From the NCBI GenBank assembly GCA_036924285.1, contig JAYKYS010000008.1, forward strand, positions 18,585,001 to 18,649,000: DNA of 64,000 nt, given 5' to 3'. This document shows, piece after piece, positions 1 through 64,000 of this stretch. Made by a program: the position numbers and the translations under genes. This stretch comes from Asterella californica. Taxonomy: Eukaryota > Streptophyta > Marchantiopsida > Marchantiales > Aytoniaceae. The notes under the pieces are model-generated. The model was given only the letters and a program-made list of their open reading frames with translations, ran no database searches and was not told the DNA's origin. How positions within the stretch are numbered: position 1 is the stretch's first letter; each line of letters starts with the position of its first letter.

Positions 1-2640
1 CCTGCAGCCTTGTACATCTAACTGTAACCTTGTTTATGATTGTATTTTTGAATTGATATAATTATATTATTTTCTAAAAGTTAAAGTAAATTCTTTGAAT
101 CCTAAACTTCGTTACGGCCAAAACTCACAGCTAAATCAGAAAAACACTAATAAGTGATGTTCACGGTGTTTTCCTACTAGCACCCCCAAAAATGCTCGCT
201 GAAAATGTTCGAAATCTCTTGGCTAAAGTTGTAACACTCTCTCGCGAGCTAAGAATATTTACCAAAAAATTTAATATAGTTATGAAACAACAAATTTATC
301 TCTAACTATTAAGTGATAACCAAGCCTGGAGATGCGAGCAGATCTAGACATAATCCATCAACTAAGTGGAGACTCACACGTATCCTAAATTATAATTGTG
401 TGAGCTGCTAACAAAAACACATAATTCAGTCCAGACATTATTATAATCGAAAAACCCCTCTTGCATTCTAACTGTACATCAAGTGAATATTCGTGTTACA
501 TCTCTGATAAGTAAGAAAAGTAATAAAATTGCTAATGTGTGTTTGGATACACACATGAAACTTTACCTAAATAACATTCTTAATAACCTAATAAAGAAAA
601 CCATGAATCCAACTGCACCGGACAGAGCAAATGTACCAAAAGATTAGGGCATCTCCATCCACATCCATTACTAACAAGTATTTAGAAATTATAGCAAATC
701 TGCCAACATAATTTATAACAACAATTAACAATTGTCTGCAGAACCACCCAATCATGTAAATGAGCGATGAGACACTCACATTGATTACAATAAAAAGGAC
801 CAAAGTAGTGTAGTCTTTTTGACGTGCCAACACATAATTTGGGAGCTACCTCACCTTTCTTTGTGTAATGGTCCAACGAGCACACCCAAAAGCATCGTTA
901 TGAGATATTACAAGAACGATTCTCTCATTAATAATGTAATGGGATGGTTTATTTACTCGCGAAAAGAACCGTTTGAACCAGGATGATGTATACCTGTACA
1001 CTATAATAGCATTGTTTAGCAGGATGGAGATGGTCTTACTCCTACAAATAGCAATTATTTTTCAACCAAACTGGTGGGAAACTGATATTTTGCATTCGGT
1101 TTAGTTAAGTTTTGATTTAAACATTAATCTGGTTTAAATGATAAAGAATTTAATGAGAGTTTAATCAGTTCTCTTATAAATATAACTTTGAACATGATAT
1201 TAAAAATCTTGATTATGAGTGGTTTAATTTAGTTTAATTTCGTTCTATCTATACAATCCAGTCCGATTTGAAACCTAACTGAACCACAGATATGATAGAT
1301 GTCCTTCGAATTCTGGACCCGCCGGAAGAAGTTACGACTTCGGCCAGACCTTGGCCGATTTTCTTACGAGCACCTAGGAAGGTGTCCATATAAAACAGCT
1401 GTGAACATCTCTTATTGAGTTTTCATTCATTTTCCCAGTTTGTTTTTACGTAGAAAAATCTACTTGTCAGAGTAATGAATCCAAGTGACAAAGAAAAAAA
1501 AAGTAATAAATGAAAATATTGTACTCTCAGTTCAAAAATACGACCCAAAACGAACCGCGATTCAGTAGAAAGCTAACTGCTCAAAAGTTCTAATCTTTCA
1601 TATTTCAGTAGTCTAAGAATATTTCCGCTTAACATTGGTACCCCTAATGCACTACTCGCAGAGAGATTACGAGCGTAAGCATATTGCTCGCTGGAGGCTT
1701 ATGCATGTAAGCCATTGCTCGATTGTGTTTCGAACAGTCCATTAACTTATGTAAAACATGTGAAGATGATTTTTACTCGTGCTTGTACTTTCATGTCGCT
1801 TGTCCCTGACAATACGCTGCTCGACAAAAGTTTCACTACTGTTTTACGGCTGCAGAAACCCTACGGAAAAAGAAGTCTAAAAGACGGCATCGGAGGCTAA
1901 CCTTCTACTTACTCTGCAAAAAAGCCACGTGTTCTCATCAAATACCGTTAGGGTCTTTTCTAGCTACGGTCTGTTACATCTAGTGTCCTCATTTGTTCTG
2001 CTTTGGCTCATAGCAGCTATTATCTTGAGTTCTGAACTATTATGCTAGTGTTGCTTTTTCAGTTTGCATGAGAAGTTGGCATCAATTTACCGAGAAATAA
2101 TGGAGAGTGTTTCCACTGTGGGCTTGGCTGTAATAGTGCTCATTTGGAAGTCGGTTGTGACATTAGAAAGTTTAGGAGGGTGGTATGTGATTTACACAGT
2201 CCGTGGGTTGCCTATCATATTTCAAAACCTAGACAGTCGGCTGCGATATATTTCAAAACCTAGACAGTCGGCTGTCATATCGCAAAGGACGATGATATTA
2301 CAAAGCTCACGCTTGGCTGTGCTATTACTTAGCGTTAGTTGTTCCTTGGATTTATGACTTCAGAAGTGGAAACTTTAGAAGTTTGTATTCTCGACTGGAG
2401 AGTTTTGTATACCATGTGATGGTTTGAATACAATCTTAGTCGATCCACGACACAAGACTGTTCTTTGGCCAAGACTGTTCTTAAAAAGAAAATTGTATGA
2501 ATTGTCTTATCGATACTTTTTGGGACACAAATATATCCAGTAGAGTTGATTTCCTATATGCAGAGTTATTCACAATTATGGCTAGCAGAGTTCAATCGAA
2601 GAGACTCTTCTCTCAATGTGGAGGGAAATTTATCATGTAA
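1..2640. other. AT-rich non-coding stretch
   Basis: I see no supportable gene here. The open frames are short (60-97 codons), without recognisable domains or consistent composition. The only structure I can point to is a 31-bp unit repeated twice in tandem near 2217-2278, given separately. The sequence is otherwise ordinary AT-rich intergenic DNA. Confidence 0.6.
2217..2278. repeat. 31-bp direct tandem duplication (two units)
   Basis: The unit beginning ATATTTCAAAACCTAGACAG occupies 2217-2247 and repeats at 2248-2278, with differences only in its last few bases. It is a small recent tandem duplication with no evident function. Confidence 0.85.
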
Positions 2641-2689
2641 CTTTGAGAAAGCTAAAGCTAAAGAATAGCTAAAAAAGGGTGTAGAGAAA

Positions 2690-2749
2690 AGGGTGGTAAA
2701 CCCTAAACCCTAACCCTTTCTCACACCCTAAAAAAAGGGTGTGAGAAAG
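2690..2749. repeat. Telomere-like CCCTAAA units joined to a 14-bp perfect hairpin
   Basis: A short interstitial plant-telomere-like run (CCCTAAACCCTAACCC, about two units) is directly followed by a perfect stem. The arms are 2716-2729 (CTTTCTCACACCCT) and 2736-2749, with an all-A loop of 6 nt. The AGGGTGT motif also occurs just upstream at about 2677. The patch may be a repaired break or telomere-fragment insertion, or the foldback end of a small transposon; the sequence does not decide. Confidence 0.7.
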
Positions 2750-2784
2750 CTAATAGCTGAAAGAAAGCTAAAGCTTGGCTATTC

Positions 2785-2880
2785 ATCGCTTCTTTGCATA
2801 TTTCCTTGGAATATGCAAAGATGTTTAATTTATCACTTAACCCTTTCGACGAGAAGCGTCAGGTGATAAATTACATCACA
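2785..2880. repeat. Two-hairpin repeat family, copy 1
   Basis: Two adjacent stem-loops. Stem 1 is CTTTGCATATT (2792-2802) with its exact complement at 2810-2820 and a 7-nt loop. Stem 2 is TAATTTATCAC (2826-2836) with its exact complement at 2863-2873. The interior of stem 2 carries the family motif TTAACCCTTTCGACGAGAAG. Other copies of this architecture lie near 11.72, 12.01, 13.16, 13.52, 16.93, 41.83 and 57.01 kb. A second lead-in module of the family (GTGCGTGCATATTTATTC) follows at about 3070. Confidence 0.75.
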
Positions 2881-3205
2881 AAAATGATTTTTTTAAAGAG
2901 ACATTGCATCTATCTTATGTTTTCTGATGCATGATGCAACACACTATTTAAAGTATTTATAAAATTTCCGATCACCCCAACTCCATTGTTGTGTCCGGTT
3001 CATTGAGGTCTTTCTATTTTCCTTTTCACATAAAGTTTGTTTTTTTCTTTCTTCTAACCAAAACAGCACTGTGCGTGCATATTTATTCGGTATTCCTGCA
3101 TCCAGGAAAGATCCAAACGTACAGCTTCAAACGAATGTGACGGACGGACGCGTGAATGGACCTGTCTAACGCTTTTATTTGTATCCTTTTCGTTTGTTGG
3201 TAACA

Positions 3206-3514
3206 TCAGTGTCCAAAGACCTCCAACCACATAGGATCATAGCGGGTACGAAATTTGTCAACCACGTAGCATAGAAACGAACGTAGATTGCCATCACCAC
3301 AACCTGGATTTGAGATGCTAGCAGTTGGTCGGAAGTTGTACGTTACGCCGGTTCTTGGATACGGCCACCCTCCCGGCAGACAACTCACGCCGCATATGAT
3401 TCGTGAAGGATGGCATACTATGCCCTGAGTTATTGAGGATGACAGAGATGCCGTACGATGAATCAGAATATGCTGCTTGCTTGTTTGAAAGAAGGGAGCG
3501 TCTTGTGCCGTCAC
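3206..3514 (-). CDS. Unrecognised small ORF, 102 codons, doubtful
   Basis: I do not recognise this product. It is listed because the stretch is clearly richer in G+C and less repetitive than its surroundings. The peptide contains regularly spaced cysteines and Gly/Pro turns (for example ICGVSCLPGGWPYPRTGV and PGCGDGN), which could suggest a small cysteine-rich domain. No signal peptide is visible and neighbours give no context. It ends next to a 45-bp sequence (3563-3605) that also forms the inverted ends of the 18.5-19.45 kb block, so it may belong to the same inserted DNA rather than be a gene. An exon of a larger gene, a relic or chance are all possible. Confidence 0.2.
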   Translation of the reverse strand: MTAQDAPFFQTSKQHILIHRTASLSSSITQGIVCHPSRIICGVSCLPGGWPYPRTGVTYNFRPTASISNPGCGDGNLRSFLCYVVDKFRTRYDPMWLEVFGH

Positions 3515-3562
3515 GAGCTGCTAAAATATGACGGCACTAGACGGTCCGCAGGAGAGAAGAAG

Positions 3563-3605
3563 AAACACGCGACGCAATGAATAGCTAACGGATGGAAAGA
3601 CCCCA
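3563..3605 (+). repeat. Third copy of the GACGCAATGAATAGCTAACG motif repeat
   Basis: The sequence ACGCGACGCAATGAATAGCT followed by AACGGATGGAAAGACCCCAT matches, with one or two differences, both arms of the inverted repeat at 18538-18597 and 19388-19447. Only the outer part is present here; similarity stops after the CCCCATCA motif. Confidence 0.8.
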
Positions 3606-3770
3606 TCATTGCAAGACCCCCAGCCGAAGTTTACATGACTTGCTTTGGTAACTCGTTGTACTTAAAGTCTTGTATATGTGACAATTCTAACGAAAATGAG
3701 ATTTCAATACGTGTATATATATATATCATCGCTAAAAACATAAAATTATAATTTAAAAGTATCAAAAGAA

Positions 3771-4133
3771 CTGTGAGTTATTTATTGCTCCACCTTTCAA
3801 AAGGAATGATTAACTCTATCCACTCTCCTTAGTGAATACTTGTTTGATCAACCCCCTGACTTGCAGCAGTCAGTTCTTCAAATTACCGTAGCATATTAGA
3901 TGTCGAAAGTGCATTATGGACAGTATACAAACTGATTCAGATATTTCAAATCTTTTTTTCATATTATGAGACACAATAACACATCCATAATCATCATGGT
4001 CTAAAAATCCAAACTGAAATGTAAGTATCAATCGCGGTTTACGTGATATGATAACTAGGAGAACTGCTTGCTACCGGTTAGAGGGTGGATCAAGTTCATC
4101 ATTATTTCTGGGGTGTGGAGCAATCCCAGTTAT
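3771..4133. mobile_element. MITE, CTCCACC/TTGATCAA family, copy 1
   Basis: The left end (TTATTGCTCCACC, then AAGGAATGATTAACT, ATCCACTC and TTTGATCAACC) is the inverse of the right end (GGTGGATCAAGTTCATCATT, then TGTGGAGCAAT). The arms are roughly 80-100 bp and diverged. The internal part includes a TATGAGACACAATAAC segment related to the copy at 5012-5361. No transposase is encoded. A 14-bp tandem duplication (ATGAGTATCCTATC) abuts the right end. Exact boundaries are uncertain by several bases. Confidence 0.6.
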
Positions 4134-5011
4134 GAGTATCCTATCATGAGTATCCTATCACATATCTTCAAGAACTTTTACAGGCTTTTTATTTTACTTG
4201 TTTCATCATAATCCATTCCAACCAGAAGAATAATGATTTATAAAGGCTATCTTGTGAAAATTTCCTTTTGCATGCTACACTAGTTAGCACTCATACCAGC
4301 TTCCTTAGTGCCCAAACTCACTAGTAGTTTATTAGTTTTTCTCATAATCCAAAATAAATTATCCGGCTTGGTAATATATATATATATTTTTCACTCCACA
4401 AATACGGGGTAATTGTTGTGAAAAACCATGTGTGTTTTGGCTTTAATGTGACTGAAGAGATAATTTTCTGTATTTAAATCTATTTTAGTAAATACTATTA
4501 ATATTTATCAATATAATGGACAACAACTATTCAAAAACTTAAGATGGTATCTAAACAAACTCTCTACGAATCGATTAATTTCAAAAATATTATCTACTCC
4601 CGTTTATTAGTGACAGATTAACTAACATGTGCGCTGATAATTCTTATTGCCGAATACACTCTTCAGAAGGAACTAACCGATAAAATGCTGTGTGAACTGG
4701 CCCTTAATCGGCCGTGTATGGTGATGGTGGACTCTCCGGGTAAAATCACAACTGATCATGTTCGGTAGACTACGTAGAATGCATGTGGAGTGGTCTTGCT
4801 GTAACAGGTTATCATACATAGAGGTCTGAAGATAGATCTTGCCCAAGCACGGATATGAAATGCAGACGTGAAATTTGTCTATGGAAACTGCAACGAAACC
4901 TTACGCCCCATTTGTTTCAAATCATGATCAGTCGGTAATGATGGAAGTGAATAAACTCAATTATACGGTGATATTGGGTAGTTTCATTATTACTGCTTAG
5001 TGACCACAAGT

Positions 5012-5361
5012 CAGGAATGATGAACTCGATCCACCCCTTTTAGTGAGTACGTTCTTGGTCAACCGCAGCAGGCAGTTTTCCCAGTTACCATGTCACGTCT
5101 GAGACGAGTGAGACTATATTTCAGTTTAAGATCACGATGATTATGGAGGTGTTACAGTGTCTCACGATATGGAAAAAGAAGAATTTGAATATCTAAATCA
5201 ATTTGTAGACTGTCCATAGTGCACAGTCTACATTTGATATACCATGATCACCTGAAGAACTGTCTGCTGCAGGTCAGACAATTGATCAAGAAGGTATTCA
5301 CTAATCGGAGGTGGATCTGAGTTCATCATTCCTTCTGAATGGTGGAGCAAGTAAATAACAG
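5012..5361. mobile_element. MITE, same family, copy 2, flanked by an 11-bp direct repeat
   Basis: The right end (GGTGGAGCAAGTAAATAACAG) and the inner arms (GAATGATGAACTCGATCCACC against GGTGGATCTGAGTTCATCATTC) form long terminal inverted repeats. The string GACCACAAGTC occurs at 5002-5012 and again at 5362-5372, consistent with a target-site duplication of 9-11 bp. The left arm lacks about 25 bp of the outer terminus that the right arm has, so the element is asymmetric. It has no coding capacity. Confidence 0.7.
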
Positions 5362-5504
5362 GACCACAAGTCTTAGACCTCACGTGAATATTTCCTTACT
5401 TTGTTACACCTACTACATGCTTGCTAAGGTCCACTTCCCACTGATCTTTTATCGGAGGGAAAGCTTGTAAGCTGAACCTGTTCTACCATATATGAGTTTT
5501 ATAC

Positions 5505-5720
5505 TAGTTTTTATATGGCCAAGTGTGGTGACAACTTTCCCTGACCACCACTCATTTCCAGTCTCAACCAGTTCGAGGGTTCGAATCTCCTGCCAGCGTA
5601 ACCAAGCGTAACAACGGTGTGCCGTTGCCAGGCTGGTAGTCCTTCTGGCTTGGGTCTGGAGACTCTCGACTCTGAAGTGCTACCCCAATTGCCCTTGCTT
5701 CTCTTTCCCTATTTCTCTCC
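5505..5720 (+). mobile_element. Possible tRNA-derived SINE head
   Basis: A box-A-like TGGCCAAGTGTGG (about 5517) and a box-B-like GGTTCGAATCT (about 5579) are arranged as in a pol III internal promoter. They are followed by a GC-richer body and a pyrimidine-rich stretch ending near 5720. Spacing is longer than in a normal tRNA, the acceptor stem is not recognisable, and no target duplication was found. This could be an old SINE or a tRNA pseudogene. Confidence 0.35.
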
Positions 5721-7700
5721 TTCTTAGTGTCAAATGAGACTTACATATCAAAGAACAAAAGTATGCATTTCATTTTTTCTCTGTTTCTCTTTTTTGTTTT
5801 TTGGGAAAAAATTATGCAGTTTTATTTCCACTAGCCTCTTATCTTTTACTATTTTGTTTTCTAACTCTGATACTTCTGGAAAGAGTGGTCATGTTGCTGT
5901 CTTAAGGACTTTGCGGACTAGTGTTTAACTGGCAAAGTTTTATGAGAGGGAGAGGTTCGATGATAACCTTCGTCTGTGCACTAAAGGTTTTAGTAATTTT
6001 CCCAAACAGCAAGGGGCTATTCGATAAAAACTTAAGCATTTATGGGAAGTACTCTTAAGCACCTCTTGAGTTTATTGCTGACACATTTAACACCATATGG
6101 CACGTAATATGTAATTTATGTACTGTAGTTCAGTATTTTGCAAATATATACAGTGTCAAGGACACAAGGAACTGTCATCTTTCCAACAATTGTGAAGTAC
6201 TATATGAAATCAAAGAGGATTGTTTTACAAGGAAACAGATGTTTATCTGGTCCAAAGATTTTGGGTTAAAATCAGTCATTTTCGATGGTGGTCCATCAGG
6301 CTCGGTTAACAAGTATTTTGTCAGTAATGACGAATCACTAGCCCGCATAGTCCCTCCCTCCACGCAGCTATTTCCAGTATTCTTATTTGACAAATCGAAA
6401 ATAATAATTTTTCAATAACTTCTAAAATTGCAAGTATTTTGGAAATTTTTTACTTGTGAGTTTCTTAGACTAAATTAACTTTGGTGCGCAAACAGTTGCT
6501 ATAGCAAACCGAACTCGAGAAAAAAAAGCCAAAGACTTTAAGTTTTATGTGAATGTAACCTTATCAACTTGCACTCTTGTATGTCAATGCAGTCAATTCT
6601 AGTAAATGATCGGAGGGTTTTTTGTTAATTTACTATACACAAAAACAATATAATATACTTTATCATTCAGATGTTAAATTCTATTTGGTCCAGAATTTCA
6701 AGGAGATCATTTGTCTAAAATTTCTGAACAATTGTTACATCGAGATTCTTTGGAATATGAGTTCTTCAGAAGTGGTCTTCCATTCAACTAGAATTTAACA
6801 TTATTGATCATATCGTGTGCATATATATCACTACACAACATATATCGCTGTCAAACTAACATAACACACACTAACAACACATAACACAACACATACGATG
6901 TGATACACCTATACAAGTGTGTACAATCAACCTTCGATTAACACACACTAAATGTCAACCGGCAACAAAAAGATCACTCTAGTCAAACCAATCCTACTTT
7001 GTGCATTAGAGAATCCAAGTTTCACTCACTCTGCTCATCTATCATAACCAAGAGCTTGAAGGTTCAACTCGAACGAAATAAAACCTTCAAATCTTAATCC
7101 ACACTCTACGTCCAAAGAGGTTTGGACTGCTAACGGCCCTAATAGGATTAGCTACCACGCACTCTGTTAGTTAGTAGAGCCGTTACACATGACGTGCCAA
7201 CCAACGCTGAACTTTGTGTGTCTCGAAGTAAATACATTTTCATCCTATCTATCTTCATTCAGGAAATTGTTACTCGTGATATACACTAGTACACCATAGT
7301 TCTTTGTCAATGGATTCGAACATTGATTTCATCATCAAACATACATTAAGATTGAGTACACAAGTTCCTCAAAACTATAAATCTCCTTTATATAGAATTC
7401 CTCTATACATTTGATTGATCGATCGAAGAATGTGATCCTCAAAGACAAAGCTCTTTATGTACTATTTGCTTAGCAACACGCTTGTTGACTGTTAAGACAA
7501 GATCAAGAACTGTCTAATTGTCTAACGGCTGGATGTATCCGAGTACCAATATGTAAGACTAACTATCCAGACTAAACCGTATCTGGCAACAACTCCAGAA
7601 TATATAATGCAATTTCAGACAATCTAAACGTAGACAACCTTCCGTATTAATTTGTAACAATCGGAATCATATATCCAAATGATACCTTCCGGATCATCCT
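5721..7700. other. AT-rich non-coding stretch
   Basis: No supportable genes. An AC-rich low-complexity run with many ACACAC/AACAC steps occupies about 6830-6960. The short open frames have no recognisable domain. Confidence 0.5.
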
Positions 7701-7759
7701 CTAATAAGTTGTAGGTGAAAACTAAAGTAACATTTATCCCCTTCTCTGCTTGATGATTG

Positions 7760-8640
7760 TCTTCAATCACCCGTCTTCGTTTCTAACAAATCATCTTGAT
7801 CTGTTGGAGGTTTTGGTCGTTCAGATGGTTTAGCTTCTGCATCATTTTTTCCTCTCTATTTTCAAGTGATCTACTGGATGATCTCCCCTAGCTCTTCCTC
7901 GTGATCCCCTTTTGGATCCATTAAATCTATCAACCCGTATAACGTTTGAGTGTACAACTGTTCTGATATCCGCTACCGTATTGATTAGATGTGTGATTGT
8001 TTTGAGCGCAAGTACTGACTCTTCTCGTAGTCGGTTGAGAGCTTTGCACTATTTCGTGATGTGTAAGTACATCATGAATAACTCTTGCATCAGATTGAAC
8101 ATACATGTTGTATAGTTGAACAACATCCAAGTATTCTCCGTGAAAATATGATATCGTTCTCGTAATAAAAGTGATAACTTGAGGAGTTCATTTTTTGTAT
8201 CAAAAATTTCATCCACTTCGGTCTTTTGTCATTGATTTATCGCATGATCTTACATGTTCATCTATTCGTGTGTTGGTACACCAAAATGTGCTTCTTTCAA
8301 AGCGGATGTCATCTCGGTGCAGATCCATGTTGTACGTAATCGCATGTTGTATATCTCTCTTGTCAGTCGAGCTCGTTTAGACATCCAAAATAGATATTCA
8401 TCTTCGGTCATATTCAATTCTGTATCTTTATCCGGATCTCCTCGTAACTCCATATTCAGATGTTTGGGAAGATCTATTAACTCTTCCGTCTTCAGTTTCA
8501 AAATTCTCGATATTTCTTGTGTGTCTCTCTCTAATGCTTCAATGTTGATCATTTTCTCGACGATGCTCTTTCTTCCGGAGGCCTTTCTTCTCTTCTCTCT
8601 AGTATGATGCTTGACTTAGAAGTGATTTCGACGCTTTTCT
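7760..8640 (-). pseudogene. Minus-strand coding-like relic, possibly retroelement gag
   Basis: Reading the minus strand gives two broken frames. The first, 8552-8262 (96 codons), is rich in charged residues and leucine with helical character (TQEISRILKLKTEELIDLPK; KRARLTREIYNMR). The second, 8130-7930 (66 codons), is followed by a basic, Arg/Lys/Pro-rich stretch. A helical block plus a basic tail resembles retroelement gag, but no CCHC knuckle is seen. The segment lies downstream (minus sense) of the gypsy pol relic at 9.43-10.61 kb. That order does not fit a single gag-pol element, so it may belong to another insertion. I do not recognise the family. Confidence 0.35.
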
Positions 8641-9429
8641 TCTCTTTTCTAGTGTCGGCTTCCGGGGTAAGGTCTTTCGATCTCTAGTTGGTTACACCCT
8701 TTCAGGTGTTTCTTCCTTATGGTTATCTTGTCTCCAAATCTCATCGACTTTTGTCTTGGTAAGAAATTTCTTTACTTGAATTATCTACATTTTGATCTTT
8801 TTTTTATCTGTCGACCTTAGATGAATTCATCAATTTCTTCCTTGATGTGAAATTCGATGTTGATTCCGGTCTTTGTTCGAGATCTCGGTCCTTTCATGTC
8901 ATTTTTGTTGTCATGTCGTGGATCGACTATGGTGTTCAATTAAGGTCCTAGGATGGAATTTTATCAACCCATTACAAACATGTTTTTGACTGCACCATTA
9001 GATAGTTCTTGCCGAGTTGATCAAAATTGATATTTTTGTCCTCATGAACGGACTAAGACGACAAAGTTATGGATAGTTATGACTTTTAGAGTATCGTGTG
9101 TTATGACATGGACGAACATTTGACGTGATGATAGGACTAAGGTGGCAAATAAAAAGTGGCGTTGCATACGTGACACTTGGTACCTAGAATCACATGACAC
9201 TTTATGGGTTTGCATGCAAACCACATGGTGCTAGCACAAAGTGACACTTGGACTTTTACCCCTGCTTGCAAACAGTATAAAAGCTGGGGGTTCTAAGGTT
9301 CAGTCTAGTGGTTTTGGGTTAGGGGCCAAGAGGCTATCCAAATTTACCACACCGATTTTTGGTACTTGGGAGGTTGGTTGAAATGATTTTGGTCAGTCTT
9401 GGGTCTAGGCATAAAAACTGCACGAGCCT

Positions 9430-9768
9430 TCACACATGTTTCCGTCTTGGGAGATCACATCGAACTTCAAACGGTAGTAGAAGTTGGTACAGAGGTCCAA
9501 ATCTGGACTTTTTGGTACTGTCGAATAGGTGTTTTCGAGCCCGTTCTAATGATTCCAATAACGTAATGTTTGCACTTAAGGAGAGGAAGTACCAACCATT
9601 TGAAATATTTGGCTGATAGATGAATTTTACTTTGAGTAGTTTATCAACCTCTACTTTCATTATTTCTCTATAGTTATGATTCATCTGGTATGATCGTTGA
9701 ATCAGTGGTATAACTGTTAGTAGCAGTTTTTTCCAGTGTGCACATATTTGTGTAGGTACTGCTTTCAT
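9430..9768 (-). pseudogene. Ty3/gypsy reverse transcriptase N-terminal fragment (relic)
   Basis: The minus-strand peptide contains RSYQMNHNYREIMKVEVDKL followed by LKVKFIYQPNISNGWYFLSL. This corresponds to the start of Ty3/gypsy RT (R-Y-x-M-x-x-x-x-x-x-x-V-x-x-E-(V/I)-D-K-L-L ... F-I-Y). The match decays just where the conserved S-x-W-V-S-P block should follow, and no downstream RT motifs (including YxDD) are readable. About 570 bp upstream in the minus sense is a retropepsin fragment, in the expected PR-RT order. The element is a decayed copy with no functional product. Confidence 0.75.
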
Positions 9769-10339
9769 GTCTTAGTAGCTCTATGCGAATATATTGGGAT
9801 ATTTGTGGATTAACTAAAGTAGATCTTTCTAGTTTATTATGGATAGATGATTTTTCATTTTTATGGTTCTTGGGTCTTTGTAGATTTTTAGATCAACCTC
9901 ATCGTAAGTTCTTTCTAGTGCTACTGTCCAGTGTGTAACTTGTTCCTATAAGTTTTCTTTCCCAGGTTTGTTACAAAGCCATATCGGTTATACATCCGGG
10001 TCCATTTGTTCTACCACTTGTTTCTAGTTGAAATCTTTGGTGTAATTTGTGGTTGTTCTATCTGTATTGGTTCGACTAAGAGTTCTCCTATCAATACTAG
10101 GTTTGGTTGTGTCCATAACAACATTCATTCTTCTTCGTCCATGAGTCTTTCGATCTAATCCAAATGACAGATGTTGATTGGTCTGAGTCGAGCTTTATGT
10201 CCGTTGACTGAGGATTTGGTGCTTATCCGATGTTGTTTCGCTTGTCAAGTAAGTTGTACCAATCTTGATTAGGTGTCTAGTTTTGTTGTACTTTGGCTTG
10301 TCTTAACCATGGTCGCTCCAGAATCATGAGAACAGCCTT

Positions 10340-10610
10340 CTATTCATTTGTCATTTTCACCACTACAACATCAATCTTAAAATTCATGTTGGCGATCGTA
10401 ATAGTTAATCTTCTGACTATTTCGATCGGAAGGATTTTTCTCTGATCTCCCATTTTTGAGTTGAATGATAATGAATGTAGTTCTGCGTTCTTTAGAGTTT
10501 TGCATAATTCTTCACTTAAGACATTTGCACCGGATCCTCCATCAAGTAAAACATTCTTCAATAAGACTCCTTTTATTGTTATTTGAAGGACAGATCCTTC
10601 ATCTTTCCAT
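10340..10610 (-). pseudogene. Ty3/gypsy retropepsin fragment (relic)
   Basis: The minus-strand frame reads VLLDGGSGANVLSEEL, a textbook retropepsin active site with the catalytic Asp in D-G-G-S-G. It is preceded by an in-frame strand-like segment (QITIKGVLLKN) and followed by about 55 residues of plausible protease. In-frame coding continues up to about 10610, where an LTR-like repeat begins abruptly. The gag that should precede it is missing, so the element was truncated by insertion or recombination at that junction. Confidence 0.8.
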
Positions 10611-11326
10611 GGTGGTCGTCTTTCTTGGAGAGAACGGACCTCCTATATGTCATTTATTGTGAGAGCGATCAAAAAAGAAAATAGACTGTTGTCAATAATT
10701 CAGATACAGTCTCTTGTAGCCACAAAGGTCAATCAAACACTCAAAATTGTGCAAATAGGCTTTCTAAGACTCAGAAAACTTTATTCACACCCCAATTTTA
10801 TAGTTAATGTCTTCAGCGATCACAATCCTCTCTTTTCTTCCTCGCGCACATCATCTCCTCAATGTCTTCCGAACTCCACTTGTACGACGATTTACTTAGA
10901 AAACAAGCCCCCTGCTAAGTTGAGGCCTTTATGTTGTTATACACACATTTACTTATCAAGCAGCCTCCTAGCTAAGCTAACCTCTTCCTGAATAAAAATT
11001 TCTCAACCCTCGATGTCATCTTGATGCAACCCAGGTTATGAACTAAGCCATGATTTTACGGCCCTCTCATAGCTGAATCAGGTATCTCCCAGCTTCTTGA
11101 CCATGTGGAGGCTTAGGTCAAGAAGCGCACGTTTGAGGAGTATACCAGTCCTCTGCCCCTTGATGTGCAAGACGTAGCCACACACCCAACATAGACTCCC
11201 ATCCGGGAAGTCAACATGTTGAGATAAGAACCAAGAGTCAAAAAGATTGATCCAAAGACCTCTTCTTCGTACGTGGGCGTCCCTTCAACTGAGATGGCTC
11301 CTGCTTCCGTTTAATAACTCTGTACA
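10610..11326. mobile_element. LTR-like repeat, copy 1 (second copy at 48.4 kb)
   Basis: This segment aligns along its whole length with 48423-49352. Shared landmarks include GTCTTTCTTGG, ACGGACCTCCT, GATGTCATCTTGATG, CAGGTATCTCC, GGAGGCTTA and CTGTACA. Both copies can be bounded by TG and CA. No internal coding was found in either, so they are best read as solo LTRs or LTR fragments of one family. This copy abuts the retropepsin relic; if it is the 5' LTR of that minus-strand element, the whole gag region has been lost. Confidence 0.7.
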
Positions 11327-11699
11327 ATATAACTTTATCTATTCGTTGAACAAATACTATATACGACATTGAACGTAAATTAATTTTTTTTAGTTTTATG
11401 AAAAAGACTATCCATATATATGTTTAATGTCTATGTATAATAAATATTTATAGAACGAGAATAGAATTACCCAGATCTTCTTTTTTTCTCGAGAGATGTT
11501 TAATGTCAATGTCTTCTAAACTATTTTTATAACATAAATAGAATTGCTCGGGTCTTTTTATTTCCTCGCGGCATCCTTGGAACCTTCGATTAGACCTCAA
11601 GTTAAACATCGAGGGTCTAGAAAAACAAACGAAAAATGTCTTTGCTACTTAGAGTAAAATGAAAAGAGAAATTATTTGATCCATTTTCCACTTAACACA

Positions 11700-11860
11700 A
11701 CCATGTCCCAACACTTAATTTATTACTTAACCTTTCCAGTCGAAAGAGTTAAGTAATAGAGTAAATAAATAATTTATGTTGAATAAGCTTTCACACTTGT
11801 ATTCTCCAAGGTGCATTTAGACCCTCTGCACTTATGGGTTAAGTCGGGCTCCTATGAGTT
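11700..11860. repeat. Two-hairpin repeat family, copy 2 (stem 2 only)
   Basis: Stem TATTACTTAAC (11721-11731) pairs exactly with 11748-11758. An inner CTTTC/GAAAG extension (11732-11736 and 11742-11746) encloses a 5-nt loop. The family's downstream block CACTTGTATTCTCCAAGGTGCAT follows at about 11806. The first hairpin is absent or decayed. Copy 3 starts about 330 bp later with the same downstream block, so the two look like tandem members. Confidence 0.75.
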
Positions 11861-11999
11861 AAGTCTCATGTCGTCTTTATTGATTTAGTTAACATATAAT
11901 AATTAAAAAATATTTTGGTTTTATTATTTACTTGATATAAATTATTATCTAACACATATAATTTTTCTTATTATCATTTCTTATAGTTCGGTCTATGCT

Positions 12000-12200
12000 T
12001 GCTTATTCACCTCTTCCATCTGAAGATGGAAGAGTGATGTAAGCTTAATTTATTACCTAATCTTTTTGACGAGAAAAGTTAAGTAAGAAATTAATGTATG
12101 GATGTATTGTTCTGGTCAAGTAAGCTCTCTCACTTGTACCCTATGAAGTGCATAGTCCTGCACTCCACTTATGAATTTTCTAACAATATTCTATAGTTCC
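12000..12200. repeat. Two-hairpin repeat family, copy 3
   Basis: Stem 1 is CTCTTCCATCT (12011-12021) with its exact complement at 12024-12034. Stem 2 is TTAATTTATTACCTAA with a complementary region TTAAGTAAG...AAATTAA ending near 12096, around the motif TCTTTTTGACGAGAAAAG. The downstream block CACTTGTACCCTATGAAGTG is at about 12139. An AT-rich tail (TAATATATAATAG) follows, as in the other copies. Confidence 0.8.
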
Positions 12201-12541
12201 TGGAATAACTAATATATAATAGAATTTTTATTTTATTATTTTATATTATAATTTTGATCTAAATTAAACTTAATTTAGAATATCTATATAACAGTTATAA
12301 TATTTTCTATAATATAAAGAGAACAAAAATACCAAAGTTGATAGAGCATGCTTATTTATCATTGAGGGAGCAGAAGTTCCCCTTTGTTCTTTATTTTGAA
12401 AATGAAGCATTGTTCTTTTTCTCGTTTTCACCACAAGTGCACTTTTCTTCCCTGACACTCGAATTCAGACTGCTGTGCTCTTTGGAAAAGTGACCCCTTT
12501 ATGCACAAAACACCAAAAGCGTTATGGATTGGAGCGAGTTT

Positions 12542-12613
12542 TGAACTCGACGTGAATCGAACACGCAACCTTCTGATCTGGAGTCAGACGCGCTACCATT
12601 GCGCCACGAATCC
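12542..12613 (-). tRNA. tRNA-Trp (anticodon CCA)
   Basis: On the minus strand a 72-nt cloverleaf folds cleanly. The acceptor is GGATTCG/CGAGTTC (with G-U pairs at 2:71 and 4:69). The D arm is GCGC/GCGC, the anticodon arm TCTGA-CTCCAGA-TCAGA with CCA at 12581-12579, and the T arm GCGTG-TTCGATT-CACGT, with discriminator A. Box A (TGGCGCAATGGTAGC) and box B (GTTCGATTC) are intact. A TTTT run about 25 nt downstream (plus 12515-12518) can terminate pol III. The only departures from the usual plant nuclear tRNA-Trp that I notice are acceptor changes that keep pairing, so the gene is likely functional. It reads UGG codons in cytosolic translation. Confidence 0.96.
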
Positions 12614-13139
12614 TTACTGCAAGGGAATTTTGGTCTTGCTATTATATTCGCTCCTATTAAGTCTGGTAAGTAGGCTCCGCAGCCTAAAGCGGCTTCTTTT
12701 CTTAAAATATATGGTCGCAACCGTAGACTTGTAGATATAACTGTACCTATCCATTGATATATAACTATGGACGGAGTAAGTGCCTCTACACACTTAGCCT
12801 AAAATCACTGGAGTTTCTCGGGTCAAACAGTTTCGGAAATAAAGAAAGCCTTCACATTAGCTTTTGCCTATAATGTGTTAAACCAATAGAATATTTTCAT
12901 ATTCAATAATTCGCGAAAAGTGGTTTTTCATAGAGAATCTTTCTAAAGTTTTGGGCGATTTAGTGTGTCTTCGTGTGAATTTCTAACGTGGCACTTATGG
13001 AAGAGGAAAATCATTTCACTAAATACGCTATAATTAATAGAAGCAGTTGTTAAAATAACCAGCTCATGACAAGTAAGAAAAGATAAACATAACTTTATCT
13101 ATATGTGAGAGCACTAGCTTTGCGCATGGTTTCTCATAC

Positions 13140-13420
13140 CGATTTTCATACCACATGGATATTCAAATATCCATGCGTTTAATTTAATACCTAACCCTTT
13201 TAGTTGGAAAGGTTAGGTATTATATTAAATTCACACTGAATTAATGCATTAATGATTATAGCTTCCCGGACTTGTATCTTTTGAAACGTGACATCTTACT
13301 AGTGACTTACAGTTTATTTGCTGCTCTCCTTGTGTTTCCAAGAATAGAATAAAAGATAATATTTATGAAATATTTTAATTATTTACAAAAGTAATTATGA
13401 GAATCCTAATAAATTCTTAC
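13140..13420. repeat. Two-hairpin repeat family, copy 4
   Basis: Stem 1 is CATGGATATT (13154-13163) with its exact complement at 13166-13175. Stem 2 is AATACCTAACC (13186-13196) with its exact complement at 13211-13221; pairing extends inward (CTTT/AAAG side) and outward (TTTAATTT/ATATTAAA). The downstream block ACTTGTATCTTTTGAAACGT lies at about 13271, followed by the AT-rich tail. Confidence 0.8.
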
Positions 13421-13514
13421 AGGTTATTTCAAAAGATGCCTCGTCCAGTTTATAACCAAAAAATATAAAATCTTTTACGAGAGTAAAAATTGCTTTACTC
13501 ATCTGACTTCATTG

Positions 13515-13910
13515 CATATTTGCATATTCACCTCTTCTATGTTCGGAAGAGAGAAATAGACAAATGTGTTAATTTATATGCTAGAAGAGTTAAGTGATAA
13601 ATTAAATCTTATAGATTTTCTGACAAGATAGCAGACCGGTCTTGTGGTTACTGCTGTGTGATCAAACCCACATGTCTTGTGGATTTTTTTGGAAGATCCA
13701 ACATGTAGTATGCAGTTAACATATAATATTATTCTAAAATATTTTTCGATTTAAATATATTTAATATTTAATATTTAACACTACAAAATTCAAATTGACA
13801 TCTCGATGACACCTCACTGTAATGTCCAGTCCAATCACGCTTTTAGATTTCCTCTTCTCTCTAAATCTATCTTTTCCCTCCCGTAAACCAAAAGTGCACT
13901 TTGGATACAT
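13515..13910. repeat. Two-hairpin repeat family, copy 5, with the next lead-in module
   Basis: GCATATTCACCTCTTCTATG (13524) with GGAAGAG gives a weak first stem; TTAATTTAT...GTGATAAATTAA (to about 13605) a weak second one. CTTGTGGTTACTGCTGTGTG is in the downstream-block position. The tail GTTAACATATAATATTATTC matches the tail after copy 2. The lead-in module then recurs at 13826-13912 (AATGTCCAGTCCAATCAC ... AAAAGTGCACTTTGGATACA), homologous to 17320-17415. Confidence 0.65.
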
Positions 13911-13919
13911 ATTATTTAT

Positions 13920-15060
13920 CTAACAAAGAGTTTTTTTGATCCCGCAAACTAATCCTTGAGTGTCGTTAGTAACTAAACCATGCGTGTTTGGTTTATGTTA
14001 ATTACTTAAATGATTCAGAGGAAGATAATCGAGATTGCTGCAATACGAGAATGACGGTTCATGATTAAAATGGTTTACGTAGGGCAAATAGCAGAAATGG
14101 TAGAATACATGGAAAAATAAGAGTTTGAGCATAACTGCTTTTTGAAGGTATATTGGGGGTGCTGGTCTTGAATGTGAATAGATACATACCAAAGTACAAT
14201 CATGTGAATAAAATTATATACTTTAGATAAGAAGTAATAAGTAAGCACGTAAACTGTGTGACCACAAAGAAATCATAAGAGGCATCGCGAACAGTAGAGG
14301 AGAGAAGGACAATGATGAAGTTAGAATCCAGATCGCTCAAAAGGCTAGTAAGTTCCCCATACAATTCTATCATCATAGTACATCTTTTATGTGCCCTTTT
14401 TCTGAGTTTAGAGAAAGAAACCCTAGCCTGAACACACAAAGGCGTCCAGGGAAAGCAATTCCGCTAGAATGTGGTCCTTCTTGATGTTGCATGTCCATGC
14501 TCGAGCTGTATCTTTATGTGCTACCAAACTATAGTTCAAAGACTTATTTTTAATTAAACGCTTCCATGAGAAAGGGTTTAGTAAAGAATTGATATTTTCA
14601 TTTCAGCTCGTATATAAATATACAGCGAAGAGTAATATATCAGCAATAATAAATTAATATTTGTTTTTTGATATCAGTAAAAAAGTATGATATTTAGAGA
14701 TTTTTTCTGATATTTGATTGTTGCTTATTGATAGCGTTCCTATTCTTTGAATATACAACAACCAAAGTGGAATTTTTTTAATTCTTATCTATATACTGTT
14801 AGCAATAATTTTATAAGCATTAATTGAAATTATAGATAACTTTATGAGAAGAATAAAATCTAGATATACATGTTAAATGTTTACTGGAAGTGGTAAAGAA
14901 AATCCATAAATAATGCACATGAAACCACCGCTCTAAGAGAAATAAGACAGGTGGTCTAACCAATGAGATAACTATTATTTATTTTCAATTATTAATTATA
15001 GATGAATAGTTAAATCTTTTGCATATTATTCTATTTTTCATCCCGAAGAATGGATGAGGA
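13920..15060. other. AT-rich non-coding stretch
   Basis: No supportable gene. Around 14670-14745 there is TTTTTTGATATCAGTAAAAA ... TTATTGATAGCG, resembling the right arm of the MITE at 15069-15295, so a decayed relative may sit here. The rest shows nothing I can assign. Confidence 0.45.
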
Positions 15061-15068
15061 TGAGTAGT

Positions 15069-15295
15069 CTATCAGTAATCAGGAACTGATATCAAGAAAA
15101 AACTATTGATATCAATAAATATCGAAAATAAATATCGAACTTGATAACTATAATTTGGATAGTTGTAAAGATTAGATAATTATAATTTAGATAGTTATAG
15201 AAGTCGATAATTTTAATTTAGATAGTTATAGAGATCAATTTTTATATCCTGATAGCATGAAAGTTTTCTTGATATCAGTTGTCGATTACTGATAG
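15069..15295. mobile_element. MITE with ~35-bp terminal inverted repeats and an internal tandem array
   Basis: The left end CTATCAGTAATC...AACTGATATCAAGAAAA (15069-15103) is the inverse of the right end (15261-15295), with a small mismatch patch. Between them a unit of about 32 bp (GATAATTATAATTTAGATAG-like) repeats three times at about 15143-15236. The element is 227 bp and encodes nothing. No convincing target duplication is visible. Confidence 0.75.
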
Positions 15296-15299
15296 CGTT

Positions 15300-16900
15300 A
15301 TTCCCAAAATGAATATGTGTATGCTTATAGACAGCGAATAAGCATGGTTGCTGGTATACCTGTCTATGTGTGGTTGGAATTTATTAAATTCTAAATATTT
15401 TTTGTATTATAATTTATATAATTTATTAAAATTATTTTCATTATTTTCTCTCTTTAGCTGTTGTTAAAGTCAACAAGAGAGAGCACTCCATTGTTGCGTA
15501 ATGGAGTGCTATAGAATAATGGAGTGATATCTCTTGTTGAAATATGAGATGACAATATTATTAAAAGAATAGATGTTGAATTGAGAGTTTCACTAGTTGA
15601 ATTTTTGAAATTACAAGGGAGTAAAATAAGGTACGTTTAAGAATATATATTTTCTAAAAGATACAGTATATTTTTTTAAAGGGGATATATGGATAGTTGT
15701 ATGTATATGAAATATCTTGAATTTTATATTTTTACATAAGCTTATTAAGATCGTGAACAATGTCAGAACTTATTATGAAGTTGTTTAACAACTTAGTATA
15801 AGGTGTTTTTATAGATTTACGTATATCACATGATTACCTTCGACATATGTAATCACATAATATAATAATATGGCCACAATTGATATAATTGTATATTAAA
15901 CCAGCTATAGAAAAATAAGAATTATATATTAAACTTTTTATTAATAATAATCTCAACAAACTCAATTAATTAATTAAAATCATAATTGTAAGTGGTTTAG
16001 ATACACCGGTAAAACTCAACGTAGAGATCGTACTAGACGGCAAAGCTTGTAACAGCAAGAAAGAAGAAACTGGTTGCTATTCCAAGGTCATGTATTTGTC
16101 TGGTAGTTGAGTAGTGAACATGGGCAAGCACGAAAGAGATATATTTTAAGTTTGCACAGATTGCGTTTTACTGTCATGGTTCTTATGCAAAGGACATTTT
16201 CTGATTTAATCAAGAATTATACATAAGATATAGTCTTTCAGTTCATGTTATCGTCTTTGCTTGTTTATTGAAGTGAAATACTTTGAGTTATTAAAAGCCC
16301 AACCAACAAATATGATAAACGTTTTGTTCTTTCTTCCGTATATATTTTGGCATGTCTTTCCTTATAATCCCACGCAGTGAAAGTGTCTGTTCTTTCGTCA
16401 ATGTTATGAGCGAACTTTTTTTCATATATTCTAACATCCTCGCATATTCGATAATCTTCTTAAGACTTCAGTATAATCACATTTTGAACACACCTCTCCA
16501 AACACTTCAATCATATCAAATATTTGTTTCTGTTTAAGCCTTACACTGCTCTTAGCAGACGAGTTTACTTGCAAGCAGATTCGAACTGACGTGGCCAGAT
16601 CCCTAGGCACAGTCTGTTTACAGTGCGTCATTCACTTTCTTTGAAAACTATTATTATATACTGTTCATATTAGAAACAAAAATGACTATATATGACTATT
16701 TCCTGACTTCTCAAAAGACCAAGCGGGAAATTCAAGAACTGATAAACACCTTCACCTATATTAACATGTCCACATAACGACAATCTAGGACATAACGACA
16801 ATCTAAAATCAGTGAATATCTTGTATCGTGTATTAACATGTCCACATAACAAATCTTTTTTTCTGATTTTCTTTTCGTGCCGTCCGGTTTTTGTTTTTTT
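15300..16900. other. AT-rich non-coding stretch
   Basis: No supportable gene. There is a small inverted motif around 15449-15490 (CTCTCTTTAGC with CAAGAGAGAGC). Two copies of ATTAACATGTCCACATAAC sit at about 16761 and 16833 just before repeat copy 6. Nothing else stands out. Confidence 0.45.
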
Positions 16901-16904
16901 TTGT

Positions 16905-17260
16905 TTTCTAAAAAATGCACTTTGGATGCATATATTCACTTCTTACATCTTCAGAAGAGAGAAATAATGCAAAGCGGTTTAATTTATCACCTGAATTTTT
17001 TCTTAGTAGGTGATAAATTAAACTTATAATAAAAGTAACTTTTTACAAGAAAAGAGGTTGGTATTATGTTCTTGGAACGCATTTCCTCTTACATTGCTTA
17101 TAAGTGTTTATGGCAGTTTTGGTCGTATATATATTTGATATTTATTTCCAAAATACATTTCCATTTAATATTAATAATTATATAATTATATAATGTATAA
17201 TGTATATATATAATAAATATATATAATATAAAGTTATAATTATAATTATAACTCATAGAC
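16905..17260. repeat. Two-hairpin repeat family, copy 6 (longest perfect stem)
   Basis: The lead-in AATGCACTTTGGATGCATAT (16914) is followed by a partial first hairpin (CTTCTTACATCTTCAGAAG). Stem 2 is a perfect 16-bp stem: GTTTAATTTATCACCT (16977-16992) pairs exactly with 17008-17023 around a 15-nt loop. The downstream block is a diverged GTTCTTGGAACGCAT at about 17068. A long TATAATATA-rich tail runs to about 17255. Confidence 0.85.
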
Positions 17261-17299
17261 TGCCGTTAATCTAACATCGATTAATATGGCTCGGAAGTT

Positions 17300-17450
17300 T
17301 GATCAGATCCACAGCAATGTCTGGTCCAATTGTGTCATTAAATTTTGCTCGCTCTCCATTTTTATCTTTTTTTCTCTCTTGGGGCAAAAGTTCATATTGC
17401 ATATGCATATTCAACTCTTCCTAGTTTATAGCAAGGGATTCAACTATCCT
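17300..17450. repeat. Lead-in module of the two-hairpin repeat, partial copy
   Basis: AATGTCTGGTCCAATTGTGT (17315) through pyrimidine-rich DNA to CATATTGCATATGCATATTC aligns with the module at 13826-13912 and, more weakly, with 2975-3100. It ends in AACTCTTCCTAG where the first hairpin should begin, but the complementary arm is missing. Confidence 0.6.
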
Positions 17451-17459
17451 ATCCGAGCC

Positions 17460-18220
17460 AATTGCATCCTAGATATCTCTCTTGTTTTCCACACTTGTCC
17501 TTTTCTTTCCAGCATATGTGCAGTTTGGTTGCATATTATTATGCTCTTCCGGCAACTTAATTGTAACTCAAAGAGTGATATGATAATATGATTCAGCCTA
17601 GTAGAGTTTCACCCTTCATCGACATTTACCACTTAGGATTCTCTAATCATCGAATGGATTTGTGCAGATTTATCACTTAGCATTCTCTAGTGAGCATCGG
17701 GAGGATTTGTGTAACTGTATATTCAGTGGAATCACTATTCGATGTAGAATGTACGTTAAACATCTTATATCAATGGGTTGTGTGACCTAGTTCATCTTAA
17801 GGTTTCACTATTTAATAATCTACAAAAGCCATGTGCATGTTTTGAGACATATAAAGAATATTTTCTCTAGATAAAAACTAAAACTCAAATACTCATAAAT
17901 TTACTATGCTTTAAATGTGATTACTTGAAAAGGTAATATAATCATAATACTGAAATGTGTGTAATCAGTTTTTGGAGCTTTAGTTAATTAAATGTAATAT
18001 TTTAATGAATGATAACTTAAAATAAAAATATTATATTCTCGGGGGTTCATTCAACACGTTAGTTAACCCCTTTGTGGGTTATACTTTTGTAAAAAGAACT
18101 AGATGTTGATTGAAAAAAATTAAAGTTGCTAAAGAGTAAGATAACGAACTGATATACTTACTTAACGAGTCCTTTGTTACAAATACAAAACCATATAAAT
18201 ACTTAACGTGAAATGTGGAA
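17460..18220. other. AT-rich non-coding stretch
   Basis: No supportable gene or RNA. Two near-identical short blocks (ACTTAGGATTCTCTAATCAT and ACTTAGCATTCTCTAGTGA) sit about 50 bp apart at 17631 and 17678. Confidence 0.45.
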
Positions 18221-18223
18221 CAG

Positions 18224-18345
18224 CAGAAATTTACTTTACTCCACCCCTAATAGGTTTACTTTACTCTTCCCTAATGCGTTCATGATTTCACCCCCCAACT
18301 TTGCATTACTTGAGCACACCCTGACGGGTAACAGCAGGTTTCTCG
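18224..18345 (+). mobile_element. Truncated MITE end (CAG-AAATTTACTT family)
   Basis: CAGAAATTTACTTTACTCCA at 18224, then TTTCACCCCCCAACTTTGCA and GGGTAACAGCAGGTTT, aligns with the ends of elements near 54113 and 54333. The matching inverted right end is not found before the GC-richer block begins, so this looks like a left arm only. Confidence 0.5.
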
Positions 18346-18537
18346 CTATGTAAAGACCCCATAACTTAGTGGTACTGACCCGCGAAGTCTGAGTGGGAGA
18401 GGTGGATAAGACCCGCATCGCAAGAAAGCGCATCATTTCATCATTTCCATCGAGTTTACTACTGTAAGTCTATCACCACAAGTAAAAGGTGAAACCCAGG
18501 TCCAGTAACCCATCCACACGGCTGGATAGAAAAAGTG

Positions 18538-18597
18538 AACACGCGACGCAATGAATAGCTAACGGACGGAAAGACCCCATCAAGCCGTACAAGGGAA
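18538..18597 (+). repeat. Left arm of 60-bp inverted repeat
   Basis: Pairs with 19388-19447 at about 85-90% identity by eye, from ACGCGACGCAATG to AAGGGAAAG. A third partial copy is at 3563-3605. Confidence 0.85.
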
Positions 18598-19387
18598 AGA
18601 ATAAATAGATGTAGTTAAATGACAAGCAGGAAGGACAGGAGGAGGCTGGGGGGCTCAAGGTCTAACCTGGATGAGAAAGTCTACTACAAGGGACCACGGT
18701 CTGGTCCGAACCAGAGGAAAGATTCATCTTCGTCTGGTCGTCCAAACTCCAGACTCCGGAGTCAGTGTAGACACCCACACAGTCTCTTCCACCGTTCCAA
18801 AAAGCCTCTGGTTGAAGGGAGCAAACGGTCCCTAAGGTCAGCTCATTACTTACAAGACAAGGCGGAAAACGGAGACGAATGTCACTTGCCTTTGCGCAAA
18901 GAAAGCAGCACAGTGATCTGCTCCCATGTCCGTGGAAAAGCACAGTCACCTGCAGGATCAGCCTGGCCTGGTATGCCCCGGCCATGCATCATGATGTATG
19001 ACAGATAGCAGCAAGTTGTACACCGTGGTACAGTAGCAGTAAAGCGGCCCCTCATGCATGCATGGTGGTGCGCATGATGATGATGGAGTTCTGGACTCTG
19101 GATATGTGATTTCACCTGTCAGCCTTCAAAGTTGGACCCACCGTCTCTTTAGGCAGTTCGTAGGTCAGAGGCTCAGAACAGGCCGGTTCGTACCACTCGT
19201 GATGCGTCCCATGCTCGGTATGTGTCTTCCGGAAGTAGATAAGGAGCCGCGCCGCGTTCCGGTCTGTCTGTCTACCGTGAGAGCCGCCAAGCGTGAAGAG
19301 CCAAACGAGCCAAGATTGGGCTGGGGCGAGGTTGAAGGGCCCCTGGGGGGTGGTAGTTGCTTGGCCCTTCGGGTCCTTCTTTTCCCT

Positions 19388-19447
19388 TGTAAGGCTTGAT
19401 GGGGTCTTTCCATCCGTTTGCTATTCATTGGGTCGCGGGTTTCCCTG
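19388..19447 (-). repeat. Right arm of 60-bp inverted repeat
   Basis: Reverse complement of the left arm with a few substitutions (for example GACCCAATGAATAGCAAACG instead of GACGCAATGAATAGCTAACG). The arms enclose about 790 bp. Confidence 0.85.
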
Positions 19448-19650
19448 GAACCTGCTATGTCCCACAGCTAAATCGGTACTGTACCGCTCTGTCTTTGGCG
19501 GTCACATTCAATACGAAAGGGCAAAACCTGCTAAATAAGGTGTTAGTTACGATACAATGACGGCTAGGTATTCCTCCCAAGGAGGGTACAGGGCTTTATA
19601 TGTGTAGGAGTTTAGCCGGGGATAGGATAAGATTTTGAGCAGACCTGTTG

Positions 19651-21580
19651 GAGCAGAAACAGAAACGTGTGCTACTTTCAAACAAGCAATATTTCATCGT
19701 CCTTCATTTCGCTTGCCCAATTTATTTATTTGTTTTTATATTTTAGAATGAGGTGTGTTTTTACATTGTAACTATGAAAGACTAGTTAATAGATACATGG
19801 TATATGTGTTTACTTCTTACACTATTTTGAATAAATATTAATATATTAATAACTTCAAATTTATAATTATCACATAAATAAATAACTGCATTATTATTTT
19901 ACAGGCACTATCCACGATAAGACTTGCTAAACAGGACCCTTGCGACAAAAGTTGAACTTGATCGGTCCTTTTACTCACAACAGACAGTATAAGACTGCCA
20001 CTGTGGCAATTTTTCTGACATGGAGCATTCCAAGTTTGCAAGGCATGGATGTACTGCCTGACATGTTATAACATAATATTGAAGCGCTAAAGAGATCGTG
20101 AGAAACAAGAGAAGTCAATCCGAGTTGATCGAGCACAACACATTTGAAGTGTGTAGCCGATAGTGAGCATGGTCGAGCGAAGTGAAAATAAAGAGAACTC
20201 GTATCACCATCGGTCAAACTCTGTTCTTGCCTTTCGGAGGAGTTTCACGCTCTCACTATAATGCAAATGCGGTCGATAGTGAGCACGATCGAGCAAAGTG
20301 GAAATGAAGAGAACTCAGATTGTCATCGGTTGTATTCTATTCTCTCGCCTTCCAGAGGAGTTCCACACTCCCCTTGTAATGCAAAATCGACCTCCTCTAG
20401 AAAATTTAGATTTATCCAGTTCTATTCGTTCGTAGCAACTGAAACAACCTTGCTGAGACAAACACAAACTTACACGACTCATCGATCGACTGTAAATTGC
20501 ACAAATAGATCTTACATCATCTTTCGACTCATTCCACTGAACATCGCATGTATTTTCTCGAATTATTTTCCTGAATTCACTCTATGTAGGATGTATCGAC
20601 CACGCCTTGTTAAAAATTGAGTGTCAGCTGGCTCCATCGCTACAAGCCTTGTCCGTGTAAAACTAACGACGAGTGCCATGTAACTTGAATCTACATATCA
20701 GACGCTCCATGTCACGACATCCTCCATGTAAGCATGTTTGCCAAGGTGACAGTCTTCTACTATCTATGGTTAGTCAAGGGTTAGTCAAGTCCACCTTTCA
20801 ATGCAGAGATCATCTTTAGCAAATCTTATCGCGCATGGGGTTTATCAAGTAAATAACTGCAAGAAACTGTGATTGGAATAAAAAAGAACCTGATTTTGTA
20901 CAATAGTTTTATATTCATAATAACATAAATATACAATTTCATGATAAATTCTTAGTCCATGTATTATTACTCGTTCTGAGTGAGCACTCTCATGCTTGTA
21001 CATTCAAGTTTCAGTTTTAACCCATAAAAGTTCGAGAAACTCTATGTTTCTTTTTTAAGTCAGTAAAGTATTATTTTCTAGAGAATTATATTCATTTCTT
21101 ACTAAATTTAATTTATACATTTAGTTTTTATTAAAACTTCTGTGTTACATGTGATTATAGTTTACTAGAGAAGAAAATCTTGAAAGTATCAATTCTCACA
21201 AAATAGTGAATGAACTGAATATTATGTATCAAAGTATTGTGTTTCTTAGCACTACTTAATAGTAATCTTTTAATTTAATTTTAAAAAAATATGATGCTCC
21301 AAAATTTATTGAAGCTTTGAATGAATAAAAAAAAAAACATCAAAGACGAAAAACCAGTACAAAGTACAAAGCCACTACCACCAAGAAAGGGGAATAAGCA
21401 GAAAGGCTTGAAAGCAAAAACTGTCAAGAATACCCGAGAAATGAAACCGTAGTCGACCCAATGGAGAATTGTTTCTAACAAGACCGAAAAGTGATACCGC
21501 ATGTACACCAGCTGTAAATTGCAACTGATACCAAATGCTAGTGTACAAAAGCTGATTTGATCACTTGGATGCGGTTAGAG
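19651..21580. other. Non-coding stretch with a 116-bp tandem duplication
   Basis: Apart from the tandem duplication at 20158-20389 (listed separately) I see no gene. 20900-21300 is strongly AT-rich. Confidence 0.5.
20158..20389. repeat. 116-bp direct tandem duplication (two diverged units)
   Basis: Units at 20158-20273 and 20274-20389 share CGATAGTGAGCA, GAGAACTC, CATCGGT, GAGGAGTT and ATAATGCAAA/GTAATGCAAA with scattered substitutions. The divergence indicates an old duplication. Confidence 0.8.
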
Positions 21581-21590
21581 GGAGGAGAAA

Positions 21591-22372
21591 TGGCAAATCA
21601 AATGGCTACGGGAAGGTGATGCACCTTCAAAGTTCCTTTTTGCCCTTCTTAAAGCGAAACAGAAGAGAGAAGAAATCGGAAGTATAATTACGGAGCAGGA
21701 AGAGGTACTGACAGGGCACGAGGAAACCGTAGAGCATGCGAAACTCTTTTACAAGAATCTCTTAACAGCAGAATAGGAGACCAAGGAAGCAAGTAGAGCT
21801 AGAAGACAAGTTCTGAGAGGGGTTACACATAGGTTCTAGTCAGCTGATAACCAGATATATACTAGCGGCAATAGTTACAAGGGAGGAGATCAATGCAATA
21901 ATAAGGGGCTATCAAAGAAAAATCGCTTGGGCTTGACAGTGTCACGGTAGAAATACTCAGACTCTTTTGGGGCACAATAGACGATGACTGCATAGGGATG
22001 ATCAAGGAATATTGGATAAGGAGGAGACTGTTGTCACAAGATAGTAAAAAGTGATTAAACTTTTAGCGAAGGAGAGTGATCTAAGGAGACTGAAGTACTA
22101 GAGGTCAATAATCCTAATGTCAGTAACATATAAGCTAGTAGGTAAAGTAAGTGCAAATAGGCTGAAAGCTATGCTTCCTATGGTCATAGATTCATAGCAA
22201 ACTGATTCTGTAGTCGGCAGAAAGATTACGAATAACATTTTAGGCTTAAAGCTTATTCAAGATTGGGCCTCAAAGTTTAAGTAAAGTGTTCTATTCTTGA
22301 AACTCGATTTTGTAAAGACGTATGATAAGCTGGAGCAAAGATACATGTGGGATACAGTCAGAGCTCTCAATC
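21591..22372 (+). pseudogene. LINE (non-LTR retrotransposon) reverse transcriptase, 5' part
   Basis: Forward frames, shifted and interrupted, read KWLREGDAPSKFLFALLKAK then FYKNLLTAE, the conserved linker between endonuclease and RT in plant LINEs. Then come EEINAII, LGLDSVTVEILRLFW, LMSVTYKLVGKVSANRLKAM (RT block 1-2), QTDSVVGRKITNNILGLKLI, and SVLFLKLDFVKTYDKLEQRY containing the block-A motif LKLDFxKxYD. The ORF is broken by several stops (after LLTAE, before RSIILMS, before QTDSVVG), so it is dead. A MITE is inserted exactly after the RT block that follows the catalytic D; the RT continues at 22814. Confidence 0.85.
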
Positions 22373-22804
22373 CAGCAATTTACTTGATCCACCCGCTAGA
22401 AGGAATGCTGGACTTGATCCACCCCCTCTTAATGAGTACTTTTTTGATCGACCTCTAAACTGACAAGCGATCCTTTGTCATGTCAGTCGTCTAGTCGGAA
22501 GGACATGTCAACTTTCAGTGCATGATGTGTTACAGTGCTAGATTAGTGCACGGAAGACAAGCGGGACTACGCTTCAAATGAGTACTGGCATGATACAGTG
22601 TTTCATATCGAGGTTGGACATCATCGAGTAAAAGGAATGAAAAGGAACAGTGCAAGGTGATAACAGTGAGGCATTGTCTGATGTGATAAAGTCACCTAGA
22701 AAATGACGGGTAGTCAGTTTGGGAGTCGATCAAGAAGATAATCATTAAGATGGGGTGGATCAAGTCTAGCATTCCTTCTGGAGGTTGGATCAAGTAAATT
22801 CCTG
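22373..22804. mobile_element. MITE with long TIRs and a perfect 9-bp target duplication
   Basis: The termini read CAGCAATTTACTTGATCCA and, inverted, CAGGAATTTACTTGATCCA. Pairing continues for about 80-90 bp per arm (GAAGGAATGCT, ACTTGATCCACCCC, TTGATCGAC). The 9-bp string CTCTCAATC is present once on each side (22364-22372 and 22805-22813), a target-site duplication. The 432-bp element has no ORF. A 9-bp duplication with long TIRs fits a Mutator-like (MULE) non-autonomous element. Its end motif resembles the MITEs at 54.3 kb and 18.2 kb, and more loosely those at 3.8 and 5.0 kb. Confidence 0.9.
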
Positions 22805-22813
22805 CTCTCAATC

Positions 22814-22960
22814 TCGACGAGGATACTGTCAATCTCCTTAAAGAGATGGTACTAGAAGGTACATCTATCATAGAAGTGAATGTTGGATACAATGCAGTCT
22901 TTCATGAAAATGCTCATGGACGCGGAAATGAAGATAGAGATAGAGGACATCAACATTGGT
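22814..22960 (+). pseudogene. LINE reverse transcriptase, continuation after the MITE
   Basis: The frame resumes with LDEDTVNLLKEMVLEGTSII then EVNVG, matching the segment between RT blocks A and B of LINEs (hydrophobic helix, then strand ending in N-G). Homology fades after about 22930. Removing the MITE and one copy of the 9-bp duplication restores a continuous RT alignment. Confidence 0.75.
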
Positions 22961-23840
22961 AGAGATAAGAGTATGACACCTAACTCTTGCAGATGAAAGG
23001 GGGATCTTCATCGCTGTCGGCTGATAGAAAGTATAAGAGATTATCAACACTTTCGAGCTAGTATCAAGTGCAAAGAAAAACATACAAAAGACTATGATTA
23101 TGGTGCTAGGAGAAGCTGAAGAACTGAATTGGGTGTATAATATAAACTGTGAAATCACAAAGAGAGGTGATCGATGTAAATAACTGGAGGTCCTTACAGG
23201 AAGGAAAATTGATGAAAGAGCAATTGTTGGAAAAGTAAACCAGAAAGACAAGAAAGACAAGAAGGACAGAGGTTTGTGTATGGTCACAAAGCTCCGGTAC
23301 TCCAACTGAAAGGTGAAGCAAAAAGACTTGAAAGGAGATATGTGGAGTGGGTTCAACTCACTAACAACTTAATTCTAAGAGCGTTAGCCAGTGGACTATA
23401 ACGCAAAGAGAGAAAGAAGTTGTATGCGAGAGAAGATATGTTACTATTAGGAGCATTCCAGGCATTGATTCTCAAACTCTAGATAGAATGCTCAGCAGCT
23501 GGAAGAGTGTGAGAATTTATCTTAGATTTGATGTTAAGAAGGAAGGCATACCAAGAAACCTATCAACAATACAACTGGGTAAATTGATCATAGATTTTGG
23601 TATAGTTGGTAAAGTAGATTCCATCCAACTCCAAAGAATCATGAAAAGAGGGAAGATAGAGATTATGGAAAGGCTGAGGTCATCGAACAGGCACATTATC
23701 AACATGGAGGAATTCATGCGATTGAGACACATTCAAGCAGTGCATTGGAATGCATCATCATTAAGGAATTTGACAAATGGATGAAAGAAGTTCAAATTTG
23801 TGATAGACCACTCGAAGATAAAGAAGGTTGGCAACGGATT
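22961..23840. other. Unassigned stretch with an unrecognised plus-strand ORF
   Basis: A 98-codon plus-strand ORF (23488-23784) is lysine/arginine/isoleucine-rich with no motif I recognise. The surrounding AG-rich DNA resembles decayed retroelement coding sequence. A longer open frame on the minus strand (23356-22868) is the low-complexity shadow of the same AG-rich DNA and is not called. Confidence 0.3.
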
Positions 23841-23841
23841 T

Positions 23842-24192
23842 TGTCGTGTCGTGGATCGGTTTCTACTTGAAAGTCGAATTGTAAGGTTTCATATTTTTCC
23901 TCCAAAGATGATTATGGAGAGAAATAATGACTCTTTTTATCTTCAGATCTCCACTTTCATTACACCAAGTGGTATAGCTCTTTGTTAGCTTCTCATGGAC
24001 ACTTCGTTTATCTTATTTTGGCGCTTAATGACAAAGGTGTGAGGTTCGTAAGATTTAAAAATCAAGTTAAGCCTTAGCTTATTGATGTTGATTGGATATT
24101 TGTGGTTCTCGATGCTATACTAAGGGTGCAAGGGGGATGCTTAACCATAATATGTGAAAACCTCATGTACCTTGAATTGATGTAAAGGGGCA
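23842..24192 (+). mobile_element. 5' LTR of LTR-flanked element without pol
   Basis: The 351-bp segment starts TGTCGTGTCGTGGATCGG and ends AAAGGGGCA. It aligns along its whole length with 27175-27513, sharing GAGAGAAATAATGACT, TCTCCACTTTCATTRCACCA, CCTTAGCTTATTGATGTTGA and AATATGTGAAAACCTCA. The TG...CA borders coincide with the limits of similarity. Confidence 0.8.
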
Positions 24193-27174
24193 GTTTAAGA
24201 GGTTAGTTTGTGTCTATGACTTATCTGCGGACGTTCCAAATGATTGGAGAGATCCAATGCATGCGGACAAGGTGTCATTGAGTTCAGATCTGTGTAGGCT
24301 ACGTGCTGGTTAAGACAATTTGTGAAGAGATAGATCGTGATGTATATTCTGGGAGGAGGGGGAGAAAAGAGATGTAAGAAAGAGAAATTGGAGTGCTTCA
24401 ATGATCTACGAGAGAGAGTTAGATCGTTCGAGCCGTTCGAGAGTCTAAACTTGCTATTCTTTGATCCATGGAGATCAAAACACTGAGTTCTTCAAGAAAT
24501 TGAAGACAATATGAAGTTTCATATGTCGAGTTGCAAGATGTAAGGAAAATTGACTTGCAAGGAGACGGTTACATTAGATTTTCATTCGCTTACGACCTAA
24601 GGTTAGATTTTTCTTCACGATCGGTGGGTCAAGTTCTTTATTCTTGATGTATATGCCATCAAGAGGTCATTATTTACGCCTAGGAGAAGATCATACATAG
24701 ATGGGATTGTTGTGTTGTACGTGATGAGTGAAGATAAGCCACATGAGAATAATTTACATTAATTTTTCGCTTCATGTGGCCAAATTTCTCATCGTTCTTT
24801 GCGAATGAAACTCCAAACTGCTTGATTGTGGTGTCATTAGGATCAAAGTAGTCGATTTACCTACCAGAGAAGACGGATCTCAGATCGAGCAATTCGTTTT
24901 ATAGATGAACATGGTTTTAAGCTGCAAGGAGGAGGTTTTGGAAGTTCCACCACTTGCGACTGAAAATCAGAGATATCTTGATTACCAAGAGTTGGATCTG
25001 AAGGTTCTTGGAGCCAATAGAGTCCGGAAGGAATATCCAATCGACATCTGAAGACCGTTTGACGAAAGTAAAAAATTCTCAGATAGGTCTTTATCGATGC
25101 CTTCGCTATGATTTTCGTCCTTTTGGACTCGTTAGAGTTTCAGGTTGTTATGTGTGGCTTGTGGTAGCTAGTTTTAGCTAAGGGCTAGTACATGGATGTT
25201 GTCTGGATAAGGGTTTGAATCGTGTGATATTGATGCAAAGCTTTTTGTTAGCAAAGAGATGTTTGTTTTGCTTTGAGTTACGTTTCGGTAGTTTTAGGTC
25301 TAGATTGGGATTCAGACACTTGTTTTTGGAGGTTGGGTGCAGATTACAAACCACTCAGGTCTGTTTCTCAGTTTTGTGTCATAGAGAAAAACAACAAGAA
25401 TGTATATAAAGTGAAGGTTGGTATATTTTGTGAAGCTTGTTCTCGTGGTTGTTTCTCTCTTTCTTCTCTTTGTTTTAGCACATGATATCTCCACAACAAA
25501 GAAATTCGCGTTTTCTAGGACAAATTTCATGCAACATTTGATATGGTACGACGATAAACTCAATATAAAGGTCATGGATGGAGATTTCTTATGTGTTGGA
25601 ACTTGGAAGATGAGTTCAACAATCATGAAGGAGAATGAAGTTGGATACAGTTGTTCGGGAGGATGCTGCAGACCAAGGTTGATGGATATGTATATGCTTT
25701 GGGATCATGGGAAGATGGGACGAACCATGACTATGGATAAGATGAACAGATCAAAAAGGATACCAAGAATGCAATTGGATGCAGCAACTGCACGAATGTT
25801 TCAAGCCTTCATTTGAGACATGAGCAAGAGAACAAACAAAAGGAGATTTTGGAGACAAATGTATTTCAAAAGATGATCTACAAGCTAGATCAGTTTGAAG
25901 AGAGACATCTCAAAATATCTGAGATGTTGCAAGACGGAGATGGATTTGGATCAAGTATCAAGGAAAGAGATTATTGAGCCATTCGAACTCGCTGTGGCGT
26001 TTGATATAAGAGAACATGTGAAGAATCTAACAAAGTGTTTCAAGAGAAACTAGAAGATGTTTTCACAAGCATTGATGGTGGAATTCTTCTTGGAAACCTC
26101 AGATCGAGTAACCAAGAATTTTTTTTGTTAAACAACCTAGCAAAGATATAGAGCCGTTAAGAGAGTTTGAGAGATAGTACTCTCAACTATCTCGAGTAGA
26201 GAAGCTGACCTTGCAGACCTACATGACATAGTTGTTTCTTCAAGTTGTGGATGAAACAAGACAAGAGCGGTTGGAACTACTTTTGGAGGATGGGGAGGAA
26301 GAAGAAGGGTTGACAAGAAATTGAGAAATTTTGCATGAAGTAGTTGAGCTTCTTGTCAAACAGAAACATACAAGAGAAAATGTTACAAGGTTGACACATG
26401 TATCGCTGACTACCACATCAGTTTTGGTAGTACTAGAGGTTCAACCGCCACTTGTGATAGAGGGGAAGGTCAATCATCAAGGATCTATGACAAAAGATGC
26501 AAGATCTGCATCTTGTGCATGGATCTAGGTTGGAGGATAAGGGATCATCGATTGAGATAGAACTTGTACTCAAACCATCTTGGATACGTTAGTGCATGTG
26601 GTGTGATGATAATCTCATTCCAGCCAACATTGGTAAAGGAGGAATGAAGAAACTGGTTGAAGATTAATTTGCAGCACATGTTACTACAGTTGTTGAATCT
26701 ACAAGTTATGGTGCGAGGATGGAGGAGATTGAACATGATCTCCATAGGAATAATTTAGACAAACACGAAGATCATATGAGCTAGAGTTGAATGTTTGGGA
26801 CGAAGGGTGTTGTCTCTGTTGACAATAGGTCACAAATCTCGAGGTGAGGTTCAAGTGGATGGATGGAAGGTGAACATGTTTTTATGGTACGATGGTTCAT
26901 TTCTTCTATCTTTGAATGCATATTGAAAAATGTGTAGATTTAGAGAGGGTGACTCAAGACAAGCAAATGGATGAAGACTGAAGAAGAGGAAAGATGACAT
27001 GGATCGAGGAAAAGTCATGGTAGGGTTGTAACTTCAAGATGACGATCATGTTACAAACTTGAGGATAAGGTTGATTAAGATGAGAAGGAGGATGACGAGA
27101 TGTGAGTGCTGGTCCACTCTTTGGTTGGCATCTCTGGTGCATATTGGATGATGCACAAGTTTAGAAGGGATGGA
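24193..27174 (+). mobile_element. Internal domain of LTR-flanked element (about 3 kb)
   Basis: It lies between two direct LTR-like repeats. No RT, protease, integrase or CCHC motif is readable. It holds an unrecognised ORF at 25418-25816 (132 codons, hydrophobic start, then CSGGCCRPR and Met-rich DHGKMGRTMTMDKMN) and long purine-rich plus-strand frames. A purine-rich tract (AGAAGGGATGGA) directly precedes the right LTR, as a polypurine tract should for a plus-strand element. No TGG-type primer site follows the left LTR. It is best described as a LARD-like non-autonomous element or a heavily decayed one. Confidence 0.6.
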
Positions 27175-27513
27175 TGTCTTGTCGTTGACATGCTTCTGCT
27201 TGAAAGTTGAATTATATGGTTCCATATTTTAGCTCAAAAAATGAATATAGAGAGAAATAATGACTTTTTTATCTATTTCTCATCTCCACTTTCATTGCAC
27301 CAAGTGATAGAGCTCCTCGTTACATTCTCATGGGTATTCATTTACGCTTAATGGCAAAGCTATTAGGTTTGAAAGATAAGAAAATCAAGCTAGGCCTTAG
27401 CTTATTGATGTTGACTAGGTTTTGTGGTTCCTAGTGCTATACTAAGGATACAAGGGGCTGCTTTGTCATAATATGTGAAAACCTCACGTATTGTGAACTG
27501 ACATAAGAGGACA
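27175..27513 (+). mobile_element. 3' LTR of LTR-flanked element without pol
   Basis: 339 bp, starting TGTCTTGTCGTTGAC and ending AAGAGGACA, homologous to 23842-24192 at roughly 80% identity by eye. No matching 5-bp target duplication is found (GATTT left, ACGCA right). Together with the LTR divergence this indicates an old insertion. Confidence 0.8.
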
Positions 27514-29765
27514 ACGCAACATACCACTAGAAATCTTGTCTTCTAGAGCTTCCACCAAGATAAGGTATTTACGCAGCAACCTCAAGACATGACATTGAAG
27601 ACACCGGTATCTTGCAGTTAGCGATTTTCAATCAACAACTTCGACATACTGTAATATTTTCTCTCATCATGATATCTGTGACAAATTCACAACATAGCTC
27701 CATGACACAGTTGTAGCACCTCCAAGAAGTTCCACCTCCAAACTCCAAGTCGTTTGTTCAAGATCATCCAAGAGATGTAGGTGAAATCTCTCTTCTCCTT
27801 CAAACTCTTCACGTTGTAACTTAAACTTTGGTAACTTATTACTCACAACTTCAACTTCCAGTTGGGCTCAAACTTCACAAGAAATTACCTCTAACCTCTT
27901 ACTACTACTCTCTGAAATTTCAGCTTTAGACCTAGAACCAATTGCTCGAAATTGACCAAGGCTCGAAATTAGTGTTAACTTATGATGCATAACTTTAAAA
28001 TACACGACCCCAACACATTCTCTTAACCAAATGAACTTCACAACTAGTAAGTAGATATGGCACACTCTAATCTTGGAAAGTTTCACTTAGAGATTCGACC
28101 TTATGTTCATGAAATAACTCAATCCTTCAATCAAAGCAAAACATTTTAACTTCTGTCTCTCAACTGTTACACCCAACTTCAATCCATCATTTCAAGATAA
28201 AATCCAACCCAAATGTATGACTAATTTACATCGGTGCAACCAGCACGACATCAACTATCCAACCTCTTTGATAATATTGAAAGATCATCTCTCAAACTCA
28301 TGAGGCACTTAGAAACGTGACTCGAGATATCGATCCGATCTTCCTGATTTTGAACGATCATAACTCCACACTTAAAACTCCAAATCGATCAATCTTCTCT
28401 TGTCAGATTGTAGTCCAGCTCAAGATCTTTCCGACAAGACTTCACACTCCTCGAATGACTCTCGAGAAGATCTCCAAAACTCCAAAACCATCTTTGGAAC
28501 TTGGATGAACTTGATTGATAAAAATTGGACGAATAAGAGAGAAATTGGAGATCACTTTATCTCCTACTTGGCACTATAGATCGAGTTGTAACCCTAAAAC
28601 ACTCTCACATCTTCAAAGCCGCTGCTTTGCTTGTATATAAACTCAAAGCCGAAACTTAACAGTTTATGGCCCCGCAGGTATCCCCGCTAGCAAAGCTTAA
28701 AAAGATTGGAATGAGTGTCAGACAGTATTTTGCTTTTGTGCTGTCCCCGACCCCCATATTTTGAGAAGCCTCCAGATATCTCAGCAAAAACAAAAAACAT
28801 GCGTCGGGTAAAAACAGCTCGACCCGAAATTAACTATAGAAAAAAAGCTTGAACCAAAACACTTCGGACCTAAAACTTCACACAAGATAATCACCCTCGC
28901 CGGACCATAGAGATAATAATTACGTGAAAATACACGAGATTAGATACAAGCTGAAGATAATGATCTTGCATGGATCTACGATGAAATGTATAATAAAAGA
29001 AAATGAAGAAACCATCACTTGATTATAGTATTTCTCATGATTTATGCATGATGATTGATCTTCTGTCGATAGTTACATCTGATATCAACGTAAATGTTGA
29101 AAGGAATGTTGGCTGAAAAGTTCGTGTCCATTCATTCGTCAAAGTAACTCATGTCTCAATCCTCTCCGTAAGTGACGATAAGCAAGATCAATCGGAGTAA
29201 GTAAGTCCATCACTCTCTTCACGAACTCTTCATCAAAGTAGATAACGAACCAATGTCAAAAGTGATCGCAATGGATGTAGTGAAGCTTGACTTGGAACAG
29301 ATTCAAGAATAGAAGACCCGGAACTCGGATCAATCCTTCATCCATGAGTATAATTCTAGCAGCTCCTCACTCTCCAAGTAAGACATTAAGAAACACTCCC
29401 AAAATATCACTAAGAAAGAACGTCTCCACGAACCCTTGACCCTCTATCTTATACCCAAATTTGAAAACAAGAGCCACTCACGCAATTGTCCACAAATCAT
29501 TGAGTTGACACCTCTCATTATAATATGATCTCACATCTCAGATAACCATTGAACGTGCCAACCAATACGTCGTCAGACGAGTTGCATGAAAAGATTCATG
29601 AAACACCAAAAATCAACACAATACAAGTTTTATCCTAAATTCACATGTGAGCCGTGTCACAACACGACATCGTCAACTTGTAAGCAGGTCTTTTTCTCTT
29701 TTCTTGGACAATAAACTGCCTACCAGCAGTTGTTGGCTCCGGTTGAGACCTTTGCACGTCCTACA
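27514..29765 (-). pseudogene. Downstream part of the host Ty3/gypsy-like element, decayed
   Basis: It follows (minus sense) the gag relic at 30405-29766. Minus-strand frames are short; one stretch near 29160-29260 reads YFDEEFVKRVMDLLTPIDLA and looks coding-like but is not identified. A TATATAAA box-like motif lies at about 28633 (plus). I cannot place pol domains or a 3' LTR. Confidence 0.3.
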
Positions 29766-30405
29766 TCAACCTTGTGTAAGTGGAGGATCTTGAGAAGTAG
29801 ACGTGACATCCTTTGGAGGAGCTACTCGTCTCTTGGTGACTCTTCGTCTATCTCTTGTCTCCTCTAGAACACTAGTATCAAGTTCAGAGGCATCTCGTCT
29901 TCTCTTTTCTTTCATAGAAGCATCTTGCCGGTGAACATATCTATCCACGTCAAAGAATACTTTGATAAACATAGTGTCTATAAGATCTCTCCATCCTATG
30001 ATCCTATTGATAGTCTCCGTCTCTCTCTTCAACACCTCAGAAGGAACTTCAACATTATTCTTCTCAGCAGTCCTATCTAGTAGGACTAGCAAAAACTTCA
30101 ATATTTCCAACATATACATCAAGGTTTGCCAACGGTATCATCAATGTAGTTATTGTTGTTGTCATAGCAATCTGAGACGGAATCCTCATGCCTCCTCACC
30201 AAAACTGCATGCTGAACAGCTCTCTAATAAAACAAAGGTGTAACCTACCGTTTTGGTAGTGAACCATACAATCTCGTAAAGCAATAGTAAGCTCTTGACA
30301 ATCTCCATGAAGATGATCTAGACAGTCACACCAGATACATCTATAAATAAGAGTATCTCCAAGACGTGCAATAGTAGCAAGCATTGGTTGATGTTCTCTT
30401 TGCAA
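29766..30405 (-). pseudogene. Host element gag C-terminal part with CCHC zinc knuckle
   Basis: The minus frame 30405-30196 reads YRCIWCDCLDHLHGDCQEL, a C-x2-C-x4-H-x4-C knuckle (C, C, H, C all present), the RNA-binding module of retroelement nucleocapsid. After a frame break, 30122-29766 gives a helical then basic, Arg/Lys-rich tail (KEKRRRDASELD; RDRRRVTKRRVAPPKD). It lies on the opposite side of the 30458-37200 insertion from gag-like sequence at 38031-37816, in the same strand and correct order. The second element therefore interrupted this gag. Confidence 0.65.
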
Positions 30406-30457
30406 ACCAGCCTACTCAACCTTCAACTCTCGTATTTCTCAGATCAGGTCTTTGATT

Positions 30458-31256
30458 TGTAAGTCGGTTTGTCTCTCATCCAAAAGTACCTCAGATGACT
30501 AGGATTACTAGTGCACAATAATTACAAAGATTCAGTTACACCCATGCTCACTTCACTCAACTCTCTGATCCGTATGATCACATCGGTCTCTCTAATAACG
30601 TTCCTGCAAACAAGTTCTAATCCCGCTCTCAACATTACTTCGCATAATACTCAAGGACTTCCAAGGTCCCAAGTACTCACTTTACTCATAGATAGGAAAA
30701 TGAGAGTGTCTACCATCCTCTCAACTCCTCCTTATATACTCTACAACTTCTTATTGTGGTAACTTTCACTAAGTTACGTTACCACATGCTAAGTACTCAA
30801 TTCAAAATAGTAAAACTTCTAAAGACTACTAAGACTTAAGAATAGCACACACATTACATGTTCTACTTTACTAAAGTAAGAGATTCTCCTACTTTAGCTT
30901 TTCTAATGTGTTAACTTTTCATACTATCCAGTAGGAAGACGGCAACAAACTAATACGTCTTTTGAGGAGCATCTTTAGATATTTGTGCATGACTTTCCAT
31001 CATGCATCCAATCAGCGATGGTCAACAAAGTTATATACTTTTGAGAAGCATATTTAGAGCTCCGCACTTGTCACATAGGTCATAGTGAAGCCTCTAATAT
31101 TTTCCTCAACTTAGTTATAACTATCTCAGCTAGTTATGCCTAGTTTTGATCACTCTAGATTTGGATCTTCAAAACTAGAGTAACCTTTAAGATAGTCATA
31201 CCTAATGAAATTTGTATAAAGAAACACACAAATAATGGTATACTTGTGGTGTGACA
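30458..31256 (-). mobile_element. 3' LTR of nested Ty3/gypsy element
   Basis: 799 bp; on the minus strand it begins TGTCACACCACAAGTAT and ends CGACTTACA (TG...CA). Identity with the 5' LTR (36646-37200) is about 90% by eye over the shared parts. It contains about 244 bp (roughly 30760-31003) that are absent from the other LTR. The adjoining minus-strand sequence AAGTCTAGGGTAAA could be the polypurine tract. Confidence 0.92.
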
Positions 31257-31474
31257 TTTACCCTAGACTTAATTTTCACTTCGTCCTCGGAATGAAGTAT
31301 CACGTTGATGAAACTTCTTTAGCTTGCCGTGGTTCACTTGATCGAAGAACGTACCACTCTTTTCTTGAATATCATATGAGTCATTATTCCACACTTTGGA
31401 GATGATGAAAGATCTAAAATATTGACGTAAGAACTTCTTTTGAACTCGTTTGTGCTTAATAGCATCTCATAACA

Positions 31475-32522
31475 TCACCCACTTACTCTTTTGAATGACT
31501 GTAACTTCGTTTTGTTCTTCGTCAAGCGCTTGTCATAGCTCTTTTTCTGTTGTAGATGAGCCATCTCAATTCGTTGAGCTGCATCGTCTTTGTTCTTCTC
31601 TAGCTCCAACAAGGTTTCTCTCCTCATCTTCTCAACTGTTGGGTCACCCTTTCTCTTCAATGCAGCTTGCAAGGTCTGAATGGTGGTTAAGTCGAACTGG
31701 ATTGGTAATCTAGATTTCAACCCATACACCATCTTGAAAGACGAATACCTCATAGACGTCTTCACTGTTGTACAATACTCTCATAAAACCACATGAAGAC
31801 GCTTGTCCCAGTTGTGTTTGACCCCTTCCACTTAGCATCCTTTGCTAACATTTGACACAAGGTAGAGTTTGTCCTCTCTACCAAACCGTTTGAACTAGGT
31901 TTATATGAAGTAGTAACCATCTGAGAAAGTGATATGACTACTGCATATAGCAATAGTCATACCACTTACAAATTCTCGACCCCTATCAGAAACTAAATCC
32001 AAGGAATATCCAAACCTAGTAATGATCCGTTCATAGAAAAATCTACCCACCTCAACTTCTCCAATAGTTACAAGAGGTCAAGCTTCTACCCACTTTGTAA
32101 GGAAATCTGTGGCTACAACAATATACTTATTGTTGCGAGGGGTGCGATTCAAAGGTCCAACAAAATCTATTCTCTATTTCTCGAAAGATCCTAGAACTGA
32201 ATAGATATAAGAGGAGTAGAAACACTAAATTTGATAGCAAAACCTTGAGTAAACATCACAGGTTTTACAATACGTCCAAGCAATCTCTAAGCATCTTCCT
32301 CCAGTCATATCATGCGTCAAGTGTCTTGTGGACTATCAAATTGCATGCGAAATGTCCTCCACATACTTTACTGTCCTCGAATTCTTCCATGAGTCGTAGA
32401 GACTCCTCCTTGCTCGCAACTCTTCTCAAGACTCCATCAACTCCTTCACGGAATAACACACCTTCCACCACCGTGTAGGGTTGACTTCGCTTCACCAAAA
32501 CCTCCTTCCCTCTAGTTCGCAT
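31475..32522 (-). pseudogene. Integrase of nested Ty3/gypsy element, broken
   Basis: Minus-strand pieces run in order. First (32522-32310), the region before the H2C2 finger, ending with GHFACNLIVHKTLDA, of which an H of the zinc-binding HHCC domain is visible. Next (31953-31762), the end of the catalytic core with SYKPSSNGLVERTNSTLCQM, the conserved P-x-x-N-G-x-x-E-R. Last (31765-31475), the post-core region YGLKSRLPIQFDL followed by a charged helix ending QKKSYDKRLTKNK, typical of the C-terminal part of gypsy integrase. Frames are separated by stops and shifts, so no functional enzyme results. Confidence 0.88.
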
Positions 32523-32649
32523 GTCGTCTGGATAGACACCTTCGGTAACAAAATCTCAAATTTTTTGATTTTCTATTGAGATAATAGAGTTGCTCATCAA
32601 GATCATCAAATCTTCGTCAAGAAAGGTGTCATCCACCGGCTCCTCTCCA

Positions 32650-33716
32650 TCATCATCGTAAGCTCTAGGTAGCAAATCTGCATTTACGTGCTTTTTTCTT
32701 GATCGATCGCAGATCTCATAGTCGTACTCCAACAATAAGAGCTTCCACCTTGCTAATCGTCATTCGATCATAAGTTTATTGAAGATGTACTTCAGTGTCT
32801 TATGATCGATAAGAGCATTACATAGATCAAATGACATGACTCGAAATGCAAACGTACCCCACGGAGTAGTAAAGGTAGTAAGGTATTGATATCCGATGCA
32901 ATTTTGATCTAGTTATATCCGCTATAACCATCTCCAAAGGTGTACCATTGGTTTAGCCACTTTTTCGAAGATCTCGTCGATGAAAGTCAGAGGACAATAA
33001 TCCTTCTTTGTGACAACATTGAGCTTTTTGTAATCAACACAAACCCTCAATTTGTCATTTTTCTTCTTTACGATCACAATGGATGATACCCATTCAGAAT
33101 GCTCCATCTTGTAAATAAACCTAGCAGTGTGGAGCTTCTTGATCTCTTCCTTCATCATATCAGCAATTGGAGAACTCACTCTTCGTTGCTTCTGTCGCAC
33201 CAGTTTGACCTCCTTATCCAACTCGATACGATTTTGATCAAGTGTGACCTCCATCAGATCTTTGTAACTAAATGCAAATACACGAATGTATTTGTGGAAG
33301 ATCTCTTCAAAACGACTCTTCTCCTCTTTAGTAACATTCAATCCATAACGTAAGGTGGCAATTCTTCTCTCCACCTCCTCAAGAGTCAACGGTTTTTTAT
33401 CTCGATCTTTTTGTACCTCCAGAGAAGAGAAAAGATCCACTACATTCACACTCACATTTTGTTCTTCTATCTCATCCTCTGACAATATTTTCGGATTCTG
33501 ATTATGAAGAATTGGTACACACATCAGAAGTAGTATCGACAACTTCTGACTCTCAATAGTCCGATGTGGGTCGATCTTATTCTGACGTCTTAACTTGATC
33601 TCCGAGCAATAGAACTTTGATCCGATGGTGACTCGGTCCAATGCATAAATAATCTTTTTGTCAGTTGTCTGTTGCATGTACTGCTCGAAGCCAAGGTCTT
33701 TCAAGTAACATTTCAT
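32650..33716 (-). pseudogene. Reverse transcriptase/RNase H of nested Ty3/gypsy element, catalytic centre deleted
   Basis: The longest remaining frame (33716-32922, 264 codons) includes the RT entry with EEIKKLHTARFIYKMEHSEW then VSSIVIVKKKNDKLRVCVDY and KKLN, matching gypsy RT blocks 1-2. After a frame break, 32880-32810 reads TPWGTFAFRVMSFDLCNA (block 4). It then jumps straight to LIDHKTLKYIFNKLM of RNase H and RLARWKLLLLEYDYEI. The segment that should contain YxDD and the rest of RT is missing, so this copy cannot be active. Order and strand match the other domains. Confidence 0.9.
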
Positions 33717-34194
33717 AACTTGACTCCTTCAAGATTTGAAACGTCATATTTACTTGCACTCTCATTACTAACACACAAACTCTCTCCAGCACTCCCAGTG
33801 GCCTAACTCGTTGTCGGTTAGCCACGCCAACCGTGATACTAGAAAGACGAGTTGATATTAGATCCAACTGAGTCGCTGAGATGGTAGTTACTACTGATCT
33901 TTCGTCCACAAGAACATCTGAGACATCTCTCTCATTGATACGAGTCTCTACTTTTGATGCCTTGTTACACACCTCTCATTCACTAGCATCTAAAGCACTC
34001 ACACCGATAGTAGAAAGACTTATCTTCTTTTTTCGACCTCGTCGGGAGCTTAGACCGGTACGAAGTTCTTTCCTCAATGAAGGATTCAGAGCAATCAACT
34101 GTCCCACAGTAATGTTTACTCGTTGCTTTCCCACGTCTGCCACCACATTGTATTTTGATTGCTCAACTGAAATTGTGAAATCAGTATTTCTCAA
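33661..34194 (-). pseudogene. Retropepsin region of nested Ty3/gypsy element
   Basis: Minus frames 34194-33976 and 33972-33661 give a protease-like stretch: VLVDERSVV in the active-site position (Asp kept, but the usual D-x-G-S is changed to D-E-R-S). It is followed about 60 residues later by MTFQILKESSYEMLLERPWL, the conserved flap-to-end motif (SYEMLLGRPWL in relatives). The frames overlap the start of RT. Confidence 0.8.
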
Positions 34195-34231
34195 TTTCTT
34201 CCGTCACTCTTCGATCTTTGAAGAAGATTTG

Positions 34232-36018
34232 CTACTCCGAGTATTTTGACTTGGAGACTCTTTCATCACGACAGGTTCTCCCTCGTCGAAATGCTTCTTC
34301 ATCCTCTTCCTCTCTTGATCCGACAACTCTACAGATTGAAAACCTTCCTCGTACGTCTCGTGACTCCAAGATGCTTGCTACACCATTGTCCTTGCTTTGT
34401 GAAGTTGAAGCTCCATCCGCCATTCCATCATTACGACTTGGACAATTACGTTAGAAATGTGACCTTCTACACGTAAAACATCCTTGGCTCGTGTAGTTAC
34501 TTGGTGATCCTTGCGATGGTCCACCTCTAGACTGGTAGTTCTCGTAACCTCGTGAACCCCATCCAACATTTGGACTCTGGTGTTGCAACAAATTCACCAT
34601 ATTAATCTTCAAGTCTGCCAAAGATTTTGTCAGATTTTTCAACTCATCACGAAAGTAGGGAGTAGCATATCTAGATGGTACAGTGGCTATAACCGCATTA
34701 GTAAGAACTATCGTGGGCAAATTCAAAAACCGTACAATCGAAACAATCACAAGTGTCAGAGATGACATGCTCGGCACTTGCACATCCTCACAGGCTACCC
34801 CAACAATCATTGGTTGCAAGTTGTCTCCATCTAGACTCTCCTCCATCCGAGTTGTGATCTTCACTGCATCAGCCTTCGAGGTTGATCTCTCATATCGCAC
34901 TTGTGTTCAAATATCCGATCTCAATCCTCCAATAAATCTTTGTGAACATTGCTCCAATGTCCACCATCGTTGGTTCTACTACATCTCCACTCTTTCGTAA
35001 AACCACCCAAAACTTTTGCTCTGGTTTCTCCACACTCTCGACATAAGTCCTTACCTTTTCTTTCTCTCCTTGTTTGAGATGGTTATCTATACCATTAATT
35101 TCTCGCAACTTTCATCAGGAAGAAAGGTTTCAATTAAGGCCTTTGTCAATACTTCCCAAGTATCGACTGGAGTCTCCACTACGCTTCTCTTCTTCCTGTC
35201 CTCGTACCATGTCAAGGCAGAATTCTCAAAAAAAACAAGTATCAATCCTACCTACTCACTCTTCTTGCGATCTTCATTGTCAATGCATGCTCGTCTGAAA
35301 TCTCTCACAAATCGTTTCACGTCTTCTCCATCCTTTCCGTAAAACATCTGAAGTTTTCTCATTCTTCTCTTCTTTTCTTTTTCTTACACAAGGTATTGCT
35401 TGTGGATGTGAAGATCGTACTTCACCGCAATCCACAATTTGCTCATTGAGCTCTCTCCTGTTAGAAAATATGACTATTCTAAGACAAAAAAATAAGATGA
35501 GCTCCATCCTCAAGTAGTTCATCAACGGAAACACTTGATCGTTGTTTCACAATTATAGTAGCTCTTTCCTCTCCAAAGATTAGAATAAGCTTGACCCTCA
35601 TGGTCATCTTGTCTAACGTGTGATAGACTATCTTCATCCTTGCTAGAAGTCTTCACTCGTTTCGTTTCTACACTCAACCTTCTCTCGAAACCTTCGGCTG
35701 CGATTTCCAACAAAGCAACCACTGCCCTACACTCATGCTCAACTAGAATCATGTCCACTCCACATCTAGGATAGAAGGTTGTAGGATCATGACATCTTGT
35801 CTAGGGGAAGAAGGACCTATTTGCAAGCTTAAGTCGACCAATCCTCGTCGTTCACGCAAAAGTCTATTCTTCATATGACACTCGCTCACTTTATGTCTTT
35901 CTTCTCCACACAAAAAACACCTCGAGTTCTTCTCTAGATTCTTACGACTACTCTCTACTTCTTTCTCAAACTCTATTCGAAATTCTCTTTTCGCCAGATC
36001 AGCGGTAACTATCACCAA
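34232..36018 (-). pseudogene. Gag of nested Ty3/gypsy element, broken
   Basis: Minus-strand pieces in order: 36018-35749 with CFLCGEERHKVSEC, a complete C-x2-C-x4-H-x4-C knuckle; about 35400-35100 with LILVFFENSALTWYEDRKK, the hallmark F-x-x-x-A-x-x-W-(Y/F) of the retrotrans_gag capsid domain; and 34900-34451 ending QGCFTCRRSHF then stop then RNCP. The last is a second knuckle that has lost one residue and gained a stop. A serine/acid-rich tail (34423-34232) follows. Frameshifts and stops separate all pieces. A knuckle before the capsid domain is unusual. Confidence 0.85.
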
Positions 36019-36645
36019 TTAGACTTGAGGAATCTTGCTCAACCTCAATTTTCACTCTTGCTGACCTTCCATGGCGATGATCCGTCATACATCTCTCTCA
36101 CTATATAGCTTGTTTGACACTTTTGATCACTCAACCATCCTCATGCTTAGGAATCTCTCATATTACTAAGTAGAAGCTTTAGTTGTCAACTTTGAGCTTC
36201 ACAGATCGAACAGAATCCTCTCCAAGAATTTTGAAGTTCTTTCACGTTTTCACTTCAGTATGCGATATAACAGATTTGACCTCTCTTCGCTTCGAACGCA
36301 ATAACTCAAGTTCTACTCGATCAATTTATGCATGATTTGGGTGCCTAGATAGCTTATCTTGCAAGCTATAAGCGTTGAAGATGAGACTGAAAAAATGAGA
36401 ATGACTGTAAACTCTTTCTCGAGAGCTCACTTTTTGATACCAAAAACCTCCTCAACTTCTGGAAGACATAACTCTCTCCTTACAAATGATGTCTCGGAGA
36501 TATAAAGCTTGTTGGAAAGCTTATCTTGTCCTCTATGACATAGTGTACGTACATAGGTTTTGAACTCATGTTCAAAAACTAACATAAATTGTACTAAAGA
36601 CTCAATACGAATCTTTGTATCGAGATCTCGGCAACAGAACCAAAA
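36019..36645 (-). other. Untranslated leader and primer-binding site region of nested element
   Basis: Between the 5' LTR and gag on the minus strand. Directly after the LTR the minus strand reads TGGTTCTGTTGCCGAGATC. Its first 17 bases match 13 of 17 positions of the primer-binding site complementary to plant tRNA-Asp (TGGCGCCGTTGCCGGGG), and most differences are C-to-T or G-to-A. I infer a tRNA-Asp primer with deaminated positions. The rest of the leader shows nothing notable. Confidence 0.5.
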
Positions 36646-37200
36646 TGTAAGTCGATCTGTCTCTCACCCAAAGGTACCTCAGAAGACTAGGATTACTAGT
36701 GCACCATAACTACAAAGATTAAGTTATACCCATGCTCACTCCACTAAACTCTTTGATCCGTATGGTCACATCGGTCCTTCTAATAGCGTTCCTGCAAATA
36801 AGTTATAATCTCGCTCTCCACTTTGCATCGCATAATACTCAAGGACTCCCAAGGTCTCCAATACTCACTTTACTCATAGATAGAAAAATGAGAGTGTCTT
36901 CCATCCTCTCAACTCCTCGTTATATACTCTATAACTTCTTATTGTGGTACATCCAATCAGTGATGATCAACAAAATTACATATTTTTTAGAAGCATATTT
37001 AGATCTCCGCACTTGTCACATAATGCCATAGTGAAGCCTCTAATATTTTCCTCAACTTAGTTATAACTATCTCAGCTAGTTATGCTTAGTTTTGATCACT
37101 CTAGATTTGGATCTTTGAACTTAATAACTTATAATATAGTCATACTTAATGAAATTTGTATAAACAAACATACAAATAATGAGATACTTGTGGTGTGACA
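36646..37200 (-). mobile_element. 5' LTR of nested Ty3/gypsy element
   Basis: 555 bp, TG...CA on the minus strand, homologous to 30458-31256 but lacking about 244 bp of it (the junction lies at TTATTGTGGT/ACATCCAATCAG, about 36947). Flanks are GATT on the far left of the element and GATC here; no perfect 5-bp target duplication is left. Confidence 0.92.
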
Positions 37201-38230
37201 GATCTGGTTTTGTTGCCGTTGGTTCTCTATAGGTCTATGATCAAGCACTATTTGTGCAAGAACAGACACGACTGACACTGGAGGGATTGTTGTCAAAACA
37301 ACAAGTTTGGGAGCAAGAGCTAGATGTTGCTATACTTGCGGAGCAGCGTAAGGTGGTGAGACCACTTCTGCAAGCGGACATCCTCCTATCGTCACTCTTC
37401 ATCGTCTTATAGCGTTAAAATAGCCACAACATCCTCGACTCTCTACCAATCCGTGATAACATCTCCTTCAACCGATCTATCTGCTAACATGAAGTATAAT
37501 CCATCTGTTGTGACATCATTGGTAGCTTGCATGAAAAGCTCTGTCCTTCTAGCATCTAAGGTTATACGTTCAAGCGTTGAAATATGTCACTATCTCTGAT
37601 TGAATTCTCTCAGCAACTCGTTCAGCCTCATCATACGAGTAGATTGTTGCTCGACCTAATCCATAATCATTCCCTTGTAACCCTCTCAAAATCCTCTTCA
37701 AGAAACTCTTCTCGAAGAGCTTGCTCAAAACTCATCCAAACACCAAGATTTATTCTTTGCACATCTCTAATTTGATCTCGCAATTCAAGAATCACAACTA
37801 ATTTAAAATTGACTATCATTTCTGCATGAGTAACCCAACCAGCTCTATTTCTCCTTTGTATTCACGTAAATACTTAGAAATATATCTATCTTCAAATCTT
37901 CTACATCTATTCACAATTACTTGCAATGCCTTTGTAGATTTTAACTCACCCCTTCCACCGATCGGATGTTGTTGGACCAGTGCCGCAAGCATCTTCAAAA
38001 TCTCAATAGTATCAAGATCCGATATTGTCATTTATTATAGTCGTAGGTGTTGCAGAAGGTACGTAGATGCATCAGCCGTAGAGGCAGCAACAACAACGCT
38101 TCCGCTCTTACAATCCATCTCTTCTTCGTGTGATAAATTCAACCTTCACGGTCAATCACCCAAAGATGTTCTTAGTGGAACCACCAGATTATATGTCGAG
38201 GCGAGAGTTTCTTAGGAAGGGCAGAACTTT
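37201..38230 (-). pseudogene. Host element gag N-terminal part, interrupted by the nested element
   Basis: The minus frame 38031-37816 (71 codons) reads VNRCRRFEDRYISKYLREYK then GEIELVGLL, like the start of moss-type retroelement gag (x-F-x-G-R-D-I-S-x-(Y/F)-L-(R/K)-x-Y). The rest of 37200-37816 is decayed. The CCHC part of a gag lies on the other side of the inserted element at 30405. Confidence 0.6.
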
Positions 38231-41200
38231 CTAGACGTGTTACGATCGTGAAAAAAGAGGAAAAAAATCACACACAAAACACAGATCGCACAGAAATCTC
38301 CATCAAGTTCTCGATCCAAACAAAACACACGGCACACATGTAAGTCTTAAACTTTAAGTCATTCATTATGCATAGCCTTTGACTGTAGATCACTATGCCT
38401 AAAAATCCCATGCTCTAGAACTTTGAACTTCAAAAAATTGCTCTTGTGAAGCACTCGCATTCACCTAGAAGCTTCTCATTTTCTATTCAAAAAGATGAGC
38501 ATACAAGTGACAGGTCTCCCCTACTTGTTTTTGCTCTCAATCCTCCCCTCGATGTCAAAATTATCATTAGTAAAAAATCCTCTAGTCATAAGCTCTGTGA
38601 ACATTCTCTCTTCAGCTCTTCGATATCTCCCGATGATAATGATCGGCAAAAAAAACCTAACTCTTCTTGTATACCTCCTCTTGGATTTTCCTCCTCCTTA
38701 TGTGACCTCCACCGTTACCTAAAAAGTGTAAAATGATGCTTTAGACAAGTGGTCACAGAAAAATAAATCTCTGGTAAAAAATCAACACGTAATATCTTTT
38801 TATATGTTAGGAAAACTAATTAACATGTAATAGCAGATCTGCATGTATGAACTGCTGTCGAGTCGGTTGTATGATAAGCTTTTGACACCTCCACCTGAAG
38901 TATCTTTACCATGGCTACCTCTGACCGCCGGAATCATCTAGTTCTGACACCCGGAGCTCAAGTTATAACTGTTGTCGTTCTCCTTCCCCCTTCAACTTCA
39001 AAATGTCGTAAATGTCTCTTAATATATCAGTTCGACTTGATTTTTCGACCCAGGTGTATCACATGATGAAATTTATATTTTACTATGAAAGAATTAGTAT
39101 CAACTTAGAGTATCTGTGATGTCATCTCGCTATTCCATAACTTATAGAGCCGCACATCGAGTTCGTACTAATTATCCTAACATCTTGAAGGAGAGTTGGT
39201 CCTCTAGAATAAGGTCCATTTTGAAATCCACCGGTAACCTCCTTCTAGCATTCACATTGGGTGATTGCATTAGTGCAAAGATAGACGGAGACGTATCTCA
39301 TTCACGATATGTTTAAGAGACATCTAGTGTCACGTCCCTTGGCAACTTGGTACTCCACATATTCTCCTGAATCGTACTCCAAGCCGATTGTAAGCCTGAA
39401 AGGATTTGATCTTAAGACCTCATCCTTATAGATTTACTCAGCTACCCATGGAAGCCAATTTATAATTGGTTCTAAAGACAAGTTTCTAAGCTTATATGCT
39501 AATAAAGAGCATTATTTCATCTTCCCTTAACAAACTCGAACCATTTCTTTTTACATTTTAAGATGCGAATATATAAAAAACACTAAAATCTACATGATGA
39601 AAATCTAAAACATAAATTTTGAACTCAGTCAGATTTATGATACACTTCTCAGTTTTAGAAGTCGTGTAAAAGTATTCCAAATAACTTTTTGCTTACAACT
39701 CTATTTGTAACTTTTTAACATATCACATTGATCAACACTATGAGACCTACGCCGTGGTGTTTTCATATTTTCAAATGCTCACTTCTTCCAAAATTGACTT
39801 CTCTGAGATCTTAACTCGACTTAGAGAGTCTAACTTCAGACTAAAAGATGAATTATTCAACGTGTAAAATAATTCACATCATGAAAACGCATATACTATA
39901 GTCTTTTCTACACCTAGTATACTTTCCAAAGCAATATTGATGTCACACCAAAAACTTTTATACCAGCTGTAACTAACAAGATTTGAGACCTATACTATAT
40001 ACTATTATCTAATCCAACTCGATCCGAGTTTCACACACTATAGGTTCATATCTAAAGTTCATCCTTCTCTCAAACTTACCACATATGTACAATCCTAAGA
40101 CTTCTACTTACATGTCAGATTTCAGAAAGATATGACGGCTAGATCTCCTCCCCCAGTTAATACAATGTCATCAAAATTTACACGTACTTCTAATCTCAAA
40201 TTCAAAATGGAAGATATATCACTTAGATGAACCATCTACTTTGACTCAAACTTGTTGTGTCCATAAACCACAAGGTAAACTCACTGCTCAGAATATTTCA
40301 GCAGATTTGACTATGCGGATCACCCTCCATAAATCTTCAAACTTGTTGCTCCAGATTGAAAACTATCTACACCCTCCATCTTCAATTTGCCATGACATTT
40401 GATTTGCAAAACATCCGATGATTAAATTTTAGGTCAGAGCTTCAACAACTTACAAGCTACAAGCTCATGAAGTTCGATTTCAATCTGGATGTGCATTCAC
40501 TCAATCTCACTAATCTTTCATTTTGTATACAAAGTTATGTAATTCTATCACTCCGCAAACTTTAGATTGTCATAACTCATGCCATAGACTTCCAATTCGA
40601 GTGAAATTTTAGAGATCGTTGAGAGATCTCTACCCATGCCTCAAATCTCTCAAATTTGTCATGGAAATGTCATGTTTCTTTCGAAATGCTCTCTTAGATA
40701 TATGATGGCTTATTCTCATTTTGGTAGGTCAATAAGAATCTAAAGACTCAACCTTATCCTTTTGCACACCTTGGAGACCTCTAGCAAAAATCAGAGCATT
40801 CTAAGCTCATATAAGAAAAGATTTTCACCTCATTGACTTACAAAGTACACAAATGTACATAAAATATATTTATATATCTCATTTACATCCTAAATGTTTG
40901 TGCAATAAGACAATTGTCCATTTTGACTTCTTCATGACCTATCTACTCCTTGGACTTTGATAGCGGTGGATCTCAAACCCTTCTTAGAGACTTGCACTTA
41001 GTTTGTTGCTCGTGATAGTATACGTACTCAAATTTCAGTTTCCATGCAAATTTTTGTCAAGATTTTGGAGGACTTCAGAACTATGTTTGATAGCTCTAGT
41101 CGTGTCATGTATGGTTCGTATTTCACGACAACATAATAAATCTTTGAGTTTGACGTGTAGCGACGAGTTCACCTAGTTGAGATTCTACGTCTTGAGTTGG

Positions 41201-41815
41201 TTTTAGTTTTTAATTACTTCACGATTGTCGAGCTCAGTGGTCAAGATCTAACGTTGGAAGCATGAAATTCACTAGTAGTGTGTTATGGAGTTTCTAATCT
41301 TGGAGCACATGGCGCCAAAAAAGATCCGATGTTCAATCACGAACCTATAGTCTTGATGTGGTGAAGGATGTTGCAATGAGTGAATGTGAATATCTATCTT
41401 CTGTAGTCGGCAGACATCTTATGTCGATTTGTTTGACCTCGGATCAGTTGACCATATTGCAGAATGTGACGCCAGTTCAGCAGCAATAATTTTTTATGGA
41501 CTCAATATTAGTTTTCAACCTATAACATATTAGTTCTGCACATACATTTAAGATACTAGAAGATCTTTCAATCGTGCGTTGACAAGTGTACTCTAATTTT
41601 AGCTCCAGAACAATCTTACCTTAAGCATGAATATCATCTTTATAGAAATGATAGGTTAAATTCTGAAGAGACCTACAGTTATCGCTTAGTGCATGTTGCA
41701 TTCGCTTCTCATGTGTACAGGTGTTTCTTACTCCTGAAACGTTTGCAAAGAATGTTGAGCTGAACATAGGAAACCATGTGTTACACAACCTGATGTTAAA
41801 TATGCATTAAGATCA
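38231..41815. other. Unassigned AT-rich stretch
   Basis: No supportable gene. It may include the 5' LTR and leader of the host gypsy element, but I could not match it to a second LTR. Short open frames (38446-38736 and 39116-39316, plus) lack recognisable domains. Confidence 0.4.
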
Positions 41816-41821
41816 AAGTAA

Positions 41822-42110
41822 GCACCTGCATATTCACCTCCTCCATCTTCCGATGGAGGAGGCAGACCAGATTAATTTATTTTCCCCTCTTTATTTACTG
41901 CCTTCTGCTTCCAAGGGCCACGTCTCGGGATTTAATCCCCGTCCATTTACTGCCTAACGGTTCCAGTAGCTACGTTCCGGGAGTAAATTTAATGCCCACA
42001 AGGAGCTTTGCTTCCGTGATTAAATTCATTGGACACCGCCTTGCACTGCTGAAGTCTCGGCAGCGACTAGTTTCGAAACAGCACTGCCGCTAGGGGGATT
42101 CATTTGTTCT
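41822..42110. repeat. Two-hairpin repeat family, copy 8, adjoining the Rep gene
   Basis: CTGCATATTCACCTCCTCCA leads into a perfect 11-bp stem, CCTCCTCCATC (41837-41847) with 41852-41862 and a 4-nt loop. The second-stem region is expanded: a segment of about 57 bp (TTTACTGCC ... TTCCA ... CACGT/TACGT ... GGGA ... TTTAAT) occurs twice (about 41891-41940 and 41945-41993). It then closes with GTGATTAAATTCA. The downstream block (CCTTGCACTGCTGAAGTCTC) is at about 42049. This copy is more GC-rich than the others and has sharper stems, as if younger. Confidence 0.75.
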
Positions 42111-42379
42111 CCGTTGGGAGTGACGGTTTTTGCAGTAGATAATTTTCTGCCTCGACGCTGAGCACAGTTCGAATTTAACTTTCACAGTTGACAGAAAAAA
42201 GACCACGGTGGACCAGAGATTTTATTTTCATACCAAAATATTTACATTCCCAGCAAACGTCCACACAGTCCCAGTGCAAGATGGGACACGTTGCAGCTAT
42301 TCTTACGCGATAAACCTGGAAACTCTACTGTCAATCTACTATCTGTGCTAGCTGAACAAGACAGAACTATGAACACACA

Positions 42380-43549
42380 TCAAACTGAAATCGGCTCATC
42401 CAGTTGAAACGCCCACCCTGCATCCATATGCCTCAAGAAGGCACCCAACAGAGGTATATACTCCATTGGTTCCGTGTTGGCAGTCCCGAAGTCAGTGTCT
42501 GTACCAGCAGAAGCATGCATGTGCACAACACGTACTTCCGGGTGCTGCTCAACAACTGCAACAAGCGGATCATTCCAAGTATCCCCCTCGGTGTACCTCT
42601 TTCTGCACTGCCCATAACGTCTATTGTCCTGCCAAAGGAAGATGTTCTGAACGTCTTCTGCAGTGACTTCAGCAGGATGCAAAAATGATTTCCACAAAGA
42701 ATCCAGTCTTCGTTCCTGCATCCCACCCTGAATGAGCCAACGTGGAGAAGCGCTGTACTTCCCAGAAGTTAGCATGGTTCTCAAACAAGTACGGATTGTA
42801 GTAGACAACGGATGAGAGTTCATGTACTTATTAAACTGGAGAGCCCTGGCAAGTACATTCGCATAAGTAAGCTCAACACGATTTTTCGTATCCGCAGCAC
42901 CTAAAAGAAAATACATATCATTGTCATCAATCAGCATGCTCTCCGAAACGTTCTTCATCGTCACATGGTGATACTCCTCCTTCTGATCCTTCATCCAGTA
43001 ACCCAGCATACCAACATAGGTGTGCAAGCCACGATTTGTTAACGACTTCACACAAACCTCAGCGCCCAAAGATTTCTCATGCTGCCAACCCAAAACCGCC
43101 ATAAGCCATTTCTTAACCTGCGGGTAATTTTTCGCATGGATGCACACTATCCCTCGAAAGTGCAGATGAATTAGAGCGCCTCCACACTCGACAGGAAACA
43201 AATCCGAAACACAGTGCTTGTCCAAAAAATTATCCAACAGCGAGAAAAGTTCCAAGTCCAAATCCTCTCCTGTCATACAGACAGTAATTGAGACCTCCAG
43301 ACTTTTCTCAAGAATCGACGCATTGGTCTTTCTCGCTCTTGTCTCCCTCCGTAGAGACATTAAGACGAGATGCCTGAGAGAAGTGAGGACAATGTACCTA
43401 AAGCTCGACGGATCTAGCACAACACACACAAGGCAGACTACGTAGCATATAAATCCCTCATACTGTAGGTTTAAACAAGTTTGCGCTATAACAGTCCAGA
43501 AAACTACTAGGGTAGGTAAACATCTGCTGGTCTGGACCCTGTAGCACAA
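42380..43549 (-). CDS. Replitron-type HUH endonuclease (Rep), catalytic ORF
   Basis: The 389-codon frame carries a Rep-family HUH nuclease domain from about residue 64. A strand EVSITVCM (85-92) is in the motif I position. GGALIHLHFRGIVCIHA holds the HUH triad H128-L-H130 (codons at 43168-43160). GLHTYVGMLGYWMKDQ holds Y184-x-x-K187 (Tyr codon 43000-42998), a single-tyrosine YxxK motif. Then follow KNRVELTYANVLARALQF, LRTMLTSGKYSASPRW and EVTAEDVQNIFLW, which I recognise from the replitron HUH endonuclease family of eukaryotic transposons. Family role: nick DNA and covalently attach its end through Tyr, moving the element through a single-stranded intermediate. No helicase domain, so not a Helitron. 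The first ~60 residues look like non-protein sequence, so the real start may be Met64 (43360) or lie upstream through splicing. The gene is free of internal stops. Confidence 0.82.
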   Translation of the reverse strand: MCYRVQTSRCLPTLVVFWTVIAQTCLNLQYEGFICYVVCLVCVVLDPSSFRYIVLTSLRHLVLMSLRRETRARKTNASILEKSLEVSITVCMTGEDLDLELFSLLDNFLDKHCVSDLFPVECGGALIHLHFRGIVCIHAKNYPQVKKWLMAVLGWQHEKSLGAEVCVKSLTNRGLHTYVGMLGYWMKDQKEEYHHVTMKNVSESMLIDDNDMYFLLGAADTKNRVELTYANVLARALQFNKYMNSHPLSTTIRTCLRTMLTSGKYSASPRWLIQGGMQERRLDSLWKSFLHPAEVTAEDVQNIFLWQDNRRYGQCRKRYTEGDTWNDPLVAVVEQHPEVRVVHMHASAGTDTDFGTANTEPMEYIPLLGAFLRHMDAGWAFQLDEPISV

Positions 43550-43997
43550 GCCAATATGTATCCTCTGTGGTGCTTAAGTACATAAAAGACCCGGATGTAG
43601 CCGCAAAGACACGAGCTACTTTGACAAAATCAGTATCAAGAAGGAAGCGTGGAATATGGTCAGAGAACTGAAGATCCAAGTACACATAGAAGCAGTGTGC
43701 TTCTAACTTTCGAACGTCAAATCCTTGGTGGTTGACTTCATCCAACGTAGGAAAGATAGGAGGGCAACCTAAAGGTATGTACAGATAATCTTCCTCGAAC
43801 CCGGACGAATTGGTAACAGATATGTGAGGACTGACAGCATGAACAGGAGCTTCAGGGCTACAAGGAAGAAGAGGACTTGCTTTTGGACTAGAACCAGGAA
43901 GACCAGTCAGTCTGGAAACAACACTTGCTTCACGAGCAGCAAAGTTAACGAGCTGTCGAACGTATTCATCATTGAGGTAAACAACAGAACAGTACAA
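43458..43997 (-). CDS. ORF upstream of Rep, probable N-terminal part of the same protein
   Basis: 179 codons in another frame, overlapping the Rep ORF by about 90 nt. Composition is protein-like: NDEYVRQLVNFAAREASVVS, a Pro/Ser linker, then YIPLGCPPIFPTLDEVN, HCFYVYLDLQFSDHIPRFLL and DTYWLVLQGPDQQMFTYPSS. I do not recognise a domain. It ends close to where HUH-domain homology begins. A phase-compatible intron can join the two: donor GTTTAA after GCAAACTT (about 43478) and acceptor CTCTCAG before GCATCTCG (about 43374), which has a good pyrimidine tract. A stronger-looking donor (GTATGA) nearby gives the wrong phase. A frameshift in a decaying copy, or a separate protein, are alternatives. Confidence 0.55.
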   Translation of the reverse strand: MYCSVVYLNDEYVRQLVNFAAREASVVSRLTGLPGSSPKASPLLPCSPEAPVHAVSPHISVTNSSGFEEDYLYIPLGCPPIFPTLDEVNHQGFDVRKLEAHCFYVYLDLQFSDHIPRFLLDTDFVKVARVFAATSGSFMYLSTTEDTYWLVLQGPDQQMFTYPSSFLDCYSANLFKPTV

Positions 43998-44360
43998 AGC
44001 ACGAAAAAAGAGAACGATACAAGTCTACATGTACATGGCGGCAGCCTTTACTTACAGCTGCCAGAAGGTCGAAAGTTAGTGAACATCAAAACACACAAGA
44101 CCAGCATGAACAAAATGACAACACATGACAGCGGCAACTCGAATACCACCCGGACGATGAACGGCATGTTCGTCCGCAGCGCAAATGCGGAGGTCACGGC
44201 TTACAGTCCACAGCCCGCATGAGCGCCGTAACCCGTCACAATGACAGCAATGACCCAATCTCAATCGGACCCACAACACATGGATCCCTCGCTGCCGCGC
44301 ACAGACCATGCATGCCGACGAGTCGAAATAGAATTTCCAACACCGGCAACAAAGACGACA
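43998..44360. promoter_or_regulatory. Upstream region of the Rep gene
   Basis: This lies 5' of the minus-strand Rep ORFs. It is GC-balanced, unlike the AT-rich surroundings, and probably part of the same mobile unit. No TATA box at a plausible distance is convincing. Confidence 0.3.
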
Positions 44361-44364
44361 AGAT

Positions 44365-44920
44365 GTGCAAGATCATGTTCTCAATTCCGCCACAGCACGT
44401 CTCAATTTCAGCCGCAGGACGACCGAACAGAACGGACAAGCAACGGCAGCACGTTTCCAATTCGTCCGCATCGAACGAGCAAGAAGAGAAGGAACCCGCG
44501 GCACCGAATCCTACCGCAACACAAGCAAACAGAGAAGAGAAGCAAGCAAACCGAGGTTTCCAATTGTCCCACCCGAAAGAGCAAGAAGAGAAGAAAGCCT
44601 CGACACCGAAGCCTACCGCAACACGAGCAAACACAAAAGACAAGGAAGCAAACCGAGCAGCGGCAGCACGTTTTCAATTCGTCCGTAGGACGAGAGAACG
44701 AAGAGAAGGAAGGCACGGCACTCAATCCTACAGCAACACAGCCAAGCAGCAGCAGCAAATTTTCAAGACCACGAGCACCAAGACAACCAAGCCGCGGCAG
44801 CGAAGAACGGAGAAGCAGCGGCAGTGGTACTGCACTCGAAGACCGCCACGAAGACGGACAAACACGATACTCAACTCTGCCACACCACCAAGACGAACGG
44901 CACTTAACGGACAAGCAGTC
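44365..44920. repeat. Diverged GC-rich minisatellite-like array
   Basis: Motifs recur at roughly 100-110 bp: GCGGCAGCACGTTTTCAATT (about 44446, 44664; variants at 44394 and 44548), GAGCAAGAAGAGAAG (about 44474, 44578; variant 44691) and CCTACCGCAACAC (about 44509, 44613; variant 44727). The array has few stop codons in several frames on both strands, which is why long ORFs arise (including a 333-codon plus frame, 44219-45220). It lies upstream of the Rep gene and ends near 44.95 kb. Confidence 0.7.
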
Positions 44921-45239
44921 ACAGTGAACGGCGGGACGAAGCAGAAACGGCCAGAGCGTCGTAATAAACTCGCGACGCGTTTAATGCAAGTCGTTAATTT
45001 CAATTCAACGTGCACATCGTTCACCACAAGTCCGTCCTGCCTCTACCGGACCTCATCATACCTTGTATATTTTGTCCCGAAGCTGCCGGTTGTCCTTTTC
45101 CTCGGGCTGCCGCGGCAATCCATCAGCATGCATATTAGGTGCCCTTCAACTTCGACCATGTTTGCTACAGGCTGGTTTTTTACAGGACGTCGTGTACTGG
45201 GACGATATAGAAAGAGGTAAAATCGATATAATTTATTTT

Positions 45240-47890
45240 TTATGACTCGTGGTTATAGCCTACACATATGAGATCCACGAAAATGATCTAGTCGTGAGTT
45301 TGCAGCTTCTTACCATTTTCTGTTTTATTTTGTTTCCTGTAACATAAACTGTATTCTCTGTGGATTGATTACTTACCAACGTGATACATATAAATCTCTG
45401 TAAAAAAAGGATCGAAAACTGAAGAAGAATGTTTAGACCAAGTTTTATGAATGGAGATTCTGTTTTTGTCCTCCGCTCCGACGGCAAACCGGTTAATTAC
45501 GCGTTTACTTTGAAATTTTCTGTATCTGTCATTTCTTTTCTGAAATGAGCAAGAAGCAAAATCCAACACAAAGAGGTCAATTTTTGAGGGAAACGCGAAC
45601 GCATAGGAATGCCATGTGAAGCTGCCATGCGCAAAACATTATGTGTATCTTTCAAAGATAAACACATCATGGATATAAGCATTACAATGAAAAAATATAG
45701 TACAACTCTTGCAAGGGAAAAAGTGCAAGGATCATCATCTAATTAAAAATACAAAATTGAGAGTAATGGATTACTGAAATAGTTAGAAATCATTTTAATA
45801 CAGGATACTTTATGAATCCGATAACCAAAAAAGAATTACTAAATCTATTGTTATGTAATGTGAATATATATGCACATTTAGTGGCTTTTTTTATAGTGAA
45901 AGGCTTGTTTCATGCTATAGGGGAGAAGTAAATAAAACGCAACATGTACTTTGGCTATGACTGGTTATTGTCAATAGCTTTTTATATAGAGGTGGATTCT
46001 TGGAAACACGAGGTGCATTTCACTAAGATTTAACTACATTGAGTAATAAGTGCATGATCTATGTATTTACACTTTTGTGTGATTACTTCGCAGAGTAATG
46101 TCTCCACAAAAAAGAAATCAGTATAGACGCTCACATGACGTAATAAGGTACTAACTTCAGTAGCTAAATACAACCTCCTTCAAACACGATATGGCAACTT
46201 GTAGTATATTGAAGAAGTTCAAAATTTGTATCGAGGATTCTCTTAAACATTATGTTGTACTCCTTCTTTACCGCTGATTTTAAGAAATAATGAGAAAAGT
46301 GTTAGGTGAGCCAATGTTTTATCTTTACTCTCTAGATATTCTCTGCATATTAAGTTGAATTTTTTCGTATGATAATCTGAAAACACAACGAGCCAAGTGT
46401 TAGTGAGTCAATTATTACATCGTTGTAACATAGCATTCATGTCTTATAAGATTAGGATGCATAAAAGTAGTTTATTGAAGATTATGGTTTTTAATATATC
46501 GGAATAATTTCTTTCACAGTGAACTGTCAGTGTTTTATGATATAAGTAAATAAAGTGGAAATCATAAATTCATAATAATAATTTACATTTATGAAAATAT
46601 AAGTGTATACTTGATAGCAGAATCCAAAAATATGAGTCAAAGAACTATTACTACTAAATCAGTTGACTAATAAACACAATTTTGGGAGACATGTATCCTC
46701 TTTGACTTATTTTTATTGTTCTTTGTGACAAGTCATGTTTGGTACTGAACAAGTATATATGATAATGATATTAAACATATTAACTAGCATTAATAGTAAT
46801 ACATAATATTTGATGATATATTCATAATATTTGTATTTTCAAATTATGATTTTATTTGGGAATCATTAATTTTAGTTTCATGTGGATATGTTTTCTCTAG
46901 AAAAAAAAGTATACAAATAAAGGTTTGTACCTAACTCAAGAGGTGATCACAATATACTAAGATGTAATCTTATAACTAAATATTAAGTATTTAGTTTTAG
47001 AGATTGATTTTTGATATCTACAGATAATAAAATCTAAATATTTATTAAAAACAATTATATACTTGCCAAATACCATAATATCATTTCAATAAAGTATTGA
47101 ATATCTTTAAATTCTTCCCTCCAGCATGATGAATTGAATTACTTCTCTACTTTTATTTTGTATTATGAAAAACATTTAGAGGACAAGCTCTCATATCCAT
47201 TCAATCGAAGCATACATAAACTTCATAAGAAGTGTAGCATAAGAAAAGTTATATCATAAGCATATATGCATATATATTCTTCTACTCGTCATGTTGGTCA
47301 TATGTGATCCTCTTAAATTTATTTTACGTACTATTTTGCACTTGATCCATAGTACGTAAAGTATGAACTATACTTATCTCTCAAATCTTTGATCATACGA
47401 CCAATGACCACACGTTACTTCTGTTAACTTAATACAATTGATTGTGTGTTTATATTTGTTTGTATTTTCATGTTTTTAATATCAACATCGGTTAAAATTC
47501 TTAAGATATGGAGTTGCGACTGTGGAATCCATGAGTCTATACTTAGGAGTTGTGAGCTACTGTTTTATTTTCTTTATATTTTAAGATCTATTTCAATATT
47601 AAATATTTTCTCATGAATATTATCTTATAACTTTTTTTATGGGTACTTCGAGGTACAATCATTGTTTAATAATCTATCCACAAGTGACATCTTTGATTGA
47701 ATTTATATAGAACATTATAATGATATTTTTTTCACTTTTTGTTTAGGATGATGAGAGGACCTGATAGTCATCATTTTTGAAATTATTCAACTTTTGAAAT
47801 TCATGTGCATTTATTTTCTCAACTATAATTTGTACATGAATTCTAAGGACGAATTTACACCACATAGGTCTAAGCTATATATTGTTCCAT
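45240..47890. other. AT-rich non-coding stretch
   Basis: No gene, RNA or clear repeat found. Very AT-rich from 46.2 to 47.9 kb. Confidence 0.5.
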
Positions 47891-47894
47891 ACTG

Positions 47895-48165
47895 GTGGAG
47901 TGCAGTCTATGTACCTCCTTGACTGCTCCACACCAAACTCATGTAACTCCTGAAGTTATTGATAGAGAGATAGTCCATGAAGTTCACGGGCTACACTACA
48001 TCAGAGCAGTATACTTTGTGAAGTCCATGGACTACTTTGCACCAAAATGGTGTAGTTTTTGTAGTTCATGAACTCCTCAAGATTAGAGGAGTGAAGTCCA
48101 TGCAACTCATAAACTTCTTCGCATTCAAAGGATGTAGCCTTTGGAGTTTACATATTACTTTTCTC
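47895..48165. repeat. Diverged short tandem repeat around AGTCCATG
   Basis: The phrase GAGTGAAGTCCATG with variants (GAGTGCAGTCTATG, GATAGTCCATGAAG, GTGAAGTCCATGGAC, GTAGTTCATGAACTC) recurs about every 60-80 bp at least five times. Intervening CACCAAA and GTGTAG motifs are partly conserved. It is an old tandem array of unknown role. Confidence 0.6.
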
Positions 48166-48422
48166 TTGACGATAATCATATTTTGAACTTTTTATGATGG
48201 ACATGTTTTTATGTAAGGTTGACCATACATTATTCGAATGACAATACAAAATTGTATATTTACTGATAGTTACTTCTTGACTTATCTATAATTAAAATTA
48301 CTTCACACTAATATATATATTTTGTTGATCAATGGATTTGTGGCCTTATCATGAATGTACAACATTGTACATCAAATTATGTTAACTTCAGTTGTTTTAA
48401 ATATTTCAAATTGCTTTCACGT

Positions 48423-49352
48423 TGTCGTGACGAGAGTCTTTCTTGGGGAGGACGGACCTCCTGACTGTGATTGATCAGACAAACGATCAAAAGAGAAAAC
48501 AGATCCTGCTTCTTGCGTCCACCAAACATAAATTAAACACTCCAATACTCAGATATGTCTTGCAATACTCAAATAAATTTTATTTCAGTGTCGACTCCAC
48601 CACCAAAATCTTCAATCGTAAAAAATCTCCCCTCTCTCTCCTGCGTGCGTCTCCTCTCTCCTCTATCAGTTCTCTGTCCTCTATAAAGTCTCCGTCGAAA
48701 GCTGCCACATGTTAATTAACCTAAAAGAGAAGCCCTTAGCTAAGGTGCCCCCTGCTGTCCTTATAAGCACAATTGCTTATCAGAAGCAACCCCCTAGCTA
48801 AGATGCCCCCTGCTGTCCTTATGCGTACAACATCCTCTTTACTAAGCTTGCCTTTTTTATAGATACACAGCTCCTTTGCTAAGAAGACTCCTTTATTAAT
48901 GAAGGTTTCGTAGCTTCCTTTGCTAAGACGACCCCCTTGATTAATTAACTTGATTAATAAAAGTTTCACGTGCTCTTGATGTCATCTTGATGCCACCCTT
49001 AATATACCACAAGCCATCCAATGTAGGCCGAAGCCCCAACACTTATGGAGCTGCCCCACAGGACTTACAGCTCCTCAATATGCACACCAGGTATCTCCTA
49101 TGGTATATTCACGGTGGCATGCGGAGGCTTAAGTCAGGAAGCCCACGATTAAGAGAGATATCGGTCTCCCGTCCCTAGATATGTAGGACGTGGCTGCATA
49201 TCCAACATAGACTCCTTTCCAGAAGGCCAACATGCCGGAATAGGAACCAGAGACCAAGAGGAGTTGATCCGGAGACCACTTTCCTCCTAGGCATGTGCCC
49301 TATCACTGGGATGGTCTCTGTTTCCTTTCTAAAAGGTTAGTAAATCTGTACA
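48423..49352. mobile_element. LTR-like repeat, copy 2 (probable solo LTR)
   Basis: 930 bp, TGTCGTGACGAG to CTGTACA, homologous throughout to 10610-11326. It is longer because of extra copies of a short module: TTAGCTAAGGTGCCCCCTGC at about 48738 is repeated at about 48795, and further GCTAAG-containing units lie at 48843-48920. A TATAAAG motif at about 48682 could be its promoter. No internal element adjoins it on either side, and the flanking pentamers (CACGT/TATCC) do not match. Confidence 0.7.
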
Positions 49353-50440
49353 TATCCCTATTCCTGAAGAATTTTTTTTGTAAAATCTTTACTAGCTTTT
49401 CCTACACTAACTTCTCTGTGCAACTCCATCTTTAGCGAATAAAGAGTCAAAACTATAGTACTCGCGAACACCTACACACTCAAGCTGTCAGATCATAAGT
49501 CTGAGTTACGAGCTGGAATCAACAGATTTCTCTCTTTTGCATCTTTCACAGTCTAAAATCTATACTAACTATTACCTAGAACATTTTTTGAAGAAACCGG
49601 AAGCACGGACTCCCTCTCCTCGTCGAGCTCTGCATTTTGGAACTTTCGACCCCTTTAGGACGATATTTCATTTCAAGCTAGGGGCAGCTTGTCAAGCATC
49701 GCTCGAGCTTAGCTCCTGCCCAGCTTGATAAGCTACATGGCAGCTTCTTTTACACAACAGAGAAAAAAATATCTTTGCAACTAATTTTCACCGTATAGAC
49801 CCACGTACAACATGATAACGTAAATCTTGAAATTCATGATATTTGAGGTCACTCAACTTTACATGTAATGTAAAGTTGAGTGATCTCAAAACAAAAATCC
49901 ATTAACAAGTACATGCTTGTTGTTAGTTGCTGTTATCACCTGATTTCGTGAAGTACCAAGAGAATTTATTAGAACTTAGGAATAAAGAATGAAGTCTTAC
50001 AAGTGATTATGTTTACAAACCGTTACCATGAACATGATGAATAGGGAAGTTTTAAAGTTTTACTTCAAAAAATATATTTTTACTTCATAACTAAATAATT
50101 CTCTTGCTCAGTAGATTTTTAAGTTTGATGAATGAAGATAATCATTCAATTATCATTACTATCAAACTAGAAATCCATCGAGAATAAAACGAACATTAAG
50201 AGGAGGTGGAATGAAACTTAACTATATATATCTATTATGAAGGTGTATTTTGAAAAATATGAAAGGAAACAACGGTAACAATTGATCGTTATGTGATCAA
50301 GTTATCATAATTGTTATACCAACATTGATCAATTTGGATTGAAAACATGAAGAGTGAGCATAAACGTCTAAATAAAGAAAAACAAATATCAAACGAGGAA
50401 TCATCCCATCGGCCTTCCAGTTAAACCACAAGTAGCACTA
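49353..50440. other. AT-rich non-coding stretch
   Basis: Apart from the hairpin at 49842-49890, nothing supportable. Confidence 0.45.
49842..49890. repeat. Near-perfect 23-bp hairpin with 3-nt loop
   Basis: Arms 49842-49864 (TTTGAGGTCACTCAACTTTA..) and 49868-49890 are complementary except one position that can form a G-U pair. Surrounding DNA shows no related arm, so the palindrome is isolated. Confidence 0.9.
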
Positions 50441-50444
50441 TATA

Positions 50445-50665
50445 AGTTAAGTTAAGTTAAAAGTTAAGTTGTTAACTTGTCCGCTTAATCCCTTCGAGGG
50501 GCATGGGACTGTCCTTTGGGGGTAACCACAGCGTACCTCGGACCAGATTGCACACATAGCACACACAGCAACTTCTTGCACCTCGAACCGGGACCAGGCG
50601 GGCTCGAACCTCAGACCTTTCGCTTAGAAGTCTGAGACCAACCAACTCAGCCACCGATCTTCGGT
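50445..50665 (-). mobile_element. tRNA-derived SINE
   Basis: On the minus strand, box A TGGCTGAGTTGG (50653-50642) and box B GGTTCGAGCCC (50610-50600) match the pol III consensus, in tRNA spacing. The arms around the anticodon region (CTCAGAC ... GTCTGAG) do not form a proper cloverleaf, so this is not a tRNA gene. A 120-bp body follows and ends in a (TTAAC)n tail (50476-50445). Head, body and simple-repeat tail define a SINE; I did not find a clean target duplication. Confidence 0.75.
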
Positions 50666-50899
50666 GGGACGGTAGGATATCCACCAGAATCAGTTTCAGT
50701 TCAAAATTTTGGAGATTAGCTCCGACAGCTAGCTCATCGAAACTGTGCATGTTTGTCATGTTCTTATTCGTTGTCTAAAGTTGATGATATAGGGCTCAAA
50801 ATGATCAGAATCTTGACCTAGAAAATGAGTCGTAGATGTCTTCAAACCGAGATGTGACGGCTGAGAAATAAGTCAAAGAAACAAGTTGTGATGTGAATC

Positions 50900-51165
50900 A
50901 TAAATAAAAAATATACTCTTTTTTGAATTTTGAAAAGTTCTCTTATCGAATAGACTCTTGTTACAATGAGCGAAAATTTGGTTACAATGATCAACTCGCC
51001 TGGAATCAAAATCATTTTCTAGAATTCAGTTTTCAGAGAGAATTTGTCAGAACTTATATCAAAATTATATTTTCCGGTAAAAATTATAGCTTACACCAGG
51101 ATTCAAACACAAAACCTCTTTCTCCTCATGTTCAGACCTCAACCATCTGAGTTATGACGCTCTCT
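50900..51165 (-). mobile_element. Second, more diverged tRNA-derived SINE head
   Basis: The minus strand carries box-A-like ATAACTCAGATGGTT (about 51154-51140) and box-B-like GTTTGAATCCT (51108-51098) at tRNA-like spacing, then an AT-rich body. Key bases have decayed (box B has TTTGA for TTCGA). No tail or duplication is clear. Confidence 0.45.
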
Positions 51166-51169
51166 TTAC

Positions 51170-54100
51170 AATGCTAAGTTACTCCTTATATACCCTACCT
51201 GTGGTTTTAACATAAATTAAAAAGGTGTTATGATGCGACAAGAGACGATTTTCAGAAACAAATGGATTATCAATTTCCTCACAGATTTTCGCCATATGTG
51301 ATGATCTTTCCTTTTTGTTAATTACCTTCTTCAGTTTGACAATTACACGTGAGAATGTTTTCAGACCACTTGATTTGTTCATATAAAGGTCTACAAAATC
51401 AATCGAGATTTCCGTGCCAGCTTTCATTACTAGAAGAATTATTGAGTAGAAAGCATCCGATCTCATGAATGCTAAGTTGAGGATTTTGTTACTATTCAAT
51501 AGAATTCTATTACGTATGTGGCAAAGTATATAGATGTATATAATTCACGTCTTTTTACTCTTGACTAACGTTTTCCAACATTATTTGATTAAAAACCTGC
51601 TCTATACTTAGTTCAAAGTTTTACAAAGCATCTAAAGTCCTCCTTCTCAAAGAAAAAGGTTTCAAGTATTATATGGAAGTATCGAACTATGTAAGTGCTT
51701 ACAGAGTTTGTCCATACAAATACCAGATATATAAACTTGAGCAGAACAGTAACTGGCTCTTGTAATTTATGTATGACGTGTGGTTTATCCAAACAAAGCG
51801 ACAAGTCTGAGGCTGTGCTTAAGGATTATTGGGAACAATTGTCGAAGGTTTATGTGCATCAAACAATATTGTTTCAAACTATATATGCTAATGAACTAAA
51901 CTAATAAACTAATAAACTAATAATATATAAACTAATGGTATGGAGAATTGTTTTATACACTAATATCAAATCAATAATATTTTAATGGATCCTGTTATTG
52001 TTCGTGACATTGTGATGAATAATTTTCCAAAGAAGAGATAGTTCAAGTGATTCATGTGTTTGTCATAAAATTATACATATAGAGATGTGAGTAACTGTCT
52101 TGAGCAAGTGTATAAACTGACGCAAAGATGCACGTTGTATAATATAAGTTCCACTTAGCAAATAAAAGTGATCCAGAAGTTATCGCTTGATAAACTATCG
52201 TTTGTGATAAACCACAATCTGTTTGCACTGTCAGTATCCATATTTTGCGATAAAGTAGTAGTAATAATAATAAATAAATAAATAAATAAGGAATAAATAA
52301 AAGAGAGAAAGAAGGACAAATTGATTAAAATACATGGATGAGCCATCCTTTCCGAGAAGTCCCTCTTCATCACCTTCATCACGAATATACCAACTCAAAG
52401 TTCTTTCTAGTTGGAATATTTACGCACAAATATATAACCTTCCTTGCAGCTAATCTGCACCAGGAGTTCAAAACTGCGGAAAATAATTTTCAGACGTGGG
52501 ATACAGAGCTGGTAATAAGTAGTAATCTAGATTGCGTATAGTTTCAGTTTCGCAATAGGATTGGTGGTAATACATACAATTTTTCGTATTTTAGAGAGGG
52601 GTTTTGGATAAATCATTTTCAGTTTCATATGTGTAGTTTTGAGCATAGCACGTCTCTTCGACTCAATATCTCAAAAGATCATGTTGCTGATGTGAATTCG
52701 AAATAAAGAAATTCTGTAATACTTGTTTTCGAGATGAATCATATACCAGGTAGAAATAAATACTCCATACATTGTATACTCCAAAAAATCCCTTTATGGT
52801 CAAGGTGAATATGCATGGAAATGGTAGTTTTGGAAAATGATCGGTAAAAGACGAATTGACATTTCTGGGACGAGAAATTTTTGGCGGGGATAGTGCGGGA
52901 AGTGCACAGAGGAATGAAGAGCTGGTAGTATACATGATTATTTTGGTGAATATTTTTGTTGAAAAAAAGGTTTTTTCAGCAAGCAAACATTGTGTTACTG
53001 CATAAAAGATATGGATTTCTTTTGCCACTGCATTGAGCACAGTGGAAAGATAATCCAAATCTAAATCTAAACATTTGAATTTAATTTATTAGATTTAAAA
53101 ACTAAATTTAGATACTTATCAGTTGAACATAACACATGGACTATGGTAAAAGGAAAAGCTATAAGCTTTATGAGTTGAAGCTTAACCCCTTCTACTGTGA
53201 GAGAAATATTCCGGATGAATAAAAAAATCTTTAATAATCACATTAATTTATGAACTAGCCATTCTCACAGGAAAGATTACCTCATAAATTAATGTGCATG
53301 CATAATATGAGGAGGTGAATACATGAATATGGTCTCTCTATGGTCAAGGTGAAAGAAAGAGACCAGAAAGAGTTCGTCTGAACTTTTCCGGGAGAACTGG
53401 AGAAATCCTTAGCTTGGACTTCTGTAAAGATCCTACCTTTATCTGCATGAAATTGTACACGCAACAGATTAATCTCATCCGAAAGAAAGATCGGTGAAAA
53501 AGAGAATTCTGTCTTATAGTAGTAAAACGAAATATAAATCTGCTTTTCGAAAAACAAACCAAGATGAAACAAGTTCGATATTCTTCTCATCTCAAAACAC
53601 GAAGTTAACTGAAAATGAGGTTGCTGAATTGCAGCAATAGGCTTTATTCTTTATTTCTTTATTTATGTAAATAACTATTATTATCACGAACCTGAATCAT
53701 TTAATTTTATTTACACGTGAATAAAAAAGCTTATTTGGTGATTTTCATATTTCTCTAAATACTCTATTCATTTACTCCACTCCCAAGAATGTACTATTTT
53801 TGCTAGGCGTTAGCATAGTTATATGCGATTGTAAAAACCAGAATAAACAAGAGAATTTTTATCGTGTAGCGGAACGGATGGAGGTGGAGAATGTAGACAA
53901 GAGGAAAGAAATAGCGAGAATGCATGGATACAGTTGTTGTGAAAACTGAAAAGAGAATAGAAAAAAAAGAGATCGTATAAATTGCTAACACATAGCCTCG
54001 CAATTCCACAAATGGAACTACTTTTTATGTTACCTTCACTTCAATATATAAAGTTTTTAGTCGATGCAGATTGCTCTATACAATAGAGTCTAAAAGAAAC
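51170..54100. other. AT-rich non-coding stretch with a TAAA microsatellite
   Basis: An (AATA)n run lies at 52260-52310. The small inverted sequences at 53225-53300 (CATTAATTTATGA with TCATAAATTAATG) form a long-range stem of 13 bp. No gene found. Confidence 0.5.
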
Positions 54101-54112
54101 CACTAAGCTAAT

Positions 54113-54330
54113 CAGAAATTCACTTTACACGCAAGTCTAATATTTTTATTAGACTTCACTTCACCCCTGTTAACATTGCATTTTGACCGTAACTCTAACT
54201 GGTAACCACAGGTTTAGCACGCCAAAACACCATGTCATCTTAATGCGAAAGTTGGACAATATTTAGCAGTTGTTCAAGATAAGGCATGTGGAAGAATACA
54301 GCAAATCTGCTTGGTAGGGTGAGAGATTTA
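54113..54330. mobile_element. Fragment of CAG-AAATTTACTT MITE family
   Basis: CAGAAATTCACTTTAC, then CACTTCACCCCTGTTAACAT, TTGCATT and GGTAACCACAGGTTTAGCAC, align with the 18224 fragment and with the inner arms of the adjacent element at 54333. The right end is not clear. Confidence 0.45.
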
Positions 54331-54332
54331 GC

Positions 54333-54681
54333 CAGAAATTTATCTAACCCCATTTGTAATATATTTGTCGGATTTGACCTCACCCCTCTTAAATTTACAT
54401 TACTTTACCATATATTTGACTGGCTATAGTAGGTTAAGAAAGTCCAAATGGCACGTCATTAGAATACGAGAAGTGCATGAGCATAACCCAGAATGTTTAA
54501 TTTAAAACGTTTGTATAATAGGTTATCAATAATATTATTTTTTATTTTTCTTAATGTAATATTTTTACATAACGATGAACTTACTAAACTTGCTGTTGTT
54601 ACCTAGGGGTGTAGTCAAACAACGTAAAGTTAAAAGGGTGAGGTCAAGTCGAACAAAGGGGTAGGACCAAGTAAATTTCTG
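54333..54681. mobile_element. MITE of CAG-AAATTTACTT family
   Basis: The termini CAGAAATTTATC and (inverted) CAGAAATTTACTTGGTCC continue inward through TTGACCTCACCC and ACTTTAC-like motifs for about 80 bp per arm. The element is 349 bp and non-coding. Its right end resembles that of the MITE at 22373-22804 (CAG-AATTTACTTG-TCC), suggesting one superfamily. No matching target duplication found. Confidence 0.65.
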
Positions 54682-54699
54682 CAGACAGCAACAGAAGAT

Positions 54700-55690
54700 A
54701 ATAGAGAACAATCGTACAGTAGTAACTAGACTCTGACCTTGGGTTAGATAGTGGTTATAGCAGGTTATGGAAAAAAGATACGCACCACAGTACATAGATA
54801 ATACAGCTAAACTACATGTCGAGGATGACAAAGCGTTGGTTTATTAGTTACTGCTCAGATATCGACCAGTAGGTGGCAGGAGCAGACTTGTCTATTACAG
54901 TCAGCAGCGGTAGGGTGAAACAGCGTAGTCACCAACAACAAGAAGGAAATGAAGCTATACTAAATTTTACAAAGATTAACATTATTTAAGGTAAAACTGA
55001 CAATTAAGTAGAAATGTATAAAGTAAGATTTAACTCAAAACTTTTACAAACTCACTCAATGAACTAAACCAAAAAGATGACTTACTTGATGACATAATCT
55101 AAACTGATCAGAGAAGATAAAAAGAATAATCCTGAATGAAAACTGAATGAAATTTGAGTTACAGGTTACTAGCCTCTTTTCTTTTAAGAAACTGTACATA
55201 ACAAATTTCAAGATTTATAATTGTTTACTCATATTATTTAAATGTAGATAAACTCAATATTTAGCACTGTAAATATATTATATTTTTATTAATATGATTA
55301 ATAAGTGTCACTCACACTAAATACGGTAGATAGTGTAGAGAGAAAGTAAGACAGTGACTGAACTTTCGAAGCTTGCCAGATTTGGTGGACAGTTCGAAGA
55401 GTGACGAGGGCTGGGGGCTAAGGGAGATTCAAACGTCTAAAAATGGCGGAACTCAAGTTCGAATCCATAATTAGGTCAGGTAGACAAGGGCTTGGGACAA
55501 CGGTAGAACGGATGTACGATCCGGAACGAAGTTGTCGGTGTGTGGTTACGATGATTATAAAGCTCCTCAGGCCTGCAACACGTCATGATGCATAAACGGT
55601 ACTGTAAGTGACCATTCGAATATGTCCTACAGTACGAGCCTACTACGAGGATTTTGTGAGCTCTACTTAATTAAACTCTAACGTACGATA
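54700..55690. other. Non-coding stretch
   Basis: Mostly AT-rich. A box-B-like AGTTCGAATCC at about 55455 has no convincing box A, so I do not call a SINE. Confidence 0.4.
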
Positions 55691-56765
55691 ACATGTGACT
55701 TCAAAGGAGTGCCGTACTTCCTCTATGTCGAGGTCAGCTAGCAGGCCTTGTACTGTACTGTACTGTAGCGTTCTGGTAGTTGACACCACCCCCACTCTCG
55801 AGTTCTCGAGTCTCGACTCCAGCGGGCGCCGGCATAGTTTCATCTCTCTGCGGCTCTCGTTCCTGCTTCGGCCTCTGGGTCGAGCTACCATGACGGCCCA
55901 CCTCGTCTCCAATATCGTTGCGCCGGCAGTTTGCACTAACTGTGTTACAGTAAACTACTGTAGAGTTACAGAACAGAGCACTTTCAGTTTAGTTTGGGGC
56001 CAGAGGTAGACTGCAGTACGGATCGGGTAATGGGGCGGGCGATAGGGCGGGCAGGTAACTCTGGACCGCTCAGATTTAGTACAATGGTCCTACTAAATCT
56101 GAGCGGTCCAGAGTTTTATCGAACGTGTGCTGTTGAAAGGGTTCGAGAATACTCGTCTTATTCTGAGAATCTGATGTACTTGGGGGAGAAGTTACTGTAA
56201 GAAGTATGCTGTTGATACGTTAGGGATCAGCACCTCCACTATCACCCTGTCTCGCGACTGCGCAGGACTCTCTGCTAATTGCCTACCGGCTAACGATATG
56301 AATAGGGAAAGGACTCTCTCCTAACTAGGTACAGTCACTTGGTTGCCCACTTGGTATATTGTGGCAGAAATAGAGATCCTACATTTCAGGGAAACCTGGA
56401 ACCGGCGCTTCCCGGTGGACATTGAACTGGGATTGACGGATTAGTTTACGGAGGGTTAACCGGCAAGTAGAGAGTGGAGAGAAGTGGTCCCGTTCTTCTG
56501 GTCAAGTCTTCAGTAAGTACACGTTCAGTTGTTCGGGAAAAAGTTTCACCGCATCGGAACCGGCGGCGTGCCAAGCGAGGGAGATTCGATAAATTTGCCA
56601 TATTGGCCGTGCACTAACAGAGAGTCTGTCTGGCACGTGCTGGACTTCCGGGTGGGGGACTGCTTTACTGATGCTGCTACCCTAGGCAGCAGCAGACCCG
56701 CATCGTGCACGTCGAATCTGAACGAAGCGGGCACCGTGCTCAGGAGAAATCGATAAACTGCCGGT
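55690..56765. other. GC-rich island with a perfect 25-bp hairpin, no gene identified
   Basis: Composition changes to about 50-55% G+C with several medium open frames on both strands (for example 55695-56009 and 56529-56756), none with a known domain. It includes a triple TGTAC-TGTAC-TGTAC run (55750) and the hairpin at 56057-56115. It may be an inserted fragment of organelle or mobile DNA, or a decayed gene. Confidence 0.45.
56057..56115. repeat. Perfect 25-bp inverted repeat, 9-nt loop
   Basis: Arm 56057-56081 (starting AACTCTGGACCGCTCAG) is the exact reverse complement of 56091-56115. The loop is CAATGGTCC. The absence of any mismatch in AT-rich, decaying DNA suggests recent origin or selection. 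Confidence 0.97.
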
Positions 56766-56999
56766 AGTTTGTAGCGTGGGTCGGAATATGATTTTCATTT
56801 TCGACACGTCCAAACGTAACATTCTTTTAATGGATATTCTTTTTCGCAGCATAGCTTTACATTTCGATATATTTTCGAAAGTTAATGTGAGTTCAGAGTT
56901 CCATAATTCTTGCCAGACAGTTGGCCGGTTTCCTATCTCTAAAATATGCTGCGGAACCATCAAACAAAGTAAAAATTTTCACTTGCGATCATCCCAATC

Positions 57000-57150
57000 T
57001 TGCATGCATATTTATTCACCTTTTTCAAATTCGAAAGAGGAGAATATACAAAGAGTTTTAATTTATGATTTAATTATTGTAAAAAAGGATTAAAATATAA
57101 ATATAAAATATTTTTACTCGTGAGACTGGATAATTTTTATATCCAAAAAT
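57000..57150. repeat. Two-hairpin repeat family, copy 7 (degenerate)
   Basis: TGCATGCATATTTATTCACC (57002), CTTTTTCAAATTCGAAAGAGGAG as a weak first stem and TTTTAATTTATGATTTAATT in the second-stem position. A further lead-in-like AAGTTTGGATACATATTCAC lies at 57437. Confidence 0.5.
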
Positions 57151-58630
57151 ACTTATGCTCGCGTGAGTCACATATTGGTTTTATCTGATTGAAGTCAGCA
57201 TGTGTAATGAAGTGACCAAATGAACTCTAAATTTAGTACTTTATATTTAGTGAAGTCAATTTATATAACTTTGACACACAAATAACGATAATTTTGTCGA
57301 GCAATTTATTTTCTTTGTGATTTTGCGTTTTATACTTTTCAATCAATTTTTTTTGAAGGTTTCTTTTAACAAAAAATAATGATTTATTTTGGTTCTCTGT
57401 TGAACGTTTATTTTTTTCTTCCTTCTTCTTAGAAGTGAAGTTTGGATACATATTCACTTGCGAAGTGTACATGGAAAAACAAAATATAATATGGAAAAAA
57501 AACATATAAATACACATAGTACTCCATGTTACAACGTGGAAAATCATTTTATTTACAACTATTATTTTAAAACTGATATATTTATAATCTCAAAATAGAA
57601 CAGTATTCTTATAGTTTTTGACTATATTGAAATCTACAATATATATCAGTATGATCATAAATCATTACCGTATATCTTCGACGATCTAAATACAATTGCG
57701 AATTAGTACAATTTATCATCATCATATCCATCTCAGATGAACTGAACATAATCTCCAAACTTCATTTTCTTACCTTCAAGTACTCACAGTTACTACTTAT
57801 TAGTATATAAATTCTTGTAGCTCCAACTTTGCTTTATATCCACTGGTTTCACGTATTTAGCCAAACGATGTCTCTCACACATACTTACAATGTTTTATTA
57901 TATTTTGTTTGGATTCATCGTTTCTTTTGTTGTAATAGAAGGAGATCTACGTCTGGTAAGGTCATCAGTTTCCGAAAATTGGTTATATCCACTGATGAGC
58001 AAACAAGACTAATGTATTTCGGTAGTATTACCACTGCTGACATTATCTACAGGGGAGGTTTCCAATTGTGCTTGTTAAGTATTTGGACTACTTACTTTCA
58101 GTTTCCAAATAAGAAGAAAGAGGCGAAAGTATAGAGAAATTTTTGATTTTTAAATGATATATTTAATATCATAAGGATAACTTTTATTTTTAAACCTCCA
58201 CTCCTTTTATAAAAGGTGGTAGAGAATTCTTCAACTTTTTTTAAAGTGTAAACCTTCTAAAAAAGGAAGGCTCAGTTTTGAATTTGTTGGGGATTGGTGT
58301 TTTCTCTACTGATATCTTTATTAGTACTCAACAAGGTTCATACAGATGTATCATAATAGAAATAGCTCTTCTTCCTCTATGTTTTGGTATATAACTTGTC
58401 CAGATTTATCTTGAATAAAAATAAAATTAAGTAAAAGAGTGATCTGAACATATGCAACTTCCATCCTAAACAGAACCCAAAACCTTATTTCCAGAGAGCC
58501 ATGTGATTGTTTTGCCTTGCTATACCCCACCATGTTTCAGTTTGCTGAGTAAATCTGTCGAAGTTCTCTACTTAACTGCCGAAGACTCAAAATGGATAAT
58601 CTCACAATCACATTCCTGTGAGCGGCCACT
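57150..58630. other. AT-rich non-coding stretch
   Basis: No supportable gene. AAAAAGGAAGG/CCTTCT-type short inversions (58230-58272) are present but unremarkable. Confidence 0.45.
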
Positions 58631-58637
58631 TGTTCAC

Positions 58638-58940
58638 CATGGCCCAGGAAAAGGTTTCTGAGGTTCTGCAACTAAAAGGGAGTCTGAGAAAACTGGGATT
58701 TTTTATGGGCTCACAACCAGTACCTTCCTGTTTTCAGTCTGAAGTTCTCAAGTCGGCAGCCTCAACTGTAAACACAGATATTTCCCGAGCATGGCCAGAA
58801 AAAGGTTTCTGAGGTTCTGCAACTGAACGACAGTCTCAGAAAACTGGGTTTTTTTATGGGCTCACGACCAGTACCTTCCTATTTTCAGTCTGAAATTCTC
58901 AAGTCGGCAGCCTCAACTGTAAACACAGATATTTCCCGAG
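58638..58940. repeat. 152-bp direct tandem duplication
   Basis: Units 58638-58789 and 58790-58940 are highly similar, with long identical runs such as AAAAGGTTTCTGAGGTTCTG, ATGGGCTCAC and CTCAAGTCGGCAGCCTCAAC. This is a fairly recent duplication about 1.2 kb upstream of the TMEM131-like gene's first ATG. A small frame (58618-58812) runs across the junction but looks incidental. Confidence 0.92.
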
Positions 58941-58999
58941 CATAGGGCAGGCAGCGACAGGTGAAACGAGTTGAAAAGAACTTTACGTGGTGAAGATGA

Positions 59000-60159
59000 A
59001 AGGGCTGGCATGGTCTTCGACCTGGCTCCGGAATCCTGGGACGCGGTCCAAGGCTCCAAGCAGCCAATGTGATGGCCATTCAAACAACCAAGTGGAAGAA
59101 ATGAGTCAATGAGGAGATGGAGAGGGTAGGACCCAAGCTGGGAAAGAGAAGAAATGAGTAGATTAATCTAACCTGAGGGCTGGGTTGGGAAAGAGAAGAA
59201 ATGGTAGACCTAACCTGAGGGTTGGGTTAGAATTTGCCCACCTAAGATTCATAGGACAAAAGAAGAAAGAGAAATAGGTAGCAGCTGGGGTGTCGTCAGC
59301 TGTGTGCTGGAGAGAGCGGCGCTCCAAGGGCGTGGGACATGGGGTAAAACATTGAATGCGTAAATGTGAGTGCTAGTGTGTTTGTTGACTGCTGCTTGTC
59401 GTCCATATTTGCTCTAGCCATGCATCAACGACTCTGAAAGCTGGACTCGGGTAGAAGAAAAAAGAACCGGTTGGATCCAACATCTTAGAGGAATGAATGT
59501 TGGGTATGCTATAAGAGAAAGGAATACAATAGAAGGAAAAGATGAAAAATACTCCCAGGTGGCACCGTTGGATGGATGGATGGATGGATGGATGGGCATC
59601 AGCCTGGGCAGTAGGGAGCGGGTAAGGGAAGGAAGGAGTGGAGTGAAGGCGCAAAAGTTTCCGTCCGAGGTAAGGTAAGAAGAGAAAAGAAGCTCAGAGG
59701 AACATGATAGCGGGGAAGCGGAAGGAAGGTGGAAGAAGAAGGAAAGAGCACAGGAGAACAGGGAGGAGACACAGGAGAGCAGGGAAGAGAGCGGAGTGGT
59801 GAGAGGAAAGGAAAGGGAAGAGTCGGTGTTTTTGGTTGCCGAGTCGTCCTGAGCTCTCCCCTCGGTTGAGGAAAGGAAAAGGAAGCGAAGCAAGGATAGC
59901 GGAAGAAGAAGGAATGGAGGAGATCCTGTCGCGGCATCGAAACAATTTACATGGGGAATCGTTCAACGTGACAGCGATTGAGAAAGATTGGAATGCACCA
60001 GCAATAGATCACAGTAGGAAACGAGGAGCACTAGTGCAGACATCCTAGGCTCAGAGCAGGCCGTGTCTGAGTGGAGAGCGACCGGGTTGTAGAGAGGGGA
60101 GAAATACTACTGATACAGAGACTCAGGCATAGTGACAGCACGAGCTCGGACTGAGAAAG
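59000..60159 (+). promoter_or_regulatory. Promoter and long purine-rich leader of the TMEM131-like gene
   Basis: DNA becomes GC-balanced and strongly purine-rich on the plus strand from about 59450, typical of a plant promoter/5' UTR. It includes a (GGAT)n microsatellite at about 59570-59596. Long pyrimidine-rich minus-strand frames here (for example 59893-59414) are shadows of the GA-rich plus strand. No TATA box is convincing. Confidence 0.45.
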
Positions 60160-60413
60160 ATGTCGGCGTTATTGGTAGCGTTGTTTTTCTGCTTGCCGCC
60201 ACAGGTGTTCCTGTTTCCTGCGGCTCAGAGGTGCTCGGTGATTCTTCCGGTGTTGCCTGCATCCTGGTCCAACCCTTTCTCGTCATTTTTCTCTTATGCG
60301 TATCTTCTGTCTGTCTATGGACGGGCGCACGAAGGGATTCAGGGAATGCGGGCTAACTTCGGCGTTTCGCACATCGTAAGGAGCTCCGGGCGAAGCTCAC
60401 AGCTCTGGAATCG
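60160..60413 (+). CDS. Probable first exon of the TMEM131-like gene
   Basis: An ATG opens a frame beginning MSALLVALFFCLPPQVFLFP, a hydrophobic, signal-like start. It runs 84 codons to a strong donor TCG|GTAAGTG at 60413/60414. The exon ends in phase 2 (CG). The acceptor TGGCAG|GTCATGG at 62772/62773 supplies the third base and continues in the frame of the TMEM131 domain without a stop. That phase agreement (expected one time in three by chance) supports the join. Alternatively, this is a non-coding or uORF-containing leader exon and translation begins at 62816. Confidence 0.5.
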
Positions 60414-62772
60414 GTAAGTGAGATTGACATCTAGTATAAGGTAGACGTCGGTCTCGTTCTTGAGAATGGTCAGAGTCCTGTGATTGGACTCTTCTTTTCC
60501 AGCAGCTTCGAGAAGGCCCTCGACGTTTTATTGCAGAAACAATGACGATTTAGCTTTGGACCCGGTGCCCGTCCTATCTCCTGTATCCATGATACCTCCA
60601 TCTCTTTGAACTGGACTGAAGCGGAATGGAGTAACGGCTCCTTTGGACTCAAACGTGGGAGTGGCAGAATAAAGGAGCAAGAGTGTTCCTGGCAGTTCTT
60701 TCCAAGTCCGAAATTCCTTCTTGTTATAACAGTGAGCTCGAGGGACTTCGGTGATTCGAATGGGAACACTCTGGAGATTCCAAACTTTGTGACAAAGCGA
60801 GCCTATGATCTGGCAACCGCAATCCTCTTCAAGTTTCAGTGTCCTTCACATTGAAATGCTCCAGCTTCTAGCGGGTTAAGAGGATGTGGACAGGGAAGGG
60901 TCCTTCCTGGAGGGAATGGACACGTGTGGGGCAAGGCAAACCTGTAGAAGCAGCTGCTTTCTTTCACTGGATTTCAGGAAGTGTACCAAATTCGCTGCTT
61001 CTCGTATCTTTCGCCGTTGGTGTACACGCGCGGAGTTCCTCCTTTGTACCTGCATAGTCAGGCAGCCTCCGCCACCTGGTTGAGAATGCAGTTTGACTTC
61101 AGTCTATTTTCTTGCGTCGAGAGTAGACCAAATCTTGATATTCTTGAAGCGTGATTTCTGTGAAAGTGAGAACACCCAGCTGAACAATATCTAGCGCCTA
61201 TAGCCTTAAGAGTGGCGGTATGCAGTCGAGAAGCGTGGTCTGCTGATCAGCTTCCCCGCGACTCATGTTTCGCGCGAGCTGCAGGGCGTGATTGTTGCAT
61301 GGACGATCATGGTCCTTCCGGTGGCCCGCCCCGGAGTAGCTAAAGAGTGTGTCCTTGAGCGCAATTCTCGGGAGTGGTACGGCAACCTCATGAGGCACCT
61401 TCGAAGTCTATTCATCGTGCGCACCGGGGGATGCTTAACACAGCCCGGTTCTAGCAGAAAGATTGGTAACACCTTATGAATATCTGTAATCTCTCGATGA
61501 TCCTGGGGTAGGTGTTGTACCAGTAACGCAAGTCCTAGGGAGAGCTTAGCGCCTAGAGGATTTGGACTAAACATGGTATTCGTCTAAGTAAATATCGAAA
61601 TGAGTGCGACTCTGAATTACTTCTGGGTTGTCAAGCAAAGATGTGCTCAACGTCGACCTTTCAAGGATTACAGTGGAAGAGGTTATCGCTTCCAGTCGCC
61701 ATGAATTTGGGAAGGGCAGCGGTTAGATGCGCCGGACCGAGAGCGCCGTGAAGGCCAATTTTACTCTTTCAGGACTACAGTTACTGGGGAACGGGAATTG
61801 TACGACCAGATGGCTGGTTTTGTACATTTGGTAGCCGACGAATACAAGTGACAGTGTTTCAAGCGATGGGAATCCTGTTCTACTATAGCAAAGATGAAGC
61901 TGGTATACATGAAGCATTAGGTGCAGCCAGGAGGTTCTTATCCTGAATTAGGTTCAGAATGATCGCGTGTAGTTCACTGGCTTCGATATTTTTACGACAG
62001 CTGGATGCTTGACCTTATCGAATCCCAACCCAAGCCTTAAACCCATGCTGACGAAGACTGGTTGAAGGTGGGGTTCTACCGTCACTTTGACTAGCCGACA
62101 TTGATCAGATCAGGTAGGTATGGTCAGTATTCAATTCTCTTCCAGGCATGTTGCTACGAAATTCTGTGAAATTGAGCCGCGTGGGATGAAACCAAGCTAC
62201 AATGGCGATTAGCATTTTCGAAGGACTCTGCAGTAGCAGGGAAATGATTCACACCAGTTTGGGTACTCCCGACACAAGGTTTTAGTCTAGTAATAACTAA
62301 ACCTACTCTCCGGAGTCTCCTAGTTCTTCTAGTTGTTACTCAAGGATCAAATTTTTGATTGAAGCCGCGGATCCCTGGACAGGCTACATTGTGGATGCCA
62401 ATAGCATTGGTTATGTCTTATCTGTTCCAGTCCACTGGGTGATGACCGTTTTCTACCAGAGTTGGGACTGAGCTTTCAGGTAAGATAGTTTAGGATTTTA
62501 GGTTCGTTACATCCTTCTGACAAGATATTCCTCTATATCTCCAAGCCTCCAAGATCGGACCGTCAAAAAGGGTCGAAAATGTATGAACGAATGCATTTTC
62601 ATGGGCACAGGGACTCTGCCTTGCTTGCTTCGGTCTTGTCACGAATGTTTTTGATTGTTCAATCTGCTCTAAGGAAAACATATACGTTCTTGAATGCCAA
62701 CTTGAGGTTGTCTTCGAAATTCATTATCCGTTTTGAAGCTTACGGTTTGTGTATGTGATTTCGTAGTGGCAG
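60414..62772 (+). other. Intron (inferred) of the TMEM131-like gene
   Basis: 2359 bp between the donor GTAAGTG and the acceptor TGGCAG. It contains no frame with recognisable coding; small exons inside cannot be excluded by reading. Length and position fit a large leader-proximal plant intron. Confidence 0.5.
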
Positions 62773-64000
62773 GTCATGGTGGTGCTGCTGGCAGGCCCCC
62801 CGAGGTAGCCAACTCATGCTCCTCTTTATCTCATGGTCTCTCTTACTGCTTTTCCTGGGAATGCCCTGCCCGACGCGAGCAGCCAGTGATCTGTCTAGAG
62901 CAGAAGGCCTATCTGAGCCTGCAGTGGACGAGCTGAAAGACAGTAGGAATTCCGAACCCTTTCTACAGACCGGTGGCATTAATGGAAGACGCTACAAACA
63001 TGGGGAGCCTCCCCCTGGAAAAGATGGTGAAGACACCTTTGTCAAATTGACCGTTAATTCTGGACTGAAAGGATCAAAAGTATCCTCGCAGCAAGATAGT
63101 GCAGTGGTACATGATCATGGTGTCCAATCGGTGCCACATATGGAGACTGGGGGCTTTCGGTGGCATGCTGGAGACGATGAAAAATCGAAAGTACCAAAAT
63201 CAGATCCTGCGACTGTTGAGCGAATACACTTCGGCAGTCTCATCAAGGATTGTTTGAAAGTCAAGTGCTCATCTCTAGCAAGTTTTGATCTGAAACAGCC
63301 TTCGCTGGACAAGACTGTCTCATTTATTTCGAAGTTGGGATCTCCTACTATACAGGGACATGTATCTTCTTTACCGCATGTGGATATCATTCCACCATTT
63401 TTGGAATGGGGATCACAGCCGATGTTTGCGCCGTCGGTTGCATCTCTTACTGTGGTGAACACCTGCAACACCACTGGACTGAAGGTTTTCCAGCCTTTCA
63501 GCACCGACGCTCAATTCTATACCCATGGTTTTGAAGAAAAAGTTGTTGGTCCAGGTGGTGAACTCTCGATTCCCATTGTATTCTTGCCAAGGGCTGTGGG
63601 GGTTGCCGAAGCCATGCTCATTGTTCAAACGAGTGCGGGTGGATTTTTAGTTCAGGCACAAGGCAGGGGCATTAGCTCGCCTTACAAAGTACAAGCCTTG
63701 CAAGGAGTTCGAGTTGCATCTGGAGAATCTCTCCAGCACAAGATTTCACTCCACAATCCTTATGATGAAGTTCTACGAGTCGGTGGAGTCTACGCGTGGC
63801 CTGCGGATGTAGACGAAGGTGGGCCATGTGAAAAGGAATCCACCTCCAGCGGCACAACACATTGTGTGTACAAAGACAAAGATGGAGCACCTCTGTTGAC
63901 TAATGAGCAGAGAGATTTGAAGGGGTTGAATGGCGGAGCCGCGGTTATCCAGATGAGATCACCTGGAAAGCTTGAGATTGGACCACACTCCAGTATACCA
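62773..64000 (+). CDS. TMEM131-like protein, N-terminal part (runs off the window)
   Basis: From ATG 62816 the frame is open for 395 codons to the window end. It starts MLLFISWSLLLLFLGMPCPT, a clear signal peptide with a likely cut after TRAAS, then a Ser/Gly-rich linker. From about residue 135 (PATVERIHFGSL) it matches the TMEM131 family N-terminal region. FLEWGSQPMFAPSVASLTVV then NTCNTTGLKVF, GPGGELSIPIVFLPRAVGV and GISSPYKVQALQGVRVASGE match the family's 'WG-x-x-P...N', 'PPG-G-x(n)-V-x-FLP/FLAR' and 'G-x-G-x-x-x-PY' signatures. Family members are large single-pass ER/Golgi proteins with bacterial-chaperone-like (PapD-L) domains; animal TMEM131 aids collagen secretion and plant copies may act in wall or glycoprotein traffic (inference). 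If spliced to 60413, the signal-like stretch would be internal. Confidence 0.85.

Follow-up and report, generated by a model that had tools for sequence, protein, structure and literature searches.

A probably old and decayed Replitron with an open HUH endonuclease frame, and its family, in the genome of Asterella californica

Is a Replitron-type nuclease gene that still reads through from end to end an intact gene, mobile or in the service of its host, or the remains of one? The question is posed by an open reading frame on the minus strand at 42380-43549 of the window, the 64,000-nucleotide stretch of the Asterella californica genome analysed here (assembly GCA_036924285.1, contig JAYKYS010000008.1, positions 18,585,001 to 18,649,000, forward strand). 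A preliminary description, made from the sequence alone, had taken this frame for an apparently intact Replitron HUH gene. In the ORF listing it runs for 389 amino acids from a TTG start and, as had been claimed, it is open over all 389 codons. HLH begins at its residue 128 and YWMK at residue 184; H128-L-H130 (His-Leu-His, 43160-43168, minus strand) and Y184-x-x-K187 (Tyr-Trp-Met-Lys, 42989-43000, minus strand) are thus in place, with the Tyr and Lys of YxxK invariant across the 10 sequences of alignment A2. The Pfam profile PF21859 (Replitron_HUH), which finds nothing in any of 14 control genomes, matches residues 88-206 at E 6.1e-7 and 30.3 bits (cut-off 28.5); downstream of the HUH domain Replitron_C (PF21860) scores 12.5-13.0 bits, below its cut-off of 27. 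Together with the element ends and the HUH-like fold of a moderate-confidence model (both taken up below), the profile match and the motifs bear out the assignment to a Replitron-type HUH gene. One more His, that of LHTYVGMLGY, does not vary in alignments A1 and A2 and may have a part in metal binding.

The gene most likely starts at an ATG at 43360 rather than at the TTG of the 389-residue frame. This ATG (residue 64, in the context MSLRR or MFLRR) is kept in 20 of 20 aligned copies, which are the window copy (L009) and the 19 best-scoring places of the genome search described below (L010-L028), and also in the diverged L029-L031. The HUH frame that it opens (42380-43360, minus strand) is uninterrupted for 326 amino acids and a stop, and holds the Replitron_HUH domain at residues 25-143 (42932-43288, minus strand; PF21859 at E 4.3e-7 and 30.8 bits, cut-off 28.5). 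Codon-position variation in the 20 copies marks out two successive coding frames, ORF1 and then the HUH frame. ORF1 of the relatives reads through the start of the 389-residue frame, and residues 1-63 of the latter (43361-43549, minus strand) are therefore read, from codon-position variation and the relatives' translations, as an out-of-frame (+1) shadow of ORF1. A phmmer search of the protein collection with the 389-residue ORF gave nothing at E <= 0.001, unlike searches with L030 and with profile A2, which did yield matches; the non-coding first 63 residues may lie behind the empty result. Of the region 42380-43997, originally treated as one, the HUH frame does exceed the Replitron_HUH cut-off, whereas the part reaching up to 43997 belongs to the second frame (179 amino acids; a single Pfam match up to E 10, at 0.26 and below cut-off).

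The two frames overlap: in L016 ORF1 continues for 65 nt from the HUH ATG. For this overlap, single-base codon differences were counted in 16 copies, all but L009, L022, L025 and L028: the HUH frame has 16 non-synonymous and 21 synonymous ones, ORF1 has 25 and 7, which points to the HUH frame as the more constrained of the two. Two other connections between the frames were considered. An intron was rejected, since inspection by eye showed no convincing donor or acceptor and coding-type variation continues unbroken across both frames; a programmed +1 frameshift, suspected at TCC-TGA in L010-L012, is less likely, given the stop lying elsewhere in other copies and the stronger constraint on the HUH frame from its ATG onward. 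A separate HUH start would be the simpler arrangement.

What ORF1 specifies is an N-terminal domain, which in L030 and L031 is fused to the HUH domain in a single open frame, 514 codons long in L030 and 490 in L031. The ORF1 remnant of the window (43458-43990, minus strand) matches the N-terminal part of L030 at E 8e-12 (34% over 109 columns), and the latter resembles the Riccia proteins P0001 and P0017 (E 2e-9 and 2e-10), each of these E values coming from a single comparison. Because related sequence recurs in the window remnant, in L030 and in both Riccia proteins, the N-terminal part can be regarded as a real family domain and not as noise; Pfam has no match above cut-off for the window remnant or for the N-terminal parts of L030 and L031. 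In L010-L031 (window ~43300-43990) this domain, beside or fused to the HUH gene, contains blocks such as FLYIPLGFPPIFPTLDEV and FDTDFVKVARVF. The window's ORF1 is broken at several places: its reading frame is shifted near the start, a TGA stands at 43460-43458, a position that 16 of the 19 relatives read past, and 2-nt and 1-nt deletions just downstream of the TGA are unique to L009 among the 20 copies.

The HUH gene sits inside an element with both of its ends, and the finding is therefore widened from an ORF to a whole Replitron of 3,316 bp at 41821-45136 (minus strand). Its limits are limits of homology: similarity to the relatives begins at 45136, the 5' end, with AATATGCATGCTGATGG, and ends past a hairpin and GTGAATATGCAGGTGCT at 41821, the 3' end, which may lie a base or two beyond. 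The 5' end is matched in 19 of 19 relatives, and the hairpin-type 3' end could be located in some of them. GC content is ~0.45 inside the element; the 2-kb blocks next to it have 0.37 and 0.28. An 8-bp direct terminal repeat, AATATGCA, is found at 45129-45136, where it is followed by TGCTGATGG, and again at 41827-41834, followed by GGTGCT (both minus strand). The subterminal hairpin of the 3' end (41837-41862, minus strand; 11-12 bp stem, 4-nt loop) folds as single-stranded DNA at -13 kcal/mol, against -5.3 kcal/mol in shuffled sequence (z -4.2; 0 of 200 shuffles as good), and the 5' end has no such folding (z 0.29). No terminal inverted repeat was found: 16 inverted pairs of at least 11 nt are listed for 41500-45500, and not one of them links the two ends. 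The 5' non-coding part of the element also holds an imperfect direct repeat (44439-44749; three copies of 94 nt, spaced by 102 and 115 nt). No target-site duplication was found for the window copy, and a search for an empty site matched only its own two flanks.

The substitutions private to the window copy bear directly on whether its open frame signifies a working gene. In a comparison with L010, polarised by the agreement of the outgroup copies L013 and L014 and with 11 ambiguous sites dropped, the HUH frame has 38 non-synonymous and 19 synonymous changes of this kind. Random placement of 57 changes (5,000 trials) gives 41.8 +/- 3.2 non-synonymous ones, with a probability of 0.15 for 38 or fewer; the private substitutions look like neutral drift. 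In a yardstick drawn from a 300-nt stretch of the HUH frame in 16 copies the ratio is 48:135 (Fisher P 7e-8 against 38:19), and in distant pairs it is 34:100 (L010-L016), 32:104 (L016-L017) and 14:78 (L015-L017), all of these being rough counts of events that are not independent. Two counts speak against this reading: set beside the L010 branch alone (10:12), the window branch does not differ significantly (P 0.12), and L017-L020, a near-identical pair, stands at 3:1, a ratio that young copies may show. The 5,000 trials also produced 2.2 stops on average and left the frame stop-free in 10%; since about one copy in ten would survive without a stop at this divergence, and the family is large, the open HUH frame is most simply put down to luck.

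The window gene is thus very probably an old, decayed copy of an autonomous Replitron that encoded an HUH (Rep-type) single-strand nuclease. In all likelihood it can no longer supply a functional transposition system by itself, although the element, with its complete-looking ends, might still be moved by the proteins of other copies. That it is instead an intact autonomous Replitron, mobile by itself, with the 326-residue HUH protein sufficient and ORF1 dispensable, is improbable: the HUH frame is open with its motifs kept and more constrained than ORF1 in the overlap, and the ends look complete, but identity to the nearest relatives reaches only 81% in protein and 85% in DNA, so that no recent offspring was seen; several private changes, themselves neutral-like, hit positions that seem constant in the relatives; and the HUH profile score, at 30.3 bits, is ~21 bits lower than in two close relatives, L010 (51.3 bits) and L013 (52.0 bits). 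Still harder to credit is domestication, with the HUH gene retained to serve the host cell, for which nothing was found beyond an open HUH frame next to a broken upstream frame, and against which stand the neutral pattern of substitution and a gene still lodged within an element bearing both ends. The proposal that the copy is apparently intact and could be mobile or co-opted has accordingly been abandoned, on its neutral-looking substitutions, its broken companion frame and its low profile score.

The decayed window copy has numerous kin. A search of the 516.7-Mb assembly (773 contigs) scored at least 106 related places among 3,952 candidates, many of them with stops. When the genome was searched with the Replitron_HUH profile, the best 150 of 1,557 first-look candidates were scored; the matches listed lie above the cut-off, and the window copy scores lower than these and does not appear among them. 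The assembly also carries chlorophyll a/b-binding genes, the best of them LHCII-like in sequence, which marks the host as a green plant; of the 14 control genomes one, a cyanobacterium, has a match to this family as well. The relatives L010, L011 and L012, each on a different contig, share 99.7-99.9% identity along ~3.1 kb, and their lineage therefore moved recently; by this sign the Replitron family of the host genome looks recently active. The window copy by itself is ordinary, a decaying member of a family on record in this kind of plant: Replitrons have already been reported from liverworts, mosses, lycophytes and ferns (PMC10741241).

Outside the host, a profile search of the protein collection recovered 18 homologues: one from the fern Adiantum nelumboides, one unnamed, and 16 from the liverwort Riccia sorocarpa (P0001-P0011, P0013, P0014 and P0016-P0018), these last 25-46% identical to the window protein. 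The Riccia proteins have an HUH domain and a following part like those of the window, and P0001 and P0017 also have the N-terminal region related to that of L030. They differ at the first His of the HUH motif, which is Asn in 12 and Lys in one of 13 readable Riccia sequences and His in the window. Over all 15 readable outside homologues the count is 13 Asn, one Lys and one His; over 22 readable host copies (L009-L031) it is 21 His and one Gln (L029). Both His had been offered as a mark of intactness; they are indeed present in the window copy, but with Asn in 13 of 15 outside homologues the first of them is a doubtful mark.

A sequence search against solved structures gave no significant match, the only hit being SDA1 at E 0.39. 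A first structure model, from 7 sequences, was too poor (pLDDT 44.5), and its Foldseek search was disregarded. In the predicted fold of the HUH protein, of moderate confidence, strands and helices follow one another as expected for an HUH domain, and Rep and E1 domains head the VIA rows; the pLDDT of the helix that carries the Tyr is only 56-66. The fold neighbours are CRESS-DNA virus Rep and papillomavirus E1 DNA-binding domains, without a significant match in sequence.

Helitrons have an HUH nuclease and a hairpin near the 3' end, as the window element does, and a hairpin and a nick motif are found at the ends of Helitrons and of IS200/IS605. These likenesses, and the viral Rep domains among the fold neighbours, could recommend a different kind of HUH element (a Helitron, a CRESS-virus Rep or an IS200/IS605-like insertion), but such an assignment deserves next to no credence: the Pfam match is to Replitrons, Pfam scans of the HUH frame, its neighbouring frame and the two fused relatives (L030, L031) gave no helicase domain, viral and prokaryotic contigs scanned with two peptide patterns each matched a pattern in 14 and 33 stretches, respectively, without a confirmed relative, and the direct terminal repeats, a difference from Helitrons, fit a Replitron as described in PMC10741241, which gives short direct terminal repeats of 5-11 bp. 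Measured by the usage adopted for Replitrons (length of 900 bp to 4 kb, target-site duplication of 2-8 bp, no terminal inverted repeats), the decayed element has the HUH domain and its motifs, an 8-bp direct terminal repeat, no inverted repeat and a length of 3,316 bp. It is like Replitrons also in that no helicase was found and in having liverwort and fern relatives. It departs from Replitrons as they are known through Pfam PF21859 and PF21860 and PMC10741241 in that PF21860 is merely hinted at, in the placing of the N-terminal domain in a second, overlapping frame, and in target duplications that are not uniform.

The ends of the relatives suggest how such elements choose their sites. TG directly precedes AATAT in 8 of 20 HUH elements (expected 0.075 each; P 6e-5). 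AATAT was part of the pattern by which these starts were located, but the BLAST alignments break off at that base too, or no more than four bases away. The 3'-end motif GATGGAGGAGGTGAATATGCAGGTGCT, with up to 2 mismatches, occurs at 348 places genome-wide and at none in the control. Twenty exact motif places (L034-L053) were sampled, the first listed except for two beside known HUH copies, together with ~600 bases upstream of each. A 5' end AATATGCATGCT[G/A]GAT lies 300-380 bp upstream in 15 of these; in L047 a related 5' end lies at 613 bp, and four have none in the fetched stretch. The 300-380-bp elements are non-autonomous, with a 3' hairpin end as in the window element and the 5' end AATATGCATGCTGGATGAACTCC or close to it. 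They have no room for a nuclease, and are therefore presumed to be moved in trans. Past the 3' end of the 20 sampled elements the flank reads, by majority or plurality, C and then TGAATA, each base of TGAATA being present in 10-15 of the 20 and the exact triplet TGA in 6.

L012 lies within one unit of a tandem repeat whose neighbouring unit is empty, and the two can be compared: AAAGATGAATATTCAC in the empty unit, GGATG-element-TGAATATCCAC in the filled one. Target duplications are not uniform across the family. Candidates in relatives are TG or TGAATAT at L012, GTGTG(AATA) at L019 and, by eye, TGTC at L016; two insertions at L023 suggest duplications of 16-17 bp, and none is seen at several other relatives. 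A script run on the 16 short elements with a candidate 5' end flagged duplications in 7, of which 4 are merely the element's own AATAT start; those flagged in L038, L045 and L046 include letters of the flank. At L023 (~3246-3330) and L026 (~2960-3015; both in the sense orientation of the element) the Replitron copy sits precisely on the AATAT that closes the 3' end of another Replitron-like element.

A mechanism may be sketched from these end and target sequences. The Tyr of YxxK would nick one strand at TG^AATAT, beside the 3' hairpin and at the matching 5' repeat; the nicked single strand would be displaced or copied, and would then be joined into a target resembling the same motif, TGAATA. 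The larger picture, of a two-protein Replitron system encoded in overlapping frames (fused elsewhere), cutting at TG^AATAT by the 3' hairpin at ends and targets alike, inserting into look-alike sites that include the 3' ends of its kin, and mobilising hundreds of ~360-bp derivatives in trans, is put forward tentatively, as an account that could well prove wrong in the whole. Replitrons were reportedly first described by Craig in PNAS in 2023. Three features may be new: the arrangement of two overlapping frames, the target motif and, in Riccia, Asn where the first His of the HUH motif would stand. More than 100 copies or remnants of the Replitron nuclease, three of them nearly identical, hundreds of shared 3' ends and a readable target motif constitute test material for Replitron cutting and insertion. 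They also carry a warning: in families of many copies, good motifs in a frame that is still open say little about function.

Elsewhere in the window, a frame at 32922-33728 (minus strand) matches Ty3/gypsy reverse transcriptase (Ty3 RT 4ol8, E 1.2e-5). It is flanked by direct repeats at 30458-31256 and 36646-37200, ~90% identical, that may be LTRs. A tRNA-Trp gene lies at 12542-12613 (minus strand), and 58638-58950 is a tandem direct repeat of ~160 bp, 92% identical.
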